DNA from: Trinickia fusca
Lineage (GTDB): Bacteria; Pseudomonadota; Gammaproteobacteria; Burkholderiales; Burkholderiaceae
DNA length: 64,000 bases
Reading direction: 5' to 3'
Assembly: GCF_003628145.1 (NCBI RefSeq)
Contig: NZ_RBZV01000003.1
Span: 124,001-188,000, forward strand
Shown: positions 1 to 64,000 of the stretch, one piece after another
Layout: every line of letters starts with the position of its first letter
Numbering within the stretch: position 1 is the first letter of the stretch
The notes under the pieces: generated by a model
Database searches by the model: none
Seen by the model: the letters and a program-made list of their open reading frames with translations, nothing else
Told to the model about the DNA's origin: nothing
Position numbers and translations under genes: made by a program

Positions 1-514
1 CGAGAGTGCGGGGGTTAAACAATGCGCGCGGGAGGGGGAGGCGCGACGCAACAATCAGATAGATGAGGCGGCAAGCAGTCAGGAGGGGCGCTCGACAGAT
101 GACTGCTCTGATGTGGCCATCATACGCGCGTGGCGTAGCATGTCCAACGCCTATTTCCAGTGAGGATCTCGATGCATTTCAAGCATCGGGCCGGCGACAT
201 CGACTCCCTTTCATCGGCGCCGCAACGCGGTGCGCCCAAGCACGGGAGTCCGGCATTGGGACGCAGGGTGCGACGCACGTTCGCAGGCGCGCCCCACGCT
301 CGAACGGATTGGCCATGCGCCACCGATATCGCGACGCACTCGCCGCTTTCCTGGCACGGTACATACGCGTCTATGCGCACGGGTCGTTCGGATGCCGAGC
401 GGTAGTCGTGATGAACTCACGGTGGACCGCTCGCACCTGCAATGCAGGTGCGTGATGCGCAAAAAAGTAGCCTACGCAACCGGTCCCGCATTCGGGGCCG
501 GCGCCTGACGCAAC
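1..514. other. Left-edge region without a convincing gene
   Basis: All six frames contain only short overlapping ORFs with arginine- and serine-rich composition typical of high-GC shadow frames, and none resembles a known protein. The one structured element is a 9-bp inverted repeat with a 3-nt spacer at 432-452, followed on the + strand by an A-run at 461-466. On the minus strand it lies downstream of the cold-shock gene, so it could be a 3' stem-loop of that transcript, but no T-tract follows it in that direction. I see nothing else in this stretch. Confidence 0.5.
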
Positions 515-718
515 TTACAGCGGGGTGATGTTCGCCGCTTGCAACCCCTTGGGGCCACGCTTCGTCTCGTAGCTCACTTTTTGATGGTCAGTGAGCGTTC
601 TGAACCCATCACCGCGAATCTCGGAGAAGTGTGCGAACAGGTCATCGCCGCCTTTGTCCGGCGTGATGAAACCAAAGCCCCTGCCCTCGTCGAACCACTT
701 GACGGTACCGGTATCCAT
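515..718 (-). CDS. Cold-shock protein, CspA family
   Basis: A single 67-residue cold-shock domain, the normal size for CspA-type nucleic-acid chaperones that bind single-stranded RNA and DNA in the cytoplasm and melt RNA secondary structure. The RNP1 motif [12 protein letters not shown] and the RNP2-like DLFAHFSEI are both present, with the conserved aromatic residues. The ORF stays open for 17 codons upstream, but the ATG at 718 is chosen because AGGAG lies 7 nt before it and the family starts with M-x-T-G-T-V-K-W-F. No cotranscribed neighbour is visible. The 5' flank (719-850) could hold the long leader common in cold-shock genes, but no specific element was identified. Several csp paralogues are normal in these genomes, so no numbered gene name is given. 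Confidence 0.95.
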
Positions 719-1313
719 AAAGATCTCCTGAAAACAAATGAAGGTATGCACCCCGATACGAGGGCGCAAAAAAGAATCAAGGAGGGAGAGGACAACGAAT
801 ACCGCGGTCCGCGGTCAGTGATGAGCAGCAATCGCGCTTCTTGAGGACTTCAACTACGCAACCTACGCTTCGTCAACCACCCCGTCAACCTGTTTCGGTC
901 AAGCGCACGTCGGACACCGATACTTGAGCATGACGCGACTGATGCAGCAGGCCGAGCCGCATTCTCTTTGGTTGTATTCGCCGTGCAGATCAGCACGACC
1001 CGGGATCCGTGCAGGTCGGATCGACGTCGGCCCCGTGATACCATCACCGCACGCCTGTTGCCGCCTTGCGCCATCCTCAAGATCGCGCAAGGCGCACGGC
1101 AGCAGATTCGAAGCGCCATCCGGCTCCCCCTCCGCGATTGCGCCGCCAACAAAAACACGGGGTGCAAGCCAACGCTTGCAACGGTTGTACATCTTCGGCC
1201 CCCTCGATCAATCGATCGATACAAAAGGAAAAGGCCGACGGTGCGGGGCCAACCGAATTGGTGCGAGATTCGCTCGCGCTCGACATTCACTAAAACGGTT
1301 ACGGCAAACCATC
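719..1313. other. Upstream flank of the cold-shock gene, no clear gene
   Basis: Overlapping ORFs occur on both strands (for example 850-1290 minus), but their composition is that of shadow frames. The start of the stretch must hold the promoter and leader of the cold-shock gene. No recognisable promoter, RNA gene or repeat was identified in the remainder. Confidence 0.4.
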
Positions 1314-1505
1314 GTGGACTACCGCGTCACCTACGAACACAGTCTTGCGACTGATCCGGACAACTTCATTGTCCACGTGCCATCGCAATTGGTCTCGGAC
1401 GTTCCCTCAGACATTCCGCGCGCGCTACTACCCGAATACTTGACCGACTTGATCCGGCAACGCTCGCCGCAAATCGGTCGCATTCGCAACCTGCGCGTCA
1501 TCTGA
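1314..1505 (+). CDS. Possible small hypothetical protein, 63 aa
   Basis: The last part of a longer open frame (924-1505) has protein-like composition: VDYRVTYEHSLATDPDNFIV near the start, then an amphipathic stretch ending in IRNLRVI. The upstream part of the frame looks non-coding. If this is a gene, the GTG at 1314 is the most plausible start, though only a weak ACGG precedes it. No domain is recognised and there are no signal or membrane segments. It could equally be the tail of a degraded gene, given the helicase remnant just downstream. Function unknown. Confidence 0.35.
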   Translation: MDYRVTYEHSLATDPDNFIVHVPSQLVSDVPSDIPRALLPEYLTDLIRQRSPQIGRIRNLRVI

Positions 1506-1566
1506 CTCCATCATTTGACCGCATCAACCTCATCGGGCGCCGACCGAGGCCGCCCGATGTCTGTGC

Positions 1567-1806
1567 TCACCCTGCCGAAGCCGACTGCAGAAACAGCTTG
1601 CGCATGAATAGCGAATCGCCGCTGCCAGTCACGAGCAGTCGATCCGTCGAGCGCGTCGCGGCGATGTAAAAGAGCCGCGCTCCTGCTCGAGTTCGGCTGC
1701 ATCCTCCGACAACAGGCCGATGCCGGGTATCGCGACATCGGCGTACTCCAGGCCCTTGCTCGCATGCCCCCGTCCATGACGACGCGCTCGCAGCCGAAAT
1801 AAGTCG
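1567..1806 (-). pseudogene. 3' remnant of a UvrD/Rep-type superfamily 1 helicase
   Basis: Two UvrD/Rep motifs occur in order but in different minus-strand frames. One frame encodes HASKGLEYADVAIPGIG (codons from 1766 downward), which matches motif V of UvrD-like helicases (H-x-x-K-G-L-E-[FY]). A second frame then encodes ARLFYIAATRSTDRLLVTGS, which matches motif VI, and ends at the TGA at 1567-1569. Joining them needs one single-base frameshift just before the motif VI codons. The ATPase half with the Walker motifs is not found upstream, so only the C-terminal tip of the gene remains. Sequencing error cannot explain the missing N-terminal 500 or more residues. Read as a decayed helicase fragment. 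Confidence 0.7.
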
Positions 1807-1938
1807 GTCCGTCACGCGGCCGGAGCAGGCTTGCCCATAGCTGGACAACCCACGAACCCAGCCTGAACGGCTCGGGGTGCCCGCCGGTCCAACACTTGGC
1901 AATCGAGTTCACCTCCCTGACTTCCTGGGAAATCGATC

Positions 1939-2343
1939 ATGAACACGAAATCCGTACTCGGCCTCGCCGAAGTGAGCCGGATGACAGCGGCCGCACGCGC
2001 CGAGGCTGACCGACACGGCTGGGCTGTCTCCATCGTGGTCGTCGACGACGGCGGCCACCCGCTCGCGTTGCTCAGGCTCGACGGCGCCTCCCCGTCAAGC
2101 GCCTACATTGCATTAGAGAAGGCACGCACTTCGGCACTCGGCAGGCGCGAATCGAAAGCATACGAAGATATGATCAACGGCGGCCGCGTCGCATTTCTGA
2201 GTGCACCATTAGCGGGCACGCTCGAAGGCGGGGTGCCGGTCGTCGTCGACGGACAAGTCGTCGGCGCGATCGGCGTATCGGGCGTGAAGTCCGATCAGGA
2301 TGCGCAGATCGCGAAAGCGGGGGCGCAGTGCGTCGCGGAATGA
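1939..2343 (+). CDS. glcG: GlcG/HbpS family protein
   Basis: A 134-residue protein of the GlcG/HbpS (DUF336) fold. Visible signatures are [19 protein letters not shown], an internal K-A-R-T-S helix and the C-terminal [19 protein letters not shown]. Family members are small cytoplasmic or exported proteins, some haem-binding. The role of GlcG in glycolate use is not biochemically settled. The ATG at 1939 has GGGAA upstream. There is no signal peptide, so it is probably cytoplasmic. It is followed 35 nt later by malate synthase G, as in the E. coli glc operon, but the glycolate oxidase genes glcDEF are not in the window. The association with glyoxylate metabolism is inferred from context. Confidence 0.88.
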
Positions 2344-2378
2344 GCCGTTTTCTTAACGACAGTAACAAGGCAGACACC

Positions 2379-4562
2379 ATGCATGACATGACCGACCATC
2401 ACGGGCTGCGGGTTGCCTCCGTGCTCGAGCAGTTCATCGAACGAGAAGCGATGCCGGGTACAGGCATCGACCGCGCGGTTTTCTGGCAAGGCTTCTCCGA
2501 TATCGTTCACGCGCTCGCGCCGAAGAACCGCGCGCTGCTCGCCGAACGCGACCGTCTACAAACGGCGCTCGATAGCTGGCATCGCGCGCATCCCGGCCCG
2601 GTGCGCGATACGCGCGCGTTCCGCGCGCATCTCGAAGAAATCGGCTACCTGGTCCCGCCGCCGGCACAGGTCGCCGTCAGCACCGCTGGCGTCGATACGG
2701 AAATTTCCGAGCAGGCAGGACCGCAGCTGGTCGTGCCGCTCTCGAATCCGCGCTATGCGCTGAACGCGGCCAACGCGCGCTGGGGTAGCCTCTACGATGC
2801 GCTGTACGGCACCGACGCGCTGCCCGAAGACGACGGCACCACGCGTGCCGGCGGCTACAACCCGGTACGTGGCCAACGCGTGATCGACTACGCGCGCGCG
2901 TTCCTCGACCGCATCGCCCCGCTCGCGTCTGGCTCGCACCGCGACGCGACGCGCTACGCCGTGCGCGACGGTCACGTTGCCGTCGATACGAACGGCGGCA
3001 CGACGACGCTGGCTTCCCCCGCACAGTTCGCCGGCTTCCAAGGCTCGGCCGATGCGCCGAGCGCGATCCTGCTCAAGCACCATGGCCTGCACGTCGAGAT
3101 CCAGATCGACGCGAATGCACCGATCGGCAAGAGCGACCCGGCACACGTGAAGGACGTGCTGATCGAATCGGCGATCACGACGATCATCGACTGCGAGGAC
3201 TCGGTCGCAGCCGTCGACGCTGCCGACAAGGTGCTGCTCTATCGCAACTGGCTCGGCCTCATGCAAGGCACGCTGACCGAGGAGATGACCAAGGGCGGCA
3301 AGACCTTCACGCGCAAGCTCAACGAAGACCGCACCTATCAAACGCCCGGCGGTGCACCGCTGACGCTCCACGGCCGCTCGCTGCTGTTCGTGCGTAACGT
3401 GGGCCACCTGATGACGAACGGCGCCGCGCTCGATCGTGACGGCAACGAGATTCCCGAAGGCATCCTCGACGCGGTCGTGACGACGCTGTGTGCGCTGCAC
3501 GATCGGCAAAACAAGCGCAACTCGCGCACGGGTGCGATCTACATCGTCAAGCCGAAGATGCATGGCCCGGCCGAAGTCGCGTTCTCCAACGAGCTGTTCG
3601 ATCGTGTCGAGGACCTGTACGGCTTGCCGCGTCACACGATCAAGATCGGCATCATGGACGAGGAGCGTCGCACGAGTGTGAACCTCGCGGCCTGTATCGC
3701 GGCCGCCAGCGGACGCGTGGCGTTCATCAACACCGGCTTCCTCGATCGCACTGGCGACGAAATGCACACGGCGATGGAAGCGGGCCCGATGATGCGCAAG
3801 GGCGACATGAAGACCTCGACGTGGATCACGGCCTATGAGCGCAGCAACGTGCTCGTCGGTCTCGCGTGCGGTTTGCGCGGCCGCGCACAGATCGGCAAGG
3901 GTATGTGGGCGATGCCGGACCTCATGCGCGCGATGCTCGAGCAGAAAGGCGCGCAGTTGCGCGCGGGCGCGAACACCGCATGGGTGCCGTCGCCGACAGC
4001 GGCCACGCTGCATGCGCTGCACTATCACGAAGTCGACGTGCAAACCGTGCAAGCCGAACTCGAACGCATCGACTACGCTAGCGAACGCGATGCGCTGCTC
4101 GACGGCCTGCTGACGATCCCGGTCGTCGAACAGGCCGCGTGGTCGCAAGAGGACATCCGTCGCGAACTCGAGAACAACACGCAAGGCATTCTCGGTTACG
4201 TGGTGCGCTGGGTGGATCAGGGCGTCGGCTGTTCGAAGGTGCCCGACATCAACAACGTCGGCCTCATGGAAGACCGCGCGACGCTGCGTATCTCGAGCCA
4301 GCACATCGCGAACTGGCTGCATCACGGCATCGTGACGCGCGAGCTCGTCGAGGAAACGTTCAAACGCATGGCCATCGTCGTCGACAAGCAGAACGCCGAC
4401 GATCCGAACTATCGTCCGATGGCACCGAACTACGAGGCATCGTTCGCGTTCCGCGCCGCATGCACGCTCGCACTGCAAGGTCGCGAGCAACCGAGCGGCT
4501 ACACGGAGCCGTTGCTGCATCGCTTCCGTTTGGAGTTCAAGCGCCACATGCAGCAAGCTTGA
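2379..4562 (+). CDS. glcB: Malate synthase G
   Basis: A 727-residue monomeric malate synthase G that condenses glyoxylate with acetyl-CoA to give malate and CoA. Its length matches E. coli GlcB (about 723 aa), and the identity is high throughout. Recognisable blocks include [16 protein letters not shown] near the N-terminus, [15 protein letters not shown], the Mg-site region [52 protein letters not shown] and the C-terminal [19 protein letters not shown]. The frame is open from 2328, but the ATG at 2379 is preferred: AAGG lies upstream and it aligns with the family start (an ATG at 2388 is a second option). It is probably cotranscribed with glcG. The long minus-strand ORF opposite is a codon-bias shadow. 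Confidence 0.97.
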
Positions 4563-4647
4563 TCAGCCCCTCCCGCTGCGCGGCGGCCGTTTTGCCGCGC
4601 AGCACGCCGCGCATCGTACGTTGCGCGGCGCCGGAGCCGAACCGCGC

Positions 4648-5106
4648 TCAGCGCCCGAAGCGCTTGCCTTTTGCCGATTCGAGCTCGCGTTCGGTAATGG
4701 GCACGGCATTGCGCTCGAGCACGTAGTAGCGATCGTAGAACTGGCCGTCGACCGCGACTTGCAGCAAGTCGTACGTGGCGTCCCCCGTTGAGATCGTCTT
4801 CGAGGTGAGCACACGCACGCGGCTGCCGTGATCCTCGACGCATTGCCCCTGCCGCTTGAGCGCCTTGTACTTGCGGAGCCATTCGTAGGAGAAGTCCCCT
4901 TCGCGCCGGCGCGCACGCACGAGCGCGGCGACCTGCACCGTCGTGTTCGCATCGACGCAGATCGCGACGAAAGCGCTGCCGTAATCGGGTTGCAGCCTGA
5001 CGGGGTAGGCCGCAGCAGGGGCGGCGGGCATGAGCATGAGTGTCGCCGCGGCGACGAACGAAGCAGCAACGACCGGCTGACGCAGCATCATCGCAAGCCT
5101 ATTCAT
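4648..5106 (-). CDS. Secreted hypothetical protein, 152 aa
   Basis: Begins with a clear Sec signal peptide: a short basic n-region (MNRLAMMLRQ), a hydrophobic stretch of about 20 residues and an APAAA-type cleavage region near residue 33. The mature part is about 120 residues and contains two cysteines (AICVDANT and RQGQCVED) that could form a disulfide. It also has a positively charged centre (RARRREGDFSYEWLRKYKALKR). No family was recognised. It is convergent with glcB and stands alone. The frame is open to 5214, but the ATG at 5106 gives a proper signal sequence. A periplasmic location is inferred; function is unknown. Confidence 0.75.
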   Translation of the reverse strand: MNRLAMMLRQPVVAASFVAAATLMLMPAAPAAAYPVRLQPDYGSAFVAICVDANTTVQVAALVRARRREGDFSYEWLRKYKALKRQGQCVEDHGSRVRVLTSKTISTGDATYDLLQVAVDGQFYDRYYVLERNAVPITERELESAKGKRFGR

Positions 5107-5232
5107 GGGACGTGAAGGGAGCACGCAGCCGTCAGTGGCGAAGCGGCTAGCGAGCGGTAAGCGATGGACGGTAGCACAAGGGGCGCTCACCCTGCCGCGC
5201 GCTGTGCAAATCACCCATGCGTGTCGGCAGTA

Positions 5233-6408
5233 CTACGCAGCGTCCAAGCCCTCGGCTGCCGGCTCGCTGCCGGAGGCCATCATGACGCAGTTACGGCCCA
5301 TCGCCTTGGCCGCATAGAGTGCCGCATCGGCTCGCGCCATCGCTACGGTAAGCGTGTCGCCCGCCTCGCACGCTTCGACGCCCGCGCTGAACGTACACGC
5401 GGCCTCACCTCGCAGCGACGTTTCGACCTCGATGCGCAGCGCGTTCGTCAGAGCAATCGCCTCGTCCTTGCCGGTATCGGGAAACACCAGCGCAAACTCC
5501 TCGCCGCCGAGGCGCCCGAACAAATCGCCGGGTCGCATCCGCAACTGGATCACCGCGGCAAAGCTCGCGAGCGCCTGGTCGCCCGCGGCATGCCCGAAGC
5601 GATCGTTGATGGATTTGAAGTGGTCAAGGTCGAGAATGGCAACCGACAGCGGCTCATGCGCGGCACGCGCGTGGCTCAACAGGCCCTGCGCCTGCGCAAA
5701 AAACGCGCGGCGCACGAACGCGCCGGTGAGCTCGTCGATGGTTGCAAGCCGCTCCATGCGCTGTGCGAGGCGATCGTGCGCGAGCATCACCATGCCGATC
5801 GACAGGCAGGGCAGCGACAGAATGCCGAGGCCCAGAAACGTCACGTTCAGCGCTGACGGATCGAACACGCTCGTCTGCTGTCCGTGGCCGAATCCATAGA
5901 CGAAAAAGCGCGCGAGGTGCACGAGCGCGCCCGCGAGCGCCGCACCGCTGACGAACCAGTAGCTGTAGCGCGGACGATTCGCGGGCCGCAGCCGGCAGGC
6001 CATCCACGAGATGACGACGCGCACATAGCCGAAGAATCCCGAGGTGATCGCCACGCGCACGCTGAGATCCGGCGACACGAACGCTCCATGCACGACACCG
6101 ACGAGCAACGCGCCGACGCCCGCACATTCGAGCCACGACGTGGCCGGACGTCCGAAGAATTGCCGCGTGCCTTGCAGGATCATGAACGCGGCCACGATCA
6201 GCAGCACGTTGGCGCCAACGATGGCCGCGAGCGGCGGCTGCGGCGTCGGGCCGATCAGCAGGAGCAGAAATGCGAGGGTGAGGATGCTATAGGCAGCGAA
6301 CCAGCGTGTGAGCCCCTGCACGGAAGCTCGCAGCAGCGAGCCCAATACCGCGACGCTCATCACGCAGGACATGATCGCAATGCCGACGAGAGCGACGGGA
6401 CTGAACAT
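5233..6408 (-). CDS. Membrane-bound GGDEF diguanylate cyclase
   Basis: 391 residues. The N-terminal half (about residues 1-210) has six or more hydrophobic segments and no recognised ligand-binding domain. A GGDEF domain follows from about residue 225 to the end. The active-site loop is GGEEF (301-305) and LDLDHFKSINDRFGH carries the metal- and GTP-binding residues, so a working cyclase making cyclic di-GMP from two GTP is expected. The inhibitory I-site RxxD is intact as RPGD at 292-295, exactly five residues before GGEEF, which predicts product feedback inhibition. It is monocistronic. A perfect FNR-type palindrome lies about 165 bp upstream (6567-6588), suggesting oxygen-linked control, though no promoter between them is clear. 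Confidence 0.93.
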   Translation of the reverse strand: MFSPVALVGIAIMSCVMSVAVLGSLLRASVQGLTRWFAAYSILTLAFLLLLIGPTPQPPLAAIVGANVLLIVAAFMILQGTRQFFGRPATSWLECAGVGALLVGVVHGAFVSPDLSVRVAITSGFFGYVRVVISWMACRLRPANRPRYSYWFVSGAALAGALVHLARFFVYGFGHGQQTSVFDPSALNVTFLGLGILSLPCLSIGMVMLAHDRLAQRMERLATIDELTGAFVRRAFFAQAQGLLSHARAAHEPLSVAILDLDHFKSINDRFGHAAGDQALASFAAVIQLRMRPGDLFGRLGGEEFALVFPDTGKDEAIALTNALRIEVETSLRGEAACTFSAGVEACEAGDTLTVAMARADAALYAAKAMGRNCVMMASGSEPAAEGLDAA

Positions 6409-6795
6409 GGATGACGCTGCGCGAAAAAAGAGGCACGCAATGGCGTGAAACGGCGTAGCGCAGCCACGCCGGCGCGCTCCACGAAAGGACGCCTATCGTA
6501 TCGCAGCACCAACGTCCGATGATATTGGGGTTTCGACGATGCACTGCACAATGTGCGAATACGCAACGCGTTGATATGGATCAACGCGAGCGTGGTGTGG
6601 GCATGTCGGGCCGTCGAGGCAAAGCGGTGCCTCGCAGGGGCGAATCGTCGTCACGGCAAGCGAGCGCCATGAACGATGCGTCGCCCCGGTTCCTCCCTAC
6701 GAATGTGACACGGCGCCTGTTGCGCTGCAACGTCAGATACGCGCGCTTCGATCTGACGAAACGTGCGATCAAAAGCCACGCGCTTGGAACACACC
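6409..6795. other. Intergenic region upstream of the diguanylate cyclase
   Basis: A 387-bp gap between the 3' end of the HD-protein gene (6796) and the start of the cyclase gene (6408), both on the minus strand. It holds the FNR-type palindrome listed separately. The small ORFs crossing it (for example 6519-6935 and 6581-6892) have shadow-frame composition. No other element was recognised. Confidence 0.5.
6567..6588. promoter_or_regulatory. Perfect FNR/ANR-type palindrome
   Basis: The core TTGAT-ATGG-ATCAA (6571-6584) matches the FNR/ANR/CRP-FNR family consensus TTGAT-N4-ATCAA at every position. The symmetry continues outward by CGCG on both sides, giving 9-bp arms around a 4-bp spacer. It lies about 170 bp upstream of the diguanylate cyclase start on the minus strand, and no plus-strand gene begins nearby. 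Binding and direction of control are inferred. A chance occurrence cannot be excluded without a mapped start site. Confidence 0.55.
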
Positions 6796-7353
6796 CTACA
6801 CGTGCTGCGGCAGCATCACCCGTGCAACGACGGCCAAAAAATGCACGACATCCGGCGTGCTCATACCCGGATCCTTCGCCACGTCGTCCCACAGACGCAG
6901 ACGTACGGCATCGGTCGCATACGGCTTCGCGATGAACGCCTGCGCCTCGCTCGCCGAGAACACGCCGCCTTGCAACACGAGGCTGCGCTTCGAATCGGGC
7001 GACAAACGCTCGAAGTAGCCCTCATCCACCGCGCACAGATAGCGCTTCGCATCGACATGCAGACGAATCGGCTCGAGCACGCTATCAGGCAGCACGGCCC
7101 GCAGGAACGGCAGCACGAAGTACTGATGCTGATCGTCGATGCCGTGTTCGCTCGGCGTCTCGCCTTGCAGATTCAATAGATGCCCGAGATCGTGCAGGAA
7201 CGCAGCGGCAACGAGCGCGTCGTCAGCGCCGTCCTGCTGGGCGAGCGAGCCGCTTTGCAGCGCGTGCGCACGCTGCGTGACAGGCTCGCCGCTATAGGCG
7301 ATATCGCCGTGCCGTTCGAACAGATAGCCGATATCGTCGAGACTCAACGCCAT
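6796..7353 (-). CDS. PhnZ-type HD-domain protein of phosphonate operons
   Basis: 185-residue HD-domain protein, last gene of the phnA-phnY cluster, starting 6 nt after the phnY stop. It belongs to the HD subfamily linked to phosphonate-degradation operons and resembles PhnZ, the mixed-valent di-iron oxygenase that cleaves 2-amino-1-hydroxyethylphosphonate to glycine and phosphate. The spacing of candidate iron ligands fits PhnZ closely: H30, H54-D55 (FLHDLGH), H76, H99 and D156 or D157. It also has a Y20-x2-E23 pair like the active-site Tyr/Glu pair of PhnZ, and K103 after H99. The alpha-ketoglutarate hydroxylase PhnY* that feeds PhnZ elsewhere is absent here, so the substrate is uncertain. 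Alternatives are a non-oxygenase phosphohydrolase or scavenging of hydroxylated AEP. Confidence 0.82.
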   Translation of the reverse strand: MALSLDDIGYLFERHGDIAYSGEPVTQRAHALQSGSLAQQDGADDALVAAAFLHDLGHLLNLQGETPSEHGIDDQHQYFVLPFLRAVLPDSVLEPIRLHVDAKRYLCAVDEGYFERLSPDSKRSLVLQGGVFSASEAQAFIAKPYATDAVRLRLWDDVAKDPGMSTPDVVHFLAVVARVMLPQHV

Positions 7354-7359
7354 GCTGCT

Positions 7360-10238
<2,879 letters not shown>

Positions 10239-10247
10239 TCATGCGGG

Positions 10248-10979
10248 TCAGCCCGCCATGTCTTCTCCCGCCTGCCGCGCATAGGCTTCGTGCGCGCGCC
10301 GTCTGCCGCCGCTCACATGCTCGTGCATGAGCTGCGCCATACGCTCGCCATCCTGCGCCCCGAGCGCGGCCAGCATCGCGCGATGTTCGGCCAGCGAATG
10401 CTCGATGGCCCCCGCATGCGCACCCAGCGCGGCACGGCGGAACAGATTGAGTTCGCCGACCAGGCGTCGATACGTGTCGTACAGCTTCGCGTTGCCAGCG
10501 GCCGCGACGATCGCGTCGTGAAACTCGACGTTCGCGCGCGCATAGCTATCGCGGTCACTCGCCGCGCACGCAGCCTCCATGGCCTCGACGCAGCGGTCCA
10601 AGCGAGCCAGACCGATCGCATCGATGCGCGCGCAAGCGAGCCGGCATGCGCCGGCTTCCAGCACCGCGCGCAATTCGTAGATCTCGTCGGCCTCGGCCAG
10701 CGAAACCGTCCGCACGAACACGCCCCGATTCTTCTCGATGCGCACTAGGCCTAGCTCTTCGAGCGAGCGAAACGCCTCGCGCACAGGCCCGCGCGACACA
10801 TGCAGACGCGCGGCCCAATCGGCTTCGGTCAGCTTCTCGCCCGGCGCAAGCGCACCTTCGGCGATGTGGCGCTCGATCGCCTCGCGCACGAGCGTCGTCA
10901 GCGAACGACTGCGGACCACCGCGATCGGATCGGTCAGGTCGATTTGCATATTTTCGGTCATATCGCCAATTTTTGCCAC
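10248..10979 (-). CDS. phnR: GntR/FCD-family regulator of phosphonate use
   Basis: 243 residues: an N-terminal GntR winged helix-turn-helix (about residues 25-90, including EADWAARLHVSRGPVREAFR) and a C-terminal FCD all-helical ligand domain (ELRAVLEAGACRLA to the C-terminus) with metal-ligand-like H and D residues (FHDAIVAAAGN). It is the kind of GntR regulator found beside AEP operons in Burkholderia, and probably controls phnA-phnY, phnSTUV or phnW. The effector is unknown. The start is taken as GTG 10979, with GGAA upstream; ATG at 10961 or 10949 are alternatives. It lies between the phnSTUV unit, closed by a terminator, and phnA. Confidence 0.85.
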   Translation of the reverse strand: MAKIGDMTENMQIDLTDPIAVVRSRSLTTLVREAIERHIAEGALAPGEKLTEADWAARLHVSRGPVREAFRSLEELGLVRIEKNRGVFVRTVSLAEADEIYELRAVLEAGACRLACARIDAIGLARLDRCVEAMEAACAASDRDSYARANVEFHDAIVAAAGNAKLYDTYRRLVGELNLFRRAALGAHAGAIEHSLAEHRAMLAALGAQDGERMAQLMHEHVSGGRRRAHEAYARQAGEDMAG

Positions 10980-10999
10980 ATTATTCCGCGAGCGAAATG

Positions 11000-11020
11000 G
11001 ATGCCGCTCGACGCGGCATC
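11000..11020. promoter_or_regulatory. Inverted repeat upstream of the GntR regulator gene
   Basis: A perfect 7-bp stem (GATGCCG/CGGCATC) with a 7-nt spacer, 21 bp upstream of the GTG start of the regulator. It lies in the gap after phnV, downstream of that operon's terminator. It could be an autoregulatory operator or a leader hairpin. No consensus is known to me, so the role is a guess. Confidence 0.35.
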
Positions 11021-11035
11021 GTCAGGTCTGGCATG

Positions 11036-11055
11036 AAAAACGCTCTTTCAGCGCT
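11036..11055 (-). terminator. Rho-independent terminator after phnV
   Basis: On the minus strand, a 6-bp stem (AGCGCT paired with AGCGTT, one G-T pair, short GAAAG-type loop) runs directly into a T-run, ending 4 nt after the phnV stop codon. It would end the phnSTUV transcript before the regulator gene. Confidence 0.6.
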
Positions 11056-11059
11056 CGGG

Positions 11060-11920
11060 TTAGTCCTGGCGGCGGCGCGGCGCGCGGGCCGCGATGAGCA
11101 TCAGTGCCGCGAGCGACACGGCCAGCAAAATCAGTGACAGTGCGGATGCAGGCAGGTAATAACCGCGTTCGACCTGTCCCACCACGACGATCGGCACCGT
11201 CGCAAAGCCGGGCGGATAGACGGTCAGCGTCGCACCAAGCTCACCGAGCGACAACGCGAAGCCCAATGCAAGACTTGCGCGAATGGCCGGCACCAGTTGC
11301 GGCAGCACGACACGCAGCAGCACCATCGCGGGTGGCGCGCCGAGGCTCGCGGCCGCTTCGCGCAGCACGGTGAGCTCGGGACGCAGCGCGGCTGCGGCGC
11401 AGCGATAGCAAAACGGCAACACGAGCGCGAGCTGCACGAATACGACAATCGCGGCCGAGCTCGACAGGTCGAGCGGGGCCTTGTGATAGGCGATCAGCAC
11501 GGACAGCCCCAACACGACGCTCGGCACCCCGTTGGGCATCATCGCAATCGTGTCGACGAGCGCGCCGAGGCCGCGGCGATCGCGCCCTTCGAGCGCGAGC
11601 GCGAGCCACAGGCCCAGCGCCGTACCGAGCACGGCGACGCCGAAGCCGATTTCGAGGCTCGTGGCGATCGCATCGAAGTCGCTGCCGTCGAGGCGTTCGA
11701 ACCAGCGCAGACTAAAGCCATCGGGCACGATCGTGCCGGACCAGTGCGCGGCGACGCTCGAAAGCGCCACCACCGCGACAGGCAAGACGAACAGCCAGAC
11801 ACACAGCAACGCGGCGCAGGCCAGCAGCGTGGCGCTCACCACTCGCCCGAGCTTGCAGTGAGGCACGCGCAGCGCGGCAAGCGCGGGGGCGGCAACGGTC
11901 CGGATCGGATCAGCGGCCAC
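11060..11920 (-). CDS. phnV: AEP ABC transporter permease PhnV
   Basis: 286-residue inner-membrane permease of the binding-protein-dependent ABC family, with about six transmembrane helices. The EAA loop is visible as REAAASLGAPPAMVLLRVVLP. It is the second permease of the AEP importer, working with PhnU, the ATPase PhnT and the binding protein PhnS. The start chosen is GTG 11920, which has GGAG 7 nt upstream and overlaps the phnU stop by 11 nt, giving tight coupling. The frame is open further upstream, but that part lies inside phnU. A terminator follows immediately. The substrate assignment rests on the operon context. Confidence 0.9.
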   Translation of the reverse strand: MAADPIRTVAAPALAALRVPHCKLGRVVSATLLACAALLCVWLFVLPVAVVALSSVAAHWSGTIVPDGFSLRWFERLDGSDFDAIATSLEIGFGVAVLGTALGLWLALALEGRDRRGLGALVDTIAMMPNGVPSVVLGLSVLIAYHKAPLDLSSSAAIVVFVQLALVLPFCYRCAAAALRPELTVLREAAASLGAPPAMVLLRVVLPQLVPAIRASLALGFALSLGELGATLTVYPPGFATVPIVVVGQVERGYYLPASALSLILLAVSLAALMLIAARAPRRRQD

Positions 11921-12851
11921 GGGACACTCCTTGCAACGAACGACGATTGACGCGGCGATACAGCGCATACAGCGACAGCGACATCGCCAGCATCACAACC
12001 GCGCCGGCCGCGGCCGTCGGCAGATCGAGATCGACGGTGGCGGAACTGTAGATCGCGACAGGCAGTGTCACGAGATGCGCGCTGCCGAGCACGAGCAGAA
12101 TGCCGAACTCGTTCAGCGTCAACAGAAAACACAGGATCGTGCCCGCCGCGATGCCGGGCCACGCGAGCGGCAAAATCACGCGCAGCGCCACCATCGAGGC
12201 ATTGGCACCGAGACTGCGCGCCGCTTCGACGAGCCGCAGGTCGATCAAAGCGAACGAGGCCAGCGTCGGGCGCACGACGAACGGCGCATAGAACACGACC
12301 TCGGCCAGTATGACGCCGCCGGCACCGAACAGAAAATCGAGCGGCGGTTGCTGCAGATTCAGCAACCGTTGCAGACCGATGCTGACAGAGCCTTGCGAGC
12401 CATACAGAAAGATCAGCGTGAACGCGACGAGAAACGACGGGAACGCGACGAACAGTTCGAGAAACCGCGTCACGAGGCTTGCGCCCGGAAACGGCTTGAA
12501 GAAAAGCAGCGCCGCCAACGCGACGCCGAGCACCGACGCAATGCCCGCGCTCGCGGCCAGAATCCACACCGTCGTGCCGATCACGCCACGCGCATCGGGA
12601 TTGGAGAAGAACTTCGCATACGCGTCCAGCGTCAAGCCATGCGCACCGCTCAGGCTCAACAACACGAGCCTGAGCAGCGGATACGCGACGAGCGGCGCGA
12701 GCACGACGAGTGCGATGAAAAGCAGATGACCTTGCGCGATCCGTTCACGGCGACGGGCCTGCGCCGCGTGTGCGGCCGCACTGGCCTGCCGGACGTCGTC
12801 GCTCGACGCGCCGGCTTGCGGCGCGGTATCAGGGCTGAACCAGGACGACAT
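11910..12851 (-). CDS. phnU: AEP ABC transporter permease PhnU
   Basis: 313-residue permease with an N-terminal cytoplasmic tail rich in Ala, Gln and Arg (about residues 1-40) followed by six or more membrane helices. The EAA signature is EAARSLGANASMVALRVILP, contacting PhnT. It is one half of the transmembrane channel for 2-aminoethylphosphonate uptake. ATG 12851 is chosen because GAGG precedes it at good spacing; an in-frame ATG at 12863 has no Shine-Dalgarno. The start overlaps the end of phnT by 23 nt and its stop overlaps phnV, so the three membrane and ATPase genes are translated as a coupled block. Confidence 0.9.
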   Translation of the reverse strand: MSSWFSPDTAPQAGASSDDVRQASAAAHAAQARRRERIAQGHLLFIALVVLAPLVAYPLLRLVLLSLSGAHGLTLDAYAKFFSNPDARGVIGTTVWILAASAGIASVLGVALAALLFFKPFPGASLVTRFLELFVAFPSFLVAFTLIFLYGSQGSVSIGLQRLLNLQQPPLDFLFGAGGVILAEVVFYAPFVVRPTLASFALIDLRLVEAARSLGANASMVALRVILPLAWPGIAAGTILCFLLTLNEFGILLVLGSAHLVTLPVAIYSSATVDLDLPTAAAGAVVMLAMSLSLYALYRRVNRRSLQGVSRGR

Positions 12852-13929
12852 CGTCAGCCTCATAACGCAATGACACGCGCGCGCCCTTCTCGGGCGTCAT
12901 ACCCTGCCCGCGCGGTGCCGTGACGAGCACCGGCGTCGCCGGCATCGCATCGAGCACGACGGATACCGACAACACCGCGCCGTACCAGTCGACGGATGCG
13001 ATCACGCCATGCAAGTGGCCTTCGCCGAGCGGCACGATGCGCAGTGCCTCGGGGCGCAGGCATGCGAGCCGCTCACGCTCGCTGTAGCGGGCATCGCCGA
13101 GCGCGAACGCGACGCGCGGCGGCAGCAGGTTCGCCGCGCCCAGATAGCGCGCGACGAATGCGTCGATGGGAGTGTCGTACAGCTGCTGCGGCGTGCCGAG
13201 CTGCGCGATGCGGCCATCGCGCATCAACAGCGTGCGATCGGACAGGACAAGCGCATCGTCCTGATCGTGCGTGACGCAGACGATCGTGAGATTCGGCAAG
13301 CGCTCATGCAGCGCCTTGATTTCAGAGCGCACCGACGCACGCAGGTTCGCATCGAGCGCCGACAACGGCTCGTCGAGCAGCAACACGTCGGGCTCAATGA
13401 CGAGTGCACGCGCGAGCGCCACGCGCTGCTGCATGCCGCCCGACAACTGCGCGGGCATCACGTGCTCGCAATCGCTGAGCTGCACGAGCTTGAGCGCATC
13501 GGTCACACGGCGCGTGACTTCGGCGCTGGGCAAGCGCCGCGCGCGCAGCCCGAACGCGACGTTCTCGAACACGTTCAGGTGCGGAAACAGCGCGTAGCTT
13601 TGAAACAGCAGCCCGAGGTTGCGCTTGTGCGGCGGCACGTGCGTCAGATCTTGACCGGCAATGGTCAGGTTTCCGCTGACGCTCGTGGCCTGCGCGAACC
13701 CGGCGATGAACCGCAGCAGCGTGGTCTTGCCACAGCCGCTGCGGCCCAGCACCGTCAGCAACTCGCCGCGCCCGATCGACAGCGACAGATCGTCGAGCAC
13801 CGTACGCGTGCCGAAACGCACGCTCAGGTGGTCGATCTGCACGCCGCCGGGCGCGCCCGCGTGCGTCTTCTCGTGCGCCGCACGCCCGATATTCGGCGCG
13901 CCGGAGCTGGCAAGGATGGCGGTGTTCAC
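12829..13929 (-). CDS. phnT: AEP ABC transporter ATP-binding protein PhnT
   Basis: 366-residue ABC ATPase of the spermidine/iron/phosphonate importer class. Walker A is GRSGCGKTT (62-70), the signature is LSGGMQQRVALARAL, Walker B is DVLLLDEPLSALD and the H-loop is CVTHDQDDAL. A C-terminal TOBE-like regulatory region follows from about residue 270. An extra 28 or so residues precede the domain (MNTAILASSGAPNIGRAAHE onward). The start is GTG 13929, with AGGAGG about 10 nt upstream; no ATG fits. It lies 31 nt downstream of phnS and overlaps phnU. It powers AEP import in the cytoplasm at the inner membrane. Confidence 0.93.
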   Translation of the reverse strand: MNTAILASSGAPNIGRAAHEKTHAGAPGGVQIDHLSVRFGTRTVLDDLSLSIGRGELLTVLGRSGCGKTTLLRFIAGFAQATSVSGNLTIAGQDLTHVPPHKRNLGLLFQSYALFPHLNVFENVAFGLRARRLPSAEVTRRVTDALKLVQLSDCEHVMPAQLSGGMQQRVALARALVIEPDVLLLDEPLSALDANLRASVRSEIKALHERLPNLTIVCVTHDQDDALVLSDRTLLMRDGRIAQLGTPQQLYDTPIDAFVARYLGAANLLPPRVAFALGDARYSERERLACLRPEALRIVPLGEGHLHGVIASVDWYGAVLSVSVVLDAMPATPVLVTAPRGQGMTPEKGARVSLRYEADDVVLVQP

Positions 13930-13960
13930 CAGGTTCGTCCTCCTGCTTGCAATGAACGGC

Positions 13961-15055
13961 TTACTGCTTCGGCTTCACGACATCGAGCTGCTTGCCCGAC
14001 GAACCGATCACGTCGTTCTTCCAGCGCGCAGTCCAGTCGGCCTTCTTCGCCATCACCATGTTCCAGTCGACCGGAATCAGCTTGACGCCCGCGATCGCCT
14101 GCTTGACCGCCTCACCGTTCTTGCCGGCGAGCTTCACGTCGGTACGGCCCGGGATGCCGAAGATGTCCGGCACCTTGGCCTGCACTTCGGTCGACATCAG
14201 GTAGTCGATCAGTTTCTTGCCTTCAGCTTGGCTCGGACCGTTCTTGATGAGGCCGATGGCATACGGCAGTTGGAACGTCGTCGGCTGGCCGCCCGCGGTC
14301 GCCGCGAGGAAGATCGGCTTCAGCGTCAGGCCGCCATTCGCAGCATCGTCGAGGTCCATCTGCAGGTCGCCGTTGGCCACCGAGATCTCGTTGCGCGAGA
14401 GCAGCACGTCGAGGTAGCCCGTGCCCTTCGTATGGAACTTCGCGCTCTGCTCGAGCTTCTTCAGGTAGTCGAACGCCTTGTCTTCGCCCATCAGCGACGT
14501 CGTCAGGATGATGACGGCCATGCCGTCGCCGGCCGTGGCCGGGTTCGAGTAGGCGATCTTGCCGCTGTAGTCGGGATGCAGCAGGTCAGCGAACGTCTTC
14601 GGCTGGCTCTTCACGACCTCAGGATTGATCGCGAACGAGAAGTAGTTGTTGACGAACGTCGCCCAGGCGCCGTTCGAGGCCTTCGCGATCGCCGGCACGT
14701 TCGTGTAGTTCACGCTCTGATACGGCTGCAGGAGACCGCTCTGGTCGGCTTGCTGAATGAACGGCGGCAGCGTGACGATCACGTCGGCCTTCGGCGCATC
14801 CTTCTCGATCGTCGCGCGGTTCACGACTTCGCCGCTACCGGCCGTCACGATGTTGACCTTCACGCCTTCCTGCTTTTCGAAGGCCGGCAGGACATCCTTG
14901 TACAGGTTCTCGAGCCCGTCCGCGGTATAGAGCACCACCGCGCCTGCCGCATGGGCCGGCATGGCGAGGGTTTCGAACACCAGGGCTGCGGCCAGGGCCG
15001 GCAGCAGCTTGCGCACGAAACCGGCGCTCGCACGAAGGGGATGCTTGCTTGTCAT
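13961..15055 (-). CDS. phnS: AEP ABC transporter periplasmic binding protein PhnS
   Basis: 364-residue extracytoplasmic solute-binding protein with a Sec signal peptide (basic start, hydrophobic LLPALAAALVFETLA, cleavage near AHA). The mature protein begins AGAVVLYTADGLENLY, typical of family 1/6 binding proteins related to iron and 2-AEP binders. Later blocks such as NPATAGDGMAVIILT and GTGYLDVLLSRNEISVANGD fit PhnS. It delivers AEP to PhnTUV. GGAGAGAG lies just before the ATG at 15055. It is first in the minus-strand phnSTUV operon and divergent from phnW across a 302-bp control region. Confidence 0.92.
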   Translation of the reverse strand: MTSKHPLRASAGFVRKLLPALAAALVFETLAMPAHAAGAVVLYTADGLENLYKDVLPAFEKQEGVKVNIVTAGSGEVVNRATIEKDAPKADVIVTLPPFIQQADQSGLLQPYQSVNYTNVPAIAKASNGAWATFVNNYFSFAINPEVVKSQPKTFADLLHPDYSGKIAYSNPATAGDGMAVIILTTSLMGEDKAFDYLKKLEQSAKFHTKGTGYLDVLLSRNEISVANGDLQMDLDDAANGGLTLKPIFLAATAGGQPTTFQLPYAIGLIKNGPSQAEGKKLIDYLMSTEVQAKVPDIFGIPGRTDVKLAGKNGEAVKQAIAGVKLIPVDWNMVMAKKADWTARWKNDVIGSSGKQLDVVKPKQ

Positions 15056-15357
15056 GTCGCTCTCTCCAAGGCATAAGCCCGTTTGCCGGGCAACCCGATT
15101 GTTTCCCGTAGTGATTCAGAGCGCCCGGGCACATCGCAACGCTGCATCGATTGCAGATTGCCGACAATCCGGACGGCGCGATCGCGATGGCGCTCCATCG
15201 AATCGGCAACGCAAGGATCACAGGGTTTGGTGACAAAGCGATGACGACGCCCACAAATTCCTCAAAATGACACACAATGCCACTAAATTGCACATCGCTT
15301 CGGATCCACTTTTTGATCCCCTCTTTGTGACGACTGCTTTTGAACGGAGACCGTGTC
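15056..15357. promoter_or_regulatory. Divergent phnS-phnW control region
   Basis: This 302-bp gap must hold the promoters of both the importer operon (minus) and phnW (plus). An AT-richer tract spans about 15230-15325, in contrast to the GC-rich surroundings. Within it, GGATC and GATCC form an inverted repeat around a T-rich spacer (about 15302-15319), and there are repeated TGACA/TTGCACA-like words at about 15267-15295. A CTGCA-TCGAT-TGCAG imperfect dyad lies at about 15143-15157. No consensus for a Pho box or for the GntR regulator could be assigned with confidence. Confidence 0.5.
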
Positions 15358-16482
15358 ATGCCTGAAAACGAACCCATCCTGCTTACACCGGGACCGCTGA
15401 CGACCGAGCCCGCCACCCGCGCCGCGATGCTGCGCGACTGGGGTTCGTGGGATGCCGCCTTCAATCGTCTGACGCAAAGCGTCTGCGCCGATCTGCTCGC
15501 GATCGCGCATGGCGAAGACGAATTCGTCTGTATTCCTATGCAAGGCAGCGGCACATTCTCGGTCGAGGCCGCTCTCGGCACGCTCGTGCCGCGCGACGGC
15601 TGCGTGCTCGTTCCCGTCAACGGCGCCTACTGCACACGCATCGTGCGCATCCTCGAGCGGCTAGGCATTGCCCATGTGACACTGCCGCTCGCCGACGACG
15701 AGCCCGTCACCGCCGCAGCGATCGAGGCCGCCTTCAAAGAGCACGCGCACATCACGCACGTTGCGCAGGTTCACCTGGAAACGAGCGCGGGCCTGCTCAA
15801 TCCGCTCGAGGCGATCGCAGAGGTATGCGCGCGGCATGACAAGCGCCTCATCGTCGATGCGATGAGCTCGTTCGGCGCGCTGCCGATCGATTTGCGCAAG
15901 GGCGGCATCGACGCGTTGGTCTCGGCCAGCGGCAAGTGCCTCGAGGGCGTGCCGGGCATGGGCTTCGTGATCGCCCGCCGCGCGCTGCTCGAAACGTGCG
16001 AGGGGCGCTCACCGTCGCTTGCCCTCGATTTGCACGATCAGTGGGTTTATATGAAGAAGACGTCGCAGTGGCGCTTCACGCCGCCCACGCACGTCGTCGC
16101 GGCACTACGCGAGGCGCTCGATCGCTTCTTGAAGGAAGGCGGGCGACCGGCACGCGGCGCACGCTATGCACACAACTGTGCAACGCTCGTCGAGGGCATG
16201 GCGGCACTCGGCTTTGTGCCGTTCCTGCCGGCTGACGTGCAGGCGCCCGTGATCGTGACGTTTCATGCGCCCAACGATCCGCATTGGGACTTCGCCGCGT
16301 TCTACGCAGCGGTGCGCGAGGCCGGCTTCATCCTGTATCCGGGCAAGCTCACGCGTCTGGAAACGTTCCGCGTCGGCTGTATCGGCGCCATCGACGAGCA
16401 CGACATGCGCCGCGCCGTGGCCGCCATCGATACGGCGACGAAGCAACTCGGCATTCGCGTGCGCGCCCCCGAACTGGCGTAG
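15358..16482 (+). CDS. phnW: 2-aminoethylphosphonate--pyruvate transaminase
   Basis: 374-residue PLP-dependent class V aminotransferase that converts AEP and pyruvate to phosphonoacetaldehyde and alanine. The N-terminus [19 protein letters not shown] is characteristic. The PLP-binding Asp lies in [11 protein letters not shown], and the Schiff-base lysine is K193 in [12 protein letters not shown]. Other family blocks are [13 protein letters not shown] and [14 protein letters not shown]. The ATG at 15358 has GGAGA 8 nt upstream; an in-frame TTG at 15340 is ignored. It is monocistronic, opposite phnS, and convergent with the DeoR regulator. Because phnX (phosphonatase) is absent and phnY/phnA are present, its product should flow to phosphonoacetate rather than being hydrolysed directly. 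Confidence 0.96.
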
Positions 16483-16498
16483 CACCACGCCTGACGGT

Positions 16499-16516
16499 GC
16501 CCGCGGACGCGCGGGC
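16499..16516. terminator. Hairpin between convergent phnW and deoR-type gene
   Basis: A perfect 7-bp GC stem (GCCCGCG/CGCGGGC) with a GACG loop, placed in the 37-bp gap between two converging genes. Its position suggests a bidirectional terminator. There is no real T-tract on either side, so termination efficiency is doubtful. Confidence 0.45.
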
Positions 16517-16519
16517 TAC

Positions 16520-17275
16520 TTATGCCGTGACGATCTTCGTACCGTGCGCGGCAATCGCCTTCGCTGTCGCGCGCGTGGGCGCGCGCTCGGTGACGAGATA
16601 GCGCGCATGTTCGAAGCCCGCGACGCGCACGGGCGTGACGTGACCGAACTTCGAATGATCGGCGACGACGATGGCCGTCCCGGCCGAGAGCAGCATGCGC
16701 GAGCGCACTTCGGCCGCCATGCGCGTGTAGTCGGTCAGGTGGCCGTCGTCGGTGATGCCTCCCGCGCCCACGATCGCCAGATCGGCGTGGTACTGCGAGA
16801 GCTGCTGCACGGTATCGAGGCCGAACGCGGCGTCTTCGTTGTCGGACAGCTCGCCGCCCAGCAGCACGATGCGGTTGTCGTTGCGCCGCCCCAGCAGCAG
16901 CGCGATGCGCCAGTCGTTCGTGTAGACGGTGAGCCGGTGATGCCCAGCCAATGCACGCGCGACCGCCTGCGTCGTGCTACCCGAGTCGATGACGACCGAT
17001 GCACCGTCGGGCACGAACTGCGCCGTGCGTTCGCCGATCGCGAGCTTGGCTGCGGCATGCGCCGCTTCGCGCACGTCGAGGTCGGGCTCGTGCCGATCGT
17101 TGGCGAGCGCACCGCCGTGCGTCGTGACGAGCAACCCGCGAGCGGCCAGCGCATGCAGATCGCGACGGATCGTTTCGCGCGAGACGTTGAGCTCGCCGAC
17201 GAGTTCGGCAACGGACAGCGCGCCGCTTTGCGCGACGCGCGTGAGAATGTATTGATGACGTTGTTCTGCGAGCAT
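16520..17275 (-). CDS. DeoR-family transcriptional regulator
   Basis: 251 residues. The N-terminal DeoR helix-turn-helix is LSVAELVGELNVSRETIRRD with the following HGGA turn. The C-terminal DeoR sensor domain carries VVIDSGSTTQAVARAL, the TNDWRIALLL block and VVADHSKFG. These regulators usually repress sugar or sugar-phosphate genes and sense phosphorylated metabolites. It is convergent with phnW and may regulate the phosphonate locus, but this is inferred from adjacency only. The ligand is unknown. A second DeoR protein, clearly GlpR-like, lies at 31.4 kb; this one differs and should not be called glpR. Confidence 0.88.
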   Translation of the reverse strand: MLAEQRHQYILTRVAQSGALSVAELVGELNVSRETIRRDLHALAARGLLVTTHGGALANDRHEPDLDVREAAHAAAKLAIGERTAQFVPDGASVVIDSGSTTQAVARALAGHHRLTVYTNDWRIALLLGRRNDNRIVLLGGELSDNEDAAFGLDTVQQLSQYHADLAIVGAGGITDDGHLTDYTRMAAEVRSRMLLSAGTAIVVADHSKFGHVTPVRVAGFEHARYLVTERAPTRATAKAIAAHGTKIVTA

Positions 17276-17342
17276 CGCGCGTGCCGCCCGCCAACCGGCG
17301 GCCGGATCAAGATTCCAGGGACCGCCGTATTGTAGGGCCTGT

Positions 17343-18254
17343 TCAGACGAGCAGCGTACTCGTCTTTGCGAGCACGTACTCCATGAACGCGTGCACTTTG
17401 CGCGATTTACGCCGGTTCAGCGTATAGACGAAGTGAATGCCGGCCGCCTGCAGGCTGCTCGCAAGCGGATGCTCGGGCAGCACCTGGACGAGCTCGCCAC
17501 GCCCGAGTGCATCGTGCACGAGCCAATGAGGCAGCTGCGCGATGCCGGTACCCGCCGACGCGGCTTCGAACAGCACCTCGACATCGTTGGCGGCCAGGTC
17601 GCCTTGCGGCGTGAATTCGAACGTCTCGCCGCTATCGGGCCGCGAGAAAGTCCATACGACGCGCTCGCCCGAGCGGCGATAGCGCAGGCAGTTATGGCGC
17701 GCGAGATCGCTGGGCACGCGCGGTACCTCGCGGCCCTCGAGATACGACGGATGGCAGCACAGTACACGGCGATAGCGTCCCAGCGCGCGGCTCACGAGGC
17801 TCGAATCGCCGAGCGCGCCGATGCGGATCGCGAGATCGGTATCGGTCTCGATCAGGTCGACGTAGTCGTCGGTCAGCGACAGTTCGAGCGTGATCTTCGG
17901 GTGCGCCTTCAGAAACGCGGGCACGAGCGGCGTCAGCAGGCGCTTGCCGAACACGCGGGGCGCGCTGACCTTCAAGCGCCCGCGCGGCTCGGCGCCGTTC
18001 GCGGCGATGTTCTCGTGCATCGCGTCGAGATCGGCGAGCAGCGCGTCGACCTGTTCCTTGTAGGTACGTCCCGTGTCGGTCAGCGACAGCCGGCGCGTGC
18101 TGCGCGTGAGCAGCTTCACGCCGAGAAACGATTCGAGCGCATCGATGTGGCGCGAAACGCTCGACGTCGCGACACCGAGCAGCTCACCCGTATCGGTGAA
18201 GCTACGCGTCGTCGCTACACGCTGAAAGACGCGCATTGCAAAGAGCATGTCCAT
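17343..18254 (-). CDS. LysR-family transcriptional regulator
   Basis: 303 residues: an N-terminal winged HTH (MDMLFAMRVFQRVATTRSFT, then VATSSVSRHIDALE) and a C-terminal periplasmic-binding-like effector domain (GRLKVSAPRVFG, DLAIRIGAL). It resembles the large CrgA-like LysR subgroup common in Burkholderia. It lies 18 nt downstream of the YciI-like gene on the same strand and is probably cotranscribed with it and the quinone-reductase-like gene, which would then be its likely targets. No operator was located and the effector is unknown. Confidence 0.9.
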   Translation of the reverse strand: MDMLFAMRVFQRVATTRSFTDTGELLGVATSSVSRHIDALESFLGVKLLTRSTRRLSLTDTGRTYKEQVDALLADLDAMHENIAANGAEPRGRLKVSAPRVFGKRLLTPLVPAFLKAHPKITLELSLTDDYVDLIETDTDLAIRIGALGDSSLVSRALGRYRRVLCCHPSYLEGREVPRVPSDLARHNCLRYRRSGERVVWTFSRPDSGETFEFTPQGDLAANDVEVLFEAASAGTGIAQLPHWLVHDALGRGELVQVLPEHPLASSLQAAGIHFVYTLNRRKSRKVHAFMEYVLAKTSTLLV

Positions 18255-18272
18255 GCGTGATCGGCCCGCGCG

Positions 18273-18569
18273 TTATTGCTCGGCGGCGAAGAGCGGCGCG
18301 AGGGCCGGCGCGAACTTGCGCGGCACGAATTCGACGACCTGATACTGCGCGACACCTTCGCGATAGAACGGATCTTCGGCCAGCACTTGGTCGAGCGCTT
18401 CGCGCGTGAGGCCCTGCGCGAGGATCACGCCGCCAATGCGCGGCACTTGCGGCCCCGACGCGATGAAATGACCTGCGGCGTAGTGGCGATCGAGAAAGGC
18501 GCGATGCTGTTCCACGTGCTGTTCGACGACCGGGATCGGCTGGAGGTAATGCAGCATGACGATAAACAT
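18273..18569 (-). CDS. YciI-like family protein
   Basis: A 98-residue single-domain protein of the YciI/YCII fold, a ferredoxin-like dimeric alpha-beta barrel. Seen are MFIVMLHYLQPIPVVEQHVE with a conserved His at 22, GGVILAQGLTREAL and the DPFYREGVAQYQVVEFVPRKF ending typical of the family. Members are small cytoplasmic proteins, some with suspected hydrolase or dehydrochlorinase-like activity, but the function is mostly unknown. AAGGAG lies 6 nt before the ATG at 18569. It sits between a quinone-reductase-like gene and a LysR gene on the same strand, with short gaps of 32 and 18 nt. Confidence 0.9.
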   Translation of the reverse strand: MFIVMLHYLQPIPVVEQHVEQHRAFLDRHYAAGHFIASGPQVPRIGGVILAQGLTREALDQVLAEDPFYREGVAQYQVVEFVPRKFAPALAPLFAAEQ

Positions 18570-18601
18570 GGTTTCTCCTTCTTTTGATTGGCAACGACGA
18601 T

Positions 18602-19621
18602 TCATGCGGTCAGAACGATTTTGCCGAGGACGCCCGGGCCGTCGAGCAGACGGTGCGCTTGTGCGGCATGCGCGAGCGGCAGGATACGCTGAATGTGCGG
18701 ATTCACGCCGCCACGTGCGACGCGCACGAGCACATCGTCGAGATCGCGACGGCCGCTGCCGCGGCAGCCGAGGATCTCGAGACGCTTCGTAAATATGGCC
18801 TTGAGGTCCAGCTTCGATTCGATGCCCGTCGTTACGCCGCCGAGCACGAGCCGGCCATCCATGGCGAGTGCGGCGATCGACTGCTCGAACGTTGCGGCCC
18901 CCACATGCTCGAACACGAGCTCGGCACCGCGCCCGCCGGTCGCGTCGCGCACCGCTTGCGCCATGTCGGGCCCCGGCGCGACGACGGCTTGCGCGCCACG
19001 TGCGAGCAGTTGCGCCTTCGCCTCGGGCTCGCGGCTCACCGCGATCACATGCGCGCCCATGTCGCGTGCAAGCTCGACGGCGGCAAAGCCCAGGCCGCCG
19101 TTCGCACCGAGGATCAGCACCGATTCGCCGGCCAGCAAACGGCCGCGACGCAGCATGGCGGCAGCGGTCGCGTACGTCAGGCCGAAGCTCGCGCCGACGT
19201 GCCAGTCCATACTCATGGGCAGCGGCACGGCGTTGCGCGCGGGCAGCACCGCATACTCGGCATAGCCGCCATCGATCGTCGAGCCGACCGTGCCGAAGGT
19301 TCGGCACAAGTTATCTTCGCCGCGCAGGCAATGCTCACAGCGTCCGCAAGACAGAATCGGCGCGGCGAACACACGCTCGCCGATACGGCGGTCCGTCACC
19401 TCGGCGCCGAGCGCGACGATCTCACCTGCGAAGTCGGAACCGGGAATGCGCGGCAACGGCACTTGGAAGACGTTGCCTTCGCGCAGCAACAAATCGAGCC
19501 GGTTGACGCCGCTCGCGTGCACGCGCACGAGCACATCGTGCGGGCCTGGAGCGGGCATCGGCACTTCGCCGGCGGACAGCGCGTCGGGCGGACCATAGCG
19601 ATCGATACGGACTGCGAACAT
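18602..19621 (-). CDS. Zinc-binding alcohol dehydrogenase / quinone oxidoreductase family
   Basis: 339-residue MDR-superfamily reductase. The N-terminal GroES-like domain contains the structural-zinc cysteine lobe CGRCEHCLRGEDNLC, and the Rossmann fold has ILGANGGLGFAAVELA. The position of the usual catalytic-zinc cysteine reads ASGVNRLDLLLREG, without Cys, as in quinone reductases. The protein therefore mixes a structural zinc site with a quinone-reductase-like active site. It probably uses NADPH to reduce an enone, quinone or aldehyde; the substrate is unknown. ATG 19621 has AGGAGG upstream; the frame is open further but without a good start. First gene of the presumed three-gene unit ending in the LysR gene. 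Confidence 0.9.
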   Translation of the reverse strand: MFAVRIDRYGPPDALSAGEVPMPAPGPHDVLVRVHASGVNRLDLLLREGNVFQVPLPRIPGSDFAGEIVALGAEVTDRRIGERVFAAPILSCGRCEHCLRGEDNLCRTFGTVGSTIDGGYAEYAVLPARNAVPLPMSMDWHVGASFGLTYATAAAMLRRGRLLAGESVLILGANGGLGFAAVELARDMGAHVIAVSREPEAKAQLLARGAQAVVAPGPDMAQAVRDATGGRGAELVFEHVGAATFEQSIAALAMDGRLVLGGVTTGIESKLDLKAIFTKRLEILGCRGSGRRDLDDVLVRVARGGVNPHIQRILPLAHAAQAHRLLDGPGVLGKIVLTA

Positions 19622-19810
19622 CTGGCCTCCTGCGGCATGTCGTGGTGAATTGCTTGCCACTATAGGAGGCACGGCCTTTCGGTTAAACAGGCCTGCGCGC
19701 ACAAAACCTTTCGATGCTGCGCAAAAGCGGAAAGCCGGAAGCAAGAACGATCGGGACGACGAATCTGCGCAAGTCGCGCCGAAAACATCGATGATCTGAG
19801 GCACACGCCG

Positions 19811-20401
19811 CTACGCCTTACGCACGATCAAGCGGTGAATGCGCTTACCCGACGATTCGCTGACCTCTTCACGATCGACGAGCACCGTGCATGACGTACC
19901 GAGCGCGTCGCTGACGAGCCGCTTGTCGAACGCCGCATAGAGCCGCCCGTGCTTGTCGCGCTCGGACGCCCCTTCGGTCACACGCCAACTCAGATAGAGC
20001 GTGCCGCCCGGCTTGAGGATCTCCATGAGGCGGCGTACCGATGGGCCGATCGCAGTCGGCTCCAGATGCATGAGCACCGTCTCGCACAGCACGTTCTCGA
20101 ACGAAGCCGAAGCGACGCCAGGCAGCTCGGGCAGCGCCGCGAGCCCGAAGCGCACGCCCGGATAACGCGCTGCGGCCTCGCGCAGCAAGCCGGCCGACGC
20201 GTCGTAGCCGCATGCGTCGAAGCCGTGCCCGGCCAGCCACGCGGTATCGCGGCCTGCGCCGCAGCCGATGTCGGCCGTCGAGCCCGGCTTGAAGTACGTG
20301 CGCAGCAAGCTGTACATGTCCTCGGGTGCCGGCTGCTCGACCCAGTCCTGCGCGAATTTCGCCGCCGCTGCGTCGTAGACCGACAAGGTCTTTTCATCCA
20401 T
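19811..20401 (-). CDS. SAM-dependent methyltransferase, class I
   Basis: 196 residues with a Rossmann-like methyltransferase fold. Motif I is STADIGCGAGRDTAWLAGHG, motif II contains the acidic GYDASAGLL, and motif post-II has FENVLCETVLMHL. The C-terminal part (LYLSWRVTEG, LIVRKA) lacks a recognisable substrate domain. The target molecule is unknown. The upstream in-frame codons to 20473 are ignored in favour of the ATG at 20401, which has GAGGGG before it. It lies 75 bp downstream of the GntR gene on the same strand, so weak readthrough cotranscription is possible. Confidence 0.88.
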   Translation of the reverse strand: MDEKTLSVYDAAAAKFAQDWVEQPAPEDMYSLLRTYFKPGSTADIGCGAGRDTAWLAGHGFDACGYDASAGLLREAAARYPGVRFGLAALPELPGVASASFENVLCETVLMHLEPTAIGPSVRRLMEILKPGGTLYLSWRVTEGASERDKHGRLYAAFDKRLVSDALGTSCTVLVDREEVSESSGKRIHRLIVRKA

Positions 20402-20476
20402 ATCGCCCCTCGCTGGTGAGTGGTTCGTCCGTGCTGCTCGTGTGAGGCGCGCTGCCGCATACGCGCCCTTCAAACC

Positions 20477-21154
20477 TTATTTCTCGATGCGCTTGCGTGT
20501 TACGCCGAGCAACGACGCCATCGCCTCATGCGCCCCTTGCGCATTGCGTGCACGAATCGCGTCGAACACGGCCGTGTGCTCGGCCAACGACGCATTGAAG
20601 ACGTCTGCGCGTTTCGCGTTGAGCCGCAGCTGCGCTTCGAGTGTGCGCTCGATCAGCGCGCCGAGCGGCAGCAGGAGTTCGTTGCCCGTCGCGGCCAGCA
20701 CGCCCAGGTGAAAACGCAGATCGGCGCGCACCCATTCGTCGACGTGACGCGCCGCCTCCATCGACGCATGCGCCGCGGCGAGCGCAGCAAGCGTCGCGTC
20801 GGTATGGGCGCGGGCCGCGAGCCCGGCCGCATAAGGCTCGATCATCTCGCGCATCTCCTGCAGCTTCAGCGCGAACGCTAAAGGCGGCGCCACTTCCGAG
20901 TACCACTCGAGCAGGTCCGCGTCGAGCAGGTTCCACGCGCCGGGAGGCCGCACACGCGTGCCGACCTTGGGCCGCGACTCCACCAGGCCCTTCGAGGTCA
21001 GCGTCCGCAGGGCCTCGCGCAGCACCGTGCGGCTCACGCCGAACGACGCCATCAGCTCAGCCTCGCGCGGCAGCGTGGTGTCGGGCGCGTAGTCGCCGCG
21101 CAGGATCGCCGTCGCGAGCAGATAAGTCACACGGCCGTGCAGATCGCGCTGAAT
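20477..21154 (-). CDS. GntR/FCD-family regulator, probably of galactonate genes
   Basis: About 225 residues. The GntR winged helix includes LPREAELMASFGVSRTVLREA and is followed by the DgoR-like WNLLDADLLEWYSE segment and an FCD domain. It lies divergent from galactonate dehydratase with a 26-bp palindrome between them, so it is likely a DgoR-type repressor. The start is odd: no in-frame ATG exists near the N-terminus. The only good Shine-Dalgarno (AGGAG, 21162-21166) is followed by ATC (21157-21155) and ATT (21154-21152) in frame. An AUU start, as in infC, is used here. A GTG at 21130 would cut the first helix short. The upstream part of the frame looks non-coding. Confidence 0.8.
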   Translation of the reverse strand: MQRDLHGRVTYLLATAILRGDYAPDTTLPREAELMASFGVSRTVLREALRTLTSKGLVESRPKVGTRVRPPGAWNLLDADLLEWYSEVAPPLAFALKLQEMREMIEPYAAGLAARAHTDATLAALAAAHASMEAARHVDEWVRADLRFHLGVLAATGNELLLPLGALIERTLEAQLRLNAKRADVFNASLAEHTAVFDAIRARNAQGAHEAMASLLGVTRKRIEK

Positions 21155-21296
21155 GATCGTTCTCCTGGAAAGCTGAAAGCAGAAAAGTTGAGCGGAACGC
21201 CAGGCGAAGGACCTGGCCCACCGCGACGAGCGATTATCGCGGCCCGCGCCGAATTGGCAAGCCGACGCGTGCAAAGCCCGAGGCTTTCGCCCTCTC

Positions 21297-21322
21297 AAAC
21301 AGTACTATTAATAGTACTGTTT
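21297..21322. promoter_or_regulatory. 26-bp perfect palindrome, likely GntR operator
   Basis: A fully symmetric 26-bp sequence with arms AAACAGTACTATT and AATAGTACTGTTT, centred at 21309/21310 in the gap between the GntR gene and dgoD. The inner AGTACTAT/ATAGTACT half-sites have the form expected for a dimeric GntR/FCD regulator. It ends 12 bp before a TAGGAT -10-like hexamer at 21335-21340 on the dgoD side, so binding would overlap the dgoD -35 region. Repression is inferred. Its AT-richness in a GC-rich region makes chance unlikely. Confidence 0.8.
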
Positions 21323-21425
21323 ATCGATTTGCGGTAGGATGCGGGTTTCCGTCGTCGACGTCGGTCGCCGAAGTTCACGCCCGCCATCGGCCGAACCGCG
21401 CACCGCTTCAGGAGGAGATTGCACT

Positions 21426-22574
<1,149 letters not shown>

Positions 22575-22612
22575 GCGGGCACTGCCTTGCCGCCTTGCCA
22601 CGGCGTCGCCGG

Positions 22613-23533
22613 TCACGCGGCCGGCGCAGTATGCGCCAGCACGGCGGCGGCGATGAAGATCGCGACCATCGCCAGCGCTTCGAGGTGCAGCACGTTGTTG
22701 AACGTATGGGCGTCCGTCGTCGCCGCCGTGCGCCGCAGGCGCGGCAGCGCGGAAATTCGATTGAGCCCGCCCAGCACCACGGCCAGCAGCACGAGCGCGA
22801 GCTTGAGCGTCAGCAGATGCCCCCAGGCGCTCGACTGAAGCGACGCGACCGAGCCGCCGAGGCCGCGCTCGGCATTGAGCGAACCCGTCAGCACGACGAC
22901 GCCGAGCGCCACGAGCGAGGCCTGCGACACCCGCGAGGCAAGACGAATCAGCGCGCCCCGCGCCGGCGACCCATCGAGCGCCGGCAATACGACGAAGCCG
23001 CCCGCCAGCACGATTCCGCCCCACACGCCGGTCGCGAGCACATGCAGTGCATGGATGCCGACGGCGGCCGACCAGGCGCCCGCGTCGGCCGCATGACCGA
23101 GCGACGCCTTGCTCGCCGCCACGACGAGCGCCGCCAACCAGAACGCGATCCGCCCCACCCGGCCGCCCCGGTGCGAGAGCGCCGCCAGCAGCAGCAACAC
23201 CGAGCCCGCGAAAGCGGCGCACCATGCGTGGCCGACATGCGTCTTCGCGATCGCCGTCGGCACGACGCCGATCGCCGCGACGAGCCCGGTCCCGCTCATC
23301 GAGGCCGCCTGGTAGAAAAACCAGCCGGCGTCGGCGAGCACGAGCGCGAACGCCGCCGCCACGAGCGAGCCGCGCGCGCGATGCCAGGCTGCGTGCGACG
23401 GCGCGCTGCGCATGCCCGCGCCGTCCCGGGCGAGCCAGCCTTCCAACAGCGCCGAGCCGAGCGCGAAAGCAAACGCGACATCCATCAACGCGGCAAGCGC
23501 GACTTGTCCGATCGAGAGGCCGTCCAGGTTCAT
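22613..23533 (-). CDS. CopD-like copper-resistance membrane protein
   Basis: 306-residue integral inner-membrane protein with about eight hydrophobic segments. Histidine-containing segments such as TAIAKTHVGHAWC, ALSHRGGRVGR and GIHALHVLATGVWGG, and the C-terminal DAHTFNNVLHLEALAMVAIF, are the pattern of CopD/PcoD, which is thought to import or shuttle copper with periplasmic CopC. No copC, copA or copB is adjacent, so copper handling is inferred from family alone. The ATG at 23533 has GGATGG upstream; the in-frame extension to 23746 lacks protein-like sequence. Confidence 0.8.
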   Translation of the reverse strand: MNLDGLSIGQVALAALMDVAFAFALGSALLEGWLARDGAGMRSAPSHAAWHRARGSLVAAAFALVLADAGWFFYQAASMSGTGLVAAIGVVPTAIAKTHVGHAWCAAFAGSVLLLLAALSHRGGRVGRIAFWLAALVVAASKASLGHAADAGAWSAAVGIHALHVLATGVWGGIVLAGGFVVLPALDGSPARGALIRLASRVSQASLVALGVVVLTGSLNAERGLGGSVASLQSSAWGHLLTLKLALVLLAVVLGGLNRISALPRLRRTAATTDAHTFNNVLHLEALAMVAIFIAAAVLAHTAPAA

Positions 23534-24001
23534 CGCATGCCCATCCGTTGCAGTGTCGAAGCGCGACGAGGCGCGGCAAGCGCGGAAAGAGGCACCACAC
23601 GGAACGGCGAATTGAGCTTCATTGGCAAAACGGGGGAAAATCTGCAAACGGAGGGAGCCGGACCGCGCCAAACGCCGCGCGCGGGCGAGCGGCCCGGCTG
23701 TGAAGCCGAGAGTGTACGCCGGGCGGCGGCCGCGACGCGAGCGCATCGCGCAGCCAGCACCGGCGACGTGCGGCAGTGACGGAGTAGCGGCGACCTGCTT
23801 GGGTCACGCGGCAAATTGTCGCGCGCCGTCGACAGCCCCCAAACATGCCGTCCAGCCTGAATAGCCGGGGCTTGCCATCAATGATAGAATGCTGCGTCGC
23901 AGCGCCCGGCTGCCTGCCTGGCAACCTCTTCGCACCCGTAGTCAAGACCAAGTCACAGCGCCATACCGTGCCGATCGAAGCCCGGTAGGTCCCCGATAAC
24001 G
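23534..24001. other. Divergent gap between copD-like and cytochrome genes
   Basis: 468 bp without a convincing gene; minus-strand ORFs here (to 24023) have shadow composition. The left part must contain the copD-like promoter and the right part that of the cytochrome operon. A TAGAAT -10-like hexamer lies at 23885-23890 on the + strand, in a short AT-rich patch, but with no good -35. A leader of about 110 nt to the cytochrome start would result. Confidence 0.4.
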
Positions 24002-24733
24002 ATGGAGTTACGCGTGTCTTCAAGACGCATTTTTCGCCCGCTACTCGCCCTTCTGTTGATTGGCGGTGCCGGCGTCTTCAGCGCTGCGCAAGCGCAGACT
24101 CAGCCCAAAGCCCCCGATACGATGGAAGCGCGCGTGCAAGGCTGCACGGCCTGCCACGGCTCGCACGGCCAGGGTACCGACAACGACTACTTCCCGCGCC
24201 TCGCGGGCAAGCCGGCCGACTACCTGTACAACCAGTTGCAGAACTTCCGCGAGGGCCGGCGCAAGTACCCGCCGATGAACTACCTCGTCACGTACCTTTC
24301 GGACGACTATCTGCATCAAATCGCGACCTACTTCTCGCAGCAGCGCCCGCCGTATCCGCAGCCGGCCAAGGCAGCGGCGTCCGATGACACGGTCAAGCGC
24401 GGCAAGCAGATCGTCCTGAACGGCGATCCGTCGAAGAACATCCCTGCCTGCGCGGCCTGCCACGGCAAGGCGCTGACGGGCATGGAGCCGGCGATTCCGG
24501 GTCTGGTCGGCCTGCACGCCGACTACATCAGCGCGCAGCTGGGCGCCTGGCGCTCGGGCACGCGTCACGCGATCGCGCCCGACTGCATGCACGAGATCGC
24601 CACGCGCCTGACCGACGAAGACGTGAGCGCCGTCGCCGCGTGGCTGTCCACGCAGCCTGCTCCGCAGAACCCTGTCCCGGCCCCGGCCCGCTCGATGAAG
24701 ACTCCGCTTACCTGCGGCAGCGAACCGCAATAA
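24002..24733 (+). CDS. Dihaem cytochrome c (c4/c553-like)
   Basis: 243-residue exported protein: a signal peptide (LLALLLIGGAGVFSAAQAQ) then two cytochrome c folds with CTACH (around residue 48) and CAACH (around residue 150) haem sites and downstream methionines as candidate axial ligands (PPMNYL; DCMHE). This is the cytochrome c4/c553 class of small periplasmic electron carriers. The ATG at 24002 has no Shine-Dalgarno; a GTG at 24014 has GGAG at correct spacing and may be the true start. It is followed 21 nt later by a trihaem cytochrome, forming a two-gene operon. The electron donor and acceptor are not identified. Confidence 0.9.
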   Translation: MELRVSSRRIFRPLLALLLIGGAGVFSAAQAQTQPKAPDTMEARVQGCTACHGSHGQGTDNDYFPRLAGKPADYLYNQLQNFREGRRKYPPMNYLVTYLSDDYLHQIATYFSQQRPPYPQPAKAAASDDTVKRGKQIVLNGDPSKNIPACAACHGKALTGMEPAIPGLVGLHADYISAQLGAWRSGTRHAIAPDCMHEIATRLTDEDVSAVAAWLSTQPAPQNPVPAPARSMKTPLTCGSEPQ

Positions 24734-24754
24734 AGCGCGAGGAGAGACCTACTC

Positions 24755-26050
24755 ATGAAACGCAAGTCCCTGTTCGCGCTGTCGGCCGTCGTCGTGGCGG
24801 CCGCTGCGCTCGTTCCCGTCCTGTGGTCGGGCGGCGACAACCTGCATAACGGCACGGCGGCCGCGGCCACGCCGGCCGATCAAGCAGCGCTGATCAAGCG
24901 CGGCGAGTACCTGGCCCGTGCCGGCGACTGTATCGCTTGCCACACCGTTCGCGGCGGCAAGCAGTTCGCGGGCGGCCTGCCGATGGCGACGCCGTTCGGC
25001 ACGATGTACACGCCCAACATCACGCCCGACGATCAAAACGGCATCGGCAAGTGGACGTCCGACGACTTCTATCGCGCGATGCACACGGGCCGTTCGAAGG
25101 ACGGCAGCCTGCTCTACCCGGGCTTCCCGTTCGCGAGCTACACGAAGGTCACGCGCGCCGATTCGGACGCGATCTACGCGTACCTGCGCTCGGTTGCGCC
25201 GGTCGCGGTGCCGAGCCGTCCGCACGAGCTGCGCTTCCCGTTCAACAACCGCAACCTGCTGATCGGCTGGCGCACGCTGTTCTTCCGCGAAGGCGAGTAC
25301 AAGGCCGATCCGACGAAGTCGGTCGAATGGAACCGCGGTGCCTATCTGGTTGAAGGCCTCGGCCACTGCAGCATGTGCCACACGTCGATCAACGCGATGG
25401 GCGGCCCCGTGAACTCGGCGGCGTTTGCAGGCGGCCTGATCCCGCTGCAGAACTGGTACGCGCCGTCGCTGACGTCGAACAAGGAAGCCGGCCTCGGCGA
25501 CTGGGAAGTCAAGGACATCGCCGATCTGCTGAAGACGGGCGTGTCGCAACGCGGTGCCGTGTTCGGTCCGATGGCCGAAGTCGTGCACAACAGCTTGCAG
25601 TATCTGTCGGACGAAGACATCCGCGCGATGTCGACGTACCTGAAGACGATCCCGCAAAAGAGCGAAGCGCCTGAATCGATGCAGTACGAGACGTCGGAGA
25701 AATTCGGCGACGCACTGCTGCAGCAAGGCAAGAAGGTGTACGCGGACAACTGCGCGAAGTGCCACGCCGATAACGGCCTCGGCATGCCGCCGAACTTCCC
25801 GCCGCTCGCGAACAACCAGTCGATCCAGATGCCGTCGGCGGTCAATCCGATTCGCATGGTGCTGAACGGCGGCTATCCGCCGAGCACGGCCACCAACTCG
25901 AAGCCGTACGGCATGCCGCCGTTCGCGCAATCGCTGTCGAATCAGGAAGTCGCTGCGGTCGTGACGTATATCCGTATGTCGTGGGGCAACCACGGTACGC
26001 CGGTATCGCCGCAGCAAATCGTCGACCTGCGTTCGGCGCCGCTCGATTAA
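24755..26050 (+). CDS. Trihaem cytochrome c, alcohol-dehydrogenase-subunit type
   Basis: 431 residues with a signal sequence and three CxxCH haem sites: CIACH (around residue 59), CSMCH (around 205) and CAKCH (around 335). The domain order and the NITPDDQNGIGKWTSDDFYRAM segment match the cytochrome c subunits of membrane-bound alcohol, aldehyde or gluconate dehydrogenases, which pass electrons to ubiquinone or a terminal oxidase. No flavin or PQQ dehydrogenase subunit lies in the neighbourhood, so it must serve a distant partner or act as a generic periplasmic electron relay. GAGGAGAG precedes the ATG. A strong terminator closes the operon. Confidence 0.92.
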   Translation: MKRKSLFALSAVVVAAAALVPVLWSGGDNLHNGTAAAATPADQAALIKRGEYLARAGDCIACHTVRGGKQFAGGLPMATPFGTMYTPNITPDDQNGIGKWTSDDFYRAMHTGRSKDGSLLYPGFPFASYTKVTRADSDAIYAYLRSVAPVAVPSRPHELRFPFNNRNLLIGWRTLFFREGEYKADPTKSVEWNRGAYLVEGLGHCSMCHTSINAMGGPVNSAAFAGGLIPLQNWYAPSLTSNKEAGLGDWEVKDIADLLKTGVSQRGAVFGPMAEVVHNSLQYLSDEDIRAMSTYLKTIPQKSEAPESMQYETSEKFGDALLQQGKKVYADNCAKCHADNGLGMPPNFPPLANNQSIQMPSAVNPIRMVLNGGYPPSTATNSKPYGMPPFAQSLSNQEVAAVVTYIRMSWGNHGTPVSPQQIVDLRSAPLD

Positions 26051-26065
26051 GCGCATGACGCACCA

Positions 26066-26099
26066 GGGGCGCGGCTGCGGGAAACCGCGGCCGCGCCCC
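26066..26099 (+). terminator. Strong stem-loop after the cytochrome operon
   Basis: A 15-bp GC-rich stem with one G-T pair and a GAAA tetraloop, beginning 16 nt after the trihaem cytochrome stop. The 3' side is followed by TTCGCATTTCC, a weak T-tract. The tetraloop and length make it a convincing RNA hairpin, acting as terminator or 3' stabiliser. Confidence 0.7.
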
Positions 26100-26219
26100 T
26101 TCGCATTTCCGGCGCGGCAAATCGGCCGCACCCGGACGCAAGCGGCCAGCCGGCGCCACAAGCGCCGCGCGTTGCGACTCTCCAGCCGGCCGCCATACCC
26201 GCATTGCTAAGAACCCTTT

Positions 26220-27845
<1,626 letters not shown>

Positions 27846-27900
27846 GCGCAATGCTTAGGAAGCTCGCCGCCGATGTGCCGACCAGCTTCGCTTCCGCACC

Positions 27901-27933
27901 ATGACAAAGGGGCCTTCGTGGCCCCTTTGTCAT
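27901..27933. terminator. Bidirectional terminator between rhlE and a convergent gene
   Basis: A perfect 14-bp stem (ATGACAAAGGGGCC and its complement) with a TTCGT loop. The AAAGGGGCC...GGCCCCTTT design places T-rich sequence on the 3' side in both directions. It sits between rhlE (+) and the hypothetical gene at 27985-28530 (-). Confidence 0.85.
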
Positions 27934-27984
27934 TGCCTGAATCACCCGCGGCCATTCACTGCCCGGACGGTCGCTCCTTGCTGC

Positions 27985-28530
27985 CTAGCGCGCCCCCAGC
28001 AGAGCCTGCCTCAAGCGCCCAACCTGCTGCCCCCATCGTTCGAGCACTGCCGGCTTCGTCGCACCCAGCTCGAACGTGATGCCACTGTTCAAGCGCGCAT
28101 AACGGACCTGCTGCGCCTCCCCCGTCTCGATCGAAGCGACGAAGCACGCGAGCGCGTCCTGCGCGCCACGCTCACCGTCTGCATCGGACAGCGGCCTCAC
28201 ATCGAGCTGCACCTGATAAAACGCCGCCTCATACACGAACGTGAGCCCGGCCTGCGCACGCCCACGCGCAGCCTGCTCGCGCAACGCTCGCGCAGCGCGC
28301 GAGCTCGGCCACAACGCGAAGGCCAGCGTGCGCGCATCGGGCGCATAGAGCTCGCCCACGCCGAGCAGCGACGTGCGCAGATGGCCATTGGCCTCGCAAA
28401 GAATCAACGAAGCCGTGAAGCCGGCCTTCGTCTCGAGCGACGTGCCGTCAAATAGCGCACGCAGCTCGGTCGGCCATTCGTCGAAAACGGTTTGTTCGAG
28501 CGCGCGCTCACGGGAAGCGGAATCGGTCAT
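27985..28530 (-). CDS. Hypothetical protein, 181 aa
   Basis: Cytoplasmic-looking protein of 181 residues with no signal or membrane segment. The central part (TKAGFTASLILCEANGHLRT, then LAFALWPSSRAARALREQAARG) faintly recalls FMN-binding split-barrel proteins of the pyridoxamine-phosphate-oxidase type, but the match is weak and no function is claimed. It lies 9 nt upstream of nothing on its own strand except the terminator; the next minus-strand gene upstream (ferritin-like, ending at 28540) is only 9 nt away, so the two are probably cotranscribed with the ferritin-like gene first. Confidence 0.75.
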   Translation of the reverse strand: MTDSASRERALEQTVFDEWPTELRALFDGTSLETKAGFTASLILCEANGHLRTSLLGVGELYAPDARTLAFALWPSSRAARALREQAARGRAQAGLTFVYEAAFYQVQLDVRPLSDADGERGAQDALACFVASIETGEAQQVRYARLNSGITFELGATKPAVLERWGQQVGRLRQALLGAR

Positions 28531-28539
28531 GGGCAGCGA

Positions 28540-29367
28540 TCAACGAAAGAACACGTGCTGCGTGATCTTGGCGAGCGGATAGTGCACGCCAGGCTGAATG
28601 CGTGCGGGAATATCGAGTGGCTTGAGCAGCATCTTCACGCACATGTCAGCCGACAGATTGTGCCGCACGAGTGCGCTAATGCGTGCTACCCGTTCGCGGT
28701 TGTATGCGCTATCGTGTGCGCGCTCGGGATAACGAACCGCGAACACGTGACGCAGCGCGATCTCGGAATCCTCGCTCTTGATCTCCATGACCCGCCGCAT
28801 CAACGCGCCGAGCACCGCAAGCCGGCCATGGCCCTCGATCCGGTTGTACTTCTTGAAGTATTTGAAAAAGTGCTTGTAATGGCGCACTTCGTCGGTGCGG
28901 ATGTGATCGGTCAGCTCCTTGAGCACGGGCTCGTCCGAGCACTCGTTGATCGCGCGATAGAGCGTGGCCGTGCCCGTTTCGACGACGCAGCGCGCCACCA
29001 TCTCCAACGCACGCGTCTTCTCGAACTCTTCGACCGAACACGTCTTCGAGTACTCCTCGAAGAAATGGTGAAACGCCGTGTCCCAGTCGAACTCCGGCCA
29101 GACGTGATGAATATAGGCCTTCAGCGCTCGCCCGTGCTGAAGCTCCTCGGGCTCCCATTCGTTGTTGAGCCAGGCGGACACTTCGGGGTCGCCGTGGAAA
29201 TATTCAGTAAGATTGCTCGTGTAAAGATCGGTGCCGCTTTCGATAAACGAGGCCGCGCATAGCAGCAGCAACAGATCCTCGTTGGCTGCGGCGCGTTGGC
29301 GATCGATCCGGTCCAGGTCGATGTCCTCGATACGCCAGGGCATCACATGGTTGGAGTCGGTATGCAT
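28540..29367 (-). CDS. Ferritin-like di-iron protein
   Basis: 275 residues, largely helical. It has the complete class II di-iron carboxylate ligand set: E43 in SFIESGTDLY, E75 and H78 in EELQH, E130 in VVETGTATLYRAINE, and E160 and H163 in DEVRH. This E, ExxH, E, ExxH arrangement binds two irons for oxygen chemistry, as in ferritins, acyl-ACP desaturases and AurF-like oxygenases. The substrate is unknown. The overall size and the helices beyond residue 165 favour an oxygenase or desaturase-like enzyme over a storage ferritin. The ATG at 29367 has GGGAG upstream. It precedes the hypothetical protein gene by 9 nt. Confidence 0.85.
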   Translation of the reverse strand: MHTDSNHVMPWRIEDIDLDRIDRQRAAANEDLLLLLCAASFIESGTDLYTSNLTEYFHGDPEVSAWLNNEWEPEELQHGRALKAYIHHVWPEFDWDTAFHHFFEEYSKTCSVEEFEKTRALEMVARCVVETGTATLYRAINECSDEPVLKELTDHIRTDEVRHYKHFFKYFKKYNRIEGHGRLAVLGALMRRVMEIKSEDSEIALRHVFAVRYPERAHDSAYNRERVARISALVRHNLSADMCVKMLLKPLDIPARIQPGVHYPLAKITQHVFFR

Positions 29368-29673
29368 CGTTGCGCTCCCAAAGCCGTCGTCGATCACCCG
29401 ATGCCGCGCCAAAAGCTCGCGCGACGCACGAACCTCGTGCGGGAATCGAATGCGGTGCGTGAATTCGTTAAACCTTATCTTCCGGCATGTTAGCCGCACT
29501 TGGCCGAACCTGCTTCGGCTCTCAAGTAAAGACCACATTAGGAACGCCCGGTTCCGGCCCTGTGACGAATGGCGATACGTTGGCACCGCCCATGCATTAG
29601 ACGAATGCCTCGACTCGCCATGTATAACGACTTCCACGGGGCCGCGGATGCGAACCCGCGTGAAGCCGGGCAG

Positions 29674-31314
29674 CTAGAACCCCGCGGCGAGACCGTCGCG
29701 CCGGCTGTCGCTGGCCGCCACGTAGCCGCGCTCGGAGTCCATGCGATTGAGCTTCCAGATGTACTGGCCCGAGCCGAAATCCATATAAGGATCGTCGATC
29801 GCTTCGATGCGGTGACCACGCTGTTGCAATTCGCGCGCCACATCGCGATCGAAAGTGGCCTCGACGTCGAGCGTGAAATCGCGATTCACCTTCCAGCGCG
29901 GCGCATCGCACGCGGCCTGCGGCTGCTGATCGTAGTCGAGCATGCGCACGATCGATTGCAGGTGCCCCTGCGGCTGCATGTCGCCGCCCATCACGCCGAA
30001 GCTCATGACGGGCTGCCGGCGGCCATCGATGCACTCGGTCACGAACGCCGGAATAATCGTGTGAAACGGCCGCTTGCCACCCGCCACGACGTTGGGCGAA
30101 CGCGGGTCCATCGAAAAGCCGCAGCCACGGTTCTGTAGCGCGATGCCCGTCTGCGGCACAACGACCCCGGAGCCGAAGCCCATGTAGTTGGACTGAATAA
30201 AGCTCACCATCATCCCGCGCTCATCGGCCGCCGTCAGATAGATCGTGCCGCCTGCTCGCGGCATGCCGGAAGCGAAGTGCGTAGCGCGGCGCGGATCGAT
30301 CAGCGCCGCACGCGATGCGAGATAGGCCGGATCGAGCATGGCCTCAGGGGTGAGCTCCATTGCGCGCGGGTCGGCCACGTAGCGATACACGTCGGCAAAC
30401 GCAAGCTTCATCGCCTCGATCTGCAAGTGCTGCGAATGGATGCCGTCGCACGCGAGCGCGCGCAGATCGAAATGCTCCAGGATGCCTAGCGCGATCAGCG
30501 CGGCGATGCCCTGGCCGTTCGGCGGAATTTCGTGGACCGTGTAGCCGCGATAGTCTTTGCCGATCGGCTCGACCCACTCGGCCCGGTAGCCACGCAGATC
30601 ACCGAGCGTCAGCGCGCCGCCGCCTTCGCGCGCGAACGCCGCGATGCGCTCGGCCGCCTCACCCTCGTAAAACGCGCGCGGGCCGCAATTGGCCAGCAGC
30701 CGCAGCGTTTTCGCGTGGTCGGGAAAGCGCACGAGCTCGCTCACGTTCGGCGCGCGGCCGGATGGCATGAAGGTGTCGGCAAAGCCTGGCTGGTCGTGCA
30801 GTTCGGGGGTGGCCGCCGCCCACTTGCGCGCGACGATGCTCGCCACCGCATGGCCGCGCTCGGCGATCTCGATCGCCGGTGCCATCAGGTCGGCAAACGG
30901 CAGGACGCCGAACTTGCTATGCAGCGCCTCCCAGCCAGCCACCACGCCCGGCACGGTCACCGTGTCCCAGCCGCGCCTGGGCTGGTGCGCAAGGCCGCGG
31001 TCGCTCTCGCCATGGCGGCGCTTGAAGTAATCGACGCTCCAGGCGGCCGGCGCCACGCCCGACGCGTTGAGCCCGTGCAGTTTCGCGCCGTCCCACACGA
31101 GCGCGAATGCGTCGCCGCCCAGGCCGCAAGAAACCGGTTCGACGATCGTGAGTGCAGCGGCCGCCGCGATGGCCGCATCGACGGCATTACCGCCCTGCCA
31201 CAGCACGCGCAAGCCGGCCTGTGCGGCGAGCGGGTGCGACGTCGAAACGACGTTGCGGGCAAACACGGGCAAGCGCAGCGTCGGGTACGGATTGTGCCAA
31301 TCGAATCGGGTCAT
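29674..31314 (-). CDS. Gamma-glutamyltransferase-like Ntn hydrolase
   Basis: 546-residue member of the gamma-glutamyltransferase/acylase family. The autoprocessing nucleophile is the Thr in GGTIYLTAADERG (about residue 357), where E. coli GGT has Thr-Thr-His. It is flanked by the GIHSQHLQIEAMKLAF region upstream and PNVVAGGKRPFHTI downstream. No signal peptide is present (it begins MTRFDWHNPYPTLRLPVFAR), so it is predicted cytoplasmic, unlike the periplasmic glutathione-degrading enzymes. Cytoplasmic members include oxamate-amidohydrolase-like (HpxW) and acylase-like proteins, which this may be. It is divergent from glpR. Confidence 0.88.
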   Translation of the reverse strand: MTRFDWHNPYPTLRLPVFARNVVSTSHPLAAQAGLRVLWQGGNAVDAAIAAAAALTIVEPVSCGLGGDAFALVWDGAKLHGLNASGVAPAAWSVDYFKRRHGESDRGLAHQPRRGWDTVTVPGVVAGWEALHSKFGVLPFADLMAPAIEIAERGHAVASIVARKWAAATPELHDQPGFADTFMPSGRAPNVSELVRFPDHAKTLRLLANCGPRAFYEGEAAERIAAFAREGGGALTLGDLRGYRAEWVEPIGKDYRGYTVHEIPPNGQGIAALIALGILEHFDLRALACDGIHSQHLQIEAMKLAFADVYRYVADPRAMELTPEAMLDPAYLASRAALIDPRRATHFASGMPRAGGTIYLTAADERGMMVSFIQSNYMGFGSGVVVPQTGIALQNRGCGFSMDPRSPNVVAGGKRPFHTIIPAFVTECIDGRRQPVMSFGVMGGDMQPQGHLQSIVRMLDYDQQPQAACDAPRWKVNRDFTLDVEATFDRDVARELQQRGHRIEAIDDPYMDFGSGQYIWKLNRMDSERGYVAASDSRRDGLAAGF

Positions 31315-31413
31315 GTCGTAGTCTCGCGGGTGGGAACGTTTTTCTCGCCAAAAAGACATCGCGCGGAGGTCTTACAATACGCTCACTTCAACTGCCGCGC
31401 CGCCGACAACGCC

Positions 31414-32199
31414 ATGACCCGAGATCCGCGCCTCAGCCTCAACGCCCGCCAGCAAGAACTGCTCGAGTGGGTACAGCGCGACGGCTTCGTGACGGTCGAC
31501 GACCTGGCCTCGCACTTCGAGGTGACGCCGCAGACGATCCGCCGCGACGTGAACTGGCTGGCCGACATGAACCTGCTGCGCCGCTATCACGGTGGTGCGA
31601 GCCTGCCGACGAGTTCGGAGAACGTTTCGTACACGGCGCGCCAGCGCATGTTCCATGAGGAAAAGCGGCGCATCGCGGCCCTGTCGGCCACGCACATTCC
31701 GGATCAGGCGTCGCTGTTCATCAACCTCGGCACGACGACCGAAGAGGTGGCCCGCGCGCTGAACCGGCATCACGGCCTGCGCGTGATCACGAACAATCTG
31801 AACGTTGCCAACATGATGAGCGGCTACCCCGATTGCGAGGTGCTCGTGACGGGCGGCATCGTGCGGCCGTGGGACAAAGGCATCGTCGGCGAGTTGGCGA
31901 TCGACTTCATTCGTCAGTTCAAAGTCGACTTCGCGATCATCGGCACCTCGAGCATCGAAACCGACGGCACGCTGCGCGACTTCGACACACGCGAGGTGCG
32001 GGTGGCCGAGGCCATCATGGAGCATTCGCGCACCGTTTTCCTGGTCGCCGACCATTCGAAGTTCGGCCGCCCTGCGCTCGTGCGCCAGGGGCACCTGTCG
32101 CAGATCGACGCGCTGTTCACCGACGCGCCCACGCCGCCTGAAATGGCCGAAACGTTCGCGCAAACCGGAACGCAGGTGTACGTCGCCGGGACCGATTGA
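31414..32199 (+). CDS. glpR: Glycerol-3-phosphate regulon repressor
   Basis: 261-residue DeoR-family repressor. HTH VTVDDLASHFEVTPQTIRRD, the recognition turn YHGGA, the sensor pocket INLGTTTEEVARAL, NNLNVANMM and the C-terminal VVADHSKFGRPA-like stretch (FLVADHSKFGRPALVR) all match GlpR. It should repress glpD, glpK and glpF and be released by glycerol 3-phosphate. The ATG at 31414 gives the correct N-terminus; the frame runs upstream antisense to the GGT-like gene. A TACAAT -10-like hexamer lies at 31373-31378. It heads the 6-kb glp region. Confidence 0.93.
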   Translation: MTRDPRLSLNARQQELLEWVQRDGFVTVDDLASHFEVTPQTIRRDVNWLADMNLLRRYHGGASLPTSSENVSYTARQRMFHEEKRRIAALSATHIPDQASLFINLGTTTEEVARALNRHHGLRVITNNLNVANMMSGYPDCEVLVTGGIVRPWDKGIVGELAIDFIRQFKVDFAIIGTSSIETDGTLRDFDTREVRVAEAIMEHSRTVFLVADHSKFGRPALVRQGHLSQIDALFTDAPTPPEMAETFAQTGTQVYVAGTD

Positions 32200-32516
32200 C
32201 GGCTGCCGCCGCTCGGCCGCAAGCCAGCCTCAATGCCCGATCGCCCGGCGCCGTGCTGCGCCGCAAGCGAAACCTCAAGTCATTTCGCGAAATCGCGGCG
32301 CCGCTCGAACCGCTTGGCGCGCCCATATTTGTCAAACGGAAAATTTTCAAGGGAGATTTGGATAAGAACGGGGGCTTGACTACACTCCAGTTCCCCGACG
32401 CATGCCACCCGAGCACGTGTTGCGGTGTCCCTTCCCCGCTCCCGATAGTTGAGCGTACCGGCAGCCGAAGCACCCGGCTGTCAGGGCAATTTAATTCGAT
32501 TGCCACGGAGAGAACG
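32200..32516. other. Gap between glpR and the 65-aa gene
   Basis: 317 bp without a clear gene. An AT-rich patch lies at about 32320-32365, and a TTGACT hexamer at 32377-32382 without a good partner -10. A promoter for the small downstream gene is likely but not resolved. The minus-strand ORF through it (32117-32581) is a shadow. Confidence 0.35.
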
Positions 32517-32714
32517 ATGCTGAGTCCGCATGAATTCGCCACGCTGCTGCTCGTCAAGGATGCCCCTAACCAAGTCGACATGGACCGCGAAGAGCTCGAC
32601 GCGCTGCTCGAGCAACAGCTCGTGCAACTCGAGAGCCTCGCTTCCGGCCATCAGCAATGGCGTCTGACCGAGTCAGGCGACTCGGCCATCAAGGCCATCA
32701 AACGGTTTTCCTAG
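32517..32714 (+). CDS. Small hypothetical protein, 65 aa
   Basis: Small acidic-then-basic protein beginning MLSPHEFATLLLVKDAPNQV and ending in KAIKRFS. A helix with Leu and Gln repeats (DREELDALLEQQLVQLESLA) suggests a coiled-coil or small DNA-binding-like fold, but no domain is recognised. GGAGAG precedes the ATG at 32517. It sits between glpR and glpD in the glp region, where small lineage-specific genes are common. Function unknown. Confidence 0.7.
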   Translation: MLSPHEFATLLLVKDAPNQVDMDREELDALLEQQLVQLESLASGHQQWRLTESGDSAIKAIKRFS

Positions 32715-32842
32715 CTTCGATTTCTCTTGCAAGACCCGGCGCCGCCCGCTCGCGGCACGGCGCCGCGGGATGCGCGCACCTTTCGTGCCGGTCGGGCGCC
32801 CGGTGCGACGCGCCGCTCGGCCCTTGACCTGACCCCTTCGCC

Positions 32843-33217
32843 TTAGCCGCCGCGCAACGTCGGATCGACGCTCGCGCGCCAATCGATCGCCTTCACGCGC
32901 TCACCGTTGAAAAACGTGGCCCAGTCGCCGCGCCCCTGGGCACCGTGCGACCCGAGCGCAGCATGATGCTCGGCGATCCCGCGCTCGAACGCGCAGTATT
33001 CGTCTTTTGAAACGCGCCCGTGCCGATAGGCCACGTAGGCATCGAAAAACGCCGAATAAACGGCCGGACCGTCCTCGCCGTATTCGGCCACCGGGCCGCA
33101 CTCCTGCTGCAGCGCCGTGAACGATGGCCTGACGAACACCACGCCCGCGCAGCCGGCGAGCAGCACCGCCGCTGCACCTGCCGCTGCCATCACCACTTTT
33201 GCCTTGGTTGCACTCAT
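32843..33217 (-). CDS. Hypothetical lipoprotein
   Basis: 124 residues with a type II signal peptide: MSATKAKVVMAAAGAAAVLL then the lipobox LLAGC, placing the lipidated cysteine at residue 23. The mature part (about 100 residues) holds two more cysteines (QQECGPVAE and DEYCAFERG) and no recognised domain. GAGG precedes the ATG at 33217. It is divergent from glpD across the GlpR-type operator region, so it could be affected by that repressor, but there is no direct evidence. Probably anchored in the inner or outer membrane facing the periplasm. Confidence 0.78.
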   Translation of the reverse strand: MSATKAKVVMAAAGAAAVLLAGCAGVVFVRPSFTALQQECGPVAEYGEDGPAVYSAFFDAYVAYRHGRVSKDEYCAFERGIAEHHAALGSHGAQGRGDWATFFNGERVKAIDWRASVDPTLRGG

Positions 33218-33329
33218 CGCCGACCTCGCACGAAATTTCCCGAGATGTTAGCCGCGTTCGCGGCTGATACGACCGTTCGCATGCGCGGTTCGCATCCGAA
33301 CCTTATTCTCGATCTTTACTTTTTCGATA

Positions 33330-33357
33330 ATGTTCGATAGATTTCGCAAACGAACAT
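33330..33357. promoter_or_regulatory. glpD: GlpR-type operator upstream of glpD
   Basis: Half-sites ATGTTCG (33330-33336) and CGAACAT (33351-33357) form a perfect 7-bp inverted repeat. They match the E. coli GlpR half-site WATGTTCGWT. Further related words (TTTTTCGAT before, AGGTTCGCTTT after) suggest more than one site. The repeat ends 56 bp before the glpD start, in an AT-rich stretch, where it could cover a promoter. Binding by the GlpR at 31.4 kb is inferred. Confidence 0.65.
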
Positions 33358-33412
33358 GATAGGTTCGCTTTATTTTCCATCATAGCCGTCTGGCATACAG
33401 GGGACAGCGCAA

Positions 33413-34957
33413 GTGACGCAAGGCAGCCGATACGATCTACTCGTCGTGGGCGGCGGGATCAATGGCGCGGGTATCGCGCGCGATGCCGCAGGGCGCGGCC
33501 TGTCCGTGCTGCTGGTCGAGCAAGACGATCTGGCATCGCACACGTCTTCGTCGAGCACGAAGCTCATCCATGGCGGCCTGCGCTATCTCGAATACAAAGA
33601 ATTCGGGCTCGTTCGCAAGGCGCTGCAGGAGCGTGAGACGCTGCTGCGTGCCGCGCCACACATCATGTGGCCGCTGCGCTTCGTGATGCCGCACATGCCG
33701 AACCTGCGTCCGGCCTGGCTGATCCGGGCGGGCCTGTTCCTTTACGATCACCTTGCCCGGCGTGAACTGCTGCCGGGCTCGCGCGGCATCGTCATGCGCC
33801 GCCATCCGGCGGGCGCGCCGCTCGTCGATTCGATCGCGCGCGGTTTCGTCTACTCGGACGGCTGGGTCGACGATGCGCGCCTCGTCGTGCTCAATGCCCT
33901 CGATGCGGCCGAACGCGGCGCGACGGTCGCCACGCGCACGAAGCTCGTCTCGGCCGTGCGTGCGGGCGGCGAATGGCACGCACAATTGCTGCGCGCCGAT
34001 GGCACGCGGTTTGATATCCGCGCCGGCGCGCTCGCGAACGCGGCAGGGCCGTGGGTCGGCCAGCTGCTGCACAATGCCTTGGGCCGCGGCGCGCACTACA
34101 GCGTCCGGCTCGTGAAAGGCAGCCACATCGTCACGCGGCGCCTGTTCGAGCACGACCACGCCTACATCTTCCAGAACCCCGATAAGCGCATCATCTTCGC
34201 GATTCCTTACGAACGCGAGTACACGCTGATCGGCACGACCGACGTCGAATACCACGGCGACCCGGCGCAGGTGGCGATCAGCGAAGACGAAACGCGCTAC
34301 CTGTGCGATTCGATCAACCGCTACTTCAAGCGCAAGATCAGCCCGACCGACGTTTGCTGGACCTACGCGGGCGTGCGTCCGCTGCTCGAAGAGGAAGGTG
34401 CGGACAATCCTTCCGCCGTCACGCGCGACTACAAGCTCGAGCTCGATGCCCCCGCCGGCGAGGCACCGCTCCTGTCGGTGTTCGGCGGCAAGATCACGAC
34501 GTTTCGCAAGCTCGCCGAGGAAGCCGTCGACCTGCTGGGTCCGACGATCGGCCTCACGGCGCGCACCTGGACCGCGGGTGCGCCGCTGCCGGGCGGCGAC
34601 ATCGCCAATGCGCAATTCGAGCCGTTCGCCGCACGCTTCGCGAGCGAGCACCCCTGGCTGCCGGCCGACCTGGCACGCCGCTATGCGCGCGCCTACGGCA
34701 CCCGCGCCACGCGCGTGATCGGTCAGGCGAAGACGCTGGCCGACCTCGGCCATGCGTTCGCGCCAGGCATTCACGAATGCGAGCTGCGCTACCTGCGCGA
34801 CGTCGAATGGGCCCGCTCGGCCGATGACGTACTATGGCGCCGCTCGAAGCTCGGTCTGCATCTTGCACCGGGCACGCTGAGCGCCGTGCGCGCCGACATC
34901 GACGACTGGTTCGCCCATTCGCCGGCCGCGTCTGCCTCGCTGCCGCATACGGCCTAG
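33413..34957 (+). CDS. glpD: Glycerol-3-phosphate dehydrogenase, respiratory
   Basis: 514-residue flavoprotein that oxidises glycerol 3-phosphate to dihydroxyacetone phosphate and passes electrons to ubiquinone at the inner membrane. The FAD-binding VVGGGINGAGIARDAAGRG, the family motif SSSTKLIHGGLRYLE, and the IGTTDVEYHGDP, TYAGVRPLLEEE and SVFGGKITTFRKLAE blocks are diagnostic. The start is GTG at 33413 with AGGGGA upstream. The glpK gene follows 153 nt later. GlpR-type half-sites lie just upstream, so repression released by glycerol 3-phosphate is likely. Confidence 0.96.
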   Translation: MTQGSRYDLLVVGGGINGAGIARDAAGRGLSVLLVEQDDLASHTSSSSTKLIHGGLRYLEYKEFGLVRKALQERETLLRAAPHIMWPLRFVMPHMPNLRPAWLIRAGLFLYDHLARRELLPGSRGIVMRRHPAGAPLVDSIARGFVYSDGWVDDARLVVLNALDAAERGATVATRTKLVSAVRAGGEWHAQLLRADGTRFDIRAGALANAAGPWVGQLLHNALGRGAHYSVRLVKGSHIVTRRLFEHDHAYIFQNPDKRIIFAIPYEREYTLIGTTDVEYHGDPAQVAISEDETRYLCDSINRYFKRKISPTDVCWTYAGVRPLLEEEGADNPSAVTRDYKLELDAPAGEAPLLSVFGGKITTFRKLAEEAVDLLGPTIGLTARTWTAGAPLPGGDIANAQFEPFAARFASEHPWLPADLARRYARAYGTRATRVIGQAKTLADLGHAFAPGIHECELRYLRDVEWARSADDVLWRRSKLGLHLAPGTLSAVRADIDDWFAHSPAASASLPHTA

Positions 34958-35110
34958 CCGCTCGCGGCCGAACGCCGCGAGCAGGCAGACAGCGCGCAAC
35001 GCACCACGCACGAAGACCCTTTTCACGCAGCACCCGCAGGACGCGCTTTACCACCAGGAGCGTCGCGCTCGCGAGCGCGGCGAATTACGACAACGAACGG
35101 AGAAGAGACA

Positions 35111-36610
35111 ATGCAGGATCAATACATCCTCGCGCTCGACCAAGGCACCACGAGCTCCCGCGCGATGCTCTTCGATCGAAAAGGCAACATCGTTTCGGTC
35201 GCTCAAAAAGAATTCCGCCAGATCTATCCGCATCCGGGCTGGGTCGAGCACGATCCTCAGGAAATCTGGTCGACGCAAGCCGGCGTCGCCGCTGAAGCCG
35301 TCACGCGCGCGGGCCTGAACGGCACGTCGATTGCCGCGATCGGCATCACGAACCAACGCGAAACGACCATCGTCTGGGATCGCGAAACGGGTCAGCCGAT
35401 CTACAACGCGATCGTCTGGCAAGACCGCCGCACGGCCGAGCTGTGCGACGAGCTGAAGGCGCAAGGGCTCGAGGAGAAAGTGCGCGCGAAGACGGGCCTG
35501 CCGATCGACGCGTACTTCTCGGCCACCAAGATCCGCTGGATTCTCGATAACGTCGAAGGCGCGCGCGAGAAGGCCAAGCAAGGCAAGCTCGCGTTCGGCA
35601 CGGTCGACAGCTGGCTGGTCTGGAACTTCACGAAGCACGCGCTGCACATCACCGACGTGACGAACGCATCGCGCACGATGCTGTTCAACATCCACACGAT
35701 GCAGTGGGACAACGACCTGCTCGAAGCGCTCGACATTCCGCGCAGCATGCTGCCCGAAGTGCGCTCGTCGTCGGAGCTCTACGGCACGACGGTCACGACC
35801 GTGTTCGCCTCGAAGATTCCACTGGCCGGCATCGCGGGCGACCAGCAGGCCGCGCTGTTCGGCCAGATGTGCACGAAGTCGGGCATGGTGAAGAACACCT
35901 ACGGCACCGGCTGCTTCCTGATGATGAACACCGGTACGAAGCCGATCGAGTCGAAGAACAACCTCATCACGACGGTCGCCTGGAAGATCGGCAACGAAGT
36001 GAACTACGCGCTCGAGGGCAGCATCTTCATCGCCGGCGCCGTGGTGCAGTGGTTGCGCGACGGGCTCGGCATCATCAAGACCTCGGCTGAAGTCGAAGCA
36101 CTGGCGGCCAGCGTTGCGCACAGCGACGGCGTCTACCTCGTGCCGGCATTCGCGGGCCTGGGTGCACCGCACTGGAATCCGCGCGCACGCGGCACCGTGT
36201 TCGGCATGACGCGCGGCACGACGAACGCGCACGTCGCTCGCGCAGCACTCGATTCGATCGCGTATCAATCGCTCGACGTGCTCAAGGCGATGGAAGCCGA
36301 CTCGGGTATCCGCATCGGCGAACTGCGCGTGGACGGCGGCGCTTGCGCGAACAACCTGCTCATGCAGTTCCAGGCCGATCTGCTCGGCGTCTCGACCGTG
36401 CGTCCGCGCATCAGCGAAACGACGGCGCTCGGCGCGGCCTATCTGGCAGGCCTCGCGGTCGGCTATTGGCAGAACGTCGGCGAAGTCGAGAGCCAATGGC
36501 AACTCGACAAGCGCTTCTCGCCCGCGATGGAGCGCGCGAACGTCGACGGGTGCCTGGCCGGCTGGCAGCGCGCGGTCACGGCCGCGAAGGCCTGGGCCGA
36601 CGCGAGCTGA
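35111..36610 (+). CDS. glpK: Glycerol kinase
   Basis: 499-residue FGGY-family kinase that phosphorylates glycerol with ATP. Seen are the N-terminal [20 protein letters not shown], the substrate segments [14 protein letters not shown] and [25 protein letters not shown], and the C-terminal FGGY signature [18 protein letters not shown]. Length equals the family norm. GGAGAAGAGA precedes the ATG. It makes the glycerol 3-phosphate that GlpD oxidises and that would relieve GlpR. A 19-bp perfect hairpin separates it from the aquaglyceroporin gene. Confidence 0.97.
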
Positions 36611-36613
36611 TTC

Positions 36614-36656
36614 TCATCGCCCACTGGCGGCGCGCGCCGCCGCCAGTGGGCGATGA
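36614..36656. repeat. 19-bp perfect hairpin between glpK and glpF
   Basis: Perfect 19-bp inverted repeat starting 4 nt after the glpK stop (left arm 36614-36632, 5-nt loop CGCGC, right arm 36638-36656). It is not followed by a T-run, so it is more likely an mRNA-stabilising or attenuating stem than an intrinsic terminator. It may set a different expression level for glpK and the downstream aquaglyceroporin. Confidence 0.7.
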
Positions 36657-36728
36657 TGCGGACCAGCCGGCTCACGCCGGCTGTCCCCGACACAATTTAC
36701 ACAACACATAGACAAACCGGAGACAACC

Positions 36729-37436
36729 ATGTCGCCTTTAATCGCGGAATTCCTCGGCACAGCCTTGCTCGTGCTGCTCGGCAACGGTGCCGTCGCCAAC
36801 GTGCTGCTCGCGCGCACCAAGGGCAAAGGCGCCGACCTCATCGTCATCGTCTGGGGCTGGGCAATGGCCGTGTTCGTCGCCGTCTACGTGACGGCCTCGT
36901 CGAGCGGTGCGCACCTGAACCCGGTCGTCACCGTGAGCCTCGCGATCGCCGGCAAGTTCGCCTGGAGCAAGGTCGCAGGCTACGTGGCGGCACAAATGCT
37001 GGGCGGCATGGCCGGTGCATTCGTCGTCTGGCTCGCTTATCGCCAGCACTTCTCGGCCACCGAGGACGCCGACATCAAGCTCGCCTGCTTCTGCACGGCG
37101 CCTGCGATTCGCAGCGTGGTGCACAACGTCCTGACCGAAATGATCTGCACGTTCGTGCTGATCCTCGGCGTGCTGTACCTGGCCTCGCCGCAAGTGGGCC
37201 TGGGCGCCCTCGACGCACTGCCCGTCGGCCTGCTCGTGCTCGGCATCGGCATCTCGCTGGGCGGCGCGACCGGCTACGCGATGAGCCCCGCGCGTGACCT
37301 CGCGCCGCGCATCATGCACGCGCTGCTGCCGATCCCGGGCAAGCGCAACAGCGACTGGCGCTACTCGTGGATCCCCGTCGCCGGCCCGCTCGCGGGCGGC
37401 GCGCTGGCCTCGCTGCTCTATCTGCACATCCATTGA
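36729..37436 (+). CDS. glpF: Aquaglyceroporin / glycerol facilitator (MIP family)
   Basis: 235-residue MIP channel with six membrane helices. Its position after glpK and the Asp of the second box (SPARD, D190) mark it as a glycerol facilitator rather than a water-only aquaporin. Both signature boxes depart from NPA: the first is NPV (64-66, AHLNPVVT) and the second is SPA (186-188, AMSPARDLAPR). GGAGACAACC precedes the ATG. The protein is near the normal length, so this is a variant pore rather than a damaged gene. Import of glycerol, or of another small polyol, into the glp pathway is inferred. Confidence 0.9.
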   Translation: MSPLIAEFLGTALLVLLGNGAVANVLLARTKGKGADLIVIVWGWAMAVFVAVYVTASSSGAHLNPVVTVSLAIAGKFAWSKVAGYVAAQMLGGMAGAFVVWLAYRQHFSATEDADIKLACFCTAPAIRSVVHNVLTEMICTFVLILGVLYLASPQVGLGALDALPVGLLVLGIGISLGGATGYAMSPARDLAPRIMHALLPIPGKRNSDWRYSWIPVAGPLAGGALASLLYLHIH

Positions 37437-37450
37437 GACGGCTATCTCGG

Positions 37451-37466
37451 ACGACCGAGCGGTCGT
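37451..37466 (+). terminator. Short hairpin after glpF
   Basis: A perfect 7-bp stem (ACGACCG/CGGTCGT) with a 2-nt loop, 14 nt after the glpF stop. It is followed by TCGAGAGCG, with no T-tract. A weak terminator candidate only. Confidence 0.35.
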
Positions 37467-37591
37467 TCGAGAGCGAATTAAGTAAGCGCAAAATAAGAGA
37501 GCGTCGCACGTGCATTGCTCGTATCATTGGCATCTCATAGACAAAAAAGCATGCCAACGGTTGGGCCGACCACACGCGTGCGCTCTCTTTC

Positions 37592-38278
37592 ATGTTCGAT
37601 CATCTCATCTGCGACTGCGACGGCGTGCTCGTCGACAGTGAAGTCATCGCCGACCGGGTGCTGGTTCAATCGTTGGTCGACGCATTTCCCGGCATCGACT
37701 TCGAAGTCGCCGCCAAAGCGGCTTTCGGCCAACAGATCTCCGCTTTTCTCGCCGACCTCGAAACGCGCTTCGGCATCGACATTCCCGACGATTTTCTTGC
37801 CACGGTCGAGCGCAATATCGACGCCGAGCTCAAGCGTTCGCTCGCCCCGATCACGGGTGTGCGCGATGCGCTGGGACGCGTGCCGCTGCCGGCGGCCGTC
37901 GTCTCGAACAGCGGTCTGGCGCGCGTGGCCGCCTCGCTGCGTCGCGCAGGCTTGACCGATCTGTTCGGCCCGCGCCTGTTCAGTGCCGAACAGGTGCGTC
38001 GGCCCAAACCCCACCCTGATGTCTATTTGCACGCCGCGCAGCAGCTCGGCGTCGAGCCGTCGCGCTGCATCGTCGTCGAAGACAGCGTGACGGGCCTCAA
38101 TGCCGCGCGCGCGGCCGGCATGAAGACGATCGCGTTCGTCGGCGCGAGCCACGTGCCGAAAGGCTATGCACAGGTACTGCGCAACCTCGGCGTCACACGC
38201 ATCATCGAGCACATGGAACAGCTGCCGGAAATGATCGCAGCGGGCTTGCGCGGGGAATTCGGGGAGTTGCAGTCGTAA
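37592..38278 (+). CDS. HAD-family phosphatase (beta-PGM/phosphoglycolate type)
   Basis: 228-residue HAD hydrolase. Motif I is ICDCDGVLVDSE (nucleophile first Asp), motif II is VVSNSG, motif III lysine is RRPKPHPDVY and motif IV is IVVEDSVTGLNAARAAGM. The small helical cap places it with beta-phosphoglucomutase, phosphoglycolate phosphatase and the YfbT sugar-phosphatase group. It lies 155 bp after glpF on the same strand, so a glycerol-phosphate or sugar-phosphate substrate is conceivable but unproven. No Shine-Dalgarno precedes the ATG. Confidence 0.9.
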   Translation: MFDHLICDCDGVLVDSEVIADRVLVQSLVDAFPGIDFEVAAKAAFGQQISAFLADLETRFGIDIPDDFLATVERNIDAELKRSLAPITGVRDALGRVPLPAAVVSNSGLARVAASLRRAGLTDLFGPRLFSAEQVRRPKPHPDVYLHAAQQLGVEPSRCIVVEDSVTGLNAARAAGMKTIAFVGASHVPKGYAQVLRNLGVTRIIEHMEQLPEMIAAGLRGEFGELQS

Positions 38279-38398
38279 GACGGGCAAGACGGGCGTGAGC
38301 GCGAGGGCACCCCAACCGCCCTCGCTATCCTCTGTACGCCGGCAGCGCGCCGGCACCACCACCGTGCGCTGGCACCGCCGGCTTCGCCTGTGCGGCGC

Positions 38399-39106
38399 TT
38401 ACGCCAGCTCGACGCAGCGCTCGCGTTCGGCTGCCGCTGCCAGCGTGCGGCGGAACGCGACGAGCTCCTCGACCGTCAGAATCGGCATGCCTTGCGCCGC
38501 CGCGAAACGGTCGACGTCGCTGCCGCGCATCATCGTGCCATCGGGATTCATCAGCTCACAGAGCACACCAGCCGGCTTCAAGCCCGCCAGAATCGCCAGA
38601 TCGACCGTGCCCTCGGTGTGGCCGCGGCGTGCGAGCACGCCGCCCGGCACCGCGCGCAGCGGAAACACGTGGCCTGGGCGCACGATGTCCTCGGGCTTGG
38701 CGCCGTCGGCAATGGCGGCCTTGATCGTCGTCACGCGGTCGGCAGCCGACACGCCGGTCGTCACCCCCTCACGCGCTTCGATCGATACCGTGAACGCCGT
38801 GCCGTGCCGGCTTTCATTCTGCGCGACCATCGGCGGCAATTCGAGCGCGCGCACCGTTTCGTCGGTCAAGCACAGGCAGACGATGCCGCTGCACTCGCGG
38901 ATCAACAGCGCCATCGTCGGGACGCTCAAGCGGTCGACCGCGACGATCAGGTCGGCTTCGTTCTCGCGGTCGTCGTCGTCGAGCAGCACGACGGCTTGGC
39001 CCGCGCGCAATGCGTCGAGCGCGGCAGCGATGCGCGGCGGAACCGGGACGGCCCCGGATTGCAGCAAGGGAAGTTCGGCGAACGCCGTAGAAACGGATAA
39101 GGACAT
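38399..39106 (-). CDS. ribB: 3,4-dihydroxy-2-butanone-4-phosphate synthase
   Basis: 235-residue RibB that makes 3,4-dihydroxy-2-butanone 4-phosphate and formate from ribulose 5-phosphate for riboflavin synthesis. Seen are the metal and acid-base segment [40 protein letters not shown] and the C-terminal [15 protein letters not shown]. There is no fused GTP cyclohydrolase II domain, so the length is that of a stand-alone RibB. ATG 39106 has GAGGAG upstream. An FMN riboswitch lies in its leader. Confidence 0.96.
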
Positions 39107-39234
39107 ATGAAACGCTCCTCGCAATCAAAAATGGGCGAAAAACGTTTCAGGGCATCGCAAACAGACAGAACGACGCCTCACCGCCGCCAGGCTCGAGGGC
39201 CGCGCGGCACGTGAAGTGACGAACGTGACTATCT

Positions 39235-39400
39235 GCGCATCTTCTTCCATCCGGACTGTAACCGTCGGCTCTGGCTTCTAACCAGATCTGCTGACCCCGC
39301 GCGAACGGCGTAAAGCCGATTTCCGCGCGGGCGCTCGCGGGCTCACCGGCACATGGCCGGCCTACCGCCGGTGGGGAATTTCACCCCGCCCTGAAGACGC
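39235..39400 (-). promoter_or_regulatory. FMN riboswitch (RFN element) upstream of ribB
   Basis: On the minus strand the classical RFN core is present: an opening GGGCGGGGTGAAATTCCCCA block (about 39373-39392), GGCGGTAGGCCGG, the central hairpin, GTCAGCAGATCTGGTTAGAAG and the closing ACAGTCCGGATGGAAGAAGA. Paired 5' and 3' ends close the multi-branch junction. It should bind FMN and shut down ribB translation or transcription; the expression platform between 39235 and the ribB start has no clear T-run terminator, favouring translational control. Textbook arrangement for ribB. Confidence 0.95.
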
Positions 39401-39480
39401 ACTGAATGTTGCCGGATGACCGGCGTGAAAGAGCATACAACAGACGTGAATCGCTTGCAGCGAAGCAACCCTCGGCTCGA

Positions 39481-39529
39481 CCGCGGGCTCTAAAAGCGGC
39501 CCGCCTGACCAGGCGACCCAGCCCGCGGG
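39481..39529 (-). terminator. Nested inverted repeats after the MFS gene
   Basis: Just past the stop of the MFS gene on the minus strand, an outer pair of 9-bp arms (CCGCGGGCT at 39481-39489 and its complement at 39520-39528) encloses an inner hairpin (CGCCT-GACC-AGGCG, 39502-39515), with TTTTA on the minus-strand 3' side of the inner stem. Probably the transcript terminator. Confidence 0.55.
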
Positions 39530-39544
39530 CGACAGCAAGCGCGC

Positions 39545-40729
39545 TCAGCACACGCGTTCGGGCACGGGCGCGGCTTCGTGCTTGCCGCGCACGCCATCCA
39601 GACGCGCGGCCAGCGCCGTAACAACGAGCGCCGCCAGCGAGACGGCCGCCGCCACCCACGGCAGCGCATCGAGACCGAGCCCGTGCGTGAGGGCCAGTCC
39701 GCCGAGCCACGCGCCGGCCGCATTGCCGACGTTGAACGCGCCGATGTTCAGCGTCGAGGCCAGATGCGGTGCATGCCGGGCCTTTTCGACGACGCGCATT
39801 TGCAGCGGCGGCACGGTCGCGAACGCGAAAATGCCCCATACGAACACGGTGACGGCCGCCGCCACGGGCAGATGGCTGGTCTTGGCGAACACGCCCATGA
39901 CGAGCGCGAGCGCGACTAGCATGCCCATCAGCGAAGGCATCAGCGCACGATCGGCGAGCTTGCCGCCCACGACGTTGCCGACCGTGAGCCCCGCGCCGAA
40001 CAGCACGAGGATCAGTGTGACCGCGCGCGGCGAGAAGCCGGTAACCTGCTCGAGGATCGGCGCGATGTAGGTGAACACGACGAACACGCCGCCGAAGCCG
40101 AGCACCGTCATGGCCAGCGCAAGCCAAACCTGCGGCTCCTTGAGCACGCGCACTTCACGCGCGAGACCAACGGGCCCCGAGTCGTGACGATTGGGCACGA
40201 GCGCCGTGACGCCGGCGAACGCGAGCACGCCGAGGCCTGCGACGATCCAGAACGACATGCGCCAGCCGAAGTTCTGTCCGACGAAGGTACCGAATGGCAC
40301 CCCCAGCACATTGGCCAACGTCAGGCCCGTGAACATCAGCGCAATCGCGCTCGCCTGCTTCTCGCGCGGCACGAGCGAGGCCGCGACGACGGCGCCGATG
40401 CCGAAGAACGAGCCGTGCGCAAACGACGTGACGATGCGCGCGATCATCAGCATGCGGTAGTCACCGGCGGCCGCGCACAGCACATTGCCGACGATGAACA
40501 CGGCCATCAAAAGCTGCAGCGCGGCCTTGCGCGGCAGCCGGCTCGTCAGCACGGCGAGTATGGGTGCACCCACCGCGACGCCGAGCGCATAGCCCGACAC
40601 GAGCAGGCCCGCAGAAGGAATGGAGACGGCCAGATCGTGCGCGACCTCGGGTAGCAGGCCCATGATCACGAATTCGGTCGTACCGATGGCAAAGGCGCTC
40701 AACGCGAGCGCGAGCAGGGGAATGGGCAT
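39545..40729 (-). CDS. MFS transporter, DHA1 drug/sugar-efflux type
   Basis: 394-residue 12-helix major facilitator, starting MPIPLLALALSAFAIGTTEF. The N-terminal IGTTEFVIMGLLPEVAHDL and GYALGVAVGAPILAVLTSRLPRK loop (motif A) place it with AraJ/YdhP-like DHA1 exporters. No binding-protein partner, so it is a single-component proton-driven efflux system; the substrate is unknown. The ATG at 40729 begins at this conserved start; the frame is open further upstream but into the divergent control region. It is paired divergently with a LysR regulator. Confidence 0.9.
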   Translation of the reverse strand: MPIPLLALALSAFAIGTTEFVIMGLLPEVAHDLAVSIPSAGLLVSGYALGVAVGAPILAVLTSRLPRKAALQLLMAVFIVGNVLCAAAGDYRMLMIARIVTSFAHGSFFGIGAVVAASLVPREKQASAIALMFTGLTLANVLGVPFGTFVGQNFGWRMSFWIVAGLGVLAFAGVTALVPNRHDSGPVGLAREVRVLKEPQVWLALAMTVLGFGGVFVVFTYIAPILEQVTGFSPRAVTLILVLFGAGLTVGNVVGGKLADRALMPSLMGMLVALALVMGVFAKTSHLPVAAAVTVFVWGIFAFATVPPLQMRVVEKARHAPHLASTLNIGAFNVGNAAGAWLGGLALTHGLGLDALPWVAAAVSLAALVVTALAARLDGVRGKHEAAPVPERVC

Positions 40730-40819
40730 GGATGCGGTCCGATACGAGGAGATGGAGACGGGGACAGGAGACCGCCGTATTCTCGCGACGCTGCGCCGAT
40801 TTGATAATTGGCCTATCGT

Positions 40820-40850
40820 TTGAATCATTTTCAATTGAAATCGAATAAAC
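40820..40850. promoter_or_regulatory. Nested dyad between MFS and LysR genes
   Basis: A perfect 12-bp palindrome TTTCAATTGAAA at 40829-40840 is enclosed by outer arms ATCGTTT and AAACGAT about 25 bp apart. The patch is AT-rich against GC-rich flanks and lies immediately before the LysR start codon and upstream of the MFS gene. Location and form fit a LysR operator, inferred only. Confidence 0.55.
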
Positions 40851-40851
40851 G

Positions 40852-41835
40852 ATGGACAGACTCGGCGACATCCGGCTTTTCGTCGAAGCCGCCCGCCTGG
40901 GAGGCATCTCCGCGGCGGGCCGCAAGCTAGGTGTGACACCGGCTGCGGCCAGTGCGCGCCTCGCCAAGCTCGAAGCGGCGCTCGCCACGCGCTTGTTCGA
41001 GCGCACGACGCGCCAGCTGCGGCTCACCGACGAGGGGCGCCTGTACCTGCGCCACTGCATGCAGGCCCTGCAAGCGCTCGACGATGCCGACGCGGCCTTG
41101 CAGGCGGGCCGCAACGTCGTGAGCGGCAAGATCCGCATCTCGACCACGTCGGATTTCGGCCGCAATCTGCTGATGGCGTGGCTCGACGAATTCAACGCGC
41201 TGCACCCTGACGTCACGTTCGCGCTGTCGCTATCGGATTCGGTTTCGGACTTGCTCAATGACGATCTGGACCTTGCGATCCGCTTCGGCGCGCCGCGCGA
41301 AGACTGTTCACTGGTCGCGCGTCGGCTCGCATCGAACCGGCGCGTGCTCGTCGCTTCGCCCGACTACCTGGCCCGCCACGGCAGGCCGACCTCGCCGGCC
41401 GATCTGGCGCGCTTTGACTGCATCGTGCTCGTCATCGCGTCGGGGCCGCTCAACGAATGGCGCTTCGTGCGCGGCGACGAAACGGAGCAGTACACGGTGC
41501 CGCTCGAGCGCTCGCGCGAGACGAATGACGGGGCCGTCACGCGCACGTGGGCCATCGACGGCTATGGCATCGTGTTGAAGTCCTTGTGGGATATCGACGC
41601 CGATCTGCGGACGGGCAGGCTTCAGGTGGTGCTGCCCGAGTGGCGCTATGCGCCCGATTCGCCGCTGCACGCCCTGTTTCACCGCAATCGCTATCGGCCG
41701 CCACGCGTGCGCGCGCTGCTCGACTTTCTGATCGAGCGGTTCGCGTGCGTCGAGCGCGACTGGGCAGGGCTGCCCGGCATCGACGCGGCCGCGGGCGGGC
41801 CGCCCGCGGCGCCCGGAAAAGCCGAGCGGCTATAA
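40852..41835 (+). CDS. LysR-family transcriptional regulator
   Basis: 327 residues: an N-terminal winged HTH ([20 protein letters not shown], then [20 protein letters not shown]) and a C-terminal effector-binding domain ([28 protein letters not shown]). It is divergent from the MFS exporter gene with a nested dyad between them, the standard layout for a regulator and its target. The last 20 residues are Pro/Gly/Ala-rich. The effector is unknown. Its stop codon overlaps a TATAAT hexamer likely serving miaB. Confidence 0.9.
41788..41810 (+). terminator. GC-rich hairpin at the end of the LysR gene
   Basis: A perfect 10-bp stem (GCCGCGGGCG/CGCCCGCGGC) with a GGC loop, inside the last codons of the LysR gene, about 25 bp before its stop. 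It could attenuate or protect the 3' end before miaB. No T-run follows. Confidence 0.4.
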
Positions 41836-41836
41836 T
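41831..41836 (+). promoter_or_regulatory. miaB: Candidate -10 box for miaB
   Basis: A perfect TATAAT hexamer in a short AT-rich patch, 51 bp before the miaB start and overlapping the stop of the LysR gene. There is no good -35 at 17 bp spacing. A sigma-70 promoter for the miaB operon is likely but unproven. Confidence 0.4.
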
Positions 41837-41887
41837 ATTCATTTCCCCCTAACGCCCCCAGGTCAACCACTGCGAACGGCGAGTTTC

Positions 41888-43234
41888 ATGATCAAGAAAG
41901 TGTATGTAAAGACCTTCGGCTGCCAGATGAACGAGTACGACTCCGACAAAATGGTCGACGTGCTCGGTGCCGCCCAAGGTCTCGTCAAGACCGACTCCCC
42001 CGAAGACGCGGATGTCATCCTCTTCAACACCTGCTCCGTACGCGAAAAGGCGCAGGAAAAGGTCTTCTCCGACCTCGGCCGCGTACGCGAGCTCAAGGAA
42101 GCGCGCCCCGATCTCGTGATCGGCGTGGGCGGCTGCGTGGCGAGCCAGGAAGGCGCGTCGATCGTTGCGCGTGCCCCGTACGTCGACCTGGTGTTCGGTC
42201 CGCAGACGCTGCACCGCCTGCCGCAGATGATCGAAGCGCGCCGCACGAGCGGCCGTCCGCAAGTCGACATCACGTTCCCCGAGATCGAGAAGTTCGACCA
42301 TCTGCCGCCCGCGCGTGTCGAAGGCCCGAGCGCGTTCGTCTCGATCATGGAAGGCTGCAGCAAATACTGCAGCTACTGCGTCGTGCCGTACACGCGCGGC
42401 GAGGAGGTCTCGCGCCCGCTCGACGACGTGCTGACCGAGATCGCGGGCCTGGCCGACCAGGGCGTGCGCGAAGTCACGCTGCTGGGCCAGAACGTGAACG
42501 CGTATCTCGGCGCGCTGACGGCCGGCTCGTCCGAGATCGCCGATTTCGCGACGCTGATCGAATACGTGGCCGAGATTCCCGGCATCGAACGCATCCGCTA
42601 TACGACGTCGCATCCGAAGGAATTCACGCAGCGCCTCATCGATACCTACGCGAAGGTCGACAAGCTCGTCTCGCATCTGCACTTGCCTGTGCAGCACGGC
42701 TCGGACCGCATCCTGATGGCGATGAAGCGCGGCTATACGGTGCTCGAATACAAGTCGGTGATCCGCCGGCTGCGCGCGATTCGTCCCGACCTGTCCCTGT
42801 CGACCGACATCATCGTCGGCTTCCCGGGCGAAACCGACGCCGACTTCGACATGACGATGAAGCTCGTCGACGAGATGAGCTACGACACGAGCTTTTCGTT
42901 CATCTACAGTCCGCGTCCCGGCACGCCGGCCGCGAACCTGCACGACGACACGCCGCGCGAAGTCAAATTGAAGCGCCTGCAGCACCTGCAGGCCACGATC
43001 GATGCGAACGTCGTGCGCATCAGCGAGTCGATGGTCGGCAACGTCGAGCGCATTCTCGTCGAGGGCCCGTCGCGCAAGGACCCGAGCGAGCTCGCGGGCC
43101 GCACCGCGAACAATCGTGTCGTCAACTTCCCGGCGCCCGTCGCCTCGCATGCGCGCCTGATCGGTCAGATGATCGACGTGCGCATCAACCACGCCTACCC
43201 GCATTCGCTGCGCGGCGAGCTCGTGCTTGCCTAA
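41888..43234 (+). CDS. miaB: tRNA-2-methylthio-N6-dimethylallyladenosine synthase
   Basis: 448-residue radical-SAM methylthiotransferase that modifies i6A37 of tRNAs. The N-terminal UPF0004 domain has three cluster cysteines: C12 ([10 protein letters not shown]), C49 (NTCSVREKA) and C83 (GGCVASQE). The radical-SAM cluster CSKYCSYC supplies C157, C161 and C164. A C-terminal TRAM domain follows. The ATG at 41888 is apt. It heads a tight operon with phoH, ybeY and the chaC-like gene (gaps 1, 6 and 2 nt). Confidence 0.97.
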
Positions 43235-43235
43235 C

Positions 43236-44339
43236 ATGCGGATCTCTGAGCCTAAGGATCGTTCGTTCGCCTTGAAGACCGCCCAGCCTCTGGAATTCAC
43301 CGCACCGCGCGACGACAACGCGCGTCTTGCCAACCTGTGTGGGCCGCTCGACGAAAACCTGCGGCAAATCGAGCAAGCCCTCGACGTGACGCTGCAACGG
43401 CGCGGCCATCGCATCGCGATCCGCGGCCGGGGCGCCAAGCTCGCACTAGGCGCGCTCGAGACGTTCTACAACCGCGCGCGCGAGCCACTGTCGGTCGACG
43501 ACATCCAGCTCGCGCTCGTCGAGACGCGCCACCCGGGCCATCGCGGCAAGGCCGACAACGATGGCGAACTCGAAGCGCCCACGCGCTATGACCCGGACCA
43601 TCCGTTCGACGAGCCGGCCCGCCTCGACGACGAAAGCGTCGAAGAGCAGCTCGGGCCGAAGCTCTACACGCGCCGCGCCGATTTGCGCGGCCGCACGCCC
43701 GCGCAGCGCGACTATCTGAAGCAAATCCTGTCGCATGACGTGACGTTCGGCGTCGGCCCGGCCGGGACCGGCAAGACGTACCTAGCCGTCGCCTGCGCCG
43801 TCGACGCGCTCGAGCGCGACCAGGTCAAGCGCATCGTGCTGACACGCCCGGCCGTCGAAGCGGGCGAGCGCCTCGGTTTTCTGCCCGGCGATCTCGCGCA
43901 AAAGGTCGACCCGTACCTGCGGCCGCTTTATGACGCGCTGTACGACCTGCTCGGCTTCGACAAGACGGCCAAGATGTTCGAGCGTCAGATGATCGAGATC
44001 GCGCCGCTCGCTTACATGCGTGGACGCACGCTCAATCATGCCTTCATCATCCTCGACGAAGCGCAGAACACCACGCCCGAGCAAATGAAGATGTTCCTCA
44101 CGCGGATCGGCTTCGGCTCGAAGGCGGTAGTGACCGGCGATACGACACAGGTCGACCTGCCGCGCGGCGCCAAGAGCGGGCTCATCGAAGCGCAGCAGGT
44201 GCTCGCGAACGTACGTGGCATCGCGCTCACGCGCTTTACGAGTGCCGACGTCGTGCGTCACCCGCTCGTCGCGCGCATCGTCGAGGCCTACGACAAACAT
44301 GCCAAGCATGACGACGTGCCTCGATTGGAAGGGCGCTGA
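43236..44339 (+). CDS. PhoH-like ATPase (PhoL/YbeZ)
   Basis: 367-residue PhoH-family NTPase. The central P-loop is GPAGTGKTYLAVACAV, with Walker B IILDEAQNTT, and VVTGDTTQVDLPRG. The N-terminal about 130 residues are the PhoH-specific domain. It starts one base after the miaB stop; an ATG is used here although no Shine-Dalgarno is seen (translational coupling is likely). It partners with YbeY, encoded 6 nt downstream, in ribosome and RNA maturation in other bacteria. Confidence 0.94.
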   Translation: MRISEPKDRSFALKTAQPLEFTAPRDDNARLANLCGPLDENLRQIEQALDVTLQRRGHRIAIRGRGAKLALGALETFYNRAREPLSVDDIQLALVETRHPGHRGKADNDGELEAPTRYDPDHPFDEPARLDDESVEEQLGPKLYTRRADLRGRTPAQRDYLKQILSHDVTFGVGPAGTGKTYLAVACAVDALERDQVKRIVLTRPAVEAGERLGFLPGDLAQKVDPYLRPLYDALYDLLGFDKTAKMFERQMIEIAPLAYMRGRTLNHAFIILDEAQNTTPEQMKMFLTRIGFGSKAVVTGDTTQVDLPRGAKSGLIEAQQVLANVRGIALTRFTSADVVRHPLVARIVEAYDKHAKHDDVPRLEGR

Positions 44340-44345
44340 CGCCGC

Positions 44346-44819
44346 ATGAGCCACCCGCCCAAACTGACGCTGTCGCTGCAATTTCCCGCGTCCAAGGCCT
44401 ATCCCGAGCACAAGGCCCTGCTCACGCGCGCACGCGTGGGCAACTGGATCAAGGCCGCGCTGTTCGCCGACGGCGAGCTGACCGTGCGCTTCGTCGACGC
44501 CGACGAAGGCCGCACGCTCAACCGCACGTATCGCGGCAAGGACTACGCGACGAACGTGCTGACGTTCGCCTATGCCGAGCACGAAGACGATCCGGTCTCC
44601 GGCGATCTGATCATCTGCTGCCCCGTCATCGAGCAAGAAGCGGCCGAGCAAGGCAAACCGCTCGAGGCACACTATGCGCACATGATCGTGCACGGCACGC
44701 TGCACGCCCAGGGCTACGACCACGAGGTCGACGACGAAGCGCAGGAGATGGAGGCGCTCGAAACCGACATCCTCGGCCGCCTCGGCTTTGCCGATCCCTA
44801 CGCGGACCGCGATCGCTGA
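44346..44819 (+). CDS. ybeY: Endoribonuclease YbeY, rRNA maturation factor
   Basis: 157-residue YbeY/UPF0054 metalloprotein. The zinc-binding signature is [11 protein letters not shown], with the three His ligands. The N-terminal [16 protein letters not shown] and the [14 protein letters not shown] blocks complete the fold. It is a single-strand-specific endoribonuclease involved in 16S rRNA 3' maturation and quality control. The neighbours phoH (upstream) and corC/lnt (further downstream) are the conserved proteobacterial set, interrupted here by the chaC-like and DUF4337 genes. Confidence 0.96.
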
Positions 44820-44821
44820 CG

Positions 44822-45499
44822 ATGGCCCGCGCGAGCGCCTCTACTCCGCTTGTCGACTCCGACGGTTGCGAGGACCTCGCACCCTTGCCGCGCCCATACC
44901 CGCCCTCGCTCGGCGAAGCGCGGCTGCTCTCCGATGGAGAGCTTGCGGCCTCACTGGCCTGCATGCTGAAGGACTGGGACGGAGCAAGCGATCTGTGGCT
45001 GTTCGGCTATGGCTCGCTGATCTGGAACCCCGGCATGCCGACAGCCGAAAGCGTGCGCGCATGCGTGCGCGGTTATCACCGCGGCTTATATCTGTGGTCA
45101 CGCGTGAACCGCGGCACGCCCGAGCAGCCCGGCCTCGTGCTGGCCCTCGATCGCGGCGGCTCGTGCACGGGCATCGCGTTCCGGCTAGCCGGCGCGACGG
45201 CCATGCCACACCTCGAAGCGCTGTGGCTGCGCGAAATGGCAATGGGCTCGTACCGGCCCGCCTGGCTGCCGTGCCTGCTTGCCGATGGCCGGCGCGTGCC
45301 GGCACTGGCCTTCGTGATGCGCCGCGACGTCCCTACCTACACCGGCAAGCTGCCCGATGCGATCGTGAAGACCGTCTTTGGCTGTGCGCGCGGACGCTAT
45401 GGCACGACACTCGACTACGTGAGCCGCACCGTCGAAGCGCTGCGCGCGAGCGGCATGCCCGACCGCGCACTCGAAGCACTGCTCAAGCGGTGCGTCTAG
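44822..45499 (+). CDS. ChaC-like gamma-glutamylcyclotransferase
   Basis: 225-residue ChaC-family protein. The nucleotide-like motif LWLFGYGSLIWNPGM is the family hallmark (YGSL), and the catalytic-Glu region is LWLREMAMGSY. It should act on glutathione, releasing 5-oxoproline and Cys-Gly in the cytoplasm. It starts 2 nt after the ybeY stop. It is not part of the usual ybeY-corC operon, so it looks inserted. Glutathione turnover is inferred from the family. Confidence 0.93.
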   Translation: MARASASTPLVDSDGCEDLAPLPRPYPPSLGEARLLSDGELAASLACMLKDWDGASDLWLFGYGSLIWNPGMPTAESVRACVRGYHRGLYLWSRVNRGTPEQPGLVLALDRGGSCTGIAFRLAGATAMPHLEALWLREMAMGSYRPAWLPCLLADGRRVPALAFVMRRDVPTYTGKLPDAIVKTVFGCARGRYGTTLDYVSRTVEALRASGMPDRALEALLKRCV

Positions 45500-45527
45500 C
45501 GCTCAGCGGGCGCACGAAGCGCGGTAG

Positions 45528-46118
45528 TCAGATACCGAAGAACGCGGCCCCGCCGACGAGCACGCCAAAGCCCGCGACGCCGAGCGCGGCGCCGAGCAGC
45601 CAGCGGCGGCGCGTGAGCAGCGTGATCGCCGCAAGCGAGATCGCGATTTGCGTGAGCGTCGTGGCCTGCGCCCAGCGGTGGTGCATGTGCAGTTGCCGCT
45701 CGCTGGCCTCATCGGCTTCGGTCACGGCCTTCTCGAGCGACTCTGCCTGGGTGCGGATCGCCGTTTTCTGCTGCTGATACTTGGCGATGTCGGCGTTGAA
45801 TTTGGCGATGCCTTTCGGGTCGCTTGCGACGAGCGCGGCGCCGAGCTCGGCCAGGTTCTGCTTCTCGCCCTTGGCCTGGTAGTAGCTCCACTGATTGGCT
45901 GCCTCGGTCTTGCGAATGGCTGCCTCGTTCTTGTAAAACAGCGCGAGCCCTTCGGTGGAACCGCCCTGGTACGAAAAAATGGCGCCAATCGTTGCCAGCA
46001 CGGCCGTCATGACAGCCACACGGCCCGCGAACGAATCTTGCGTGCCATGGTGAGCACCATGCCCGGCATCTTCGACCGCTTCTTCGTGCGGTCCACGCAC
46101 TTCGAACTCTTCCGACAT
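45528..46118 (-). CDS. DUF4337-type membrane protein
   Basis: 196 residues with two or three hydrophobic segments: one near RVAVMTAVLATIGAIFSYQG and a pair at the C-terminus (TTLTQIAISLAAITLL, LLGAALGVAGFGVLVGGAAFF). Between them lies an approximately 90-residue charged helical stretch (KAVTEADEASERQLHMHHRWAQ) likely to form a coiled coil. The family is of unknown function. AAGGAA precedes the ATG at 46118. It is on the opposite strand between chaC and corC, breaking the operon. Confidence 0.85.
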   Translation of the reverse strand: MSEEFEVRGPHEEAVEDAGHGAHHGTQDSFAGRVAVMTAVLATIGAIFSYQGGSTEGLALFYKNEAAIRKTEAANQWSYYQAKGEKQNLAELGAALVASDPKGIAKFNADIAKYQQQKTAIRTQAESLEKAVTEADEASERQLHMHHRWAQATTLTQIAISLAAITLLTRRRWLLGAALGVAGFGVLVGGAAFFGI

Positions 46119-46289
46119 ATTTCCTTCGCGCAATCAGGGTAGAAAAGAATGGTGAGACTTGGCACGCCGATCAAATGGCCGCCTGCAGCGCGACTTTAGC
46201 AGCTGACACGGCGAAAATGGCAGTTGGCGTGCCTGGTGTATCCTTAACTCTCCGCTTACCACGCGCCCGGTCGTCTCGGGCGCAACACC

Positions 46290-47183
46290 ATGAACGAACC
46301 CTATCCCAGTCGACGCCATACCGACAAACCGCACGAAAAACGCTCCTTGCTCGAGCGTCTGACCGATCTCATCTCGCCTGAGCCCGAATCGCGCAGCGAA
46401 TTGCTCGAAATCCTCCAGGATGCGCACGAGCGCAATCTCATCGACGCCGATTCGCTGTCGATGATCGAGGGCGTGTTCCAGGTCTCCGATCTCTGCGCGC
46501 GCGACATCATGATCCCGCGCGCCCAGATGGACGCCATCAACATCGAGCAGAGCCCCGCTGAATTCATCCCGTTCGTGCTCGAAAAAGCACACTCGCGCTA
46601 CCCCGTCTACGAAGGCAACCGCGACAACATCATCGGCGTGTTGCTCGCCAAGGACCTGCTGCGCTACTACGCGGAAGAGGAATTCGACGTGCGCGGCATG
46701 CTGCGGCCCGCGGTGTTCATCCCGGAGGCCAAGCGCCTGAACGTGCTGCTGCACGACTTTCGCGTGAACCGCAACCACATCGCGATCGTCGTCGACGAAT
46801 ACGGCGGCGTGGCGGGGCTCATCACGATCGAGGATGTGCTCGAGCAGATCGTCGGCGACATCGAGGACGAATACGACTTCGACGAAGAAGCCGACAACAT
46901 CATCCCCTCGCCCGACGGCCGCTACCGTGTGCGCGCCCTCACCGAGATCGAACAGTTCAACGAGACGTTCGGCACCCATTACTCCGACGAGGAAGTCGAT
47001 ACGATCGGCGGGCTCGTCACGCACCATTTCGGCCGCGTCCCGCACCGCGGCGAGCGCGTACGCATCGACGACCTGATCTTCGAGGTGCTGCGCGCCGATG
47101 CCCGGCAGATCCACATGCTGCTCGTGCGGCGCGACCCGCTCGCGGGCCAGCGCGAACGCGAAGCGCAACACGTACAGACCTGA
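46290..47183 (+). CDS. corC: CorC/HlyC-type CBS-domain protein (YbeX)
   Basis: 297 residues with two CBS domains (from about residue 70 to 190, including IMIPRAQMDAIN and VNRNHIAIVVDEYGGVAGLITIEDVLEQIVGDIEDEYD) and a C-terminal CorC/HlyC transporter-associated domain (YRVRALTEIEQFNETFGTHY onward). Cytoplasmic, no membrane domain. Known homologues affect Mg and Co efflux and ribosome metabolism. It precedes lnt by 88 bp, the conserved order corC-lnt. Its ribosome-binding site is weak. Confidence 0.94.
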   Translation: MNEPYPSRRHTDKPHEKRSLLERLTDLISPEPESRSELLEILQDAHERNLIDADSLSMIEGVFQVSDLCARDIMIPRAQMDAINIEQSPAEFIPFVLEKAHSRYPVYEGNRDNIIGVLLAKDLLRYYAEEEFDVRGMLRPAVFIPEAKRLNVLLHDFRVNRNHIAIVVDEYGGVAGLITIEDVLEQIVGDIEDEYDFDEEADNIIPSPDGRYRVRALTEIEQFNETFGTHYSDEEVDTIGGLVTHHFGRVPHRGERVRIDDLIFEVLRADARQIHMLLVRRDPLAGQREREAQHVQT

Positions 47184-47271
47184 CCGCAGCGCCAGCAGGT
47201 GCCGGCGCGCTTTGGCACGCGCCCGGCCCTTCGATGCCTGAACCGCCACCGCCGAACACCCTACAACGTCG

Positions 47272-48936
47272 ATGTCCACCCGTCTGCGCGAAAGCGTCCC
47301 TCCCTCCCCACCCGACGCCGTCGTCGTGAGCCGGACGCTGCCGCGCTGGCATTACCTCGCCGCGTTGGCCGCCGGCGCGGCCAACACGTTGTCGTTCGCG
47401 CCGACCCCGCACGGCGGCTGGCTCGAAATCGCGGTCTTCGTCTTCCTCTATGCGTGGCTCACGCGCACGACCGGCTGGAAAAGCGCCGCGCTCACAGGCG
47501 GTGCGTTCGGCTTCGGCAATTTCGTGACCGGCGTCTGGTGGCTCTATGTCAGCATGCACGACTACGGCGGCATGGCCGCGCCGCTGGCGCTTGCCGCGCT
47601 CGTGCTGTTTTCGCTCTACCTCGCGCTGTATCCGGCCTTCTCGGCGGGGCTCTGGTCGTTTTGCGCGGGCCATGCCGGCAATGGCAAGCATGACGTGCGC
47701 CCATTCGCGCCGACCTGGCACGGCGCGCTTGCATTCGCGAGCGCCTGGGCGCTCGGCGAATGGCTGCGCGGCACCGTGTTCACGGGCTTTCCGTGGCTCG
47801 CTAGCGGCTATGCGCAAGCGGACGGCCCGTTCGCGGGCTTTGCGCCGCTCGTCGGCACGTACGGCATCGGCTGGGTGCTCGCGCTCGTCGCGGCGCTGCT
47901 CGTGCAAGCGCTGCACTCCACTGCACGACGCAGTGGGCCGCGCCGCGTAGGGGCCGGCACGGCCATGCCGGTCGTGCTCGCACTGGCGCTGATGGCGGCC
48001 GGCTTGCTGCTGCCCCGTGTGACGTGGACGCTACCGGCCAACGCGCCGCTGACCGTGCGCATCCTGCAAGGCAACGTGAAGCAGGAGATGAAGTTCGACG
48101 AAGCCGGCGTGCGTGACGCCCTCGCGCTGTACCAGAAGATGATCACCGAGAAGCCGGCCGATCTCGTCGTCACGCCCGAAACCGCCATTCCGATGCTGCC
48201 CGAACAGTTTCCCGAACCGTTCGCGCACGCGCTGCGTACGTTTGCCGACACGACGGGCACCTCGATGCTGCTCGGCGCGTTCGGCGCCACGCTGGGCGAG
48301 GGCGGCCAATACACGGACGAAACCAACAGCCTGTACGGCGTGACGCCGGACACGGCGGGGCTCTACCGCTACGACAAGCACCATCTCGTGCCGTTCGGCG
48401 AATTCGTGCCGTGGGGCTTTCACTGGTTCGTGCAGCTCATGAACATCCCGCTCGGCGACCTCGCGCGCGGCACGCCCGTGCAGAAGGCATTCGTCGTGCA
48501 CAACCAGCCCGTGGCCGTCGACATCTGCTACGAGGACATCTTCGGCGAGGAGATCGCGCGTACGCTGCGCGACGCGGCAGTCCCCGCTGGCGTGCTGATC
48601 AACACGTCGAATCTGGCCTGGTTCGGCAATACGATCGCGCTCGATCAGCATCTGCAGATGGCCCGCATGCGCACGCTCGAAACGGGCCGCCCGATGCTGG
48701 CCGCCACGAACACGGGCGCGACGGCGGCCATCGATGCACACGGCCGCGTCATCGCGCGCCTGCCGGCATTTACGGTCGGCTCGCTCGACGTCGCGATCCA
48801 GGGCACGGCCGGCCTCACGCCGTATATCACGAGCGGCAACAACACCGTACTGGCCGTCTCGCTGATCCTGCTGGCGTTCGGCTTCGCGTTCGGGCCGGCA
48901 CGTAGCAAAGCGCGTCGGAAAGACGATCGACGCTGA
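47272..48936 (+). CDS. lnt: Apolipoprotein N-acyltransferase
   Basis: 554-residue inner-membrane enzyme that adds the third acyl chain to lipoproteins. The N-terminal half has about seven membrane helices, and the C-terminal nitrilase domain carries the Glu-Lys-Cys triad: E303 in VVTPETAIPML, K369 in YDKHHLVPFGE and C419 in DICYEDIFGEE. The spacing fits E. coli Lnt (267/335/387). Length is somewhat above average because of N- and C-terminal extensions. It follows corC as in most betaproteobacteria. Confidence 0.95.
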   Translation: MSTRLRESVPPSPPDAVVVSRTLPRWHYLAALAAGAANTLSFAPTPHGGWLEIAVFVFLYAWLTRTTGWKSAALTGGAFGFGNFVTGVWWLYVSMHDYGGMAAPLALAALVLFSLYLALYPAFSAGLWSFCAGHAGNGKHDVRPFAPTWHGALAFASAWALGEWLRGTVFTGFPWLASGYAQADGPFAGFAPLVGTYGIGWVLALVAALLVQALHSTARRSGPRRVGAGTAMPVVLALALMAAGLLLPRVTWTLPANAPLTVRILQGNVKQEMKFDEAGVRDALALYQKMITEKPADLVVTPETAIPMLPEQFPEPFAHALRTFADTTGTSMLLGAFGATLGEGGQYTDETNSLYGVTPDTAGLYRYDKHHLVPFGEFVPWGFHWFVQLMNIPLGDLARGTPVQKAFVVHNQPVAVDICYEDIFGEEIARTLRDAAVPAGVLINTSNLAWFGNTIALDQHLQMARMRTLETGRPMLAATNTGATAAIDAHGRVIARLPAFTVGSLDVAIQGTAGLTPYITSGNNTVLAVSLILLAFGFAFGPARSKARRKDDRR

Positions 48937-49149
48937 TCCGATATGCGCCGCTTGCTGGCAGCGATGCAGCGAAGTTAGCAAGCGGTCTGCAATCCGGTAA
49001 AATTCCTCGTTTTAGCACCGGGCTGCTCGGTGCGTCCGGTCGGCCCGCGCTCGTGCAGACCAGCTGCGCAGGGGCCACGCGCCCAGCGCATCGTCCCACG
49101 TGCGGCCCGCAAACCGGCCCATCCGCCGCCTCGCCTCAAAAGGCACGAC

Positions 49150-50157
49150 ATGCTCACGTTTCAGCAAATCATCCTGACGCTGCAATCCTATTGGGACAAG
49201 CAGGGTTGCGCGCTGCTCCAGCCGATCGACATGGAGGTCGGCGCGGGCACTTCGCACGTTCACACATTCTTGCGCGCCGTCGGCCCCGAGCCGTGGCGGG
49301 CCGCCTATGTGCAGCCGTCGCGCCGTCCGAAGGACGGCCGCTACGGCGACAACCCGAACCGCCTGCAGCACTACTACCAGTACCAGGTCGTGCTCAAGCC
49401 CGCGCCCGAGAACATTCTCGACTTGTACCTGGGCTCGCTCACGGCACTCGGCTTCGACCTCAAGCAGAACGACGTGCGTTTCGTCGAAGACGACTGGGAA
49501 AACCCGACGCTCGGCGCCTGGGGGCTTGGCTGGGAAGTGTGGCTCAACGGCATGGAAGTCACGCAGTTCACCTACTTCCAGCAAGTGGGCGGTCTCGACT
49601 GCAAGCCCGTGCTCGGCGAAATCACATACGGCCTCGAGCGGCTCGCGATGTATCTGCAAAAGGTCGAGAACGTCTACGACCTCGTATGGACCGAATGGGA
49701 GGAAATGGGCCCGAACGGTCCCGAGCTGCGTCGCCTCACCTACGGCGACGTGTACCACCAGAACGAGGTCGAGCAGTCGACCTACAACTTCGAGCACGCG
49801 AACGTCGACCTGCTGTTCACGCTGTTCAACAGCTACGAGTCGGAAGCCAAGCGCATGATCGAGATGCAACTCGCGCTGCCCGGCTATGAGCTCGTGCTCA
49901 AGGCGGCGCATACGTTCAACCTGCTCGATGCGCGCGGCGCGATCTCCGTGACCGAGCGCGCGGCCTACATCGGCCGCATTCGCGCGCTCTCGCGCCTCGT
50001 CGCGCAAGCCTATTACGAATCGCGCGAAAAACTCGGCTTCCCGATGCTCGGCAATCCCGTGCACGGCGTGCCGGGCCTCACGACGGACGACCAGGAAGCC
50101 GCGATGCCCGCATGGGCGCCGCCGCTGAAGGTCGAGCGCGCAATCGACCAGGAATGA
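49150..50157 (+). CDS. glyQ: Glycine--tRNA ligase alpha subunit
   Basis: 335-residue catalytic alpha chain of the heterotetrameric glycyl-tRNA synthetase. The class II core blocks are visible: [61 protein letters not shown] and [20 protein letters not shown]. Start chosen at ATG 49150 at the conserved N-terminus. Nineteen bases of leader-like coding extend upstream without a plausible start. Followed 14 nt later by glyS in an obligate pair. Confidence 0.97.
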
Positions 50158-50171
50158 CGAGACCGAACAAC

Positions 50172-52268
50172 ATGAATCAAGCTCAAGCCACTCTGCTCGT
50201 CGAACTGTTGACCGAGGAATTGCCGCCGAAGGCGCTCGCGCGCCTGGGCGACGCGTTTGCCGAAGGCGTCGTCGAACGCCTTGCGGCGCGCGACCTGATC
50301 GACGGCACGCCGTCGTTCGAACGCTTCGCCACGCCGCGTCGCCTGGCCGTGCTGATCAAGAACGTGCGCGCCGTCGCGCCCGAGAAGCAGGTCCGCGAAA
50401 AGGTGCTGCCCGTATCGGTCGCGCTCGACGCGAACGGCCAGCCCACGCCGCCGCTCGCGAAGAAGCTGGCCGCGCTCGGCTTTCCCAACGCGACGCTCGC
50501 CGATCTCGAGCGCGCCTCGGATGGCAAGGCCGAAGCCTTCTTCCTGAACTATGCGGCACCGGGTGCCACGCTCGTCGACGGCTTGCAGGCCGTGCTCGAC
50601 GAAGCACTCGTCAAGCTGCCGATCCCGAAGGTCATGACCTATCAGCGCCCCGACGGCACCAATGTGCAGTTCGTGCGCCCCGTGCAGCGGCTCACCGTGC
50701 TGCACGGCGAAGAGGTCGTGCCCGTCACGGCGTTCGGCATCGATGCCGGCGATACGACGATCGGCCACCGCTTCCTGTCGGACGGCCTCGTCGCGCTCCT
50801 GCATGCCGACGACTACGCAGCGACGCTGCGCACGAAGGGCCACGTTATCTCGAACCTCGCGGAGCGCCGCGAGCTCATCCGCACGCAGCTGCTGTCGCAT
50901 GCCGGCGATGACCAGGTCGTGATGCCCGACGCGCTGCTCGACGAAGTGACGGCGCTCGTCGAATGGCCCACCGTCTACGAATGCCGCTTCGAGGACGAGT
51001 TCCTGCAAGTCCCGCAGGAATGCCTGATCCTCACGATGCAGACTAATCAGAAGTACTTCGCGCTGACCGATGCGGCAGGCAAGCTGCGCTCGCGCTTCCT
51101 GATCGTCTCGAACATCGAGACGAAGACGCCCGTCGAAATCGTCGAAGGCAACGAGCGCGTCGTGCGCCCGCGTCTGGCCGACGCCAAGTTCTTCTTCGAG
51201 CAGGACAAGAAAAAGCCGCTGGCCGACCGTGTGCCGTTGCTCGCGAACGTCGTCTATCACAACAAGCTCGGCTCGCAGCTGCAGCGCATCGAGCGCCTCG
51301 AAACGCTCACGCGCACGATCGCACCGCTCGTCGGCGCGGAACTGGAGCTGGCCGCGCGTGGCGCACGCCTGGCCAAGGCCGACCTGCTGACCGACATGGT
51401 CGGCGAGTTCCCCGAGCTGCAAGGCACGATGGGCACGTACTACGCGCGCCACGACGGCGAGTCCGAAGAAGTCGCGCTCGCCTGCACCGAGCACTACCAG
51501 CCGCGCTTCTCGGGCGATGCGCTGCCCACGACGCGCGTCGGCACGGCCGTCGCGCTGGCCGACAAGCTCGAGACGCTCGCCGGCATCTGGGGCATCGGCC
51601 TCGTGCCGACCGGCGAGAAAGACCCGTTCGCGCTGCGCCGCCACGCGCTGGGCGTGCTGCGCATCCTGATCGAGAAGCAGTTGCCGATCGATCTCGTTGA
51701 CCTGTTGCGTGCGGCCTGCGGCGCATTCTCGAACGTGCCGCAAGTGACCGATTCGACCGATGCGCTGGTCGCATTCTTCATGGACCGCCTGCGCGGCCTG
51801 TTGCGCGAGCGCGGCTACTCGGCCGGCGAAGTCGACGCGGTGCTGAGCCTGAACCCGTCGCGCCTCGACGACGTGATCGCACGACTCGACGCCGTGCGCG
51901 AATTCACGGCGCTGCCCGAAGCGAGTGCGCTCGCGGCCGCCAACAAGCGCATCGCCAACATCCTGAAGAAGTCGGACGGTCAGGCGCCGCAGCAAATCGC
52001 CGAGCCGCTGCTCGTGGAGTCGGCCGAGAAGGCACTGTACGCCGAGCTCGAAGCCGTGACGCCGCGCGTGCGTGCGCACCTGTCGCAACGCGAATACACG
52101 GGGGCGCTGTCGGCGCTCGCGGCGCTGCGCGATCCCGTCGATACGTTCTTCAACGACGTGATGGTCAACACCGACGATGCGGCGCTGCGTGCGAACCGGC
52201 TCGCGTTGCTCGGCGCCCTGCACGAGCGCATGAACTACGTCGCCGACATCTCGAAGCTTGCAGCCTGA
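50172..52268 (+). CDS. glyS: Glycine--tRNA ligase beta subunit
   Basis: 698-residue beta chain that binds tRNA. It starts [22 protein letters not shown], the family N-terminus, and shows [48 protein letters not shown] and the C-terminal DALS-type anticodon-binding domain ([21 protein letters not shown]). ATG 50172 is taken over an ATG at 50154 that overlaps the glyQ stop, because it matches the family start. It is followed 18 nt later by gmhB. Confidence 0.97.
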
Positions 52269-52286
52269 CGCGGTACGGATCACGCC

Positions 52287-52844
52287 ATGACCTCCAGCAA
52301 GAAACTAGTCATCCTCGATCGCGACGGGGTCATCAACGTCGATTCGGACGCGTTCATCAAGTCGCCAGACGAGTGGGTCGCGATCCCCGGCAGCCTCGAG
52401 GCCATCGCACGACTCAATCAGGCGGGCTACCGCGTGGCCGTGGCCTCGAACCAGTCGGGCATCGGGCGCGGCCTGTTCGACATGGCTGCGCTCAATGCGA
52501 TGCACATCAAGATGCAGCGCGCGGTCGCGGCCGTCGGCGGGCGCATCGATGCCGTGTTCTTCTGCCCGCACACGGCCGAGGACCAATGCGAATGCCGCAA
52601 ACCCAAGCCCGGCCTGCTGCAGATGATCGTCGAGCGTTTCGAGATCGACCCGCAAGTCACGCCCGTCGTCGGCGATTCGCTGCGCGATCTGCAAGCGGGC
52701 GCCGCGCTGGGCTTCCCGCCGCACCTCGTGCTGACGGGCAAAGGCAAGAAGACACTCGCGGCCGGCGGCCTGCCGGACGGCACGCGAGTCCACGATGACT
52801 TGAAAGCGTTCGCGCTGACGTTCCTCGCCGAACGACACGAGTAA
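52287..52844 (+). CDS. gmhB: D-glycero-beta-D-manno-heptose 1,7-bisphosphate 7-phosphatase
   Basis: 185-residue HAD phosphatase of the GmhB group for ADP-heptose synthesis in LPS inner core. The nucleophile motif is LDRDGVIN, the zinc-ligand loop is CPHTAEDQCECRKPKPG (the C/H/C/C pattern specific to GmhB), and VVGDSLRDLQAG is motif IV. Neighbouring glyS and plsC are the conserved Burkholderia order. GmhB is also related to the histidinol-phosphatase domain of HisB, but the zinc loop and context favour GmhB. Confidence 0.92.
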   Translation: MTSSKKLVILDRDGVINVDSDAFIKSPDEWVAIPGSLEAIARLNQAGYRVAVASNQSGIGRGLFDMAALNAMHIKMQRAVAAVGGRIDAVFFCPHTAEDQCECRKPKPGLLQMIVERFEIDPQVTPVVGDSLRDLQAGAALGFPPHLVLTGKGKKTLAAGGLPDGTRVHDDLKAFALTFLAERHE

Positions 52845-52866
52845 CGCCAACCGATCCACGATACCG

Positions 52867-53631
52867 ATGCGCTTTCTCCGCTCGCTGCTGCTGTTCATCT
52901 TCTTCATCGTCTACACGGTTCCGTATGCGATCGCCTGCTTCATCGCGTTTCCGTTCATGCATGCGGACCGCCGCTACTGGATGGCGGCGGGCTGGTGCCG
53001 CTCGTCGATCGTCGTCGCGCGCCATCTGAACGGCATTCGCTATCGCGTCGAAGGCGTCGAGAACCTGCCCGACGGTCCGGCCGTGCTGTTGTCCAAGCAC
53101 CAGTCGGCCTGGGAAACCATGGCGCTTCCCGCGCTGATGCCGCGTCCGCTGTGCTTCGTGTTCAAGCGCGAACTGCTTTACGTGCCGTTCTTCGGCTGGG
53201 CGCTCGGCCTGCTGAAGATGGTTCATATCGACCGCAAGGAAGGCAAATACGCGTTCGCGTCGGTCGTCAAGCAAGGCCGCCATCGCATGAACGAAGGGGC
53301 ATGGGTCATCATGTTCCCCGAAGGCACGCGCACGCCGGTCGGCAAGCAGGGCAAGTACAAGACGGGCGGCGCACGCTTTGCCGTCGACACCGGTGCGCCC
53401 GTCGTGCCGATCGCGCACAATGCCGGACGTGTCTGGCCGCGCAATTCGTTCATCAAGTATCCGGGCATCGTCACGGTCTCCATCGGCAAGCCGATCGACT
53501 CGACGGGACTCACCCCCGATGAACTGAATACGCGCGTCGAGACGTGGATCGAAGCCGAGATGCGCCGCATCGATCCCGATGCGTACCGCAGCGCGGCCGA
53601 TGCCGATCCTGCCCGCACGGCACGGATCTAG
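52867..53631 (+). CDS. plsC: 1-acyl-sn-glycerol-3-phosphate acyltransferase
   Basis: 254 residues with an N-terminal hydrophobic helix (LRSLLLFIFFIVYTVPYAIAC). Motif 1 is KHQSAWETM, where the catalytic His (H78) is followed by Glu at the position usually held by Asp (H-x4-E rather than H-x4-D). Motif 2 is VFKRELLYVPFFGWAL and motif 3 is MFPEGTRTP. It makes phosphatidic acid from lysophosphatidic acid at the inner membrane. It lies 22 nt after gmhB. Confidence 0.93.
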   Translation: MRFLRSLLLFIFFIVYTVPYAIACFIAFPFMHADRRYWMAAGWCRSSIVVARHLNGIRYRVEGVENLPDGPAVLLSKHQSAWETMALPALMPRPLCFVFKRELLYVPFFGWALGLLKMVHIDRKEGKYAFASVVKQGRHRMNEGAWVIMFPEGTRTPVGKQGKYKTGGARFAVDTGAPVVPIAHNAGRVWPRNSFIKYPGIVTVSIGKPIDSTGLTPDELNTRVETWIEAEMRRIDPDAYRSAADADPARTARI

Positions 53632-53721
53632 CCCCCGTTCACGCTACCGTGGCCGGCCCTGGCACCCACGCGTCGCGGCGCTCGCCCGGCGCGTGTCCCA
53701 CACGTGTGGCACAGCTAATCC

Positions 53722-54588
53722 ATGCCTAAGCCCGTTATGCCACGCGCCCCCAGCGCACTCGATCACCAGCAGCTCGACCTGCCGCTCTTTGCCGAGCCGG
53801 CGGACCCTACGTCGGCGCCCTCGCCGGCATCCACCGCCGCCGATACGTCGAGCCTGCCGGCCGGCGCCAAGCTGCGCCGCCTCACGCTGAACGGGCGCAC
53901 GCTCGAATATGGCTTGAAGCGCTCGGCGCGCCGGACGATCGGCTTCACGATCGACGGCAACGGCCTCGTCATTACGGCACCGCGCTGGGTCACGCTGGCC
54001 GACATCGAAAGCGCGATCGTCGGCAAGGAGCGCTGGATCTTCGCGAAGCTCGCCGAATGGCAGACACGCACGGAACAGCGCGCCCTGCCGCGCATCGAAT
54101 GGCGCGACGGCGCCCACATCCCGTATCTGGGCAAGCCCGTGCGCATCTCGCTGAATTCGCCGCACGGCGCGCTCGCGTTCGATACGGAGCAGGCGGCGCT
54201 GTCGCTCGCGCTGCCCGCACACGCGGACGCGCAGCAAATCAAGGATCGCGTGCAGGGCTGGCTGCAGAACGAAGCCAAACGCCTGTTCGGCGAGCGGCTC
54301 GCCGTCTACGCGCAAAAGCTCGGGGTGGGGTTCAAAGGCTATGCGCTGTCGTCGGCCGCGACGCGCTGGGGGAGTTGCTCGAGTGACGGCCGCATCCGCT
54401 TGAACTGGCGGCTCATCCACTTTCCGCTATCGATCATCGATTACGTGGTCGCACACGAGCTCGCGCATTTGCGCGAGATGAACCACAGCCCGCGCTTCTG
54501 GGAGACGGTCGAATCGATCTTTCCCGAATTCCGCGAGGCGCGGCACACGCTCAAGCATCATCCGCCGGAACTGCTGCCGGCCCTTTGA
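53722..54588 (+). CDS. YgjP-like zinc metallopeptidase family protein
   Basis: 288 residues. The C-terminal part has VVAHELAHLREMNHSPRFW, with the HExxH zinc motif and the downstream His of the YgjP/WLM-like group. The N-terminal about 50 residues are an Ala/Pro-rich linker. Substrate unknown; the E. coli homologue is an uncharacterised UTP-related phosphatase/peptidase-like protein, so only the fold class is claimed. It follows plsC by 90 bp on the same strand. Confidence 0.88.
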   Translation: MPKPVMPRAPSALDHQQLDLPLFAEPADPTSAPSPASTAADTSSLPAGAKLRRLTLNGRTLEYGLKRSARRTIGFTIDGNGLVITAPRWVTLADIESAIVGKERWIFAKLAEWQTRTEQRALPRIEWRDGAHIPYLGKPVRISLNSPHGALAFDTEQAALSLALPAHADAQQIKDRVQGWLQNEAKRLFGERLAVYAQKLGVGFKGYALSSAATRWGSCSSDGRIRLNWRLIHFPLSIIDYVVAHELAHLREMNHSPRFWETVESIFPEFREARHTLKHHPPELLPAL

Positions 54589-54629
54589 GTGCGTCGAGCG
54601 CGCAGGCCGCACCGTGCGGCCGGCAAGCC

Positions 54630-55019
54630 TTATTGCGCCTTCTTCTGAATGAATTCGATCTTGTAGCCGTCGGGATCGTTGATGAACGCGATCACCGTCG
54701 TGCCGTGCTTCATCGGGCCCGCTTCGCGCACGACGGTCCCGCCTTGCGCCTTGATACGCTCGCACGCCGCGTACGCATCGTCGACTTCGATCGCGATGTG
54801 ACCGAACGCGTTGCCGTGATCGTAGGACTTCGTGTCCCAGTTGTGCGTGAGCTCGAGCACGGTGCCTTTGCTCTCGTCTTCGTAGCCGATGAAGGCCAAC
54901 GTGAAGCGGCCGTCGGGATACTCCTGCCGGCGCAGCAGCTTCATGCCCAGCAGGTCCGAGTAAAACGCGATCGAGCGATCGAGATCGCCGACTCGCAGCA
55001 TCGTATGCAGCAGACGCAT
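54630..55019 (-). CDS. gloA: Lactoylglutathione lyase (glyoxalase I)
   Basis: 129-residue VOC-fold enzyme that converts the hemithioacetal of methylglyoxal and glutathione into S-lactoylglutathione. Seen are [20 protein letters not shown], metal ligands His5, Glu56 (LELTHN), His74 ([13 protein letters not shown]) and Glu122 (GYKIEFIQ), and the length of a nickel-type bacterial GloA. GGAG precedes the ATG at 55019; the frame continues upstream without coding character. It is convergent with the YgjP-like gene. Confidence 0.95.
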
Positions 55020-55246
55020 CGTGAACTCCAGTTGCGTGAAAAAGGCGAATCTACCAAGAAAGCGGCGCGGCCGCTTGGCCCTGACGCGCGTACGGTCTCT
55101 CGGCGGACGTAAGCGCAATGCATAGCGATTTGCTATGTTAAGGCACTGTCGGCCTGCGCTACCGCGCACCGTGTCCGCCGTCACGGCGGATGGCCGTCGT
55201 ACGGAAACGAGAACCGATTTCGCCTTGCCTGCCCGCCAAACGATCA

Positions 55247-56203
55247 ATGAACACCACCGCCACCTCACTTGCCGGCCCAATCGCCACTCGTCGCGCGCCC
55301 GACGGCTTTGCCGTCATGCTGATGCTCCTGCTGTGCGCGATCTGGGGCTTTCAGCAGGTGGCGATCAAATCGACGAACGGCGCGCTCGGGCCGATCCTGC
55401 AAGCGGGCGTACGCTCGGCCATTGCGACCGTGCTCGTGTGGGCCTGGGCGCGCTCGCGCGGCACGCCGCTCTTTCGCGAAGACGGCACCCTTGGCGCCGG
55501 GTTGCTCGCGGGGCTGCTGTTCGCGGGCGAATTCGTCTGCATCTTCTTTGGGCTCACGTTGACGAGCGCCTCGCGCATGGCCGTGTTCCTTTATACGGCC
55601 CCTTGCTTCACGGCGCTCGGCCTGCACCTGTTCGTAGCCGGTGAGCGCATGCGGCGTATGCAGTGGATCGGTGTCGGGGTCGCGTTCGCGGGCACCGTGC
55701 TGGCATTTGCCGACGGCTTCGCGCACGCCAGCGCGGCCGGCACCTCGATGCTGGCCGGGCTCGCAGGCGATGCGCTCGGCGTGCTCGGCGGCGCGCTATG
55801 GGCCGCCACGACCGTCGTCGTACGCGCGAGCTCGCTGTCGCACGCGAGCGCGAGCAAGACGCTGTTCTATCAGCTCGCGGTATCGGCCGTCGCGCTGCTT
55901 GCGCTGGCCTTCGTACTCGGCGAAGGACGTGCCGTGCACATCACGCCGCTGGCGGTCGCGAGCTTGGCCTATCAGGCCGTAGTGGTCGCCTTCATCAGCT
56001 ACCTGACGTGGTTCTGGCTGCTCACGCGCTATATGGCTTCGAGGCTGTCGGTATTCTCGTTCCTCACGCCGCTATTCGGCGTGACGTTCGGCGTCGTGCT
56101 GCTCGGCGAGTCGTTCAGCACGCGCTTTCTGCTGGCCTCGGCACTCGTGCTCGTCGGCATCATGCTCGTGAACGCGCCCGCCCGGCGTGCACGCGTCAGC
56201 TGA
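55247..56203 (+). CDS. EamA/DMT-family transporter
   Basis: 318 residues with about ten membrane helices and two EamA repeats, the first beginning [17 protein letters not shown] and the second [23 protein letters not shown]. Probably a metabolite or drug exporter of the inner membrane; the substrate is unknown. The ATG at 55247 gives a short cytoplasmic tail before the first helix. It is convergent with rsmA, with only 18 nt between their stops. Confidence 0.88.
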
Positions 56204-56221
56204 TCGCGTGCGCGTCGCTCG

Positions 56222-57046
56222 TCAGCCGTTGTCGGCTCCTGCCAGCGTCTGCGCCACACGCACGTATTCGTCGACTGGCACGTCTTCGGCACGCCGCGCG
56301 AGATCGAAGCCGAGCGCCTCGAAATCGACCTTGTCGCGATAGTCCGACAGCGTATTGCGCAGCATCTTGCGCCGCTGCGAGAACGCAGCCGTCACGACTT
56401 CACCGAGCACGCGCTCGTCGACCTTTGCAACCTCGTGCGGCGCATACGGAATCATGCGCACGATCGCAGAATCGACTTTCGGCGGCGGCTCGAACGACTC
56501 GGGCGGCACGTCGATGAGCTTGTCCATCACGTAGCGGTATTGCAGCATCACCGACAAGCGGCTGAACGCCTTCGTGCCCGGCTCGGCCACCATGCGCTCG
56601 ACCACTTCGTTCTGCAGCATGAAGTGCTGATCGACGACGATCGGCGCGAACGACATCAAATGAAACAGCAAAGGGCTCGAGATGTTGTAGGGCAAGTTGC
56701 CGACCACGCGCAGCGTAGGCTGCGCTTGCGTATCGACGAGCGACGCGAAATCGAACGCCAGCGCATCGCCGGCATGCAGCGCGAGCCGATCGCCGAACTT
56801 CTTCTGCAAGCGCACGATCAGGTCCCGGTCGAGCTCGACCGCATGCAGCGGCGCGCCGGGCGTTGCCAGCCGCTCGATCAGCGGTTCGGTCAGCGCGCCG
56901 AGACCCGGGCCGATTTCGACCATGCGCTGGCCCGGCTCCGGCCGAATCGCCGAGACGATCGAGTCGATCACGCCCAGGTCGACGAGAAAGTTCTGCCCGA
57001 AGCGCTTGCGCGCGAAATGGCCTTGGTGCGATTTACTGGTGGACAT
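56222..57046 (-). CDS. rsmA: 16S rRNA adenine dimethyltransferase
   Basis: 274-residue KsgA/RsmA that dimethylates two adjacent adenosines near the 3' end of 16S rRNA. Seen are the N-terminal [22 protein letters not shown] motif [16 protein letters not shown] and the [10 protein letters not shown] motif IV. Last gene of the lptD-surA-pdxA-rsmA operon on the minus strand; apaG, which often follows, is replaced here by a convergent transporter. Confidence 0.97.
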
Positions 57047-57106
57047 CGAAATCGTGAGGAAACCGAAGAAAAGTCGAACGAAGTCGCGGCAAGCAGCCGG
57101 AACGGC

Positions 57107-58102
57107 TCAGCCAGCGCGACGGTTGCGCGCCATCGACACGGCCGTATCGATCGCGGCTATGAGACTGCCCGCGTCGGCACGCCCTGTGCCCGCGAGATCG
57201 AGCGCCGTGCCGTGATCGACCGACGTACGCACGATCGGCAGCCCGAGCGTGACGTTCACGCCCTCGCCGAACGTCGCATACTTGAGCACCGGCAGCCCCT
57301 GGTCATGGAACATCGCGAGCACGCAGTCGGCTTCGTCGAGATGGCGCGGCTGAAACAGCGTATCGGCCGGATACGGACCACGCGCGTCGATGCCGCGCGC
57401 GTTGGCCTGCGCGAGCGCCGGCGCGATCGTGTCGATCTCCTCGCGCCCGAGGTAGCCGTTCTCGCCCGCGTGCGGATTGAGGCCCGTCACGAGAATGCGC
57501 GGTACGGGCAAGCCGAAGTCGCGCCGCAAGTCGTGGTCGACGATCGTCAGCGTCTCGAGCAGGCTGTCGATCGTGATCGCGGCCGGCACGTCCTTGAGCG
57601 GCAGATGCGTGGTCGCCAGTGCCACGCGTAGCGGCCGCACGCCGGTGCCGGCCAGCATCATCACGACGCGCGCCGTATGCGTGCGCTCGGCCAGATACTC
57701 GGTATGGCCCGTAAAGGGCACGCCCGCATCGTTGATCGTGCTCTTTTGCAGCGGCGCGGTGACGATCGCATCGAAGGTGCCGGCCAGCGCGCCGTCAATC
57801 GCATCGTCGAGCAGCGCGAGCACGTAGCGCCCGTTGGCCGCATCGAGCCGCCCCGCCACCGACGGCACCGCGAGCGGCCGATGCCCGATCTTCACGCGCG
57901 AGCCGACGAGCGCCGCCCAATCGACGCCGACGGCATGCGCACGCGCCTCGAGCAACGCCGCATCGCCGAGCACCGTGAAGCACACGTCCGGCCAATGCAC
58001 CGCGGCGCCCGCGAGCGCCATCGCCGTCAGCTCCGGGCCGACGCCGGCAGGCTCGCCGGTCGTGATCGCGATGTGCAGCGCGGGGCGCGAGACGCTCGTC
58101 AT
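57107..58102 (-). CDS. pdxA: 4-hydroxythreonine-4-phosphate dehydrogenase
   Basis: 331-residue PdxA of pyridoxal phosphate synthesis, which oxidises 4-phosphohydroxy-L-threonine with NAD. Characteristic are [17 protein letters not shown], the metal His in [12 protein letters not shown], the loop [16 protein letters not shown] and [12 protein letters not shown]. Length is normal. It lies 11 nt downstream of surA and 60 nt upstream of rsmA in the conserved operon. Confidence 0.97.
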
Positions 58103-58113
58103 GGCTTATCGGC

Positions 58114-59487
58114 TCATTGCTGGGCGACCGGGCCGCCGAGCTTGTACTGCACGTACGCGGAATCGCGCAGCTGACGCAGCCAGTCCGCGTAAGCCTGCTC
58201 GGCCTTGCGCTGGCCGATCGCCTGACGCGCCAGATCGAGCTGCTGCTGGACCGAGCCTTGCGCATCGCGACGCTCGAGCACCTGGATCAGGTGATAGCCG
58301 TATTCGCTGCGCACCGGACCGCTGACTTCGCTGTCCTTCAGATTGTTCATCGCGCGCTCGAATTCGGGCACCGTCTCCCCCGGGCTGATCCAGCCCAGAT
58401 CGCCGCCTTGCGACGCCGAGCCGTCCTGTGAGTACGTGCGCGCGAACTTGGCGAAATCGCCGCCGTCGGCCACTTGCTGGCGAATCTGCATCAGCGTCTC
58501 GCGTGCCTTCTGCTCCGGCATGCCGCCTTCGCCGACGCGCAGCAGAATGTGGCGCACGTGTGTCTGTACGAGCTTGGGCGCATCGGCCGACGAGCCGCCG
58601 CCCACACCGGTACGGCGATCGACGAGTCGCATGATCTCGAAGCCGTCGGTCGTCCGAATGAGGTCGGGATTGACCTGACCAGGACGCAGCTGTGAGGCGG
58701 CTGCGACGAACTCAGGCGGCAGCTGGGTCGGCGGCAGGAAGCCGAGGTCGCCGCCCTTGGCAGCATCCGCGGCCTGCGACTGCGCCTTCGCGAGCGCTTC
58801 GAATTTCGCGCCGCCCTTGGCCTGATCGAGAATCGCCTGGGCCTTTTGCTGCGCAGCGCCCAGCTCGGCCTGCGTCACGTTGTCGGGCACCTTCACGAGG
58901 ATGCGCTCGATGCGCAGGTCCTGCCGCGTTTGCGCGTCCGGGCCGCGCTGGCTTGCGATGTAGTTCGCGACTTCGGCGTCGGACACGGAGACCTTGCTGT
59001 CGACTTCCTTCTCGCGCAGCTTCTGGAGCGTGAGCTCGGTGCGCGCGTCGCCCTCGAATACGGACCAGGGCACGCCTTCGGACTCGAGTCGCGCGCGATA
59101 CGTTTCGAGCGTCAGATTGTTCGCTTGCGCGAGGCGCTGCAGCGTCGCCTGCACGGTTGCATCGTCGATGACGATACCGTCTTCCTTGGCCTTCTCGAGC
59201 TGCACACGCTCGAGCACCATCTGATCGAGCACCTGCTGGCGCAACTGGTCGAGCGGCGGCACAGGCGCCTTCTGCTGTTCGAGCCGGCGCTGAATCAGAC
59301 CCACCCGCAGATCGAGCTCGCGCGAGGTGACGACGCCGTCGTTGACGATGGCCACGACGGAATCGACCGTCGAGCCGCTTTGCGTCTTGAGCGCCTGAGC
59401 CATGGCCGGCGCCGCCGGATTGATGACGACGGCAGCGGCAAGACTGGCCGCGAACGTTGCCAAGCGAAGCTTATTGATGATTGCCAC
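58114..59487 (-). CDS. surA: Periplasmic chaperone SurA
   Basis: 457-residue exported foldase with a signal peptide ([21 protein letters not shown]). An N-terminal SurA chaperone domain ([20 protein letters not shown]) is followed by two parvulin PPIase domains ([14 protein letters not shown]... and [12 protein letters not shown]...). It escorts outer-membrane proteins, including LptD, to the Bam complex. It starts GTG 59487 with GGAG at correct spacing. It is second in the operon, 90 nt after lptD. Confidence 0.96.
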
Positions 59488-59577
59488 AGCTACTCCATTG
59501 ATGTCCGGCCGTTGATGTCTCTGTTCTCGCGCGCCCTGCTCGCGCAGGCGGCCTCACGCGCGGGCGTCGTCTTCTGG

Positions 59578-61944
59578 TCACTCGTAGTTGCTGAACCGGG
59601 CCAGCGGCGGCGCAGGCGGCGGAGGCGGCATGTAGCCGGCAACACCAGCCCTGAAGGCACCCACGAGCCCGTTGTCGACGTTCGACAATCCTTTGAGCGT
59701 CAATTGCGCAAGCACGCGCGTCGCCGGTGCGTTCTGGCCCGAACCATTCAAGCCGTTCGCGTAGCGCTGCATGCCGATGCCGAACGCCCAGCAATCGGCA
59801 TCGTACTGGAAGCCCACCAGGGCGTCGACGACGCGATGCCCGGCCAGGTCGTAATTGAAGCGCCCGACGCCGTACAGCCGTCGCGTAATGGGCCATTCGC
59901 CCGACACCAGGACCTGATTGATCGGCTGGTTGCTGAGCGTCGAATTGGCCCGCGTATACCGATAGGCGACGTTGACAACCTTGCGGTCTTCGGGACTGAA
60001 CCCGAAACCGATGCTTGAGCGCACGAGCTGATTGTCGTCGGCATTATATTGGAACGCCGTTTCCGAGGCGAAACCGGCGCCGAGCTTGACGGACATGCCA
60101 GCGATCAAGTCCGAATGGCTCGCGGCCGACGGGTTCGTCCCCGGCGTCAGCGTCACGCGCTGATCGGTGAAGTAGTACTGCTGCGCGATGACGAAGCGCG
60201 CTCGCTCGTCACCCGTTTGTGCATTGATGAAGCGCGAGGTCAGCGCAGCGGTGACGCGGTTCGCGTCGGCGATGCGGTCGTTGCCGACGAACGTGTTCGG
60301 CGTGAAGATCTCGGCAAGTCCGAAGTCCGACTCGGCGGTATCGAAGAGCGGCGCGAAGTCCTGATTCCGGTACGGCGTATAGACGTAGTAGAAACGCGGC
60401 TCGAGCGTCTGGATGTAGTCTTCGCCGAACAGGCGCATCGACCGGTCGAAAATAAGTCCGCTATCGAAGCTGAACGTCGGAACCGACTCGGTGAAATTCT
60501 TCGGCTGCCCGGCCGGCGCGCCCGACGCGATGTGACTGAGGTCGTAAGCCGCGAAGTGCATCTGCACTTTCGGCACGACGAAATAACCGGGTCCGACGAA
60601 GCCATACGAGACGTACGGGTTGAACATCAACCGGTCGCCTTCGGTCATGTCCGCCGTCGTGATCCTGAAACGCGAGTAGTCGGCTTCCGTACCGAAGTCG
60701 AAGCCGCCGACGTTGTACTTCGCGTACTTCACGTTCAATTGCGGCTCGCGGGCGTACGGCGGCGACGAGCCCGTCAGCGTCTGCCAGTGCTGCTCCCGCG
60801 CCAACACGGACCACGGCCCGTTCGAGTACGTCAGCCCCGCCTCTTGCTGGAACAGCAGCTGTGTGCCGACCAGAAACGAATTGCCCGCGGAGGCAAGGTC
60901 TTCCGGATAGGTGTTGTCGGAGACCTTGTTGTAGTACACATACGCGCCGAAACCATGGCCGAGATTCTGGTTGTGCGTCCAGTAGACGGCGTAGCGGTTC
61001 TCATGGCGCATCGCGTCGTTCGGCAGGAACTCTCCCGTGAACTGGCCCGAATACGTAGGCTCGAGATAGCGGAACGCCGCTTGTGTCTGTACGCCGCGCT
61101 TGGAGATGAGGCGAGGCGTCAGCGTCAGGTCGCGGTTCGGCGCGATGTTGAAGTAGTACGGTTGCGAGAACTCGATCCCGTTCGTCGAGCTCACCGAGAA
61201 CAACGGCGGCAGCAAACCGCTGCGCCGCTCGTCGCTGAGCGGGAAGGACAGCCACGGGCTCGCAAAGATCGGCACGCCCTGGAAGAACAGCACGCCATTG
61301 TGCGCGACGCCCTCGTCCGCGCCGGTATCGAAATCGAACTTGGTGCCGCGGATGTACCAGGCCGGATGGTCCGTGCACTGGCACGCAGTGTAGGTCCCGC
61401 TCGTGAAGACCGACCGCTCGTTGTCGAGCAGGTCGACGCGCTTGGCGCTGCCCGAGCCGCCGCGCAGCGTGAAGCGGTATTTCGCCTGCGGCATGTAGCC
61501 CGCATTCGACTCGACCTTCAAATGCGCCTCGGGCCCCGCGAACAGCACGCCGTTGTTGATGAGGCGCACCATGCCGTACGCGTCGGCGATGTCGGTGTCC
61601 TGATCGTAGTGCAGTGCTTGCGCCTTCACGACGGACGTGTTGCGCCGCAGTTCGGCGGAACCCTTGGCGGCCAGATCCTGATCGGACGTGCCGCTCAGGT
61701 GCTCGCCGAGCACGAACAACGACGGCGCCTGCCCCGCGGGCGGCGTGTGCTCTTCGAGTTGCGGCGCCAGCCGCAGGCCCCACGGCGTGTCGACCTGCTG
61801 CGGCACCGCGGCGTCGCCGGCAAGCTGCGCGTGCGATACCGACGGCATGAGCCCCGGCACGGCGATCAATGCCGCAGCGAGGCGCCTCATACGCGGCATC
61901 GCATCGTCGACAAAATTCGTTGGGAGAAGCGGTTTTGGCGGCAT
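59578..61944 (-). CDS. lptD: LPS-assembly protein LptD
   Basis: 788-residue outer-membrane LPS translocon subunit. A signal peptide ([19 protein letters not shown]) precedes an OstA-like N-terminal domain ([32 protein letters not shown]) and a large C-terminal beta-barrel. Cysteines are seen in the TACQCTDHP segment and near the C-terminus ([10 protein letters not shown]), consistent with the disulfides that activate LptD. The start codon is uncertain among 61944, 61899 and 61890, as no strong Shine-Dalgarno is evident. First gene of the operon with surA, pdxA and rsmA; divergent from amgK. Confidence 0.95.
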
Positions 61945-62164
61945 GTATCGTTTGGCGGAGCGGCCCGGCAGCCGGGAGGCACGGCATGTTTGCCGCCCGT
62001 TCGCACCCCGCCGCCATGGGAGGCAGCCTCACCGCACGCGCACGAGGCACGTTCGGCTGGAGCAATGACAGGCGGTCAAACGGCGTCGTGCGAAGGCCGA
62101 CACGGGGCGCAACAAAAAAAGTCGTCGGGTATTATATGGCAAGACGTTTTGCCCCCCCTTCCGT

Positions 62165-63202
62165 ATGACGACGACTCCCTCTGCCGACACCCGCCTGGCC
62201 GCCTTGCGCACCTGGCTCAGCACGCACGAGCACCAATATGGGCTCGACCTTCCTTCCCTCGCCGTGGCGTCGGCCGACGCCAGCTTCCGCCGCTATTTCC
62301 GCCTCGCGAGCTCGGGCGGGCATGGTGCCTCGCTGATCGCCGTCGATGCGCCGCCGCCCGAGAAATGCCGCGAGTTCGCCGAGATCGCGGGCCTGCTCGC
62401 CGAGGCCGGCGTGCACGCGCCGCGCGTGCTCGAATGCGATCTCGAGCACGGCTTCATGCTCGTCACCGATCTGGGCACGCAGCCGTACATCGGTGTGCTC
62501 GATCCGAACGAGCCCGCGCGCGCCAAGCCGCTCATGCGCGATGCGCTCGATGCCTTGATCCGCTGGCAGCTCGCCTCGCGCGAGCAGGTGCTGCCGCCCT
62601 TCGACGAAGCCTTCCTGCGCCGCGAGATGGAGTTGCTGCCCGAGTGGTACATCGCGCGGCATTTGAACCAGCCCGTCGACGAGAAGACGCGCGGCATACT
62701 GGACCGCACGTTCGCGCTGCTCGTCGCGAGCGCGCAGACGCAGCCTCAGGTCTACATGCTGCGCGACTTCATGCCGCGCAATCTGATGATCTGCGAGCCG
62801 AACCCCGGCGTGCTCGATTTTCAGGACGCGGTGTACGGGCCGATCACGTACGACGTGGCCTCGTTGCTGCGCGACGCGTTCATCAGCTGGGACGAGGAGT
62901 TCGAGCTCGATTGCTTCGTCTACTACTGGGAGCGTGCGAAAAAGGCGGGCCTGCCCGTCGACGCCGACTTCGGCGAGTTCTACCGGCAGCTCGAGTGGAT
63001 GGGCTTGCAGCGGCACATCAAGATCCTCGGGCTGTTCTCGAGGCTCCACTATCGCGACGGCAAGCCGCGCTATTTGGCCGATCTGCCGCGCTTCGTCGGC
63101 TATGCCCGCAAGGTCTGCGAGCGCTATCGCCCGCTCGCGCCGTTCGCACGGCTGCTCGACGAGCTCGAGGGCCGCGCGCAGCAAGTCGGCTACACGTTCT
63201 GA
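62165..63202 (+). CDS. amgK: N-acetylmuramate/N-acetylglucosamine kinase AmgK
   Basis: 345-residue aminoglycoside-phosphotransferase-fold kinase. The catalytic loop MLRDFMPRNLMICEP and the metal-site GVLDFQDAVYGPITYDVASLLRDAF are the APH motifs, and the N-terminal ADASFRRYFRL binds nucleotide. Given the adjoining murU, it should phosphorylate the anomeric carbon of MurNAc in the MurNAc-recycling shortcut that bypasses MurA. The divergent lptD and the following murU are the conserved arrangement. A TATTAT -10-like hexamer lies at 62130-62135. Confidence 0.93.
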   Translation: MTTTPSADTRLAALRTWLSTHEHQYGLDLPSLAVASADASFRRYFRLASSGGHGASLIAVDAPPPEKCREFAEIAGLLAEAGVHAPRVLECDLEHGFMLVTDLGTQPYIGVLDPNEPARAKPLMRDALDALIRWQLASREQVLPPFDEAFLRREMELLPEWYIARHLNQPVDEKTRGILDRTFALLVASAQTQPQVYMLRDFMPRNLMICEPNPGVLDFQDAVYGPITYDVASLLRDAFISWDEEFELDCFVYYWERAKKAGLPVDADFGEFYRQLEWMGLQRHIKILGLFSRLHYRDGKPRYLADLPRFVGYARKVCERYRPLAPFARLLDELEGRAQQVGYTF

Positions 63203-63218
63203 GCACGGGCCCATCACG

Positions 63219-63953
63219 ATGAACACCCCGCTCACCACAGCGATGATCTTCGCCGCCGGACGCGGCGAACGCATGCGTCCGCTCACCGATACCTGCCCGA
63301 AGCCGTTGCTCGAAGTCGGCGGCAAGGCGCTGATCGTCTGGCAGATCGAGCGCCTCGCGCGCGCCGGCTTTCGCACGATCGTCATCAACCACGCCTGGCT
63401 CGGCGAACAGCTCGAAGCCGCGCTCGGCGACGGCTCGCGTTGGGGCATCAAGCTTGCCTATTCGGCCGAGCGCGACGCGCTCGAGACGGCGGGCGGCATC
63501 GCCCAAGCACTGCCGCTGCTCGAAAAGGATGGCAAGGCGCAGGTGTTCGTCGCCGTCAGCGGCGACATCTACTGCGATTTCGATTACGCGCGGCTGCGTG
63601 AGCCCGCGCAGCGGCTCGCCATGATGGACGAGCCCGGCATGCATCTCGTGATGGTGCGCAATCCGCCGTTTCATGAGCGTGGCGACTTCGGACTCGTCGA
63701 CGGACGCTTGTCGCTCGACGGCGCCCCACGCTTCACGTTCGGCAACATCGGCCTGTACGACACGCGCATGTTCCATGCGCTGCCGCGCGGCGAGCGTCGC
63801 GCGCTCACGCCCTACTACCGCGAAGCCATTGCTGCCGGCCTCGTCAGCGGCGCGTTGTATGAAGGTCTGTGGGAAAACGTCGGGACACCTGAGCAATTGC
63901 GCACGCTCGATGCAGTGCTCGCCGGCGCGGGCCGAGAGCACGCTGCCAGTTGA
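63219..63953 (+). CDS. murU: N-acetylmuramate alpha-1-phosphate uridylyltransferase MurU
   Basis: 244-residue nucleotidyltransferase starting MNTPLTTAMIFAAGRGERM. Nucleotide-binding signature AAGRGERMRPLTDTCPKPLL, and the VSGDIYCDFDYARL metal site. Using UTP, it turns MurNAc-1-phosphate from AmgK into UDP-MurNAc, feeding peptidoglycan synthesis and giving intrinsic fosfomycin tolerance in species that have this pair. The ATG at 63219 lies 16 nt after the amgK stop. It is the last gene in the window; the final 47 bp show nothing further. Confidence 0.93.
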   Translation: MNTPLTTAMIFAAGRGERMRPLTDTCPKPLLEVGGKALIVWQIERLARAGFRTIVINHAWLGEQLEAALGDGSRWGIKLAYSAERDALETAGGIAQALPLLEKDGKAQVFVAVSGDIYCDFDYARLREPAQRLAMMDEPGMHLVMVRNPPFHERGDFGLVDGRLSLDGAPRFTFGNIGLYDTRMFHALPRGERRALTPYYREAIAAGLVSGALYEGLWENVGTPEQLRTLDAVLAGAGREHAAS

Positions 63954-64000
63954 ACCGCTGCCAGGGCTAGTGGGTCCTGAGCCGGTCAGTGGCCGGCTTC

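Follow-up and report, generated by a model that had tools for sequence, protein, structure and literature searches.

A PhnZ/TmpB-type HD-domain protein encoded at the probable end of a hydrolytic phosphonate operon in Trinickia fusca

Among the closest described relatives of the protein considered here are two oxygenases that act on alpha-hydroxyphosphonates: TmpB, an (R)-1-hydroxy-2-trimethylaminoethylphosphonate oxygenase (PDB 6NPA), which is the closest solved structure and has all of its iron ligands in common with our protein, and PhnZ, an (R)-1-hydroxy-2-aminoethylphosphonate (R-HAEP) dioxygenase (PDB 4MLM, 4MLN, 4N71 and 4N6W). As described in PMC8177086, these enzymes carry the ligand motif H...HD...H...H...D and a YxxE loop, the Tyr of which leaves the iron upon substrate binding while the Glu meets the substrate amine. 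PhnZ homologues have been counted as markers of oxidative 2-aminoethylphosphonate (AEP) degradation (for example in PMC9381506), and PMC8316502 reports that phnZ splits into subclades of which the original alone is specific for AEP.

Homologues have also been reported beside hydrolytic phosphonate genes. According to PMC8154272, a phnZ homologue occurs in 24 of 75 phnWAY clusters and in 15 of 1,186 phnWX clusters, never together with pbfA; that report extends this exclusion from clusters to genomes and ties the phnZ homologues of such clusters to a separate processing of R-HAEP. PbfA, an R-HAEP ammonia-lyase, has the same predicted ancillary role, that of letting an AEP operon use R-HAEP (PMC8154272), but is an unrelated PLP enzyme that yields phosphonoacetaldehyde. 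In Achromobacter, a TIGR03276 protein termed PhnHD is likewise linked to hydrolytic phosphonate genes without the hydroxylase PhnY*, and HAEP was proposed as its substrate by modelling, with caution urged before experiments (PMC11203657). Both the kind of observation made here and the explanation that we favor are therefore already in print. Within the literature we could search, in which subscription journals are scarcely covered, we found no assay of a member of the clade to which our protein belongs, or of any member that lacks a hydroxylase partner.

The HD gene and its operon

We analyzed a 64,000-nucleotide stretch of the T. fusca genome, referred to here as the window, in which an open reading frame on the minus strand (positions 6796-7353) runs from ATG to stop and specifies an HD protein of 185 aa. 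The gene starts 6 bases past the phnY stop codon, and the phnY start (8823) in turn overlaps the phnA stop (8820). Its minus-strand position and the gap of only 6 bases after phnY make it very probable that the HD gene closes the operon; judged from gene spacing, phnSTUV-phnR-phnA-phnY-HD would be a single operon. Each of its genes, as well as the divergent phnW, scores above its curated NCBIfam cut-off. In minus-strand order, the features are as follows.

13961..15055, minus strand: phnS, AEP-type substrate-binding protein (TIGR03227, 570.6 bits)
12829..13929, minus strand: phnT, AEP-type ABC transporter ATPase (TIGR03258, 506 bits, cut-off 499.15)
11910..12863, minus strand: phnU, AEP-type ABC transporter permease (TIGR03226, 425.1 bits)
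11060..11968, minus strand: phnV, AEP-type ABC transporter membrane component (TIGR03255, 394.7 bits)
10248..10979, minus strand: phnR-type GntR/FCD regulator (TIGR03338 phnR_burk, 284.8 bits; GntR and FCD domains)
8820..10115, minus strand: phnA, phosphonoacetate hydrolase (TIGR02335, 570 bits; start set at the Met at 10115, frame open to 10211)
7360..8823, minus strand: phnY, phosphonoacetaldehyde dehydrogenase (TIGR03250, 858.6 bits; start set at the Met at 8823, frame open to 9084)
6796..7353, minus strand: HD protein, predicted PhnZ/TmpB-type di-iron oxygenase (TIGR03276; family model, ligands and fold)
15340..16482, plus strand: phnW, 2-aminoethylphosphonate--pyruvate transaminase, divergent from phnS (NF010006, 590 bits; TIGR02326, 493.6 bits)

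A promoter scan found none, and terminator-like matches were weak. The model matches agree with an earlier sequence-only reading of the locus, which had correctly named phnY and phnA (TIGR03250 and TIGR02335; phnW corresponds to TIGR02326) and had seen no alpha-ketoglutarate hydroxylase in the operon, an absence upheld by our NCBIfam scan of the operon genes. The setting differs from that of Achromobacter PhnHD, which according to PMC11203657 neighbors a phosphonatase operon that has HpnW but no phnW, whereas the window gene belongs to a phnSTUV-R-A-Y operon accompanied by phnW.

Family, fold and active site of the HD protein

The HD protein matches TIGR03276 with 242.8 bits (cut-off 214.6, E 1.6e-72) over profile positions 3-179 of 179. 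It falls below the cut-offs of the TmpB model NF049941 (158 bits, cut-off 300), of the model for the hydroxymethylphosphonate dioxygenase PhnZ1, NF052439 (126.9 bits, cut-off 300), and of Pfam HD (17.2 bits, cut-off 22). TmpB (3.5e-33) and PhnZ (4.9e-23) were the sole matches with E < 1 in a sequence search of the PDB. An AlphaFold model built from a 60-sequence alignment had a mean pLDDT of 95, and Foldseek matched it to TmpB (E 1.2e-11) and to R-HAEP-bound PhnZ (3.5e-10), the next match being at 0.086. VIA-align gave Z scores of 25.4 for TmpB, 24.5 for PhnZ and 10.5 for MIOX, with all other listed chains at 8.6 or less. The model superposes on TmpB with an rmsd of 1.9 over 172 residues (37% identity) and on PhnZ with Z scores of 24.5 (4N6W) and 24.3 (R-HAEP-bound 4MLN) at 30-32% identity. 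As modelled, the fold is closer to those of the mixed-valent di-iron oxygenases than to those of HD hydrolases.

The predicted iron ligands are H30, H54, D55, H76, H99 and D156, and the loop is Y20-x2-E23. All eight match the aligned residues of TmpB and PhnZ and do not vary across an alignment of 10 sequences, Y20 and E23 being the equivalents of Y24 and E27 of PhnZ; further positions invariant between the HD protein and TmpB/PhnZ are H58, K103, R104, Q128 and R153. Across 60 aligned family members, H30, H54, D55, H58, H76, H99, K103 and D156 are invariant; Y20 occurs in 90% or more of them, E23 in under 90%. Seventeen checked sites, ligands included, were identical in all 60 rows of a comparison of the window protein with 59 relatives. 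The ligands and the substrate loop are also the same as those of Achromobacter PhnHD in the alignment given in PMC11203657.

The sequence-only reading had proposed a PhnZ-type di-iron oxygenase with ligands H30, H54-D55, H76 and H99 and a Tyr-x2-Glu pair formed by Y20 and E23, and the alignments to TmpB and PhnZ bear out both sets of residues. Its last ligand had been given as D156 or D157; the first choice stands as the invariant position and the second falls, as both TmpB and PhnZ have Glu in place of D157. Two of the outcomes that the reading had set against its own proposal did not occur: no ligand was lost in the alignments, and the protein does not cluster with HD hydrolases by sequence or fold. 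Family models, predicted fold and ligands together argue in silico for the proposed enzyme type.

One residue sets the protein apart from both characterized enzymes, since D101 is Ala in TmpB and in PhnZ. Most betaproteobacterial members have Asp at this position whatever their operon (hydrolytic, C-P lyase or solitary). L112, a C-P lyase locus of an alphaproteobacterium, has Asp too. Asn is found in L092 and Ala in L054, a panel locus; the two phnA/Y loci from alphaproteobacteria (L131 and L117) carry Ala or Glu. We rejected D101 as a mark of hydrolytic context, Asp being found across operon types, and the residue appears mainly to mark a clade. In a set of HD proteins that are mainly alphaproteobacterial (loci L099, L101, L103, L105, L107, L110, L113, L121, L130 and L134), the YxxE Glu is replaced by Ser, Ala or His, and this suggests that their substrate may lack an amine.

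A probable imported substrate and the nearest alternative

In the explanation that we favor, and regard as probable, the HD protein is a mixed-valent di-iron oxygenase that cleaves an imported alpha-hydroxy-aminophosphonate, most likely R-HAEP, to phosphate and glycine. PhnSTUV, which is named for AEP, would judging by context bring in the alpha-hydroxy-aminophosphonate, likeliest R-HAEP. On binding of R-HAEP, Tyr20 would leave one iron and Glu23 would hold the amine, O2 would bind the freed iron of the FeII/FeIII center, and the C-P bond would be cut oxidatively to release phosphate and glycine. The presumed metal content, Tyr/Glu loop movement and oxidative C-P cleavage are carried over from PhnZ and TmpB, and R-HAEP is suggested as the substrate by Glu23, by the AEP-type importer and by the lack of a hydroxylase. 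The enzyme would form a side branch parallel to PhnW-PhnY-PhnA, which would act on AEP itself, and would have no need of PhnY*. Direct use of imported 1-hydroxy-2-aminoethylphosphonate was the first of two options in the sequence-only reading and appears in silico to be the best one. The same reading had called the reaction open, a point on which published R-HAEP proposals exist (PMC8154272 and PMC11203657); its interpretation as a whole is partly supported.

The strongest competitor, which we consider improbable while giving it more weight than any other, keeps the oxygenase chemistry and supposes another substrate, be it an N-methylated form of 1-hydroxy-AEP, hydroxymethylphosphonate or a compound akin to these. 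Phylogeny and genomic company bear on it from both sides. We built a wider tree of 92 rows, after 19 of 111 had been dropped as near-copies, short contigs or odd frames; it is a quick tree in which long branches were flagged. TmpB and the HD proteins encoded next to TmpA form one clade in this tree (support 93), PhnZ groups with two proteins whose genes adjoin MFS genes, and the T. fusca protein belongs to a large clade, chiefly betaproteobacterial, that contains neither PhnZ nor TmpB. Since that clade holds neither enzyme and D101 replaces their Ala, the substrate could differ from theirs. The HD protein differs from TmpB in clade, in D101 and in having no recognized TmpA partner, and from PhnZ in clade, in its hydrolytic operon and in having no PhnY* beside it or recognized in the genome. 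The plasmid-borne HD proteins closest to PhnZ, those of Hymenobacter and Aquicella (L135 4935-5531 and L136 4998-5573), are encoded directly after an MFS transporter gene and with no annotated hydroxylase adjoining.

Across 100 loci whose contexts we surveyed (20 from our genome panel and 80 named, with at least one contig in both sets), HD genes adjoin phnA/phnY, C-P lyase genes with phnCDE, HpnW with PhnX-like genes, TmpA (five loci: L116, L118, L120, L122 and L132) or no such genes. Among annotated plasmids, HpnW-family and phnX genes lie by HD in Comamonas endophytica, and a C-P lyase operon does so in Variovorax sp. SRS16; in Pandoraea, HD occurs in a phnR-phnA-phnY locus without phnSTUV (L064, L066 and L067). 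A substrate other than R-HAEP draws support from TmpB being the nearest solved relative, with a TmpB model that outscores the PhnZ1 model (158 versus 127 bits), from the clade's own marker D101, and from the HpnW-type FAD enzymes (TIGR03364) that HD adjoins in other bacteria, which we take to be PbfD. PbfD acts on N-methyl-AEP, as reported in PMC10574752. Against it, the protein lies far below the 300-bit cut-offs of both the TmpB and the PhnZ1 models, TmpB and the TmpA-adjacent proteins form their separate clade, and Glu23 speaks for an amine and hence against hydroxymethylphosphonate as the main substrate.

Retention of HD without phnA/phnY and the search for a hydroxylase

Direct use of an imported alpha-hydroxy-aminophosphonate may also be weighed against a quite unlikely reading in which the substrate arises within the hydrolytic route, as an intermediate or on the side, be it phosphonoacetaldehyde, phosphonoacetate or 1-hydroxy-phosphonoacetaldehyde, the last thought to be a slow PhnW product from R-HAEP. 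The tight operon with phnY and phnA, with its 6-base gap, is consistent with such a role, as is the inference made in PMC8154272 that R-HAEP is transaminated by PhnW, yielding a compound on which PhnX cannot act. Co-occurrence points the same way. In a panel of 299 genomes of the host family (Burkholderiaceae), searched at E thresholds of 1e-10 for HD, 1e-60 for PhnA, 1e-40 for PhnX, 1e-100 for PhnW and 1e-150 for PbfA, HD was found in 199 genomes, PhnA in 137, PhnX in 46, PhnW in 138 and PbfA in 2, and PhnA accompanied HD in 121 of 199 genomes versus 16 of the 100 without HD. PhnX accompanied HD in 44 genomes. With HD in 199 of 299 genomes, the family is common rather than strange. Both PbfA genomes carry HD, so that one genome may have HD as well as the R-HAEP lyase, and mutual exclusion of the two at the genome level fails in this panel, albeit on small numbers.

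Several observations speak against a substrate from the hydrolytic route. Phosphonoacetaldehyde and phosphonoacetate have neither an amine for Glu23 nor an alpha-hydroxyl. At the thresholds used, 47 of the 199 HD genomes had no match to PhnA, PhnX or PhnW (one of these, G241, has broken phnA pieces). Such genomes are not phosphonate-free, as the C-P lyase protein PhnJ was found in 7 of 10 of them that were tested and, as a partial match at a contig end, in G284, making 8 of 12 tested genomes overall; it is absent from the host genome. A point against the favored explanation is that the hydrolytic operon does not need HD: genus g3 supplied 12 phnR-phnA-phnY loci (from 8 HD-negative and 4 HD-positive genomes), none of which has it, and a PhnS2-type transporter is present at 11 of them.

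The new support offered here is that HD is kept beside the importer even where the neighboring phnA and phnY have been lost. In a sample of 80 panel HD loci, a non-random selection made from listed positions, HD adjoins all or part of phnSTUV in 49; among these, phnA and phnY are intact in 30, missing from 16 and broken in 3 (L038, L169 and L222). Two further loci (L040 and L051) have phnA/phnY beside HD without phnSTUV and 29 have neither, so that the link between HD and the importer is not universal; these 31 loci were counted neither for nor against retention. The survey was anchored on HD, and operons that keep phnA/phnY after loss of HD fall outside its count. The 16 loci with phnSTUV-(phnR)-HD and no phnA/phnY (L202-L211, L214, L216, L219, L221, L049 and L159) require three changes on a careful 60-protein HD tree, one for a clade of 14 and one each for L159 and L216, and the distinction between intact and not intact phnA/phnY requires six on that tree with solitary genes left out. 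The 17 active-site letters are the same in every one of its 60 rows, whatever the state of phnA/phnY. Among the broken cases, which may be draft errors, L169 is the weakest because its transporter genes are also partly broken or missing. In the named P. tuberum locus (L056), phnY has an internal deletion and HD is intact.

Fifteen of these 16 genomes carry phnW and phnX elsewhere, and six of the fifteen also a PhnA, so that the importer could be kept for AEP. They are for that reason weaker evidence on what the importer is for and on whether HD is independent of the whole pathway; they still speak for independence from phnA and phnY beside HD. The strongest single case is Caballeronia concitans (L079, L159 and G131 all denote it), in which phnSTUV-HD stands in a genome without a match to PhnW, PhnA or PhnX and an HD substrate derived from PhnW, PhnY or PhnA is unlikely. 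It is not proof, because that genome also carries a C-P lyase (PhnJ) and four PhyH matches. Persistence of HD without phnA/phnY, and without PhnW, PhnA or PhnX, speaks against PhnW, PhnY or PhnA as the source of the substrate, and for this reason the second option of the sequence-only reading, action on an intermediate of the AEP pathway, is disfavored.

More tentatively, as a possibility to which we give somewhat less than an even chance, the clade may represent a third, functionally separate group of HD phosphonate oxygenases in which importer and single oxygenase make a complete one-step system that needs no hydroxylase, transaminase or hydrolase. If so, the phnSTUV-phnR-HD operon seen in Paraburkholderia (genus g21) and phnSTUV-HD in C. 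concitans would represent its bare form, with the window operon a version combined with phnAY. Selection on the importer would in that case favor uptake of R-HAEP (or of a different natural alpha-hydroxyphosphonate) alongside AEP, and such compounds would be common in the habitats of these bacteria. If many HD members use a ready-made hydroxyphosphonate without a hydroxylase partner, counts of PhnZ homologues would mislead, and R-HAEP-like compounds would have been overlooked as a source of phosphorus. We found no description of phnSTUV-R-HD operons lacking phnAY in the accessible literature on these genes; with importer and enzyme and no adjoining phnA or phnY, they offer a clean genetic system.

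A hydroxylase encoded elsewhere in the genome would instead turn the HD protein into half of a split PhnY*-PhnZ pathway that degrades AEP, a possibility we rate as very slight, just below that of a substrate from the hydrolytic route. The host genome (6.1 Mb, 41 contigs) contains one TIGR03276 gene, two PhyH proteins and one TauD-family protein, and PF05721 (PhyH) matches were present in all 11 further HD genomes searched. Against this reading, the sole NCBIfam match of the first PhyH protein (L002) is a weak one, of 30 bits, to an ectoine hydroxylase model, no NCBIfam model matched the second (L003), and the TauD-family protein (L004) matches arginine/enduracididine beta-hydroxylase models. 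None of the three matched the TmpA or methylphosphonate-PhnY models, and by contig position none lies near the phn operon, which has no TauD-family gene. The TmpA model had no match in the host genome at E 1e-60. The genome-wide search for PhnY* advised by the sequence-only reading recognized none, with the methylphosphonate-PhnY model NF052437 and PF05721 as stand-ins for an AEP-type PhnY* model, of which we found none; only candidates from a loose first pass were scored, and the absence is not absolute.

Among 239 genomes of the host family, none exceeded the cut-off of the TmpA model and none that of NF052437 (500 bits). The 28 genomes that matched the TmpA model at E 1e-60 all stayed under its cut-off (224-345 versus 400 bits), and we presume these matches to be other gamma-butyrobetaine-dioxygenase-type enzymes. 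NF052437 at E 1e-25 matched four, all under cut-off. Three of these, G043, G121 and G200, scored 182-192 bits from contigs that do not carry HD; the fourth, G161, scored 94 bits. Given the 28 sub-cut-off matches and the commonness of PhyH proteins, there is a slight chance that a distant, unlinked hydroxylase supplies the HD substrate. Linkage argues against this, for in the three annotated plasmid examples that have a hydroxylase it sits directly upstream of HD, being of PhyH type in Dietzia and of gamma-butyrobetaine/TauD type in Phyllobacterium and Labrenzia. The remaining reading, that the operon has taken in an HD phosphohydrolase of the ordinary kind, is very unlikely. It fits the general HD fold and the sub-cut-off Pfam HD match, but the oxygenase-type ligand set and YxxE loop speak against it, as do Z scores of 8.6 or less for listed chains other than TmpB (25.4), PhnZ (24.5) and MIOX.

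HD genes also occur alone. Eighteen loci of genus g10 (Caballeronia; L154-L158, L160-L168, L170-L172 and L048) have no phosphonate genes near HD, and its neighbors there are DnaJ-domain and DHA2-type MFS transporter genes, with a transglycosylase match in L048 as well. Median omega among the 18 sequences is 0.13 (153 pairs), indicating purifying selection, and a stop interrupts one copy (L164, from G178). As the synteny was seen within one genus, we do not claim these genes as a phosphonate operon with an MFS importer. In Labrenzia (L142 3953-5388), an alkaline phosphatase family gene follows the TauD-type dioxygenase and HD genes and overlaps the HD end by four bases. Finally, a protein cluster whose member in L111 is DUF5690 (423 aa) recurs near HD in seven loci (L104, L111, L119, L123, L125, L126 and L129), four of which also have HpnW or PhnX-like genes.
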